Source: Treponema sp.
Lineage (GTDB): Bacteria; Spirochaetota; Spirochaetia; Treponematales; Treponemataceae
Assembly: GCA_017521105.1 (NCBI GenBank)
Contig: JAFXDY010000058.1
Span: 1-32,811, forward strand
DNA length: 32,811 nt
Direction: 5' to 3'
This document shows positions 1-32,811 of the stretch, piece by piece. The number at the start of each line of letters is the position of its first letter. The first letter of the stretch is position 1. The notes beneath the pieces are model-generated. The model was not told where the DNA came from and ran no database searches. It saw only the letters and a list, made by a program, of their open reading frames with translations. Both the position numbers and the translations under genes were made by a program.

Positions 1-622
1 GAATTGCATTTTCTTCTTTTTCTGTAGAAATTAATGTTGCAAATGAAAATGGAATATTTTCTGCTGGGCGTTTTTGCCCATAAACTTCTGGAACAAGTTC
101 ATCTGCGTACACAAATATAATTTGTTTTTCTGTTCCTGCTAAAAGTGGTGCAACTGCAGCCTTAAAGCAGTCTGCAAAGTTGTTTTTTGATGGATACAAA
201 ACAGAGTATCCGCCAGTTAGTTTAAAAGCCAAAGTTGCCAAAGCCACCGGTGTATTAAAAACTGAAAGTGAAAATCCTGCTGGAAGAATCATTTCGTCTT
301 CAATTAAAGATTTGTTGATTGTAAATTCTCGTTCAATTTCACCACGCAACGAACAAAAAACAATTTTTGTTTCTTTATCAAAAGAATCTGGATTTTTGGC
401 ATTTACGCTTTCTATCAAATTATGAATTGTGTGAATTGTCATTTTTGAAATTTGACTTAAGCGACGACGGAATAACGGATCTGTATATTCCAATTTTGGA
501 GAATCTTTTGTTTGTTCAATTTGCACATCTGATTCACCTTTTGCCCATTTTTGCCAATTTTCTTTATTATCTAACAAACCAGGAGCCCAAGGTGAAATGT
601 GTGATAAATATAATTCTTTCAT
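1..622 (-). CDS. Beta-ketoacyl synthase-like chain length factor, partial (C-terminus beyond left edge)
   Basis: This reading frame runs leftward from an ATG at 622 and is still open at the window edge, giving 207 visible codons. The start MKELYLSHISPWAPGL matches what I know of the short ketosynthase-like family (Pfam Ketoacyl-synt_2, about 240 residues) found in aryl polyene clusters. There it pairs with a true ketosynthase as a chain length factor (ApeC in E. coli). About 35 residues are probably missing. The ATG overlaps the TAA of the methyltransferase by one base (TAATG), so the two genes are translationally coupled and in one operon. The family call is from memory of the motif and the neighbours, and the partner ketosynthase is not in the window. 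Confidence 0.72.
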   Translation of the reverse strand, partial: MKELYLSHISPWAPGLLDNKENWQKWAKGESDVQIEQTKDSPKLEYTDPLFRRRLSQISKMTIHTIHNLIESVNAKNPDSFDKETKIVFCSLRGEIEREFTINKSLIEDEMILPAGFSLSVFNTPVALATLAFKLTGGYSVLYPSKNNFADCFKAAVAPLLAGTEKQIIFVYADELVPEVYGQKRPAENIPFSFATLISTEKEENAI

Positions 623-1740
623 TATTTTTTCTTAAAACAAAGCAATGAATATGCGTTTGAACCCAAATTATGGTGTGCACAATCTAGTTTAAATCCTGCT
701 TCTTCAATTGCATCTACAAGTTCTTGATAGCGATACATTTTGCTGTTTCCGTTTGCAATACAAGTAAAATATAATGAAGTTCCTTGTAAAGCATAAGAAC
801 TTGCTTCAAATTTTTGTTGATCCCAAAGAGGTTCCAAAACCCAAACATTTGTGTTTTCATTTGCAGCTTCGTGAACTTTTTTAAGAATTTTTGTTACTTG
901 GTGTAAAGAAAAACAATCTAAGAATTGACTCATCCAAACTGCATCTGGATCTTTTGGCAATTTTGTTGATTCATGCAAAACGTTTCCAACGCTAAAACTT
1001 ACTCTGTCTGCAAAACCTGCTTCTGCGGCATTTTTTTCTGCAACTGCTGTTTGACCTGGTAAGTCACAAATTGTCATTTTTACATCTGGATTATATTTAC
1101 AACAAGTAATTGACCATTTTCCTGTGTTTCCACCAATGTCTAAAATTGTTTTTGGATTTTTACTGAAAACAATTGGCAACGCTTCTGGGAATGCAATGTC
1201 TGAATAAAAATGGTCAAAATCGAACCAACTTTTTTTAGCTTTTTCTGGAAGTGTAGAAAGAGCTTCGTAAACAGTTGTCCATTGGTCGCCAAAAACTTTT
1301 AAGCCTTCTGGTTTACCATTTACAATTGATTTTTCTAAGTCCCAAGCACCTTCGTAACAAATGTCGTTTGTGAACCAAAAATTAACTTTACAAAGGTCGT
1401 CTTCTAAAAGCATCCAACCAATTTTTCCAAGTTTATATTTTTCTGTTTTTGGGTCAGAAACGGAATCTTCTGTTAATTTAATAACGTTCATTCCGAGTGC
1501 CATTTCACAAAGAACACCAACACCATATTCCGAAACATTTGTTTTTTCTGCTAAGTCTTTTCTTGAAATTCCTTCATCATCTGCGGCTTCAATTGCTTGC
1601 AAAATTCCAAGATTAATCATAGTTTTTATTGCTTGAAATGCCAAAGGCGCAAAAGCAATTTTGTTTGCTTCAAATTTTGCGTCTACAGCACGAATATTGT
1701 CATTTTTAAATTTGCTAATGTCAAAAAAAGATGAATCCAT
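622..1740 (-). CDS. SAM-dependent methyltransferase, O-methyltransferase family, APE-like cluster
   Basis: A 372-residue protein with the layout of the plant/antibiotic O-methyltransferase family: an N-terminal helical, winged-helix dimerisation part (about residues 25-110) and a C-terminal Rossmann domain. The glycine-rich SAM loop DIGGNTGKW starts at residue 201, followed by an acidic strand end (TICDLPG) and the WMSQFLDCFS segment. AGGAG at 1748-1752 is seven bases before the ATG. Aryl polyene clusters often carry a methyltransferase that modifies the aryl head group, which is the likely role here; the acceptor atom cannot be told from sequence. It is the first gene of a leftward operon with the chain length factor, divergent from the carrier-protein operon. 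Confidence 0.85.
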   Translation of the reverse strand: MDSSFFDISKFKNDNIRAVDAKFEANKIAFAPLAFQAIKTMINLGILQAIEAADDEGISRKDLAEKTNVSEYGVGVLCEMALGMNVIKLTEDSVSDPKTEKYKLGKIGWMLLEDDLCKVNFWFTNDICYEGAWDLEKSIVNGKPEGLKVFGDQWTTVYEALSTLPEKAKKSWFDFDHFYSDIAFPEALPIVFSKNPKTILDIGGNTGKWSITCCKYNPDVKMTICDLPGQTAVAEKNAAEAGFADRVSFSVGNVLHESTKLPKDPDAVWMSQFLDCFSLHQVTKILKKVHEAANENTNVWVLEPLWDQQKFEASSYALQGTSLYFTCIANGNSKMYRYQELVDAIEEAGFKLDCAHHNLGSNAYSLLCFKKK

Positions 1741-1771
1741 AGGAAGACTCCTAAAAAAAAACTACAATTGA

Positions 1772-1800
1772 AGAATATTGAAAACAATGCTAAATTTCAA
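1772..1800 (-). promoter_or_regulatory. Predicted sigma-70 type promoter for the leftward methyltransferase operon
   Basis: On the minus strand TTGAAA (1795-1800) is separated by exactly 17 bases from TATTCT (1772-1777), about 30 bases before the methyltransferase start. The region is AT-rich, so chance matches are possible. Confidence 0.5.
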
Positions 1801-1826
1801 GTAATGTTGCAAAAATATACATTGTA

Positions 1827-1855
1827 TTGCATTTTTTTCTTGTTTATTCTAGAAT
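1827..1855 (+). promoter_or_regulatory. Predicted sigma-70 type promoter for the rightward carrier-protein operon
   Basis: TTGCAT (1827-1832), 17 bases, TAGAAT (1850-1855). The transcript would start near 1862 and leave a leader of about 45 bases with GAGG at 1893-1896 before the first carrier-protein ATG. The -10 box lies inside a perfect palindrome. Confidence 0.55.
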
Positions 1856-1878
1856 AAAAAAAGTATCTTTATATAAAG
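1843..1878. promoter_or_regulatory. Two perfect palindromes over the start region of the carrier-protein promoter (possible operators)
   Basis: TTTATTCTAGAATAAA (1843-1858) is a 16-base perfect palindrome that covers the predicted -10 box. CTTTATATAAAG (1867-1878) is a 12-base perfect palindrome just after the predicted transcription start. Their centres are 22 bases apart, two helical turns. This is a plausible place for a dimeric repressor, but no regulator gene is visible next to it. Confidence 0.4.
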
Positions 1879-1906
1879 GTGCATATTTTTTTGAGGCTGT
1901 GAATTT

Positions 1907-2170
1907 ATGGAAGTATTAAAAAGAGAAATTAAAAATGTTATTATTTCTTCATTGCAGCTAGAAGATATTACTCCAGAAAATATTGTGGATTCAGAACCTT
2001 TGTTTGGAGAAGGCTTGGGGCTTGATTCAATTGATGCGTTGGAATTAGGCGTGGCCTTAAAGAAAAAATTTGGTGTAAAATTTTCTTCAGAAAGTGAAGA
2101 ATCAAAAAAACACTTTGCATCTGTAGATGCTTTAGCAGAATACATTACAGCTCAAAGAGCTGAAAAATAA
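1907..2170 (+). CDS. Acyl carrier protein 1 of the APE-like cluster
   Basis: An 87-residue acidic four-helix carrier protein. The phosphopantetheine attachment motif GLDSIDALEL places the modified serine at residue 41. Length and motif position are normal for acyl carrier proteins. GAGG at 1893-1896 precedes the ATG by ten bases. It is the first gene of the rightward operon and lies 13 bases before a second, different carrier protein. Aryl polyene clusters typically have two such proteins side by side (ApeE and ApeF in E. coli), one often used for loading and one for elongation. Which is which here cannot be read from sequence. Confidence 0.9.
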   Translation: MEVLKREIKNVIISSLQLEDITPENIVDSEPLFGEGLGLDSIDALELGVALKKKFGVKFSSESEESKKHFASVDALAEYITAQRAEK

Positions 2171-2183
2171 GTGAGGATATATT

Positions 2184-2435
2184 ATGTCTAATGATGAAAT
2201 TTTTGCAAAATTAAAAGAAATTCTTGTATCAGAATTCGAAATTGACGAAGCTGATATCACAAAAGATGCTCTTTTAGGAGATGATTTAGACTTAGATTCT
2301 ATTGATTCAATTGACTTAATTGTAAAAATGAAAGAATTTATGGCTAAAGACAAAGGAAACGTAGATCCTTCAATCTTCAAATCTGTAAAAACAATTGGCG
2401 ATGTTGTTGAAGCTCTTGTTCCTTACATGGCATAA
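2184..2435 (+). CDS. Acyl carrier protein 2 of the APE-like cluster
   Basis: An 83-residue carrier protein with attachment motif DLDLDSIDSIDL and the modified serine at residue 39. It is not a recent duplicate of the preceding carrier protein: outside the attachment helix the two differ clearly, and this one has an extra charged MAKDKGN stretch in the later half. The ribosome site GTGAGGATAT lies just before the ATG at 2184. It would carry intermediates for the ketosynthase/chain length factor pair and receive activated acids from the downstream ligase. Confidence 0.9.
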   Translation: MSNDEIFAKLKEILVSEFEIDEADITKDALLGDDLDLDSIDSIDLIVKMKEFMAKDKGNVDPSIFKSVKTIGDVVEALVPYMA

Positions 2436-2444
2436 CAAAAACTA

Positions 2445-4472
2445 ATGAAGAAGTTCCTAAAAGTTCTTTTTTATGTAATTGCGGCTGTTTATCCTTTTTT
2501 GGTTTTTACATTTTTAGTAATACTAAAATTACCAACAAGGATTCTTTCGTTATGTATTATAGCGTTGGCAGCTGCATTCTTTTTAAGTGCAACAGGGACA
2601 AAAAAAGCCGGAAGTAAAGAAAGTAAAAATGCATTGGATTGGAAACCGTTGGTTAGTTCTGCATTGTTTCTTACAGCCGGCATTTTTTGTTTTATAACAG
2701 GAAAAGAAGTTTTTTTAAAACTTTATTCTGTGGTAATTAGTGCAACTTTGTTATTTGTTTTTGGCAGCACACTATTCTTTAAACCAAATTTGATTTTTAG
2801 GTTAGCAACTTTAACTGACAAATCAATTATTGGTTCTTCTTATGAAAAAGCTGTTTATTCTTATTGTCAAAAAGTTACTATTATTTGGTGTTGTTTTTTT
2901 ATTCTAAATGGTTTTGTTTCGGTTTGTACAGCTTTTGCCGGAAAATTATTTGGAGTAAACGAAGAAGTTGCAAATACAATTTGGTCTGTTTATAACGGTG
3001 GAATTTCTTACGTTTTAATGGGACTTCTTTTTGCAATTGAATTTATTGTTCGTAAAATTGTGGATAAAAAAATGATTAAAGCATATCCTATTACAAAATT
3101 TAAAAGTGATTCTAGGAAAGATGATTATGTTCTTTGTTATGAAGATTATTGGACAAAGAAAAAATATAAAACTTGGAAAGATTTTTTAATTGATACTGCA
3201 AAAGTTCGTAAGGCTGTAAATGCCAGTGGCGCAGATGAGTGGATTTTGCACTGTGAAGATTATTGGTATTTTCTTGTTACTTTTGTTGCGTTGTTGCAAT
3301 GTAAAAAAAGTGTTTCTTTAACTCAAAACATTTCGGAATCTTTTATAAAAGAAATGAAAACTCCTGGTGTTCAATTATGGACAGACGTAAAAATAAATGA
3401 TTCTGATTTTACTTTTATTCCAGATGTAATTGAAAATGCAGAACTTCCTTTGGAAGAAGAAATTAGAACAACTCCAGAAATTAACGGTGAAGAAACTAGA
3501 ATTTTCTTGTTTACTTCTGGAAGTACAGGAAAACCAAAAGCAGTTCCTCAACGAATGAAAGAATTTGAAGAAGATAATGCTTTTATTATTTCTAAATGGG
3601 GAAAAGAAATTTGTGCAAGAAAATTGGTTACAACTGTTAGCCAACATCATATTTATGGATTTTTGTTTGGAATTTCTTTGCCTTTTACTTTGGGCGTTCC
3701 TTTTAGAAGACACAGAATTGAATTTCCTGAAGAATTTGAAAAATTAACTGATGAAAAATATGTAATTATTGCTACACCTGCATTCTTAAAACGAACTGTG
3801 GAGGTTGAAGAAAATTTAAATATGAAAGATGTTTGGATTTTTAGTTCGGGAGGGGCGGTTAGCCCAGAATTGGCTGTTCAAACTGGAAAATTGTTTAAGT
3901 TTTATCCGTTGGAAGTTTACGGTTCAACAGAAACTAGTGGAATTGCGTACAGACAGCAAGATAAAGATGGCCTTGTTTGGACTCCTTTTGATAATGCAAA
4001 AATTTGGCTTGGAGAAGATGGCTGTTTAAGAATTATTTCTCCGTATATTAAGAATCCTGAAGGTTTTGCAACTGCCGATTTGGCAGAAATGCTTGAAGAT
4101 GGAAAGTTTTTATTAAAAGGTCGTTCGGACAGCATTGTAAAAATTGAAGAAAAAAGAATTTCTGTTACAGAAGTTGAAAACAGATTATTGGAAACAAAAT
4201 TGGTTAGAGATGTAAAAGTTATTGCTCTTTCTAATGAAGTAAGACAATATTTGGCTTGTGCAATGGTTTTGAATGACGAAGGTAAAAAGAAATTTGAAAA
4301 TACAGAAAAGTTTTTGATTAATAGATATTTTCATGATTTTTTAATGCAATATTTTGAAAATGTTGTTTTGCCAAAAAAATGGAGATATTTAGATAAGCTT
4401 CCTACTGATGTTCAGGGAAAAGTTCATAAGCAGGAAGTGATTGCACTTTTTGAAACTGAAAATAAAGAATAA
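2445..4472 (+). CDS. Fusion of a multi-pass membrane domain and an AMP-forming acyl/aryl ligase
   Basis: A 675-residue two-part protein. Residues 1 to about 215 are hydrophobic with several likely membrane segments (about 5-60, 65-110, 145-165 and 180-205), like the small membrane protein (COG4648 type, ApeG) of aryl polyene clusters. From about 225 it is an adenylate-forming enzyme: the phosphate-binding loop TSGSTGKPK starts at residue 357, YGSTETSG lies near 492, the hinge region is LLKGRSDSIVKIEEKR, and a likely catalytic lysine is K659 in VQGKVHK. The ligase (ApeH-like) would activate an aryl or fatty acid and load a carrier protein. In the clusters I know these are two genes, so the fusion ties activation to the inner membrane. 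There is no clear ribosome site before the ATG, only an A-rich stretch. Confidence 0.82.
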   Translation: MKKFLKVLFYVIAAVYPFLVFTFLVILKLPTRILSLCIIALAAAFFLSATGTKKAGSKESKNALDWKPLVSSALFLTAGIFCFITGKEVFLKLYSVVISATLLFVFGSTLFFKPNLIFRLATLTDKSIIGSSYEKAVYSYCQKVTIIWCCFFILNGFVSVCTAFAGKLFGVNEEVANTIWSVYNGGISYVLMGLLFAIEFIVRKIVDKKMIKAYPITKFKSDSRKDDYVLCYEDYWTKKKYKTWKDFLIDTAKVRKAVNASGADEWILHCEDYWYFLVTFVALLQCKKSVSLTQNISESFIKEMKTPGVQLWTDVKINDSDFTFIPDVIENAELPLEEEIRTTPEINGEETRIFLFTSGSTGKPKAVPQRMKEFEEDNAFIISKWGKEICARKLVTTVSQHHIYGFLFGISLPFTLGVPFRRHRIEFPEEFEKLTDEKYVIIATPAFLKRTVEVEENLNMKDVWIFSSGGAVSPELAVQTGKLFKFYPLEVYGSTETSGIAYRQQDKDGLVWTPFDNAKIWLGEDGCLRIISPYIKNPEGFATADLAEMLEDGKFLLKGRSDSIVKIEEKRISVTEVENRLLETKLVRDVKVIALSNEVRQYLACAMVLNDEGKKKFENTEKFLINRYFHDFLMQYFENVVLPKKWRYLDKLPTDVQGKVHKQEVIALFETENKE

Positions 4473-4486
4473 TTAAGGATAAAAAA

Positions 4487-4855
4487 ATGAGCGAAAATTT
4501 ACACGATATTGTAAACGAAGAAGTTTTATTGAATGAAGACGGAAAAGTTATTTTGGAATTTGTAATTCCTGTAACAAGTGATTTTTTTGATGGTCACTTT
4601 CCAGAATACAAATTGCTTCCTGCTGTTGCACAATTTGAAGTTGTAACAAGATTTTCAAAAAAATATTTTGGTACACAGCGTTATGTTCCAAGTATTAAAA
4701 GAATTAAATTTTCGGCACCAATTAGACCAGACACAAAAGTTCACTTAGAATTGAATTATAAGGCAGAAAAACAATTGGTTCAATTTAATTTGAGCGATGC
4801 TAATGTTCCAGAAAAAGTGTATTCTTCTGGTAGTTTTAATGTTCTATCGGAATAA
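4487..4855 (+). CDS. Hot-dog fold 3-hydroxyacyl-ACP dehydratase, FabZ/ApeI-like
   Basis: A 122-residue single hot-dog domain. The FabZ-type active-site segment reads DGHFPEYKLLPAVAQFE, with likely catalytic H37 and E51. Their spacing of 14 matches FabZ-type enzymes. It departs from housekeeping FabZ (GHFPxxPxxPGV) in having KLLPAV where the proline-glycine motif sits, as expected for a cluster-specific member such as ApeI. It would dehydrate 3-hydroxyacyl intermediates to make the conjugated double bonds. AAGGA precedes the ATG. It is the last gene before the repeat-rich gap that divides the operon. Confidence 0.83.
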   Translation: MSENLHDIVNEEVLLNEDGKVILEFVIPVTSDFFDGHFPEYKLLPAVAQFEVVTRFSKKYFGTQRYVPSIKRIKFSAPIRPDTKVHLELNYKAEKQLVQFNLSDANVPEKVYSSGSFNVLSE

Positions 4856-4864
4856 GATGTATTT

Positions 4865-4956
4865 GTCATTGCGAGGAGTCCGTATAGGACGACGTGGCAA
4901 TCTATTTTCAAAGCGTAAACTTGAACACTGGATTGCTTCGCTACGCTCGCAATGAC
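4865..4956. repeat. Dispersed palindromic repeat bounded by GTCATTGCGAG
   Basis: A GC-rich block bounded by the 11-base inverted repeat GTCATTGCGAG (4865-4875) and CTCGCAATGAC (4946-4956), with an inner inverted pair GCAATC (4897-4902) and GATTGC (4931-4936). Short intergenic elements with these ends occur in many unrelated bacterial genomes; that is general knowledge, not something checked here. A partial second copy of the right arm (GGATTGCTTCGCT) lies at 4968-4980. The open frame across 4894-5112 is only repeat sequence. Confidence 0.75.
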
Positions 4957-5008
4957 GTGAGTGGGAAGGATTGCTTCGCTTTGCTCGCAGCAAAGACCAA
5001 AGTTTTTT

Positions 5009-5127
5009 GCACTAAGGATTGGAACACCGCCGCAGGCGTTCCTGGAACAAGCGTAGCTTGTGGAAGGAATGAGCGGATAGCGAAGTGTGGAAAGCCTGAC
5101 CCAAGCCTTTAGGCTTGGGGAGTGCCC
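5009..5127. repeat. GC-rich hairpin repeat, related to the element at 20102-20255
   Basis: The block is bounded by GCACT (5009-5013) and AGTGC (5121-5125) and holds several hairpins: ACAAGC/GCTTGT (5047-5061), CCCAAGCC/GGCTTGGG (5100-5119) and an imperfect GGAAC...GTTCC pair (5021-5042). Read on the minus strand it goes AGGGC, hairpin, GGGTC, TTCC, the same order as the element after the tRNA. The whole 4856-5161 gap is repeat sequence with no credible gene. Confidence 0.6.
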
Positions 5128-5161
5128 TAAAAAGAAAAAAAATATTGGGATTTTTTGAAAA

Positions 5162-5899
5162 ATGAAATATGGTTTTGTAGTTCCTGTTTATAATCATGGC
5201 TCGGCTTTGGAAAGTGTTGTAAAAAATATTGAAGGTTACAACTTTCCAATTATTGTTGTTGATGACGGGAATGATGAAAAAAATAAAAATGCAATTGCAG
5301 AAGTTGTAAAAAATCATCCTCTTTGTGTTTTGGTAACTCGCAAAAAAAATGGTGGAAAAGGAAAGGCACTTGCAGATGGTGTTAGAAAAGCTGATGAACT
5401 TGGATTAACCCATGTTTTGCAAATTGACTCAGATGGTCAGCACGATGCAGAACGGGTTGGGCATTTTGTTGAAGTTTCTAAGAAAAATCCTGAGGCAATT
5501 ATTTGTGCGTATCCTGAGTATGACGAAAGTGCGCCTAAACATAGGGTGAATGGCAGAACAATTGCAAATGCTTGGATTCATACGGTAACGCTTTCAAAAC
5601 AAATTAAAGACGGAATGATTGGTTTTAGAATTTATCCTGTGGCTCCTTATGTAAAACTGTTGAATAGCCATGCAATTATTGATGCTAGAATGGGGTATGA
5701 TATTGATATTTTGGTTAGATTGTTTTGGAAAAATGTTCCGGTAATTTGTGAGTCTGTAAAAGTAACTTATCCTGTTGATGGTGTTTCTAATTTTAGATTA
5801 ATAAGAGATAATGCTAGAATTTCTTTAACTTATGCTAGATTATTTTTGGGTATGATTGTTAGATTACCGATTTTGATTTATAGGAAAATAAAAGGGTAG
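5162..5899 (+). CDS. Family 2 glycosyltransferase, dolichol-phosphate-mannose synthase-like
   Basis: A 245-residue GT-A fold protein. The N-terminal VPVYNHGSALESVV, VVDDGND near residue 36 and QIDSDGQHD (the metal/nucleotide-sugar aspartates) are classic family 2 motifs. There is no strong membrane segment, only an amphipathic C-terminus (FLGMIVRLPILIYRKIKG) that could sit on the membrane. Aryl polyene clusters carry a glycosyltransferase next to an acyltransferase, in some cases fused; here they are two adjacent genes seven bases apart. Probable role: adding a sugar, or making a sugar-lipid anchor, for the polyene product. The ribosome site is weak and the gene follows the repeat block, so it may have lost tight coupling to the upstream genes. 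Confidence 0.85.
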   Translation: MKYGFVVPVYNHGSALESVVKNIEGYNFPIIVVDDGNDEKNKNAIAEVVKNHPLCVLVTRKKNGGKGKALADGVRKADELGLTHVLQIDSDGQHDAERVGHFVEVSKKNPEAIICAYPEYDESAPKHRVNGRTIANAWIHTVTLSKQIKDGMIGFRIYPVAPYVKLLNSHAIIDARMGYDIDILVRLFWKNVPVICESVKVTYPVDGVSNFRLIRDNARISLTYARLFLGMIVRLPILIYRKIKG

Positions 5900-5906
5900 T
5901 TATTGA

Positions 5907-6896
5907 ATGGAAAAAACTAAGGTTCAAGATAATGAAATGAATCTTCACTGGGCTGATGAACAGGAAGCAATAAAAACAAATAAACCTCTTGTATTTTTAC
6001 TGGATATTGTAAAATTTATGCCAAGATGGTTTTCTTATATTATTGTTTTTCCTGTAAGTTTTTTCTTTTTTATTTTTTCTAAACGTGCAAGAAATGAAGC
6101 AAAATATTATCAAAAAGTTTTAAGAGAATATACAAATGGGGAAGTTCCAAAAAGAATTAGTGCTTATAAGCAGATTTTTTCTTTTTCTATGTGTATTGTA
6201 GAAAAGTTGGATGGTTGGCTTGGTAGATTTGATTATGACAAATTGATTAAGCATGATGATGATTTGCCTGTGATTTTGAAGCAGCTTGATGAAGGAAAAG
6301 GTGCTTTTATTATTGGATCTCATTTGGGAAATATGGAATTGCTTAGAAGTATTTCTAGTTTGAATTCTTCTGGTGTAAAACGTCATGTTGATGTTACGGC
6401 CATTATGGAAATGAATTCCACTGAACAATTTAATAATGTTTTGAAAACTGTTGATCCAAATGTTCAAATGAATCTTATTGATGCAAAGAATATTGGGCCA
6501 GAAACAATTTGTCTTATTGAAGATAAAATTAATGAAGGTGGAATGGTTTTTATTGCGGCAGATAGAACTTCGGCAAGTGCAAGAACTAGAGTTTTAACCC
6601 ATAAATTTTTGGGAAAAGAAGCAGAGTTTCCTTATGGTGTTTTTATGATGGCTTCTTTGTTAAAAGTTCCAACTTATTATATTTTTGGAATGCGTGATAA
6701 AACTGTAACTTTATTGCCAAAACAGCATATTTATGTTGAAAAGTCGAATGTAGATTTTAATTGTGCCAGAAATGAACGAGAAAGCAGAATTAATGATTTG
6801 TGTTTGGAATATATTTCAAAATTGGAAAAATATGTGAAAATGTATCCGTATCAGTGGTATAATTTTCATAATTTTTGGTTGTTACAAAATAAATAA
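5907..6896 (+). CDS. LpxL-like lysophospholipid/lipid A-type acyltransferase
   Basis: A 329-residue protein with an N-terminal membrane segment (WFSYIIVFPVSFFFFIF, about residues 42-60) and the HxxxxE catalytic motif GSHLGNMELLRS (H139, E144), typical of LpxL/HtrB-like acyltransferases. IAADRT near residue 213 fits the second conserved block of this family. It would transfer the acyl or polyene chain from a carrier protein to a glycolipid or phospholipid acceptor at the inner membrane. It sits directly after the glycosyltransferase and before the carrier and exporter, matching the assembly and export part of an aryl polyene cluster. Confidence 0.85.
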   Translation: MEKTKVQDNEMNLHWADEQEAIKTNKPLVFLLDIVKFMPRWFSYIIVFPVSFFFFIFSKRARNEAKYYQKVLREYTNGEVPKRISAYKQIFSFSMCIVEKLDGWLGRFDYDKLIKHDDDLPVILKQLDEGKGAFIIGSHLGNMELLRSISSLNSSGVKRHVDVTAIMEMNSTEQFNNVLKTVDPNVQMNLIDAKNIGPETICLIEDKINEGGMVFIAADRTSASARTRVLTHKFLGKEAEFPYGVFMMASLLKVPTYYIFGMRDKTVTLLPKQHIYVEKSNVDFNCARNERESRINDLCLEYISKLEKYVKMYPYQWYNFHNFWLLQNK

Positions 6897-6960
6897 AAAA
6901 AAGTTGAAAAATGAAAAAGTTAAAAATAAATTTATAGTAAAAATTTTTGAGGAAAAGGCT

Positions 6961-7593
6961 ATGAAGAAAGGAAAGAAATTATTAATTTTGGTTTCGTTGC
7001 TTTCGGCTGCTAGTGCTTTATTTGCGGCAGGAACAACAATGGAAGATGTTTGTAATAAGCTTGCAAAGCATCCAATTACAAAAGGTGAATTTATTCAAAC
7101 TAAAACAATTAAGGCTACAAAGAGAGCATTAAAATCAAGTGGCGAATTTATTTTTAGTTTAGATGGAATTATGTGGAAAACATTAAAACCTTTTCCATCA
7201 TCAATGATTGTTACAACAAAGTCTGTAATTCAAGTGGCAGCTGATGGTTCAAAAACTGTAATTGATGTTTCTGATAATCAGATTTTTGGTAGTATTGCTA
7301 CAACTTTAGTGGCAGTTTTTTCAAATGATGTAAAGCAATTAAAAGCAAATTTTAACACAATATTTAATGATAAAGGCGATGGTTCTTGGGAATTAATTCT
7401 TAATCCAAAAGATTCTACAATTGCTTCGGTAATGCAAACTTTAACATTAGGCGGTAGAAATTATGCAACAGAAGCTTCTATTGATTCAATTGTTATGACA
7501 GAAGCATCTGGAAACACAATTAAATATGACTTTATTAATCAAACATATCCAGAGGAGTTAACTCAAAATGAAAAAGATAATTTCGGTTCTTAA
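6961..7593 (+). CDS. LolA-like periplasmic lipid/lipoprotein carrier
   Basis: I place the start at the ATG at 6961: TTGAGGAAAAGGCT gives a ribosome site just upstream and the protein then begins with a clear signal peptide (MKKGKKLLILVSLLSAASALFAAG). An in-frame TTG at 6904 has neither. The 210-residue product has the LolA pattern: TKGEFIQTKTIKATKRALKSSGEFIFS, then MWKTLKPFPSSMIV. LolA-type proteins are half-barrels that shuttle hydrophobic cargo across the periplasm. A dedicated LolA-like gene beside an MMPL exporter is characteristic of aryl polyene and related outer-membrane lipid clusters. It overlaps the exporter gene by 26 bases, so the two are co-translated. Confidence 0.87.
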   Translation: MKKGKKLLILVSLLSAASALFAAGTTMEDVCNKLAKHPITKGEFIQTKTIKATKRALKSSGEFIFSLDGIMWKTLKPFPSSMIVTTKSVIQVAADGSKTVIDVSDNQIFGSIATTLVAVFSNDVKQLKANFNTIFNDKGDGSWELILNPKDSTIASVMQTLTLGGRNYATEASIDSIVMTEASGNTIKYDFINQTYPEELTQNEKDNFGS

Positions 7594-9952
7594 GAATCTA
7601 GAAAACAAGACATATTTTAAAATTTGGCTTTTCTTTCATCTAGCGGTTATTCTTTTTTTTGCAATTAATTTTTTTATAAAACCAAGCAGCATTGGTGTTG
7701 ATGCTGACCTTTTTAATATGTTACCAAAGTCATCGGCTGCAAAGTCAATTCAAGCGGCAGATGAAAAACTTACAGAAATAACTGGGCAAAACGTTTTTAT
7801 TCTTGTTTCTAACAAAGATTTTGCTAAGGCAAAAGCTGCTGCAGTTTCTGCCTATTCACAATTAGAAAATAGCAAAAACTTTAATTCCCTTTCTTTATAT
7901 AACGATATTGGCTCTTTGGATGGTGTTACAAAGTTCTTATTTGACTACAGATGGAATTTGTTAGATGACGCTACAATTGATTTACTAAACGCTCCTGGTG
8001 GGGCAGAAACTTTTGCAACTAACGCTTTAGGTTCAATTTATGGTGGCTTTACAATGCTTCCTTTGGATAATCTAGAGCAAGATCCTTTTATGCTTGCAGA
8101 ACATGATTTAAAAAATTATTTGGATGCTGTGCAAGACTCTGGTGTTGCAATGTCTGTAAAAGATGGAGTTTTGGCTTCTGAACACGATGGAAAATGGTAT
8201 GTAATGATTCGTGGCGTTTTGAGTAAACAAGGAGCCGCTCTTGCAAGTAAAGATAATGGTGTTTCTGAAATTTACAGAGTTTGTGGTGCTTTAGAAACTG
8301 ATGGAACAGATTTTGTTTATTCGGGAACTCCTTTCCATAGTCATGAAAGTTCAAACTCTGCATCAAGAGAAATTACAATTATTTCTACAATTTCTTTGTT
8401 AGTTGTAATTGTAATGTTGCTAATTGTTTTTAAGTCGGGAGTACCTTTAGTTGTTTCTGTAGGTTCTATTCTAGTTTCAATTTTAACGGCAATTTTAGCA
8501 ACTTTGGGTGTTTTCCACAAAATGCACATTTTGACATTAGTTTTTGGAACTTCATTAATTGGTTCTTGTATTGACTATAGTATTCATTTTTTTACGCATT
8601 GGGCTGGAAATTCAAAATTAAAATCTGGAAAAGAAATTAGACAGGAATTGTTGCCAAGTTTGAGCATGGCAATTATTTCTTCTTGTTTATGTTTTGCAAT
8701 TTTATTATTTGCTCCATTTAATTTGCTAAAACAAATGGCTTTATTCTCTTTGGTTGGATTATTTAGTTCATATTTAACAACAATAAGTCTTTATCCATTA
8801 ATTCCTTTACCAAAAGGTGAACGAAAAATCTATTTTAAACGATTGTTCAAGCCTGCAAAAAATCCTAAGCGCAAACAAATGGTTGGTAGAATTGTAATTA
8901 CAGGTTTGTTTGTGGTTTCAATTCTGTCGGTTGTGATTTTTAGAAAAAATATAAGAATTCATAACGATTTGAATAATTTGTATGCAATGGAAGGTGAATT
9001 ATTGGAAGATGAAATTCTTGCAAATACAATAATTCAATATAGCCCAACAGGATGGTTTATTATTTCTGGTGATACAGAAGAACAAACTTTAGAGAACGAA
9101 GAATTTTTAAGAGAAGAAATTGCTAAAATTTCAAAAGAAAAAGTTGGTTATTTGTGTACTTCTTTGTTTGTTCCTTCAATTAAAAAACAAAAAGAATCTC
9201 GTGGGGCTTGTGAAAATCTGTTGGCAATTGCAGATTATCAATATGAAGCATTAGGTTTTGATCCTTCTTGTGCAACGCAATTAAGAGAAGATTTTGAAAA
9301 AACAAATAGAGATTTTATTTCTTTAGGAAAACGAAATGTTCCTGCGTTTATTGCAGATTCCATTGCTTCATGTTGGCTTGGTGAAATTGATGGAAAATAT
9401 TATTCTGTTTTATTGCCAAACAAAATTGTAGATGCAAAAGCTTATGCAAAAATTGGTGAATATAATGATAACATATATTTTATAAATAAAATGGCAGATA
9501 TGGGAAAAGATTTGGATAAACTTACTATTATGGTTTTAAAATTCTTTGCTGTTGCTTATGTTATTATGTATGTTATTTTGCGATTCTTCTATAAGCGCAA
9601 AAATAGTTTAAAAATTATTTCTGTTCCATTGTTAATTGTTTTGGTTGCTGCTGCTGTTTTTGCAATTTTCAAAATAAATTTGGAATTCTTTTCGGTTACC
9701 GGTTTGATTTTAGTCTTTGGTCTTGGTTTGGATTACATAATCTATATGATGGAAAATGAAAAGGACCGAAGTAAAGAACAAGATAAAACATTGGAGCCAT
9801 TTGCAATTATGCTTTCATTTATTACTACAGTGGTTTCTTTTGGTGCATTGGCGTTAAGTTCTTTTGTTCCTGTTCATTTAATTGGATTGGTAATTTTCTT
9901 AGGACTTTCTACTGCGTATTTTAGTACAATGTTCTATGACAGAAGTTTTTAA
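7568..9952 (+). CDS. RND/MMPL-family exporter of the APE-like cluster
   Basis: A 794-residue protein with 12 predicted membrane segments in the RND order: one at about 18-37, a large periplasmic loop to about 265, five segments to about 415, one at 440-458, a second periplasmic loop to about 640, and five more to the C-terminus. SCIDYSIHFF and GLDYIIYMMEN carry the intramembrane aspartates expected for proton coupling. It ends only a few residues after the last segment but is complete. AGAGGAG upstream serves the ATG inside the lolA-like gene. It would extract the finished lipid and hand it to the LolA-like carrier. It closes the rightward cluster operon. Confidence 0.88.
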   Translation: MKKIISVLKNLENKTYFKIWLFFHLAVILFFAINFFIKPSSIGVDADLFNMLPKSSAAKSIQAADEKLTEITGQNVFILVSNKDFAKAKAAAVSAYSQLENSKNFNSLSLYNDIGSLDGVTKFLFDYRWNLLDDATIDLLNAPGGAETFATNALGSIYGGFTMLPLDNLEQDPFMLAEHDLKNYLDAVQDSGVAMSVKDGVLASEHDGKWYVMIRGVLSKQGAALASKDNGVSEIYRVCGALETDGTDFVYSGTPFHSHESSNSASREITIISTISLLVVIVMLLIVFKSGVPLVVSVGSILVSILTAILATLGVFHKMHILTLVFGTSLIGSCIDYSIHFFTHWAGNSKLKSGKEIRQELLPSLSMAIISSCLCFAILLFAPFNLLKQMALFSLVGLFSSYLTTISLYPLIPLPKGERKIYFKRLFKPAKNPKRKQMVGRIVITGLFVVSILSVVIFRKNIRIHNDLNNLYAMEGELLEDEILANTIIQYSPTGWFIISGDTEEQTLENEEFLREEIAKISKEKVGYLCTSLFVPSIKKQKESRGACENLLAIADYQYEALGFDPSCATQLREDFEKTNRDFISLGKRNVPAFIADSIASCWLGEIDGKYYSVLLPNKIVDAKAYAKIGEYNDNIYFINKMADMGKDLDKLTIMVLKFFAVAYVIMYVILRFFYKRKNSLKIISVPLLIVLVAAAVFAIFKINLEFFSVTGLILVFGLGLDYIIYMMENEKDRSKEQDKTLEPFAIMLSFITTVVSFGALALSSFVPVHLIGLVIFLGLSTAYFSTMFYDRSF

Positions 9953-9983
9953 TTGAAAAAGAATAAATTTAAGAATGTTTTTA

Positions 9984-10012
9984 TTTACGAATGAATTTTA
10001 TTTGTGTATCTT
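9984..10012 (+). promoter_or_regulatory. Predicted promoter for the META lipoprotein gene
   Basis: TTTACG (9984-9989), 17 bases, TATCTT (10007-10012). Transcription would start near 10019, just before the ribosome site AGGTGG at 10021. This suggests the lipoprotein is expressed separately from the exporter. Confidence 0.4.
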
Positions 10013-10033
10013 AATTCTAAAGGTGGTAACGCT

Positions 10034-10804
10034 ATGAAGTATTTAAAAATATTATTAGGAATGATGATGTGTGTTTTTCTTTTTAGTTGTAAAAACGAAG
10101 AAAACAATTTTGAAGGTTCATGGAAATTAATTTCTTATGAAAAAGATGGCATTGCACAAGTAATTGCAGATTCTACTTTGAATATAAGTTTTGAAAAGAA
10201 GAATCTTGTAAATATTAGTGGAAATGCTGGTGTAAATGATTTTATGGCTACAATTGGTTTAAACGATGGTGCAATTGAATCATTTTCAGAAATTGTAACA
10301 ACCCGTATGGCTGGAGATCCAGAAGTGATGCAATTTGAATCTGAATTATTGCAAACACTTTCTGGAGCAGATGTAATTGAAGTTGATATTGAAGAAAATG
10401 CAAAGTATTTAGTAATTACTAATACTAAAGAAAAATCAATATTAAAGTATCAATTCCAAACTAGTCAAAAATGGACAGTAGAAGCATTATTTTCTGATGA
10501 TGAACTTGAAAACATTTCTACAATAGAAAACAAACCATATTTAATTTTGTATGATAATGGCGATGTTGCTGGTTCAACTGGAATTAATCTTATTAATATG
10601 ACTTTTAAAATTGATGAATCAAAAAATGAAATTAAATTTTCTGAAGGTCCAATGACTTTAATTGCTGGTGATGGTGCTTCTTCAAAAATTGAAACTAGTT
10701 TTTTAAATAATTTAATAAAAACTGAATATTATGAAGAAAGCGGAAATAACTTAGTGTTCCTTTCTAAAGATGGAACTGTTTTAATTCAATTTGTAAAAGA
10801 ATAA
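10034..10804 (+). CDS. Lipoprotein with two META (HslJ-like) domains
   Basis: The start is the ATG at 10034: AGGTGG lies eight bases before it, and an in-frame GTG at 10004 falls inside a likely promoter. The 256-residue product begins with a lipoprotein signal ending LFS-C, with cysteine 19 as the likely lipidated residue. After it come two similar halves (about 25-140 and 145-256). Each has a GSWKL- or QKWTV-like strand, a middle segment with a glycine-asparagine turn, a TT/MT strand and a final hydrophobic strand, the pattern of META domains. Function is unknown; META lipoproteins are linked to envelope stress and inhibitor-type roles. Some aryl polyene clusters end with a small lipoprotein after the exporter, but this one has its own promoter and terminator. 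Confidence 0.7.
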   Translation: MKYLKILLGMMMCVFLFSCKNEENNFEGSWKLISYEKDGIAQVIADSTLNISFEKKNLVNISGNAGVNDFMATIGLNDGAIESFSEIVTTRMAGDPEVMQFESELLQTLSGADVIEVDIEENAKYLVITNTKEKSILKYQFQTSQKWTVEALFSDDELENISTIENKPYLILYDNGDVAGSTGINLINMTFKIDESKNEIKFSEGPMTLIAGDGASSKIETSFLNNLIKTEYYEESGNNLVFLSKDGTVLIQFVKE

Positions 10805-10821
10805 AAATCTTTATTGTAAAA

Positions 10822-10885
10822 AAGCCCTGTATTTTACACAAAATGAAGGAACCTTCAAAATGTGTAGAATACGGGGCTTTTTTTT
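10822..10885 (+). terminator. Strong Rho-independent terminator after the lipoprotein gene
   Basis: A 19-base stem (10822-10840 with 10861-10879, including two G-T pairs) is followed by eight T (10878-10885). The loop holds a second small hairpin TGAAGG-AA-CCTTCA (10844-10857). It separates the lipoprotein gene from dnaX. Confidence 0.92.
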
Positions 10886-10929
10886 TATTCGATAAATAGT
10901 TATAAATTCACAAATACAAAACTAAACGC

Positions 10930-10958
10930 TTTTCACTTTTCTTTTTTAATACTATAAT
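10930..10958 (+). promoter_or_regulatory. Predicted dnaX promoter, giving a leaderless or nearly leaderless mRNA
   Basis: A perfect TATAAT (10953-10958) with a weak -35 TTTTCA (10930-10935) at 17 bases. Only eight bases separate the -10 box from the dnaX ATG at 10967, so transcription should begin within a few bases of the start codon. No ribosome site is present. Confidence 0.6.
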
Positions 10959-10966
10959 TTAGTAAT

Positions 10967-13051
10967 ATGTCGTACGAAGTAACAGCAACTAGACGTAGAC
11001 CGCAACATTTTGACAATTTGGTTGGTCAAGAATTTGTTGCCGAAACGTTAAAAAATTCAATAAAATCCGGAAAGATAGCTCACGCTTATTTGTTTTCTGG
11101 CCCTCGCGGATGTGGAAAAACATCTTCTGCCAGAATTTTAGCAAAAGCGCTTAACTGTGCAAATGGTCCTACAGATAATCCTTGTGGAACTTGTTCAAAT
11201 TGTATGGAAATTACAAAAGGGTCTTCTCTTGATGTAATTGAAATTGACGGTGCTTCTAACACAAGTGTAGATAATATTCGTCAAATTAAAGAAGAGGTAA
11301 TGTTCCCTCCTGCAAATTGCAGATACAAAATTTATATTATAGACGAAGTTCATATGCTTTCTACAAGTGCATTTAATGCTTTGTTAAAAACAATTGAAGA
11401 ACCACCTGCACATGTAATATTTATTTTTGCTACAACTGAACTTCAAAAAGTTCCTGCCACAATAAAATCTAGATGTCAGCAATTTAATTTTAGACTTGTT
11501 GCAATTGAAAAAGTAAAAAATTGTTTGGCTGAAGCGGCTGCAGAATTAAATATTCAAGCAGATGACGAAGCGTTATTCTGGATTGCTCGTGAATCAACTG
11601 GTTCAATGCGAGATGCATATACTTTGTTTGACCAAGTTGTTGCTTTTAGCGATGGTCACATTACTTACGACAAAATTAAAGATAAATTAGGACTTGTTGG
11701 AATTGACCGTCTTAATTCGGTTTTTGAAGCATGTGTTTCTGCAAAAACTGATGTTGTTTTGAATCTTCTTGATGAATTTTTGCAAAACGGTGTTTCAATT
11801 GAACAATTAATTTCCAACGCAGCAGATTATTTGCGTTCTTTGTTGCTCATCAAATCTGGAATTAAAAAAGAAGCACTTTTAGGAAATTCAGTAGAGCGAT
11901 ACAGTGGTGTTGTTTTGCAAGCATGGAATCAAATTCAAATTGAGCGTGCTTTGAGCATTTTCTTGCAACTTTATAAAGATATTCGATATTCACTTTCTCC
12001 AAGATATGAAGTTGAACTTGCATTTAGCAGACTTTGTTGGGTTTCTCAATATGTTTCCAATATGGAAGTAAAAAAAGCAATTGATGCGGCTCAGGCTTTG
12101 TTGATGCCTGCTATGCAAAATCTTCCTGTGCAAAGTGGAATGCCACAAGGACAAAGTGGATTTTCTCAAAACGCTTCTGTGCAAAATTCTGCGGCAGCAA
12201 ATCAATTTGGTAACACAGGTGCTGCTTTTGGCGGATTTGGTGCAGGAGATGCTGGAACACAAAATGTCCAAAGTTTTGCTCAGGCTCCAATTGCTGAACA
12301 AACTCAAAGTGAGCCACAAAAAACTGGGGGAATTCCAAACGGGCTTCCTCGGCTTTCTATGTTAGATTCTATGGAACGAGAATCTGGAGTTGGGGGCGGT
12401 GGTGAAGGTTTTGCATCTTCAAGTTCCAATTCTTTTGGTTCAACAGAAGGAAATTCTAGCCACCCTTTTTATAATGGCGGTTCACTGCCGCCTGAACAAA
12501 CAGTGGATGGCGCAGATGACGAATGGCTAGATACAGAAACTCCTCCAGAAGAAGATTCATATTCTGCAGAAGAATACGAAAATCAAGTTTTAGACTCTTA
12601 TGAAAATTCGGCTGAAGCTGGTGGAAATTCTTTTGGTTCATTCGGATCATTTGGAAATAATTTTGCGGGGCAAACACAAGGAGCTGCGGCTCAAACAGAA
12701 GAAACTTTTACTTTGCCAGATGGAAGAACAATTTCTATTGCACAACTTAGAGGAAACGTTACTGCAACACTTTCTGTGGAAAAAGGATTTATTGTTGCGG
12801 TTTTAGAAAAAACTGGTTTGTGGGAAGTTTCGGACGGTGGTGTTGAAACTACAATTGAATCGAATTTAGATTATTCAATTTTGCAAAAAAACAAACATTT
12901 AATAAGTGAAGAAATTTCTAAAATTTGTGGAAAAAATATGTATTTCAATGTTAAATTACAGGAAGTACAAAATCAAAATATAAATGAAACAAGAGAATTT
13001 CCTTTGCAGGTAAAAATTCTTGTGGACGTTTTTAGAGGGACGGTAGTATAA
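10967..13051 (+). CDS. dnaX: DNA polymerase III subunits tau/gamma
   Basis: A 694-residue clamp-loader ATPase. The N-terminus MSYEVTATRRRPQHFDNLVGQ is typical. Walker A GPRGCGKT lies at 45-52, the zinc-binding cysteines are C64, C73, C76 and C79, Walker B is YIIDEVHML, and the sensor region has ATIKSRCQQF. Domain III ends near residue 365. A glycine-, asparagine-, serine- and glutamine-rich linker (about 395-580) then leads to a C-terminal domain likely to bind polymerase and helicase. A slippery A7 run at codons 369-370 could give a truncated gamma form (separate entry). The start is fixed by family alignment although no ribosome site exists. It heads the dnaX-ybaB-recR run, a common bacterial arrangement; the ybaB ATG follows the dnaX stop with no gap. 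Confidence 0.96.
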   Translation: MSYEVTATRRRPQHFDNLVGQEFVAETLKNSIKSGKIAHAYLFSGPRGCGKTSSARILAKALNCANGPTDNPCGTCSNCMEITKGSSLDVIEIDGASNTSVDNIRQIKEEVMFPPANCRYKIYIIDEVHMLSTSAFNALLKTIEEPPAHVIFIFATTELQKVPATIKSRCQQFNFRLVAIEKVKNCLAEAAAELNIQADDEALFWIARESTGSMRDAYTLFDQVVAFSDGHITYDKIKDKLGLVGIDRLNSVFEACVSAKTDVVLNLLDEFLQNGVSIEQLISNAADYLRSLLLIKSGIKKEALLGNSVERYSGVVLQAWNQIQIERALSIFLQLYKDIRYSLSPRYEVELAFSRLCWVSQYVSNMEVKKAIDAAQALLMPAMQNLPVQSGMPQGQSGFSQNASVQNSAAANQFGNTGAAFGGFGAGDAGTQNVQSFAQAPIAEQTQSEPQKTGGIPNGLPRLSMLDSMERESGVGGGGEGFASSSSNSFGSTEGNSSHPFYNGGSLPPEQTVDGADDEWLDTETPPEEDSYSAEEYENQVLDSYENSAEAGGNSFGSFGSFGNNFAGQTQGAAAQTEETFTLPDGRTISIAQLRGNVTATLSVEKGFIVAVLEKTGLWEVSDGGVETTIESNLDYSILQKNKHLISEEISKICGKNMYFNVKLQEVQNQNINETREFPLQVKILVDVFRGTVV
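12070..12084 (+). other. dnaX: Candidate -1 frameshift (or transcription slippage) site in dnaX
   Basis: Seven A (12070-12076) stand in frame as gtA AAA AAA G, the X XXY YYZ arrangement. A -1 slip reads AGC AAT TGA, with the stop at 12082-12084, giving a product of about 372 residues that ends just after clamp-loader domain III, as gamma does in E. coli. A small possible hairpin, CAGGC (12092-12096) with GCCTG (12106-12110), lies downstream. Confidence 0.55.
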
Positions 13052-13381
13052 ATGAATCCATTTGATTTATTAAAAAACACTCAGGCTATTAAAGAACAAA
13101 CAGAAAAACTAAAGGAAGAACTTGCTTCAATTCGTGTTGAAGGTTCTTCTGGCGGAAAAATGGTTGTTGTTACAATGAATGGTCAGTTTGAAATGATAGA
13201 TATAAAATTAGATCCAATTTGTGTTGATAATCGTGATGTTCAAATGCTTCAAGATTTGATTGTTGCGGCACACAAAAATGCAATGGAAAATGTTCAAGAA
13301 CAAATCAAAGCCAAATCATCATCTTTGTTAGGTGGATTAGGCGGTTTGGGTGGCATGGACTTAAGTCAGTTTGGATTATAA
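13052..13381 (+). CDS. ybaB: YbaB/EbfC family nucleoid-associated protein
   Basis: A 109-residue protein with the family pattern: a helical start (LLKNTQAIKEQTEKLKEELA), a central sheet beginning VEGSSGGKMVVVTMNGQ, a helix with LIVAAHKNAMENVQEQ, and a glycine-rich tail (LLGGLGGLGG). YbaB proteins form small dimers that bind DNA and are nearly always encoded between dnaX and recR, as here. The ATG directly follows the dnaX stop codon, so translation is probably coupled. Confidence 0.95.
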   Translation: MNPFDLLKNTQAIKEQTEKLKEELASIRVEGSSGGKMVVVTMNGQFEMIDIKLDPICVDNRDVQMLQDLIVAAHKNAMENVQEQIKAKSSSLLGGLGGLGGMDLSQFGL

Positions 13382-13401
13382 TTTTTGTAGAAGGTTTACA
13401 A

Positions 13402-13998
13402 TTGAACGCTTTTGATGAACTTGTAAGTAATTTTTCTCGTCTTCCTGGCATTGGAAAAAAAAGTGCAATCAGAATGGTAAACTGGGTTTTAAAACAAGAT
13501 TCGGCATACATTCACAAATTTTCCCAAAACCTTGGTTCAATTCAAGAAAAAATCAAACCATGTTCTGTGTGTGGCGTTTGGACAGAAGGTGATCCATGCG
13601 GAATTTGTTCAAGTCCATTGCGAGATTCTTCCATTATTTGTGTAGTTGAACATTCACAAGATGTTTCTACAATTGAATCACACGGAGAATACAAAGGGCT
13701 TTACCAAGTTTTGGGTGGTTTAATAAAACCTCTTGAAGGAATTGGACCTTCTCAACTGGCAATTCCCCAATTAATAAATCGCATAAAAACTTTAAATACA
13801 AAAGAAGTGATTATTGCCACAAATCCAACTGTAGAAGGTGACACAACTGCTCTTTACGTAAAAAAAATTATTCAAGAACAAGTTGGCGATCAAGTAAAAA
13901 TTTCTAGACTTGCCACTGGAATTCCTGTTGGTGGTGATTTAGAATATATTGATAAAAGAACTTTATCTTTAAGTTTTTCTGGAAGAATTGGAATGTAA
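13402..13998 (+). CDS. recR: Recombination mediator protein RecR
   Basis: A 198-residue full-length RecR. It has the helix-hairpin-helix near the start (SRLPGIGKKSAIRM), a zinc finger with CSVCG and CGIC around residues 54-72, a Toprim domain (IICVVEHSQDVSTIE) and the C-terminal GIPVGGDLEYID. It acts with RecO and RecF to load RecA at gaps. The start codon is TTG at 13402, chosen because the family start NAFDELV follows directly and AAGG (13391-13394) stands seven bases upstream; there is no in-frame ATG near it. It is 20 bases after ybaB in the same operon. Confidence 0.96.
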   Translation: MNAFDELVSNFSRLPGIGKKSAIRMVNWVLKQDSAYIHKFSQNLGSIQEKIKPCSVCGVWTEGDPCGICSSPLRDSSIICVVEHSQDVSTIESHGEYKGLYQVLGGLIKPLEGIGPSQLAIPQLINRIKTLNTKEVIIATNPTVEGDTTALYVKKIIQEQVGDQVKISRLATGIPVGGDLEYIDKRTLSLSFSGRIGM

Positions 13999-14044
13999 CT
14001 TTTGGGTAAATTTATAAAAGTAAAGAAATAAAATGGGAGTTAAA

Positions 14045-15517
14045 ATGAAAAAAAATCTATTCCGTAAAATAATTACAAGTGTTTTCTTTATATTCTGTTT
14101 TTCACAGTGTTATTCAGACACATTAACTAACGACAAAAAGCTTCAAAGCTACAAATATATGAAAACTATTAATTCTGTTTTTGATTTTGTTCAGCAGAAT
14201 TACGTAGAAGAAATTGATCCAAAAATCTTGTACGAAGGTGCATTAAAAGGAATGCTCAATGCCATTGGAGACCCATACACTTTGTATTTAGACGCCGATG
14301 CCATGCGTGACTTAACAGATACAACAGAAGGCACTTTTGGCGGACTTGGAATTTATATTACAAAACCTTTGGAGTCAACTCCAACAAAACCTGCTTACGT
14401 AGAAATTTCTTCACCAATGGAAGACACTCCTGCTTCCCGTGCAGGGCTTCAATCTGGCGACTTTATTATTGCAATTAACGGAGAACCAACACCAGATATG
14501 ACAAGCGACGATGTTTTGGAACGCTTGCGTGGTCCTGTGGGAACTTCTGTAACAATTACAATTTTGCGTGGAAAAAATATCAAATTTGACATAAATCTAA
14601 CTCGTGCTTTAATAGAAGTTCCAACAATCAAATATTCAATGATTGAAGGAACATCAACTGGGTATGTTAGAATTATTCAGTTTACTCCAGAAACAGCAAA
14701 ACGCCTTCAAGACGCTTTAGATTCTTTTGAAAAATCAAATTACAACAGTTTGATAATTGACGTTCGTGATAATCCAGGTGGATTAATGGTTAGTGCTGTT
14801 GAAGTTGCAGATAAATTTATTGATGAAGGCACAATTGTTGATGTAAAAAGTCGTCTTTTGTTTGAAAATCAAAAGTTTTCTGCAAAAAAAGAAAATACAA
14901 CTGTAAAAAAAGGAATCCCAATTGTAATGCTCATTAATAATGGAGCGGCAAGTGCTTCCGAAATTTTGGCTGGTGCATTAAAAGATTCACATCTTGCATA
15001 TCTTGTTGGAGAAAAAACTTACGGAAAAGGTTCTGTTCAACAAGTTGTTCCTTTGAGCAACACAGAAGGAATTAAAATTACAATGGCAAGATATTATTCT
15101 CCAAGCGACACAAATATCGACAAAATTGGAATTCCAGCTGATTTAGAAGTAAAAAATATTGAAATTAAACCAGAAGAAGAACAAACTTACACAGATTTAT
15201 ATAATTCAGGAATTTTACCAGAAATTGCAACTGAAAATCCAAATATGACAGAAAAAGAAATTGCGAAAAAAGCAAAAGAACTTGCAAAAACTTATCCAAT
15301 TGAAGAACGTCTTTTAAGAAGATTGATTCGTGTGCAATTGCCTAATTCTGCATCAATTGTTTATGATTTAGATTATGATAATCAGTTGCAAGCAGCTTTG
15401 GATGTTTTTAAAACTAAAGATTTTAATTCATTGTTAAAATCCACAAAAAGTCTAAAAGAACTTCAAGAAGAAGCTAAGCAAAAAGACGAAAACGGAAAAG
15501 TTGTGGCAACAAAATAA
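14045..15517 (+). CDS. C-terminal processing protease, S41 family (CtpA-type), with PDZ domain
   Basis: I prefer the ATG at 14045 over the in-frame ATG at 14033, because GGGAG at 14035-14039 then serves as ribosome site. The 490-residue product starts with a basic-hydrophobic export signal (KKNLFRKIITSVFFIFCFSQC). A PDZ domain follows (about residues 95-185, including AGLQSGDFIIAINGE), then the S41 protease core with the serine-lysine dyad S303 (in AASASEI) and K328 (in EKTYGKG), 25 residues apart as in CtpA. A C-terminal extension of about 110 residues is mostly helical. It acts in the periplasm and trims C-termini of exported proteins. The cysteine in FSQC is a poor lipobox, so membrane anchoring or simple secretion is more likely. 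Confidence 0.92.
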   Translation: MKKNLFRKIITSVFFIFCFSQCYSDTLTNDKKLQSYKYMKTINSVFDFVQQNYVEEIDPKILYEGALKGMLNAIGDPYTLYLDADAMRDLTDTTEGTFGGLGIYITKPLESTPTKPAYVEISSPMEDTPASRAGLQSGDFIIAINGEPTPDMTSDDVLERLRGPVGTSVTITILRGKNIKFDINLTRALIEVPTIKYSMIEGTSTGYVRIIQFTPETAKRLQDALDSFEKSNYNSLIIDVRDNPGGLMVSAVEVADKFIDEGTIVDVKSRLLFENQKFSAKKENTTVKKGIPIVMLINNGAASASEILAGALKDSHLAYLVGEKTYGKGSVQQVVPLSNTEGIKITMARYYSPSDTNIDKIGIPADLEVKNIEIKPEEEQTYTDLYNSGILPEIATENPNMTEKEIAKKAKELAKTYPIEERLLRRLIRVQLPNSASIVYDLDYDNQLQAALDVFKTKDFNSLLKSTKSLKELQEEAKQKDENGKVVATK

Positions 15518-15519
15518 TT

Positions 15520-16329
15520 ATGCGTCAGTTTATTGCTCAAAAATCATTTGATAAAAACGGTCTCTTAAAACTTTTAGATAAAGATTACAAATATTTGTGT
15601 CAGGTTTTAAGAGTTCGTCAGGGCGATATGCTTGATGTTCGGTTGCCAGATGGAAGTCTTCAAAAATCTACAATTGCGTTTATTGATAGTTCTGCAAGAA
15701 GCGTTACTTTGCAAATTTGTTCGGTAGCAGATTCGGCTCAAAATCAAAACGAAAAATCTGTTACTCGTGGAGTTGCGGCTTCTGAAATTCAAAATGATGG
15801 GCGGGTGGAGTATACGCTTTTTCAGTTCATTCCAAAACCTCAAAAGTTTGAACAAATTGTAAAGCAAGCTACCGAATGTGGTGTAAAAAATATTTACCCA
15901 ATCATTAGCGAATATACAGAAAAAAGTAGCGTGTTGGCGTTGGAAGGTTCCAAAAAAATCAGAATAGAAAAAATCATCAAAGAAGCTCGGCAGCAAAGTG
16001 GCTCTCCAATTGATACTAAAGTTTTTGAACCAATCACTTTGGAAAAGGCTTGCCAACTTTGGACCCAAAAAGAAAATGCTTTGGGAATTGTTTTATCAGA
16101 AAGAAACGAAAAATCTCAAAGTTTAGGAAAAATCTTAAATCAAAAAGAAATAAAAGAAATATGTATTGCGGTAGGAAATGAAGGCGGAGTGAGTCCCGAA
16201 GAAATTGATCAATTAACAAAAAAAAGTCTATTTTGTGCCGTACATTTTGACGTAAATATATTAAGATGTGAAACAGCGGCTTTGTACGGAATTGCGGCTG
16301 TTCAATCATTTATGCAAGAAAAACAGTAA
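15520..16329 (+). CDS. rsmE: 16S rRNA (uracil1498-N3)-methyltransferase
   Basis: A 269-residue SPOUT-family methyltransferase. The N-terminal PUA-like part is MRQFIAQK...HLCQVLRVRQGD-like, and the C-terminal knot has the SAM-binding signature GNEGGVSPEE (GPEGG in most members) and ILRCETAALYG. It methylates N3 of U1498 in 16S rRNA. An insert of about 20 residues (around 70-95, NQNEKSVTRGVAASEIQNDG) widens the central strand region. The ATG follows the protease stop by two bases, so the genes are co-transcribed. Confidence 0.95.
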   Translation: MRQFIAQKSFDKNGLLKLLDKDYKYLCQVLRVRQGDMLDVRLPDGSLQKSTIAFIDSSARSVTLQICSVADSAQNQNEKSVTRGVAASEIQNDGRVEYTLFQFIPKPQKFEQIVKQATECGVKNIYPIISEYTEKSSVLALEGSKKIRIEKIIKEARQQSGSPIDTKVFEPITLEKACQLWTQKENALGIVLSERNEKSQSLGKILNQKEIKEICIAVGNEGGVSPEEIDQLTKKSLFCAVHFDVNILRCETAALYGIAAVQSFMQEKQ

Positions 16330-16341
16330 AACGAGGAAAAC

Positions 16342-17085
16342 ATGGCTATTGAAAGAATTTCTGTAATTGGTGTTCCAGTTGATATTTGTACACCAGATAA
16401 ATTGGAAGATCAGATTTTGGAATTATTATTAAAACCTGGAACAAAGCAGATTGTATTTTTAAGTATTTGGGATTTATTAAAAGCAAGAAAACGCAAAGGT
16501 GATTTTGCTGAGTGTATTAAAAGTGCAGATTTAATTCTTCCAATTTCAAAAAGCATTTTAAAAGGTGCAAAATTTTTAAAGAAAAATGTTCCTTACAGAT
16601 ACAATCCTTTTTCGGCTGTTATTCAAATTCTTTCAATTATGGATTCTCATTATAAATCTTTGTATATGCTTGGCTCACATCAAAAAACTTTGCAAACTGC
16701 TGAGCGAAATGTTCATAGAACTTTTCCAAATCTTAAAATTGTTGGAAGATACGTTGGCTATTATCCAAAGACAATAGAAGCTGATATTGTAAATTCAATT
16801 TTTAAAGCCCAACCATCTTTGGTTTTGCTTGGTGATGGAATAAAAGAAAAAAATTGCTGGTCGTATAGAAGGCGTAATAGTTTTTCTTCTAGTATTTTTC
16901 TTTATTACAAAGATATTTTTGGCATTTTTTCGGAACGTGTAAACAGAATTAGTGATAAAACTTTTGAAAAAGGACAAGAAGTTTTTGCAGAAATTGCCCA
17001 CAATCCATTTAAAATATTTTTGCTTTTTCCATACATGTGGTATATACTTGTTTTAGTTTGGTACAGATTATTTAAGCGCCAATAA
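16342..17085 (+). CDS. Degenerate WecG/TagA/CpsF-family glycosyltransferase-like protein
   Basis: A 247-residue protein that follows the WecG/TagA fold from end to end: LYMLGSHQKTLQTAERNVHRTFPNL and IVGRYVGYYP match the central block, and the tail (HNPFKIFLLFPYMWY...YRLFKRQ) is the hydrophobic, basic membrane-contact part. The catalytic regions are altered. The usual ADLVLPDGIGV reads ADLILPISKSI, so the catalytic aspartate is absent, and the G-x-PKQE block reads GDGIKEKN. It may have lost transferase activity, or use other residues. GAGGAAAA is the ribosome site. The neighbours do not suggest a sugar pathway. Confidence 0.7.
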   Translation: MAIERISVIGVPVDICTPDKLEDQILELLLKPGTKQIVFLSIWDLLKARKRKGDFAECIKSADLILPISKSILKGAKFLKKNVPYRYNPFSAVIQILSIMDSHYKSLYMLGSHQKTLQTAERNVHRTFPNLKIVGRYVGYYPKTIEADIVNSIFKAQPSLVLLGDGIKEKNCWSYRRRNSFSSSIFLYYKDIFGIFSERVNRISDKTFEKGQEVFAEIAHNPFKIFLLFPYMWYILVLVWYRLFKRQ

Positions 17086-17100
17086 AATAAGTAGGAACGA

Positions 17101-18249
17101 TTGATACAGACAAGTAATTTTAATTCTATTTGTCTAATTTCCAACAGAAAAGATGTAGTAAAATTTTGTGAACAAGCAGTTGGTTCGTTGGCAAAGATTT
17201 ATACAGAAAATGAATTTTCAAGTTCAATAATAAGATTTTCGAATTTTGTTTTGTTAGATTCCTCAATGGTACAAAGTGAGGAATCTTTTTTATTTTTAAA
17301 AAAGAATAAAGATATAAACAAAAAGGTTATTCTTTTAGTTCCGTTTAATAATTCTTCAAAAAATGAATTCTTTGATTTTAGTTTTATCAAAGAAAGTATA
17401 ACAGTTCCTTCTTCATTTTCTTTGTTCAGACAAAAAATAGAACAATTATTGGTAGAAAAACAACTTAATCCCAAAATCTATTTTCCAAATGAAAATTCTG
17501 TAGTAATAAAAAATAATCCAGAATTTAGTGGTTTTTTGGGTGACTCAAAAGAAATTCTGAAAGTAAAAAATCAAATTATAAACATTGCAAAAAATAATCA
17601 GCCAGTTTTATTACTTGGAGAAACTGGAACTGGAAAAACTACTATAGCAAAAATTATTCATAATCTTTCACAAAGAGTAGGGAATCCTTTTGTGTCAGAA
17701 AGTATTCCAAACTTACCAGACCAATTAGCAAGTTCTATTCTTTTTGGGAATACCGAAGGAGCTTACACCGATGCAAAACATCGCCAAGGGTTGTTTAAAG
17801 CAGCAAATAAAGGCACTTTGTTTTTAGATGAAGTTGGTTTTGCATCTTTTTCAATACAAGGTCTTTTGTTAACAGTAATTGAAAATGGAATTATCCGGAC
17901 TGTGGGAAAAGACAAAGAAGAATCTGTAGATGTAAGATTAATTTTTGCAACAAATTCAGATTTATCTTCAATGCGAAAGCAAGGTCTTTTAAGAGAAGAT
18001 TTTTATCAAAGAATTTCTGCTTATTGTATAACACTTCCAGCTTTGCGTGAACATATTTTAGATTTGCCAATAATTGTAAAAGAATTACTAAAAGATTTAA
18101 ACAAAGAGATTGATGAATATGCACTAGAAAAATTAATGAAATATACTTGGCCTGGAAATATTAGAGAACTCCAAAATTGTATAAAAAGAGCAGCAACATT
18201 TTGTAAGAGCCCATTAATTACTCAGGAATATATAGTTTTTAATGATTAA
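17101..18249 (+). CDS. NtrC-type AAA+ protein with a receiver-like N-terminus and no DNA-binding domain
   Basis: A 382-residue protein starting at a TTG (AGGA just upstream; no better in-frame start). Residues 1-125 look like a degraded response-regulator receiver: FVLLDSSM keeps a possible phosphorylation aspartate, but the acidic pair and conserved lysine are missing. Residues 145-380 are a sigma-54 activator AAA+ domain: Walker A GETGTGKT (173-180), Walker B GTLFLDEVG (238-246), arginine-finger region LREDFYQRI and WPGNIRELQN (350 onward). The GAFTGA loop that touches sigma-54 reads GAYTDA (220-225), and the protein ends without the usual helix-turn-helix. It may activate sigma-54 from solution, or be a repurposed ATPase. 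Confidence 0.82.
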   Translation: MIQTSNFNSICLISNRKDVVKFCEQAVGSLAKIYTENEFSSSIIRFSNFVLLDSSMVQSEESFLFLKKNKDINKKVILLVPFNNSSKNEFFDFSFIKESITVPSSFSLFRQKIEQLLVEKQLNPKIYFPNENSVVIKNNPEFSGFLGDSKEILKVKNQIINIAKNNQPVLLLGETGTGKTTIAKIIHNLSQRVGNPFVSESIPNLPDQLASSILFGNTEGAYTDAKHRQGLFKAANKGTLFLDEVGFASFSIQGLLLTVIENGIIRTVGKDKEESVDVRLIFATNSDLSSMRKQGLLREDFYQRISAYCITLPALREHILDLPIIVKELLKDLNKEIDEYALEKLMKYTWPGNIRELQNCIKRAATFCKSPLITQEYIVFND

Positions 18250-18260
18250 TAGCAAAAATG

Positions 18261-19910
18261 TTATTTTCCATTTTTTTTATGCACAATAAATTTTGGTTTT
18301 GAACTTTTTCCTTGTTTTGGCAATGCTTTGATTTTTGATTTTTCGTGAATTACAAAAGGCAAAAGAACTTTTTCTCGAGTAACAAGCAAATCTCGCCCTT
18401 TATCTGTTAATTCAAGCACGTTATATTCACCAACCCGCTGAATGTATTCTTTTTCCAAAAGCAAATCTACCAAATCGTGCCAATCATCCTTTGTAAGTTC
18501 ATGGCCAATAGAAAAAGTTGAAATCATATTGTGGCCATTTTCCAAAATGCGTTTATTGTGGGAACCTAAAAGAACATCAATTACATAGGCAGCTCCAAAT
18601 CTGCTTTTTGTTCGCAAAATGCAGCACAAAAACTTTTGAATTGGAATAGTCATATCTGTAAGAGGTTTTGCTTCCCTTAAATTAGAACAGATATCACAAC
18701 ACCAACTTCCGTCCGCCTCTCCTGTACCCGCCTCATATTTTTCACCAAAATAATTCAACAAAGCTTTTCGTCTGCAAGAATTACCTGAAGCAAAATTTAC
18801 CATGCTTTTTAATTTCATTTCTGCTTTTGTAGGATCCGCCATATCTGTAAAAAAGTAGCGGATTTTATGAACATCTGCATAAGTGTACAAAAGCAAAGCC
18901 CAAGCCGGTTGCCCATCTCGTCCAGCACGCCCAATTTCTTGATAATATTCTTCAATAGATTTTGGTAAGTCAAAATTAATTACAAAACGAACATTTGGCT
19001 TATCAATTCCCATACCAAAAGCCACAGTTGCAACAATAATTTTTACTTTATCTTCAATAAAAAGTTGCTGGTGCTCCCCGCGCACATCGTCAGGAAGCCC
19101 AGCGTGATAATTTAAAACAGAGTAACCTTTTTTCTTTAGTGAAACAAACAATTCATCAACTTGTCTTCTTGAAGTACAATAAATAATCCCACTTTCGTTT
19201 TTATGATTCTTCAAAAAATCAATAACTTGCGATTCTCCACTTTTCTTAGGTTGAACTTCTAAAAAAATATTTTTCCTGTCAAAACTTGTTGTAAAAATTT
19301 CAGGCTTTTTCAAACCAAGATTTTTGATAATATCCCGTTTTACCTGTTCAGTGGCTGTTGCTGTCAGAGCAATCATGGTAGCCTTTGGAAAAAGTTTTCT
19401 AACAGAAAAAATTTCCATATAATCAGGTCTAAAATCATGCCCCCATTCGCTCACACAATGAGCTTCGTCAATTGTAATGCAAGAAACTTCCAAATTTCCT
19501 TCATTTAACAAATCCCGAATCCTACTAGTAGCCAAACCTTCTGGTGAAACGTAAATAATTTTTACAAAACCTTTTTTTATTTCATCAACAGCCTTTAAAT
19601 ATTCTTTCCATTCCAATGAACTATTCAAAAAAACAGAATGAATACCATGCTTTTCTAAAGACGCCACCTGATTCGACATCAACGAAATCAACGGAGAAAC
19701 AACAATCGTAATACCTTTCAAAATCAACGCAGGAATTTGATAACAAAGAGATTTTCCACCGCCAGTAGGCATAATTACCAACGTATCTTTTTTTGCCAAA
19801 ACGCTATTAATTACCGCTTCTTGCAAAGGTCTAAAATTTTTATATCCAAAAACCGAACTAAGAACTAATTCCGGATTAGAATCAACAAAAGTACAAGAAT
19901 TTATTTTCAC
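18261..19910 (-). CDS. recQ: ATP-dependent DNA helicase RecQ (without HRDC domain)
   Basis: A superfamily 2 helicase of about 549 residues. FGYKNFRPLQEAVI is the Q motif region, Walker A is MPTGGGKSLCYQ, motif II is IDEAHC, motif VI is QEIGRAGRDGQ, and the zinc-binding module has CRRKALLNYFG and WCCDIC. A winged-helix RQC domain follows, but the protein stops with a basic tail and has no HRDC domain. I prefer the GTG at 19910 over the in-frame GTG at 19937: a TATAAT lies between them, so the upstream start would be outside the transcript. This leaves a leaderless message. It converges on the AAA+ gene, with 11 bases between stops. Confidence 0.93.
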   Translation of the reverse strand: MKINSCTFVDSNPELVLSSVFGYKNFRPLQEAVINSVLAKKDTLVIMPTGGGKSLCYQIPALILKGITIVVSPLISLMSNQVASLEKHGIHSVFLNSSLEWKEYLKAVDEIKKGFVKIIYVSPEGLATSRIRDLLNEGNLEVSCITIDEAHCVSEWGHDFRPDYMEIFSVRKLFPKATMIALTATATEQVKRDIIKNLGLKKPEIFTTSFDRKNIFLEVQPKKSGESQVIDFLKNHKNESGIIYCTSRRQVDELFVSLKKKGYSVLNYHAGLPDDVRGEHQQLFIEDKVKIIVATVAFGMGIDKPNVRFVINFDLPKSIEEYYQEIGRAGRDGQPAWALLLYTYADVHKIRYFFTDMADPTKAEMKLKSMVNFASGNSCRRKALLNYFGEKYEAGTGEADGSWCCDICSNLREAKPLTDMTIPIQKFLCCILRTKSRFGAAYVIDVLLGSHNKRILENGHNMISTFSIGHELTKDDWHDLVDLLLEKEYIQRVGEYNVLELTDKGRDLLVTREKVLLPFVIHEKSKIKALPKQGKSSKPKFIVHKKNGK

Positions 19911-19916
19911 AAAATT

Positions 19917-19944
19917 ATTATAACAAGTTAAACCCACTTGAAAA
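19917..19944 (-). promoter_or_regulatory. Predicted recQ promoter
   Basis: On the minus strand TTTTCA (19939-19944), 16 bases, TATAAT (19917-19922). The -10 box is six bases from the GTG at 19910. It shares its -35 bases with the divergent tRNA promoter. Confidence 0.45.
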
Positions 19945-19966
19945 ACCCCAAATAATTTGATATATT
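19938..19966 (+). promoter_or_regulatory. Predicted tRNA-Leu promoter
   Basis: TTGAAA (19938-19943), 17 bases, TATATT (19961-19966). The predicted start near 19973 is about five bases before the tRNA 5' end. Confidence 0.6.
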
Positions 19967-19977
19967 AATAATCACAA

Positions 19978-20060
19978 GCCGGAATGGTGGAATGGTAGAC
20001 ACGACAGACTCAAAATCTGTTGCGAGCAATCGTGTAAGAGTTCAAGTCTCTTTTCCGGTA
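19978..20060 (+). tRNA. tRNA-Leu, anticodon CAA
   Basis: An 83-base class II tRNA. The acceptor stem is GCCGGAA (19978-19984) with TTCCGGT (20053-20059) and discriminator A20060. The anticodon stem ACAGA/TCTGT holds loop CTCAAAA with anticodon CAA (reads UUG). A long variable arm (TTGCGAGCAATCGTG region) and the T arm with TTCAAGT are present. The CCA end is not encoded. The first acceptor pair is G-U. Confidence 0.95.
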
Positions 20061-20062
20061 TC

Positions 20063-20099
20063 AAGACTGTCTAATTAGTTTTAGGCAGTCTTTTTTTTT
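20063..20099 (+). terminator. Rho-independent terminator after tRNA-Leu
   Basis: Stem AAGACTG (20063-20069) with CAGTCTT (20086-20092), an inner CTAA/TTAG pairing, then nine T (20091-20099). It begins two bases after the tRNA. Confidence 0.9.
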
Positions 20100-20101
20100 G
20101 C

Positions 20102-20255
20102 AGGGCGCCACCCTCGTTGCTTTCGGCAAAGCCGCAATCAACTTCGGGTCGGAGTATTCCGTGCTCGGTCACCCTCGGTGCTGCCTTCCAAAAACTTTGT
20201 TTTTGTTCAGCCACCACTGGCTCGCTCCGCTCGCCACACTCCATGTTCCTGGCGC
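20102..20255. repeat. GC-rich dispersed repeat between tRNA-Leu and comM
   Basis: A 154-base GC-rich block in AT-rich surroundings, with terminal inverted repeat GCGCCA (20105-20110) and TGGCGC (20250-20255) and an internal imperfect hairpin (TTGCTTTCGGCAAAGC region). It starts AGGGCGCC and has GGGTC then TTCC in the same order as the minus strand of 5009-5127. Its right end is one base from the comM stop codon. Open frames across it are short and unsupported. Confidence 0.65.
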
Positions 20256-20256
20256 A

Positions 20257-21801
20257 TTAAACCTCAGGCATTACACCAACACAATCTTTCTTAAACTCAA
20301 TTGCTTCTGCCATAGCCTTTCCATTAATATTTTGTTCACCAGCAATATCAGCAATTGTTCTTGCAACCTTTTTTAACGAACTAATGCTTCTTGGAGAAAA
20401 CCCATAACGCAAAACCGCTTTTTCCAAAATTTCATTAGATTCCGCATCAAGTTTACAAAAAGTTTCAATTTCATTTTGAAACAAATCCCCATTTTTCTTA
20501 TTTTGACGTTTCCTCTGAATACTCACCGCTCGTTTTACACCAATTCTAATTTCTTCCGTAGTTTGCAGCCCTTTCCGAACACCAATAGAGTCAACATCTT
20601 CACTTTCGTTATCCACAAAAACTTTTAAATCAATTCTATCTAACAAAGGTGCCGAAAATTTCTTCCAATACTGTTCCACAGATTTTGAACTACACAAACA
20701 CAACTTATTCTTAGAACCATAATTTCCACAAGGACAAGGATTCACAGCCATCAACAACTGAAAATTCGCAGGATAACAAGTTGCTCTCCCAGCTCTACTC
20801 AACGTAATGCACTTCGATTCCAACGGAACTCTAAGCATCTGCAAAACAGAACTTCTAAATTCCCCAGCTTCGTCCAAAAACAAAACACCATTATGAGCCA
20901 ACGAAATTTCGCCAGGTCTAACATCAACTCCACCACCACAAATTCCTTCAATGGTAGCCGTCTGATGTGGCATTCTAAAGGGCGGAACCCGAATCAACGG
21001 TTCATTAGGTTTAATCAAACCAGCCAAAGACCAAATTCTTGTAACCGACTGAGCTTCATCCATAGTCAACAAAGGATTAATTCCCGGAAATTTCTGAATT
21101 GCCATTGTCTTCCCACAACCAGGGGCACCTAACGCCAAAAAGTTATGACCTCCAGCCGCAGCAATCTGCAAACCACGAATCAATTTGTACTGACCTTTTA
21201 TGTCTTCAAACAAAAAAGCTTTTCCCAAATCTGCAAATTCAACTTCGTCCTTGTTGTAGATGTTCACTTTTTTTTCTTTAAAAACATTAACATTCCCCAA
21301 CGCATCAAAAGCGTCCCGCAATGTTTCTGCTCCATAAACCAAAGCGCCTTCTACTTCCAAAGCCTCATCCAAATTTCCACTAGGAACAATACATCTTGTA
21401 ATTCCATTTGCAATAGCAGTTGAAATTGCCGCATGCACACCTTTTACACCACGAATCTTCCCAGAAAGTTCCAACTCTCCCATTACCATTACCGAATCAG
21501 TAATAAATTTTTCCGACACACTTTTGGGGGCGTTGCTCAAAAGCACACCTAACGCAATTGGTAAATCAAAACCCGCACCTTCTTTCTTTAAATCCGCAGG
21601 AGAAAGACTTATCAAAACTCGTTCAGTGGGAAATTCAAAATCACTGTTTCTAATTGCCGCTTGCATCCGTTCCCTAGATTCCTTCACCGCGCCATCCGCC
21701 AATCCAACAATGTCCACAGCAGGAATCCCGCGCCGTAAATCAACTTCCACAGTTACAAGAGCACCTTCGTAACCAAAAGGAGAAAATGAAAATATTTGCA
21801 T
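20257..21801 (-). CDS. comM: YifB/ComM-family Mg-chelatase-like AAA+ ATPase
   Basis: A 514-residue protein. The N-terminal Lon-protease-like (ChlI) domain begins MQIFSFSPFGYEGALV and includes VDIVGLADGAVKESRERM. The AAA+ core has Walker A GAPGCGKT and motif LFLDEAGEF. A cysteine cluster NPCPCGNYGSKNKLCLC and the C-terminal helical lid (RYGFSPRSISSLKKVARTIAD) complete the family pattern. ComM is a hexameric helicase that promotes branch migration during transformation; it is widely conserved also in bacteria not known to be competent. The start at 21801 is preferred over an in-frame GTG at 21807, which lies within the GAGGTG ribosome site. The dispersed repeat lies just past the stop. Confidence 0.94.
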   Translation of the reverse strand: MQIFSFSPFGYEGALVTVEVDLRRGIPAVDIVGLADGAVKESRERMQAAIRNSDFEFPTERVLISLSPADLKKEGAGFDLPIALGVLLSNAPKSVSEKFITDSVMVMGELELSGKIRGVKGVHAAISTAIANGITRCIVPSGNLDEALEVEGALVYGAETLRDAFDALGNVNVFKEKKVNIYNKDEVEFADLGKAFLFEDIKGQYKLIRGLQIAAAGGHNFLALGAPGCGKTMAIQKFPGINPLLTMDEAQSVTRIWSLAGLIKPNEPLIRVPPFRMPHQTATIEGICGGGVDVRPGEISLAHNGVLFLDEAGEFRSSVLQMLRVPLESKCITLSRAGRATCYPANFQLLMAVNPCPCGNYGSKNKLCLCSSKSVEQYWKKFSAPLLDRIDLKVFVDNESEDVDSIGVRKGLQTTEEIRIGVKRAVSIQRKRQNKKNGDLFQNEIETFCKLDAESNEILEKAVLRYGFSPRSISSLKKVARTIADIAGEQNINGKAMAEAIEFKKDCVGVMPEV

Positions 21802-21822
21802 AAACACCTCAAAAAAAAATTC

Positions 21823-21851
21823 TCTATATATACAATTAAAAAAAACAGCAA
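21823..21851 (-). promoter_or_regulatory. Predicted comM promoter
   Basis: On the minus strand TTGCTG (21846-21851), 17 bases, TATAGA (21823-21828), about 22 bases before the comM start. Confidence 0.45.
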
Positions 21852-21930
21852 AATTTATGCAATTTCAAAGGCAATTATTGAAGTTTTTTTTAAAATATTT
21901 TATGTTATATTTCCGTTTTTTCTAATTTTG

Positions 21931-21939
21931 TGGTATAAT
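21931..21939 (+). promoter_or_regulatory. Predicted extended -10 promoter for the glycosidase gene
   Basis: TGGTATAAT (21931-21939) is a perfect -10 with the TGn extension; no good -35 is seen at the right distance. The start codon lies 35 bases downstream. Confidence 0.5.
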
Positions 21940-21974
21940 TATAAGAAAAGTATTGTTTTTAACTAGGAGTTCTT

Positions 21975-23405
21975 GTGAGTAAGCACGATTTTCCAAAGAT
22001 TCATTTTTATGATCAGGATTTTGTAGACATTTATAATAAGACATGGTCATGGGTTTCATCATATTGGATAAACCCAAAAACAAATGAACAAGATGAAGAT
22101 GGTTATTTTATTTATCCAGAAAACAACAAAAATATCATCTCTTTATTTGAATCAGTTTTCTCTTCTTTTTTTCTTGTGTATTCAAATAGAAATTTTGATG
22201 CATGTAAGAATATAGATTATTTTTATGCTCGTCAGGAAGAATCTGGGGCAATTCGTTGGAAGTATGATTTATCAGACGATTCTCCAGTTTTAGATTCATC
22301 AAACCCAGATGGAATTTGTTTGCCATTATTTGCTTTGGCAGAATATAATTTGTTTCATAAATCAGCAAATAAAAAAAGAATTAAAGATGTAATGCCATAT
22401 CTTCAAAAATATATGACTTGGCTTGATGAAAATTATAAGCAAGAAAACGGACTCTATTCTGTGCCAGTGGCAGCTGGTGTAATGGAAAATTGTCCTCGGG
22501 GTGATGTGTATTATCCTGTTGATTTTAACGCTTGTATGGCAATTAACGCTTCTTACATGGCTGCTTTGGGCGACATCCTAAATGATAAAGATTTAATCTT
22601 CCAATATAAGAAAATGTACTTCTCAATTAAAACAAGAATTAACAATCTTATGTGGGATGACGAAACAAATTTCTATTATGATTTAGACAAAAACGAAAAT
22701 AGGCTTTCAACAAAAACAATTGCTGCGTATTGGACAATGCTTGCAGAAATTCCAAATGCAGACAAAGCAGATTTCCTTGTTGAACATCTAAATAATCCAG
22801 AAAGTTTTGGAACAGAACATCCATTCCCAACATTGAGTGTAGATAATCCAAATTTTAGCGAAGAGGGAAACGGTTATTGCGGAAGTGTATATCCTGCATT
22901 TAATTTTATGGTAATTAAAGGACTAGAAAAATATGGCCAATATGAGCTTGCTCGTGAATGTTCAATTAGACACTTATATTTTGTTCTTGAATCCTTAATG
23001 CCAAATAATGATAAAGAACCTGGTGATTTATTTGAAGCGTATTTGCCAAATAAAGAAGGCCGTGCAAAAATTTCTAGTGATGGAACTTTTGCAAGAGCAA
23101 GGTTTCTTCAAACAGCAGCGCTTTCTACAATTGCTTTAATGATTGAAAACGTAATTGGGCTTTCAATAAGTCTTCCAAGAAAAACTGTAGATTGGATTAT
23201 TCCTAACCTTGAAATTATGGGAATTGAAAATCTTTCATTAAAACGAAACTTAATTACAATTCTTTCAAACAAAAGTACACGCGGATGGGAAATCCAAATG
23301 GAAAGCGAAAAATTGTATTACTTTACAATCAACATTTTGGATCAAAAGAAAAAAACATTACCTATTCCAAGTGGAAAATGTTCTATGCTTATTGATAAAT
23401 TATAA
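21975..23405 (+). CDS. (alpha/alpha)6-barrel glycoside hydrolase, GH63/MGH1-like
   Basis: A 476-residue protein starting at GTG 21975 (AGGAG five bases upstream). It has the repeating aromatic-rich helix pairs of six-hairpin glycosidases: WSWVSSYWINP near the start, ARQEESGAIRWKY, a block with YYPVDFNACMAINASYMAAL whose aspartate fits the general acid position, MWDDETNFYYDLD, and GDLFEAYLP late in the chain with a possible base. There is no signal peptide, so it acts in the cytoplasm, probably on an alpha-linked glucoside or mannoside such as a compatible solute or short oligosaccharide. Substrate is not determined. The downstream polyphosphate genes may share its transcript: 56 bases, with no clear terminator. 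Confidence 0.72.
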   Translation: MSKHDFPKIHFYDQDFVDIYNKTWSWVSSYWINPKTNEQDEDGYFIYPENNKNIISLFESVFSSFFLVYSNRNFDACKNIDYFYARQEESGAIRWKYDLSDDSPVLDSSNPDGICLPLFALAEYNLFHKSANKKRIKDVMPYLQKYMTWLDENYKQENGLYSVPVAAGVMENCPRGDVYYPVDFNACMAINASYMAALGDILNDKDLIFQYKKMYFSIKTRINNLMWDDETNFYYDLDKNENRLSTKTIAAYWTMLAEIPNADKADFLVEHLNNPESFGTEHPFPTLSVDNPNFSEEGNGYCGSVYPAFNFMVIKGLEKYGQYELARECSIRHLYFVLESLMPNNDKEPGDLFEAYLPNKEGRAKISSDGTFARARFLQTAALSTIALMIENVIGLSISLPRKTVDWIIPNLEIMGIENLSLKRNLITILSNKSTRGWEIQMESEKLYYFTINILDQKKKTLPIPSGKCSMLIDKL

Positions 23406-23461
23406 TATAGTGCTTTCATATATTTTGTTTATGAAGGCATATTCAAAAATAGGAGAAAAAA

Positions 23462-24991
23462 ATGGCAACTCCGGAATCAGTTATTGAAATCGGTTCAACA
23501 GGAGTTCGTCTTCTTGTTGCCGAATTTGATGCCGACAGAAAACAAAATATATTAGATCGCTCAGAAATGCCTCTTCCACTTGGAAAAAATGTATTTACAA
23601 GTGGAATTGTTAATCAAGAAACTCAAAATCAATTAATTCAAGTTTTAAAAAGATACAGAGAGCAATTGCAAGGTTGGGGGATTTCTCCAGAAGAAACATA
23701 TTGTTTTGCTACAAGTGCTTTTAGAGATGCTAAAAATCGTGATGCAATTATGGACCGAATTTTTGTTCAAACAGGATTTAAAGTTCATATTGTAGATGGT
23801 ATTGAAGAAAATAAATTGATGTATCTTGCTGTAACAGATTGTATTAAAGATCAGCCAATAGATTTTAAAAACGAAAACACTGTAATTCTTGTGGTTGGTG
23901 GAAGTACAACAGAAATTATGATGATGTCAAAAGGAAAAATGGCAGGTGTTCATAGTTTGCGGTTGGGAACTGTTAGAATTGAAGAACAAATAAAAAATCA
24001 AACAAGTAGTTACTCAGATATTCAAAGATTCGTTCAAGAATCAATTAATAACACAAAAGGTTCTCTTGAAAGTGAATTAAACATTGCCGAAGTAAAACAA
24101 TTTATTGCAGTTGGGCAAGATGTTTCATTGGCTTCTCTTATTGTTGGTCGACCAATTTCTACTTTTTTGTGGGAAATTAACAAACAAGATTTTTCTGATT
24201 TTATTCGTGATATTCAAGAATATAGTGTTGATGAATGTGTTGCTAGATTTAAAATGTCTTATAGCGAAGCAGAAACTTTTCAAGTTAGTTTGTTAATTTA
24301 TAATTTGTTTTTTAATTTAACAAACGCAGAACGTATTCTTGTTCCAGAAACAAATATTAGAAACGGAATTTTATTGAGTAAGGATTCAACAAAAAACTTG
24401 GAACTTCAAAAGGAATTTGATAGTCAAATTATTGCTTCTGCAAGAAACCTTTTGCGAAAATTTCACGGAGATGAAAATCACGCAGAATGTGTTAGAATGA
24501 TTGCTACAAAAATTTATGATTCTTTAAAAGAAGAAATTGCGTTAGATGAACATTCTCGCACTTTGCTAGAAGTTGCTTCTATTTTGCATGATATTGGATC
24601 TTTTATTCGCTATGATAATCATAATATTCACAGTAGCTATGTAATAAAAAATTCAGAAATTTTTGGACTTTCTAAAAACGAAAATAAAATCATTTCGGAA
24701 ATTGCAAAATATCATCGTGGTTCTTCGGTTCCTCAAGATGATGATAGTTTTCACCTTATGTCCAGAGTTGATCGTCTTACAATTTTAAAATTAACAGCAA
24801 TTTTACGAATTGCAGACGCAATGGACCGTGGACACATTCAAAAATTTAGCGATTTTACAATCAAACTAGAAAATAACACATTAATTATTAATACAAAAAA
24901 ATCAAAAAATACAGTATTGGAAAAAATTGCATTAACAGAAAAAGCTGGAATGTTTGAAAGCGTATTTGGATACAAAGTTTTATTAATGTAG
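23462..24991 (+). CDS. ppx: Exopolyphosphatase/pppGpp phosphatase (Ppx/GppA) with C-terminal HD domain
   Basis: A 509-residue protein. The ASKHA ATPase-fold half has ESVIEIGSTGVRLLVAEF (phosphate-binding loop 1), CFATSAFRDAKNRDAI and ILVVGGSTTEIMM (loop 2). From about residue 320 an HD-type helical domain follows, with ILHDIGSF and EIAKYHRG. IGSTG replaces the commoner IGSNS at loop 1. It degrades polyphosphate or pppGpp in the cytoplasm. AGGAG at 23452-23456 is the ribosome site. It stands directly before polyphosphate kinase, the classical ppx-ppk pair, although the more familiar E. coli order is ppk first. Confidence 0.9.
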   Translation: MATPESVIEIGSTGVRLLVAEFDADRKQNILDRSEMPLPLGKNVFTSGIVNQETQNQLIQVLKRYREQLQGWGISPEETYCFATSAFRDAKNRDAIMDRIFVQTGFKVHIVDGIEENKLMYLAVTDCIKDQPIDFKNENTVILVVGGSTTEIMMMSKGKMAGVHSLRLGTVRIEEQIKNQTSSYSDIQRFVQESINNTKGSLESELNIAEVKQFIAVGQDVSLASLIVGRPISTFLWEINKQDFSDFIRDIQEYSVDECVARFKMSYSEAETFQVSLLIYNLFFNLTNAERILVPETNIRNGILLSKDSTKNLELQKEFDSQIIASARNLLRKFHGDENHAECVRMIATKIYDSLKEEIALDEHSRTLLEVASILHDIGSFIRYDNHNIHSSYVIKNSEIFGLSKNENKIISEIAKYHRGSSVPQDDDSFHLMSRVDRLTILKLTAILRIADAMDRGHIQKFSDFTIKLENNTLIINTKKSKNTVLEKIALTEKAGMFESVFGYKVLLM

Positions 24992-25010
24992 ATTTTGTTG
25001 GAGGAATTTT

Positions 25011-27140
25011 ATGAGTGAAAATAGATTTTTTAATAGAGAATTAAGTTGGCTTGAATTTAACGCTCGTGTTTTGCATCAAGGTTTAAGAAAAGAGTTGCCT
25101 TTGTTAGAAAGACTCCAGTTCCTTTCTATCGTCACTTCAAATTTTGATGAATTTTTCCAAGTTAGAGTTGCCTCTGTAAAACGAACTTTTTTTGATAAAC
25201 CAGAATTTAAAGATGCTTCTGGTTTAACTCCACAAATGGTTTTAACTTCAATTTCTGCAAGAGCTCATCAAATTATTAGAACTCAACAAGAATGTTTAAT
25301 GACAGATATTATTCCTTCTTTGGCAGAAAAAGGTTTAGTTTATGTTACTCCAGAATGTTATTCACAACGTCAAACAGAATATATTCAAAACATTTTTAAA
25401 TCAGAAATTTATCCACTTTTAACACCCCTTCGCACAGATATGGAAGCTTTTCCTCACATCAAAAATCTTGCAACTTATGCAGCATTTTTGCTTAAACCAA
25501 TTGCAGGAATTAAAACAACTTCCGAAGAATTAAAAGGAAGCGATGATGAATTAAGAGTTGCATTGGTTGAAATTCCTGGTGGAATTCAAAATATTTTTTG
25601 GCTTCCAAATGACACAACAAAAAAACAAAAACAGTTTGCTTTGCTTCAAGATATTATTTCTGCTTGCGGAACTCAACTTTTTCCTGGTTTTGCTGTTGCA
25701 GAATCTTTATTGTTTAAAGTTGCCAGAGATGCAGATTTTGCTGTAGACGAAGATTCAGGAAGCAATTTTATTCACGCCATGGAAGATGTTTTAATTCAAA
25801 GAAAATCTTCGTTCCCTGTGCAAATGACTTGTAATGGAACTAGTGACGTTATTCGAAAATTTTTAATGGAAAAACTTGAACTTTCAGAAGACGATGTTTA
25901 CAAAGTTCAGCAAATAATAAATCCAAACGATTTAATGGATTTGCGAGATTCTGATGAAGGTGCTCAACTAAGTTTTGACAGATGGGAACATTTTTATCCT
26001 GCAGATTTACCAGAAGATGAACCTTATTGGGATACTTTAAAACTTAGAGATAAAATTCTACACGTTCCTTACGAAAGTTATGATCCAGTTGTAAAAATGG
26101 TTTCTGATGCGGCTGACGATCCAGATGTTTTGGGAATTAAAATGACTTTGTACAGAGCGGGTAGAGATTCGCCAATTATTACTGCTTTGGAAAGAGCGGC
26201 ACAACGTGGAAAACAAGTTGTAGTTTTGGTTGAACTAAAAGCTCGTTTTGATGAAGAGCGAAATATTGCTTGGGCAAATGAACTTGAACAAGCCGGCGTT
26301 ACTGTAATTTATGGACTCAAAAATTTAAAAGTTCATGCAAAAATCTTAATGGTAATTCGTAAAGAAAGCGATACAATTCGTCGGTATGTTCATCTTGCAA
26401 CAGGAAACTATAATCCAAAAACTGCAAAATTGTATTCAGATCTTTCTTTGTTTACAGCAAATCCTCAAATTGCAAATGATGCCACACAATTTTTTAATCT
26501 TGTAACTGGTTATTCAACTTTGCAAAAAATGGATTATTTGGGAATGGCTCCTGTTACAATAAAATCAAGATTGCTTAGTATGATTCAGCGAGAAATTGAA
26601 CGTAGCACTCCTGAACAACCTGGTTTGATTATTGCCAAGATGAATTCTTTAACTCACGAAGAAGTGATTGCTGCATTGTATAAAGCAAGTCAGGCTGGTG
26701 TAAAAGTTTTATTGAACATTCGTGGAATTTGTATGCTTGTTCCTGGTGTAAAAGGAATGAGTGAAAATATTAAAGTAATTTCTATTGTAGACAGATATTT
26801 GGAGCACTCTAGAATTTTCTATTTTCAAAATGCGGGAAATCCAGAATTGTATTGTTCAAGTGCAGACTGGATGAGCCGAAATTTGGATCGTCGCATTGAG
26901 TTGATGTTCCCAATTTTGGAAAAAGCCGCTTTTGACGAAGTTAAAAAGATTTTAGATTCGTATTTTAAAGACAACACAAATGCAATGGAACTTTCTCAAA
27001 CTGGAAGCTGGACACCTGTTGAAAAAGACAAAAAAGATGAATCTTATCAAACCCAATTTGAATTGTACAAGTATTACAAAAAACTAGATGATTCAAAACC
27101 TCAAACCACAGAAAAGCAATTTGAAGTGCGAAGAAAGTAG
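25011..27140 (+). CDS. ppk: Polyphosphate kinase 1
   Basis: A 709-residue protein of normal length for PPK1. It has the N-terminal FFNRELSWLEFNARVL, a head domain ending near residue 310, and two phospholipase-D-like catalytic domains. The phosphorylated histidine is expected at H442 (KVHAKILMV) and the second active-site histidine at H599 (EHSRIFYF). SADWMSRNLDRRIE near the C-terminus is also diagnostic. It makes polyphosphate from ATP reversibly at the membrane or in the cytoplasm. GGAGG before the ATG is a strong ribosome site, 19 bases after ppx. Confidence 0.97.
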   Translation: MSENRFFNRELSWLEFNARVLHQGLRKELPLLERLQFLSIVTSNFDEFFQVRVASVKRTFFDKPEFKDASGLTPQMVLTSISARAHQIIRTQQECLMTDIIPSLAEKGLVYVTPECYSQRQTEYIQNIFKSEIYPLLTPLRTDMEAFPHIKNLATYAAFLLKPIAGIKTTSEELKGSDDELRVALVEIPGGIQNIFWLPNDTTKKQKQFALLQDIISACGTQLFPGFAVAESLLFKVARDADFAVDEDSGSNFIHAMEDVLIQRKSSFPVQMTCNGTSDVIRKFLMEKLELSEDDVYKVQQIINPNDLMDLRDSDEGAQLSFDRWEHFYPADLPEDEPYWDTLKLRDKILHVPYESYDPVVKMVSDAADDPDVLGIKMTLYRAGRDSPIITALERAAQRGKQVVVLVELKARFDEERNIAWANELEQAGVTVIYGLKNLKVHAKILMVIRKESDTIRRYVHLATGNYNPKTAKLYSDLSLFTANPQIANDATQFFNLVTGYSTLQKMDYLGMAPVTIKSRLLSMIQREIERSTPEQPGLIIAKMNSLTHEEVIAALYKASQAGVKVLLNIRGICMLVPGVKGMSENIKVISIVDRYLEHSRIFYFQNAGNPELYCSSADWMSRNLDRRIELMFPILEKAAFDEVKKILDSYFKDNTNAMELSQTGSWTPVEKDKKDESYQTQFELYKYYKKLDDSKPQTTEKQFEVRRK

Positions 27141-27162
27141 GAGTTTTGAGTAAAAGGTAATT

Positions 27163-28332
27163 ATGATTCACAAAAAATATTTTGAATTGCAGAAAAAACA
27201 AGAAAAACTTTTGGCACAAAAAAATGTGATAGATAAATCTTTTTATAATGGGATTTACACTCGTTACAAAAATCCAATTTTAACAAGAAATCATATTCCT
27301 CTAAGCTGGAAGTTTGATTTGAACGCAGAAACTAATCCGTATTTCTTGGAACGTCTTGGTGTAAATGCGGTTATGAATAGTGGCGCAATTTATTTGAATG
27401 GAAAATATCTCTTAGTTTGTCGTGTTGAAGGAAATGATAGAAAATCTTTTTTTGCTGTGGCAGAAAGTCCTAACGGAATTGATAATTTTAGATTTTGGGA
27501 TTTACCAGTTGTTTTGCCAGACACTTGTGCAGAAGAAACTAACGTTTATGATATGCGCCTAACCCAACACGAAGATGGCTGGATTTATGGAGTTTTTTGT
27601 TCAGAAAGCAAAGATACTTCTACAAATGATTTGAGTGCTGCTGTGGCTGCGGCTGGAATTGTTAGAACAAAAGATTTAGTTTCTTGGGACCGTTTACCAA
27701 ATCTTGTAACAAAAAATTCTCCACAACAAAGAAACGTTTGTCTTCATCCAGAATTTGTTGAAGGAAAATATGCATTTTACACTCGCCCAATGGATGATTT
27801 TATTAATACTGGAAGTGGCGGCGGAATTGGCTTTGGACTTTGCGATGATATTTGTAATGCGGTGATTGATGAAGAAAAAATTATTAGTCCAAGAATTTAC
27901 CATACAATTACAGAAGCAAAAAATGGGGCTGGAGCAACTCCTATTAAAACTGAAAAAGGTTGGCTTCATATTGCTCACGGTGTTAGAAATACTGCGGCTG
28001 GATTGCGTTATGTTTTGTATGTTTTTGTAACAGATTTAAAAGATCCAACAAAGGTGATTGCAGAACCAAGTGGATTTTTCCTTGTTCCTCTTGGAAAAGA
28101 ACGAGTTGGGGATGTTTCTAATGTTGTTTTTTCTAATGGTGCAATTGCTCGGGAAAATGGTGATGTTTATATTTACTATGCCTCTAGCGACACAAGAATG
28201 CACGTTGCAACTTCTACCATTGACATTTTGTTAGATTACGCATTTAATACACCAAAAGATCCACACAGAAGTCCAGACTGCGTAAAACAACGTGTTGATT
28301 TTATTAAAAAGAATTTGGAGTTGATAAAGTAG
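27163..28332 (+). CDS. GH130 family phosphorylase, probable 4-O-beta-D-mannosyl-D-glucose phosphorylase
   Basis: A 389-residue five-bladed propeller enzyme, the same length as the characterised mannosyl-glucose phosphorylases of subfamily GH130_1. Supporting stretches are [61 protein letters not shown] (with the general-acid aspartate region) and [21 protein letters not shown]. It cleaves mannosyl-glucose with phosphate to give mannose 1-phosphate and glucose, in the cytoplasm. This suggests growth on glucomannan or mannan products taken up as short sugars. It has no signal peptide. It sits between ppk and tcdA, not in a mannan operon; AAAGG lies before the ATG. Confidence 0.85.
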
Positions 28333-28335
28333 AAT

Positions 28336-29013
28336 ATGAAAGAACAATTTTCCAGAACTGCTCAACTTTTGGGAAACGAGAATGTAGAAAAACTATTTGA
28401 TAAACACGTCATTGTTTTTGGGGTCGGTGGTGTTGGTGGCTACGTTGTAGAAGCTTTGGCTCGTTCTGGTGTTGGAAAAATTTCTATTGTAGATAACGAC
28501 GTTGTAAACGAAAGCAATATTAATCGGCAGATAATTGCCCTTCATTCTACAGTTGGCATGCAAAAAGTTGATGTTTTAAAAAATCGTATTTTGGATATTA
28601 ATCCAGAGTGCCAAGTTTTTGTGTATAATCAATTTTTTTTGCCAGAAAATTCCAAAGATTTTGATTTTTCAATTTACGATTATGTTGTGGATGCTGTGGA
28701 TACTGTAACTGCAAAACTTGAAATTATAAAAAAATCAAAAGAGTCAAATGTTCCAGTAATTAGTTCCATGGGAACAGGAAACAAACTTAATCCAATGGGA
28801 TTTAAAGTAAGTGATATTTCTAAAACAAAAGTTTGCCCTTTGGCACGTGTAATGCGAAACGAATTAAAAAAGCGTGGAATTTCAAAAGTAAAATGCGTTT
28901 ACAGCGAAGAAAATCCTGTGATTCAAACTCAAACACCAGCCAGCGTGGCCTTTGTCCCTTCCGTTGCTGGACTTTTAATTGCTAGCGAAGTTATCAAAGA
29001 CCTTGTAAAGTAA
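28336..29013 (+). CDS. tcdA: tRNA threonylcarbamoyladenosine dehydratase, ThiF/E1-like
   Basis: A 225-residue E1-like protein. The nucleotide-binding loop GVGGVGGYVVEALARSGVG, the DNDVVNESNINRQ adenylation motif, YVVDAVDTVTAKL and SSMGTGNKLNPMGFKVSDISKT are characteristic of TcdA (CsdL), which cyclises t6A37 to ct6A in tRNAs that read ANN codons, using ATP. The later half keeps CPLARVMRNELKKRG. It starts three bases after the phosphorylase stop and converges on the leftward gene, with two bases between stop codons. A MoeB/ThiF sulfur-transfer role is less likely because the zinc cysteine pairs are absent. Confidence 0.93.
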   Translation: MKEQFSRTAQLLGNENVEKLFDKHVIVFGVGGVGGYVVEALARSGVGKISIVDNDVVNESNINRQIIALHSTVGMQKVDVLKNRILDINPECQVFVYNQFFLPENSKDFDFSIYDYVVDAVDTVTAKLEIIKKSKESNVPVISSMGTGNKLNPMGFKVSDISKTKVCPLARVMRNELKKRGISKVKCVYSEENPVIQTQTPASVAFVPSVAGLLIASEVIKDLVK

Positions 29014-29015
29014 TT

Positions 29016-31100
29016 CTAAAAATGGATTCTTCGCAAATGTGTAATTTTACTAATCAAAAAATTTTCTATCTCTTTTGACGGTTCAATCTGAAACTTTAAG
29101 AATGCTTCGCCTGGTTGTTTTGCAATTCCAAGTGGAGTTCCAACAATAGTAAAAAATCCCTTGGAATCTACATCTGGAAAAGTCAATTCCATCATATCAT
29201 CTTCTTTTATGGCAGTTTCTACAAGATGAATTTTTCCGGCAAAATCCATTCCTTCCGCTTCTAAAATTTCAATTCTAACAGAAGTGTTATTCAATTGTTC
29301 TTCCGAAATAATCAATCGGTTTGAAATTTTATGAAGAAGACTTTCTTTTTGTTGTTTATCAAGTTGTTTGCTTAAAACAATATCTTTTAGGTAATTAATT
29401 TTTTTTCTACTGTCAGGGACAGAAATAGTTTGCTGTGGCTTATTAGTATAAATGGAATTGATGCTAGAAAAAATTGAAGAGTTATTAAAAATTTTAGGAA
29501 AACCATTTTGTTCAATTGGAGGTTCTGACTGTTGAACACATCCCAAAAAATCAAAGCCACTTTCTTTAATAAATGTTTTGATTTCTGAATTTACAGGAAT
29601 ATCAAGTAAGTAAATTCCATCAGCAAGTTTTTCTTTAATATATTTTTTTATTTTTGGATTATTTTCGGCAATTGCAATGTTTGAATCTGCAACTTTTAAC
29701 ACATATCCACAGAATAGTCGTGCAGAATCATAAGATTTATACCATTCTTGAATGTTAATTTTAAAATTTTGTGGTAATTCATAATGTGTAAATTTTTCTA
29801 GTTCTTCAAAAATTGACTTGGGATTCCAGCCTTTGTCAAAGCTTGAAGAAACAGATTGTCTTGTAATTTCAAATTCTGTAACAATTCCACTTTTTTTAAT
29901 TGATAAAAACGAAGTTAAAGGCAAAAGAAAATCTAAACTAAGGCCAGGCATTAAAGTTGCTGTAAATGTGCTGTCCAAATTTAATACCCTTGGAATTTGA
30001 ATTGACGAATCTAAAAGTTGTGGAAGTTGATTTTTTGTGTAGATTTTTAAGCCGTCTTTTGTTTTTCCTGCAAATTTTAAAAGTCCAAATGTAATGGCAG
30101 ACTCAATAATTTCTTCTAAAATTGTTGCATTTATGAAAGTGTTATTTTTACCTTCTTTTTCGGTGGCAGAAACTTTTTCTAAAATTTGAGAGAATCTACT
30201 TTTTGCCCCAAAAGCTGAACCTTCTTCGGTGTGTGTTCCGGCCAAAACGATTAATCTTAATATCTCTTTTGTTGAAAAACCTGTTTCGGGAATTGAATTT
30301 AGTGCATTTACCAGCAGTTGGGCTTGTTTTCTTAAATTTTCCCGACTAAATTTGCAGCAACTTGAAATTGTTAAAAGAGAATATTGTTCAATTTGGGAAA
30401 GTTTTGAAAATGCTTCAACACGCACTTTGTTAATACTATAAGCTTTTCCATCATCAATAATTAAAGATAGATTTATGAATGCATTTACAAGAGGCTGAAG
30501 GCAAGTGATTTGTTCAGAAAAAATTTCTTGAAGTTTTGTTAAATCAGTTTTTTTTATGGAACCGTCATTTTTACAGCCTAATTTATTTGATTGAATGTAT
30601 GAAATAAAAGAAGCCAAGAAATTTGGAGAAAGAGAAAATGTATCTTCTTTTGATGGTTCTGAAACTTCATTTTCTGGAAAAATAGATTTTATTGAAAGAT
30701 ATTTTTGTAATGGCTCAGACAGCAAAGGATTTATGTGATAAAAAACTGTATCGGAATATTTGTCTTTTGTTGTGTAAATTATTAATCTTTCTGATAAACT
30801 AATTAATTCTGCAAAAATTTCTGATGTGTTTGTTCCAGAAAAAAAATCTAAAATCATCTGTTGTGTTGCATTTGGAATTAAAGAAATTGCAGTTAAAAAT
30901 GAGACATCTTTTTCATCTAGGTATGAAAGAATTGACTGTGTGTGTTCTGGAGTTTTAATAAAGCTTGCAAGTTGCGAAATTAGGCGTTGCTTGTTGTAAG
31001 GTGTCTGGATTTCTCCTAAATAAAGTCTTATTAATTTGAAAAATTGTTGTTCTGGCATTGCTTCAAATGCGTCTGCCCAGTGATTCATACTATTCATCAT
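29016..31100 (-). CDS. Large helicase-partner protein of unknown function, encoded with XPB
   Basis: A 694-residue protein with no signal peptide or membrane segment. It is built of many short helices with repeated winged-helix-like stretches (for example KQRLISQLASF, NATQQMILDFFSG, ETGFSTKEILRLIVLAG). The middle segment ATLMPGLSLDFLLPLTSFLSI followed by FEITRQSVSSSFDKG resembles the helicase-associated C-terminal domain (Pfam Helicase_C_3) found in proteins encoded beside bacterial XPB, such as Rv0862c next to Rv0861c in Mycobacterium. The C-terminus resembles a small beta/WYL-like module (IHLVETAIKEDDMMELTF). Its start overlaps the helicase stop by 11 bases; AGGA fits the second ATG at 31097 best. 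Function is unproven; a role with XPB in DNA repair or transcription is likely. Confidence 0.65.
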   Translation of the reverse strand: MMNSMNHWADAFEAMPEQQFFKLIRLYLGEIQTPYNKQRLISQLASFIKTPEHTQSILSYLDEKDVSFLTAISLIPNATQQMILDFFSGTNTSEIFAELISLSERLIIYTTKDKYSDTVFYHINPLLSEPLQKYLSIKSIFPENEVSEPSKEDTFSLSPNFLASFISYIQSNKLGCKNDGSIKKTDLTKLQEIFSEQITCLQPLVNAFINLSLIIDDGKAYSINKVRVEAFSKLSQIEQYSLLTISSCCKFSRENLRKQAQLLVNALNSIPETGFSTKEILRLIVLAGTHTEEGSAFGAKSRFSQILEKVSATEKEGKNNTFINATILEEIIESAITFGLLKFAGKTKDGLKIYTKNQLPQLLDSSIQIPRVLNLDSTFTATLMPGLSLDFLLPLTSFLSIKKSGIVTEFEITRQSVSSSFDKGWNPKSIFEELEKFTHYELPQNFKINIQEWYKSYDSARLFCGYVLKVADSNIAIAENNPKIKKYIKEKLADGIYLLDIPVNSEIKTFIKESGFDFLGCVQQSEPPIEQNGFPKIFNNSSIFSSINSIYTNKPQQTISVPDSRKKINYLKDIVLSKQLDKQQKESLLHKISNRLIISEEQLNNTSVRIEILEAEGMDFAGKIHLVETAIKEDDMMELTFPDVDSKGFFTIVGTPLGIAKQPGEAFLKFQIEPSKEIENFLISKITHLRRIHF

Positions 31101-32811
31101 CTTCCTTTAAACTTTCTTTTCCGTCATAACGAATAATTTTGTATTCGTAACCTTGTTCTGCAAGGAACTTTTGTCTGTTTGAACCAAATTCTTCTTCCAC
31201 GGTGTTGCGAGTAATTAATGTAAAAAATCTAGCTTTTCGTTCTTTTGGTCGCAAAATACGTCCAAGTCTTTGAGCTTCTTCCTGGCGACTTCCAAAAGTT
31301 CCCGAAACTTGAATTGCCAATGATGCGTCTGGCAAATCTATTGCAAAATTGGCAACTTTAGAAACAACAAGAACCCGAATAACGCCCTTTTTAAAATCAT
31401 CATAAATTTTGTCTCGCTCAGAATTTGGGGTTTTTCCGGTGATGATTGGACAATTTAAAATTTTTGCAATTTTATCTAGTTGTTCCAAATATTGTCCAAT
31501 AACTAAAATCTTATCTTGAGGATAAAGTTCCACAATTTCTTTTACAATTTCATTTTTTTCTTCATTTTGACTAGCAATTTTGTGTTTTTCTCGCACTGAA
31601 GCAACAGCATATTCAATTTCTTTAAAAGCTGGCAAATCTATTCTTACTTCAATACATTCTGCAGAAGCAATCCAATTGTCACGTTCAAGTTCTTTCCAAG
31701 GAACGTCATATCGCTTTGGACCAACCAAACTAAAGACATATCCTTCGCATCCGTCTTCCCGAACCAATGTTGCTGTTAGCCCAACACGACGCACCGCTTG
31801 TAATTCTGCCACAACTCTAAAAACAGGAGCTGGCAACATGTGAACTTCGTCGTAAATGATGAGCCCCCATGGTCGCTGATGAAAAATTGAAAAATGAGGA
31901 TAAGGACCTTCTTTTGTTGGCCGCCAAGTTAAAACTTGGTAAGTTGCAACAGTAACTTGTTTAATTTCCTTAGATTCCCCAGAATATTCAGCAATTTGGT
32001 CGGCAGTTAAATTTGTTTTATCAAGCAATTCCCCAATCCATTGGTGAACAGCACTAATATTTGTTGTAATAATCAAAGTGGATGTTTTGAGCAAATCCAT
32101 AATTGTCATTCCAACAATAGTTTTTCCAGCACCACAAGGCAAAACAATTGTTCCAAAACCTGTTCCAGGACCTTTGTCGCCAATAAGAGCAGCCGCCGAT
32201 TTTTTTTGATACTCACGAATTTCTAAAGATTTTCCACTTAAAGTTGTTTCCCGCAAAGAAACATCCAAAGGTTCACCATCAGTTAAAATTACTTCGTCTT
32301 TTACCGGCCAACCAGCGCTTAATAAAAGTTGTTTGATTGTGCCCCTGTCTGTTAGACGCAAACAAAAACAAAATTGCTTTTCGTCATCTGAAAGTTCAAT
32401 TTTATTATTTGTAGAATTTTCTGGTTCAACGTAATCGCAAGCCCAAATAATCTTTTTTACTTCTTTTAATGCTCCAAGTTCTTTGTAAATTGGTAAACTT
32501 TGAGCAACTAAATATAGATACTTTTCTTCTACTAATTTATCTGAATCTTCTTTTACTGGAACAAGATTTACTGGTCCCGGAATAAGTCTGATTTTTCCAA
32601 ACCGACTGGCAATTTCTTTAATCCACATTACAACAGATTGAGGAACATCATAACGAGCATATTTTTCTAAAACTGCAACTGCATCTTCTGGACCAAAACC
32701 AGCACTTGAAGCGTTCCATAAAGAAAGAGGAGTTAATCTGTATGTGTGCAAATGTTCAGGAGATTTTTCTAGCTCTGCAAAAGGAATTAAATCGTTACGA
32801 CATTCTTCTGC
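31090..32811 (-). CDS. XPB/Ssl2-family DNA repair helicase, partial (N-terminus beyond right edge)
   Basis: The frame is open to the window end, giving 573 visible residues; the TTG at 32751 is internal, since the residues before it (FAELEKSPEHLHTYRLTPLSLWNA) match the N-terminal domain of bacterial XPB. The damage-recognition-like N-terminal part is followed by motif I LPCGAGKT, motif II IYDEVHMLP, motif III GLTATLVREDG and motif VI QRLGRILRPKERKARFF. XPB is a 3'-5' superfamily 2 translocase; in eukaryotes it works in TFIIH, in mycobacteria it is a DNA-repair helicase. It heads the visible part of an operon with the partner gene. Confidence 0.93.
   Translation of the reverse strand, partial: AEECRNDLIPFAELEKSPEHLHTYRLTPLSLWNASSAGFGPEDAVAVLEKYARYDVPQSVVMWIKEIASRFGKIRLIPGPVNLVPVKEDSDKLVEEKYLYLVAQSLPIYKELGALKEVKKIIWACDYVEPENSTNNKIELSDDEKQFCFCLRLTDRGTIKQLLLSAGWPVKDEVILTDGEPLDVSLRETTLSGKSLEIREYQKKSAAALIGDKGPGTGFGTIVLPCGAGKTIVGMTIMDLLKTSTLIITTNISAVHQWIGELLDKTNLTADQIAEYSGESKEIKQVTVATYQVLTWRPTKEGPYPHFSIFHQRPWGLIIYDEVHMLPAPVFRVVAELQAVRRVGLTATLVREDGCEGYVFSLVGPKRYDVPWKELERDNWIASAECIEVRIDLPAFKEIEYAVASVREKHKIASQNEEKNEIVKEIVELYPQDKILVIGQYLEQLDKIAKILNCPIITGKTPNSERDKIYDDFKKGVIRVLVVSKVANFAIDLPDASLAIQVSGTFGSRQEEAQRLGRILRPKERKARFFTLITRNTVEEEFGSNRQKFLAEQGYEYKIIRYDGKESLKEDDE

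Follow-up and report, generated by a model that had tools for sequence, protein, structure and literature searches.

The first 9952 bp of the stretch of DNA analysed here (32,811 nucleotides, hereafter the window) very probably encode the major part of what looks like a functional aryl polyene (APE) pathway of a gut/rumen-type Treponema (GTDB Treponema_D-like), while the apeN-O-P-Q-R genes and apeD are situated elsewhere in the assembly. Aryl polyenes, yellow antioxidant lipids of the outer membrane, occur in many Gram-negative bacteria. The window begins at base 1 of its contig, inside apeC, and belongs to a fragmented MAG that is 82% complete and composed of 232 contigs. The comparison with the Ape proteins of E. 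coli CFT073 revealed that the ten genes in positions 1 to 9952 are counterparts of ApeB, C, E, F, G and H (fused), I, J (in two pieces), L, and M, with identities to the best match of 23% to 60% and E values of 1e-13 to 1e-116 for most. Across three contigs (the window contig, C106, and C201), 16 of the 18 E. coli Ape proteins were matched; counterparts of ApeA and ApeK were not found in this comparison with the 82% complete MAG.

The open reading frames, together with Pfam and NCBIfam profile matches, bore out the ten adjacent genes and their families as given in a preliminary description of this DNA. It had also pointed to divergent halves, to the lack of a thioesterase between the acyltransferase and lolA, and to the lack of a visible ketoreductase, all of which hold for the window, the ketoreductase gene being found on C201. 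The features of the window are as follows:

2 to 622, minus strand: apeC-like chain length factor, truncated by the contig start (Ketoacyl-synt_2 98 bits, cut-off 25; ApeC 27%, E 8e-17)
622 to 1740, minus strand: apeB-like SAM methyltransferase (ApeB 45% over 361 aa, E 1e-116)
1907 to 2170, plus strand: apeE-like acyl carrier protein (PP-binding; ApeE 60%, E 4e-36; GLDSIDALELG kept)
2184 to 2435, plus strand: apeF-like acyl carrier protein (PP-binding; ApeF 44%, E 1e-4; NF003757 82 bits, over the cut-off; DLDSIDSIDL)
2445 to 4472, plus strand: apeG-apeH fusion, membrane domain plus acyl-ACP ligase (AMP-binding; ApeG 37%, ApeH 31%)
4487 to 4855, plus strand: apeI-like hot-dog dehydratase (PF22818 ApeI-like 41 bits, cut-off 28.5; GHF...E motif kept)
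5162 to 5899, plus strand: GT2 glycosyltransferase, the separate N-terminal half of apeJ (ApeJ residues 10-242, 40%, E 5e-68)
5907 to 6896, plus strand: LpxL-like acyltransferase, the separate C-terminal half of apeJ (ApeJ residues 294-551, 26%, E 4e-35)
6904 to 7593, plus strand: apeL-like LolA-family periplasmic carrier (LolA PF03548 over the cut-off; ApeL 28%, E 4e-30)
7568 to 9952, plus strand: apeM-like MMPL/RND exporter (MMPL over the cut-off; ApeM 23% over 790 aa, E 3e-42)
10004 to 10804, plus strand: META-domain lipoprotein gene, then dnaX; right boundary, outside the pathway

The apeC-like protein, whose nearest solved chain is 6qsp_B, shows no conservation at the columns that hold the catalytic Cys and His in ApeO and ApeR, and a complete protein of 231 aa is encoded on the strain-variant contig C106. 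The apeF-like gene gave a weaker match (E 1e-4) and lies in the expected position, and the LpxL-like acyltransferase scored slightly below its Pfam cut-off. The apeG-apeH fusion matched ApeG over residues 90-212 (E 3e-18) and ApeH over residues 353-670 (E 3e-50), and the ligase signature KIEEKRIS is common to the fusion and ApeH. The apeB-like protein is an O-methyltransferase (nearest solved structure 3dp7) whose probable target is the aryl head group. In the ligase and methyltransferase trees, both proteins fell among APE proteins, together with Fibrobacter and other Spirochaetota. Every component family also serves other lipids, so the genes might belong to a type II fatty-acid or glycolipid pathway that resembles APE without being related to it. 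We regard this as the least probable of the alternatives: each gene has its own match among the E. coli Ape proteins, the order is conserved, the ligase signature is shared, and both the chain length factor (ApeC-type) and the methyltransferase (APE-type) fit with the pathway.

Some profile matches favour a flexirubin pathway, in which a tyrosine ammonia-lyase supplies the starter of the same aryl polyene acid and the acid is esterified to a dialkylresorcinol. FlxJ was the top NCBIfam family of the methyltransferase (450 bits) and LolA2_flexi that of the LolA protein, the ketoreductase matched FlxB, and an aromatic ammonia-lyase is encoded in the genome. However, all flexirubin equivalog models remained under their cut-offs (FlxJ 450/560, LolA2 62/125, FlxB 275/340, FlxA 350/700). 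A DarB-type resorcinol synthase would be a KAS-III family protein, and no protein of this family was found in the 82% complete genome. We regard a flexirubin product as highly improbable.

The APE reading is completed by genes on other contigs of the same assembly. Contig C201 carries counterparts of ApeN-O-P-Q-R in that order:

C201: apeN-like DUF3261 lipoprotein (DUF3261 57 bits)
C201: apeO-like ketosynthase, KS1 (ApeO 38%, E 4e-81)
C201: apeP-like second dehydratase (26.8 bits against a cut-off of 27; catalytic residues kept)
C201: apeQ-like ketoreductase (ApeQ 61%, E 6e-101)
C201: apeR-like ketosynthase, KS2 (ApeR 49%, E 3e-150)

This block has its own flanking genes, and an IS3-type transposase remnant adjoins apeN. 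An FtsK-like identity considered for the open reading frame after apeR was dropped, there being no Pfam match. The strain-variant contig C106 shows 96.4% DNA identity to window positions 1-675, an overlap that rules it out as a second cluster. It bears an ApeD-like acyltransferase gene immediately left of apeC, as well as a second PlsC and a HAD hydrolase; the genes beyond the ApeD-like gene are unrelated. Because the MAG is fragmented, the assignment of C201, and of contig C192 discussed below, to this genome depends on binning and on the synteny seen in relatives. Taken across contigs, the ApeO-type ketosynthase (C201) has its ApeC-type chain length factor (window), and the ApeR-type second FabF/FabB-like ketosynthase, the FabG-like ketoreductase ApeQ (both on C201), the ApeI and ApeP dehydratases, and the export genes ApeL, ApeM, and ApeN are all represented, as is, judging by homology, a putative aryl-ACP ligase ApeH with its ApeE/ApeF carriers. 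Location of all genes at a single locus, a usual trait of APE clusters and no strict requirement, was not found here.

In the relatives G025 and G042 the whole set is contiguous, in the order D-C-(B) / E-F-GH-I-J-J-L-M-N-O-P-Q-R, and apeN adjoins apeM, whereas it is absent directly after apeM in the window. The N-O-P-Q-R block of intact relatives thus sits to the right of the exporter, and no ketosynthase or ketoreductase was located left of apeD in the relatives examined. The preliminary description had expected both enzymes left of position 1 and had counted their absence within about 10 kb on that side against the pathway; as far as the sequence there is visible, on C106, they are indeed absent, but this was the wrong place to look. 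Their absence from the window is explained by the split locus, and it is partly an assembly limit, since the contig begins at base 1. Split loci were also present in well-assembled relatives, with ligase-apeO distances of 34 kb (G203, on one contig), 27 kb (G169), and 93 kb (G287). In this lineage, rearrangement has dispersed the cluster over two or more loci. Such splitting, here and in other genomes, could mean a degraded remnant of a cluster that is breaking up and whose product is no longer made, and the missing ApeA and ApeK and the transposase remnant beside apeN would fit with it. We consider this even less probable than the flexirubin pathway, since all reading frames of the cluster genes in the window and on C201 are open and the catalytic residues are kept (ketosynthase Cys-His-His, carrier protein Ser, dehydratase His/Glu, ketoreductase Ser-Tyr-Lys). 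Moreover, most of the 38 ligase-positive genomes of the genus show ligase conservation of 55-77%, and an apeO homologue occurred in every ligase-bearing genome searched for apeO (19 in one search and 19 in another).

In a functional pathway as predicted from homology, an aromatic acid would be adenylated by the ApeGH ligase and loaded onto the ApeE carrier. ApeR would start the chain and ApeO-ApeC would extend it with malonyl units, each unit being reduced by ApeQ and dehydrated by ApeI/ApeP to yield a conjugated polyene, while ApeB would methylate the ring. ApeD and both ApeJ halves may then join the acid to a glyco/phospholipid anchor, and ApeM, with ApeL and ApeN, would transport the product to the outer membrane. 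A point against this prediction is the lack of ApeK and ApeA counterparts: in E. coli without them, APE acids remain and the mature APE lipid is missing (PMC8253772). Pigmentation and protection from oxidative stress are known for other APEs, according to work cited in PMC8253772 and PMC8549736.

The starter step is the weakest part of this explanation. A UbiC-type starter was rejected, as a profile search for chorismate lyase (PF04345) gave no match in 24 genomes; the starter is therefore probably a hydroxycinnamate-type acid, which would derive from an ammonia-lyase encoded on C192, or is taken up from plant-derived aromatics. The C192 gene, located away from the window in the same genome, encodes an aromatic-amino-acid ammonia-lyase. 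A role as histidine ammonia-lyase in histidine catabolism was rejected, considering its scores below the HutH cut-offs (398-410 bits against 539/524), its active-site motifs YH and NQDK in contrast to the SH and NQED of histidine ammonia-lyase, and the absence of urocanase from 24 genomes searched. An ammonia-lyase was present in 25 of 38 ligase-positive genomes compared with 1 of 20 ligase-negative ones (Fisher p 5e-6), and 13 of the 38 cluster-bearing genomes were without it. We counted this association as support only, because it was not significant in an underpowered independent-pairs test on a polyphosphate-kinase tree (3 concordant, 0 discordant, p 0.25). In G025 an ammonia-lyase gene lies near apeR. 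The C192 enzyme is not a relocated lyase of the APE cluster, since the tree places it in a separate clade (100/100) outside the lyases embedded in APE clusters. Tentatively, Treponema_D may have lost the in-cluster ammonia-lyase and recruited a non-orthologous aromatic lyase, unlinked in most genomes, with the scattered pathway genes held by functional selection and not by linkage, a scenario that we see as possible yet somewhat doubtful. The likely ammonia-lyase starter predicts a head group derived from hydroxycinnamate, not chorismate.

That parts of a scattered pathway stay together in genomes makes it testable whether clustering is needed, and BGC counts made contig by contig will come out too high or too low for such split clusters. 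APE clusters had been treated in the preliminary description as best described outside the spirochaetes; those of Treponema_D and rumen Spirochaetota are, however, already published from runs of the antiSMASH type (PMC8863827, PMC9177762, PMC10904984), as are those of oral Treponema (PMC8549736). The accessible parts of the first three give arylpolyene software calls, in Treponema_D sp900541945 and rumen Spirochaetota, without anatomy, and one bin in PMC10904984 has two arylpolyene calls, as expected from a split cluster. What the locus described here adds to these gut surveys is gene-level anatomy and the split arrangement.

When compared to known systems, the pathway shares with the flexirubin pathway of Bacteroidetes (PMC3992019) the predicted aryl polyene acid, the probable ammonia-lyase starter, and the FlxJ-type methyltransferase, and differs in that the dialkylresorcinol half was not found in the 82% complete Treponema genome, as covered by the KAS-III search, and the flexirubin equivalog cut-offs all failed. 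In relation to E. coli CFT073 apeA-R (NC_004431, 1143727-1158748), B to J as well as L to R are represented and the enzyme logic is the same, whereas in Treponema ApeG and ApeH are fused, ApeJ is in two parts, ApeA and ApeK were not found, the first genes are divergent, and N-R are situated elsewhere. The closest likeness in layout, which had been taken as this cluster's own, is to Fibrobacter (L142, L145, L158, L160), which has the same divergent order, D-C-B / E-F-GH-J-J-(K)-L-M-N-O-P-Q, with a fused ApeGH and a split ApeJ, and identities to Treponema of 41-43% for the ligase and about 61% for the methyltransferase. Fibrobacter differs in bearing an ammonia-lyase and apeK between the acyltransferase and lolA, and in a ligase open reading frame about 100 aa longer in the absence of a separate apeI, for which reason its ApeI is probably fused to the ligase. 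This likeness, together with the Ape homology, the trees, and the catalytic residues, upholds the original proposal of aryl polyene biosynthesis and export, here in a Treponema.

Protein comparison with the reference cluster of E. coli CFT073 was used to identify the aryl polyene (APE) genes in the window. The preliminary description had placed an APE-like biosynthesis and export cluster with no visible ketoreductase at positions 1-9952, and the ten genes in this interval do belong to the families it named. Counterparts were found for ApeC (partial), ApeB, ApeE, ApeF, ApeI, ApeL, and ApeM, while ApeG and ApeH correspond to a single protein (the fused ApeGH protein, hereafter the ligase) and the halves of ApeJ to two separate genes. 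Both the genes present and their order resemble the E. coli cluster far more closely than chance would allow. The remainder of the window (10004-32811) was largely housekeeping in appearance, including genes for a META lipoprotein, dnaX, recR, an S41 protease, a sigma-54 activator, polyphosphate kinase, and a GH130 phosphorylase.

The window begins at base 1 of its contig (C95), and further genes of the set were located on other contigs of the same assembly. A search of this genome for ketosynthases revealed two neighbouring ketosynthase genes on C201, a contig of 6.2 kb (locus L007), together with a ketoreductase, in the following arrangement:

L007 2-109 (C201): end of an IS3-type transposase, C-terminal part (rve_2), directly upstream of apeN; match above the cut-off
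C201, first gene of the set: DUF3261 lipoprotein (ApeN)
C201, second: ketosynthase (ApeO)
C201, third: ApeP-like dehydratase
C201, fourth: FabG-like ketoreductase (ApeQ)
C201, fifth: ketosynthase (ApeR)

Contig C106 overlaps window positions 1-675 at 96.4% identity and was therefore taken to represent this locus in a variant strain; it supplies the rest of apeC, plus an ApeD-like acyltransferase on the left. The presence of two variants of one locus is a sign of strain mixture in this metagenome-assembled genome. Within the window's assembly (232 contigs, 82% complete), ApeA and ApeK were the only Ape proteins without a counterpart. Active-site residues were conserved in both ketosynthases, both ACPs, both dehydratases, and the ketoreductase. 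The chain length factor does not keep them, as would be expected of such a protein.

When the layout was compared with that of related genomes, the set was contiguous in two of them (G025 and G042), with apeN-O-P-Q-R to the right of the apeM-like MMPL exporter gene. In the window, the exporter gene is followed by the META-domain lipoprotein gene and dnaX, which, together with the transposase end at the start of C201, places the remaining genes elsewhere: barring an assembly error, the apeN-O-P-Q-R block sits at a separate locus in this genome. Split sets in well-assembled relatives support this arrangement. For instance, the distance between the ligase gene and apeO is 34 kb in G203 (on a single contig), 27 kb in G169, and 93 kb in G287, and G015 carries the ligase on one contig and apeN-O-P, apeQ, and apeR on another, where about 38 kb separate apeO and apeR. 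The IS3-type element may have taken part in the rearrangement. A 42-bp stretch in the apeI-GT2 intergenic region of the window (4866-4907) recurs inverted and 93% identical after apeR on C201 (L007 4830-4871), and looks like a dispersed intergenic repeat. In several relatives, an apeK gene separates the acyltransferase gene from those of the carrier or exporter, so the absence of ApeK from the window's genome apparently reflects a loss within this lineage.

Regarding the aryl starter, the E. coli APE pathway uses 4-hydroxybenzoate made by chorismate lyase (PMC8253772); chorismate lyase was found in none of the 24 genomes searched. In many APE clusters, an ammonia-lyase gene is situated between apeJ and apeK, and a lyase was present in 26 of the 80 loci fetched. 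The window's genome bears an aromatic-amino-acid lyase gene on another contig (C192), adjoining a DUF1846 gene, and in G025 the same DUF1846-lyase pair shares a contig with apeR, a few kb away. The lyase occurred in 25 of 38 cluster-positive versus 1 of 20 cluster-negative genomes (Fisher 5e-6), but independent pairs yielded only 3 concordant and 0 discordant cases (p 0.25), which is not significant. A HutH-like identity of the C192 lyase was rejected by sequence and genome searches, yet in the tree this protein falls outside the clade of APE-cluster lyases; it is thus regarded only as a probable source of the starter. Flexirubin biosynthesis starts from a tyrosine ammonia-lyase (PMC3992019), and a flexirubin reading of the cluster was also tested, without support. 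By its gene content, the cluster is a genuine APE pathway, whose steps in this Treponema, predicted from homology, are modelled on the APE reconstitution and genetic studies outlined in PMC8253772 and PMC8358021. As for fatty-acid initiation, no KAS III match (PF08545) was obtained in the whole genome, while 10 of 14 control genomes have one; this may reflect a different mode of initiation or a gene in the missing part of the assembly.

Of 59 genomes in the genus, 38 had the ligase and one more gave a partial match, and among 296 Spirochaetota genomes it was strong in this genus and a few others. A further Spirochaetota family (f24; genomes of about 3 Mb) has a weaker, unfused ligase of about 30% identity, also within a divergent APE-like cluster (L100, L101). 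Two relatives, G042 and G003 (L034 and L032), possess the cluster but have neither an ApeB methyltransferase at that locus nor the ammonia-lyase, and may therefore produce a different head group. The APE pathway in this genus is known already from earlier genome surveys (PMC8863827, PMC10904984, PMC9177762); new here are how the cluster is built, the scattering of its genes across several loci, and the non-orthologous lyase as a candidate. Among named genomes, the ligase occurs in MAGs of gut Treponema, in Treponema from termites, in Fibrobacter (41-43%), and in Proteobacteria. In quick trees of the ligase and the methyltransferase, most Spirochaetota grouped with Fibrobacter, separate from Proteobacteria. 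The Fibrobacter APE clusters share with the window the divergent order, the fused ApeGH, and the split ApeJ.
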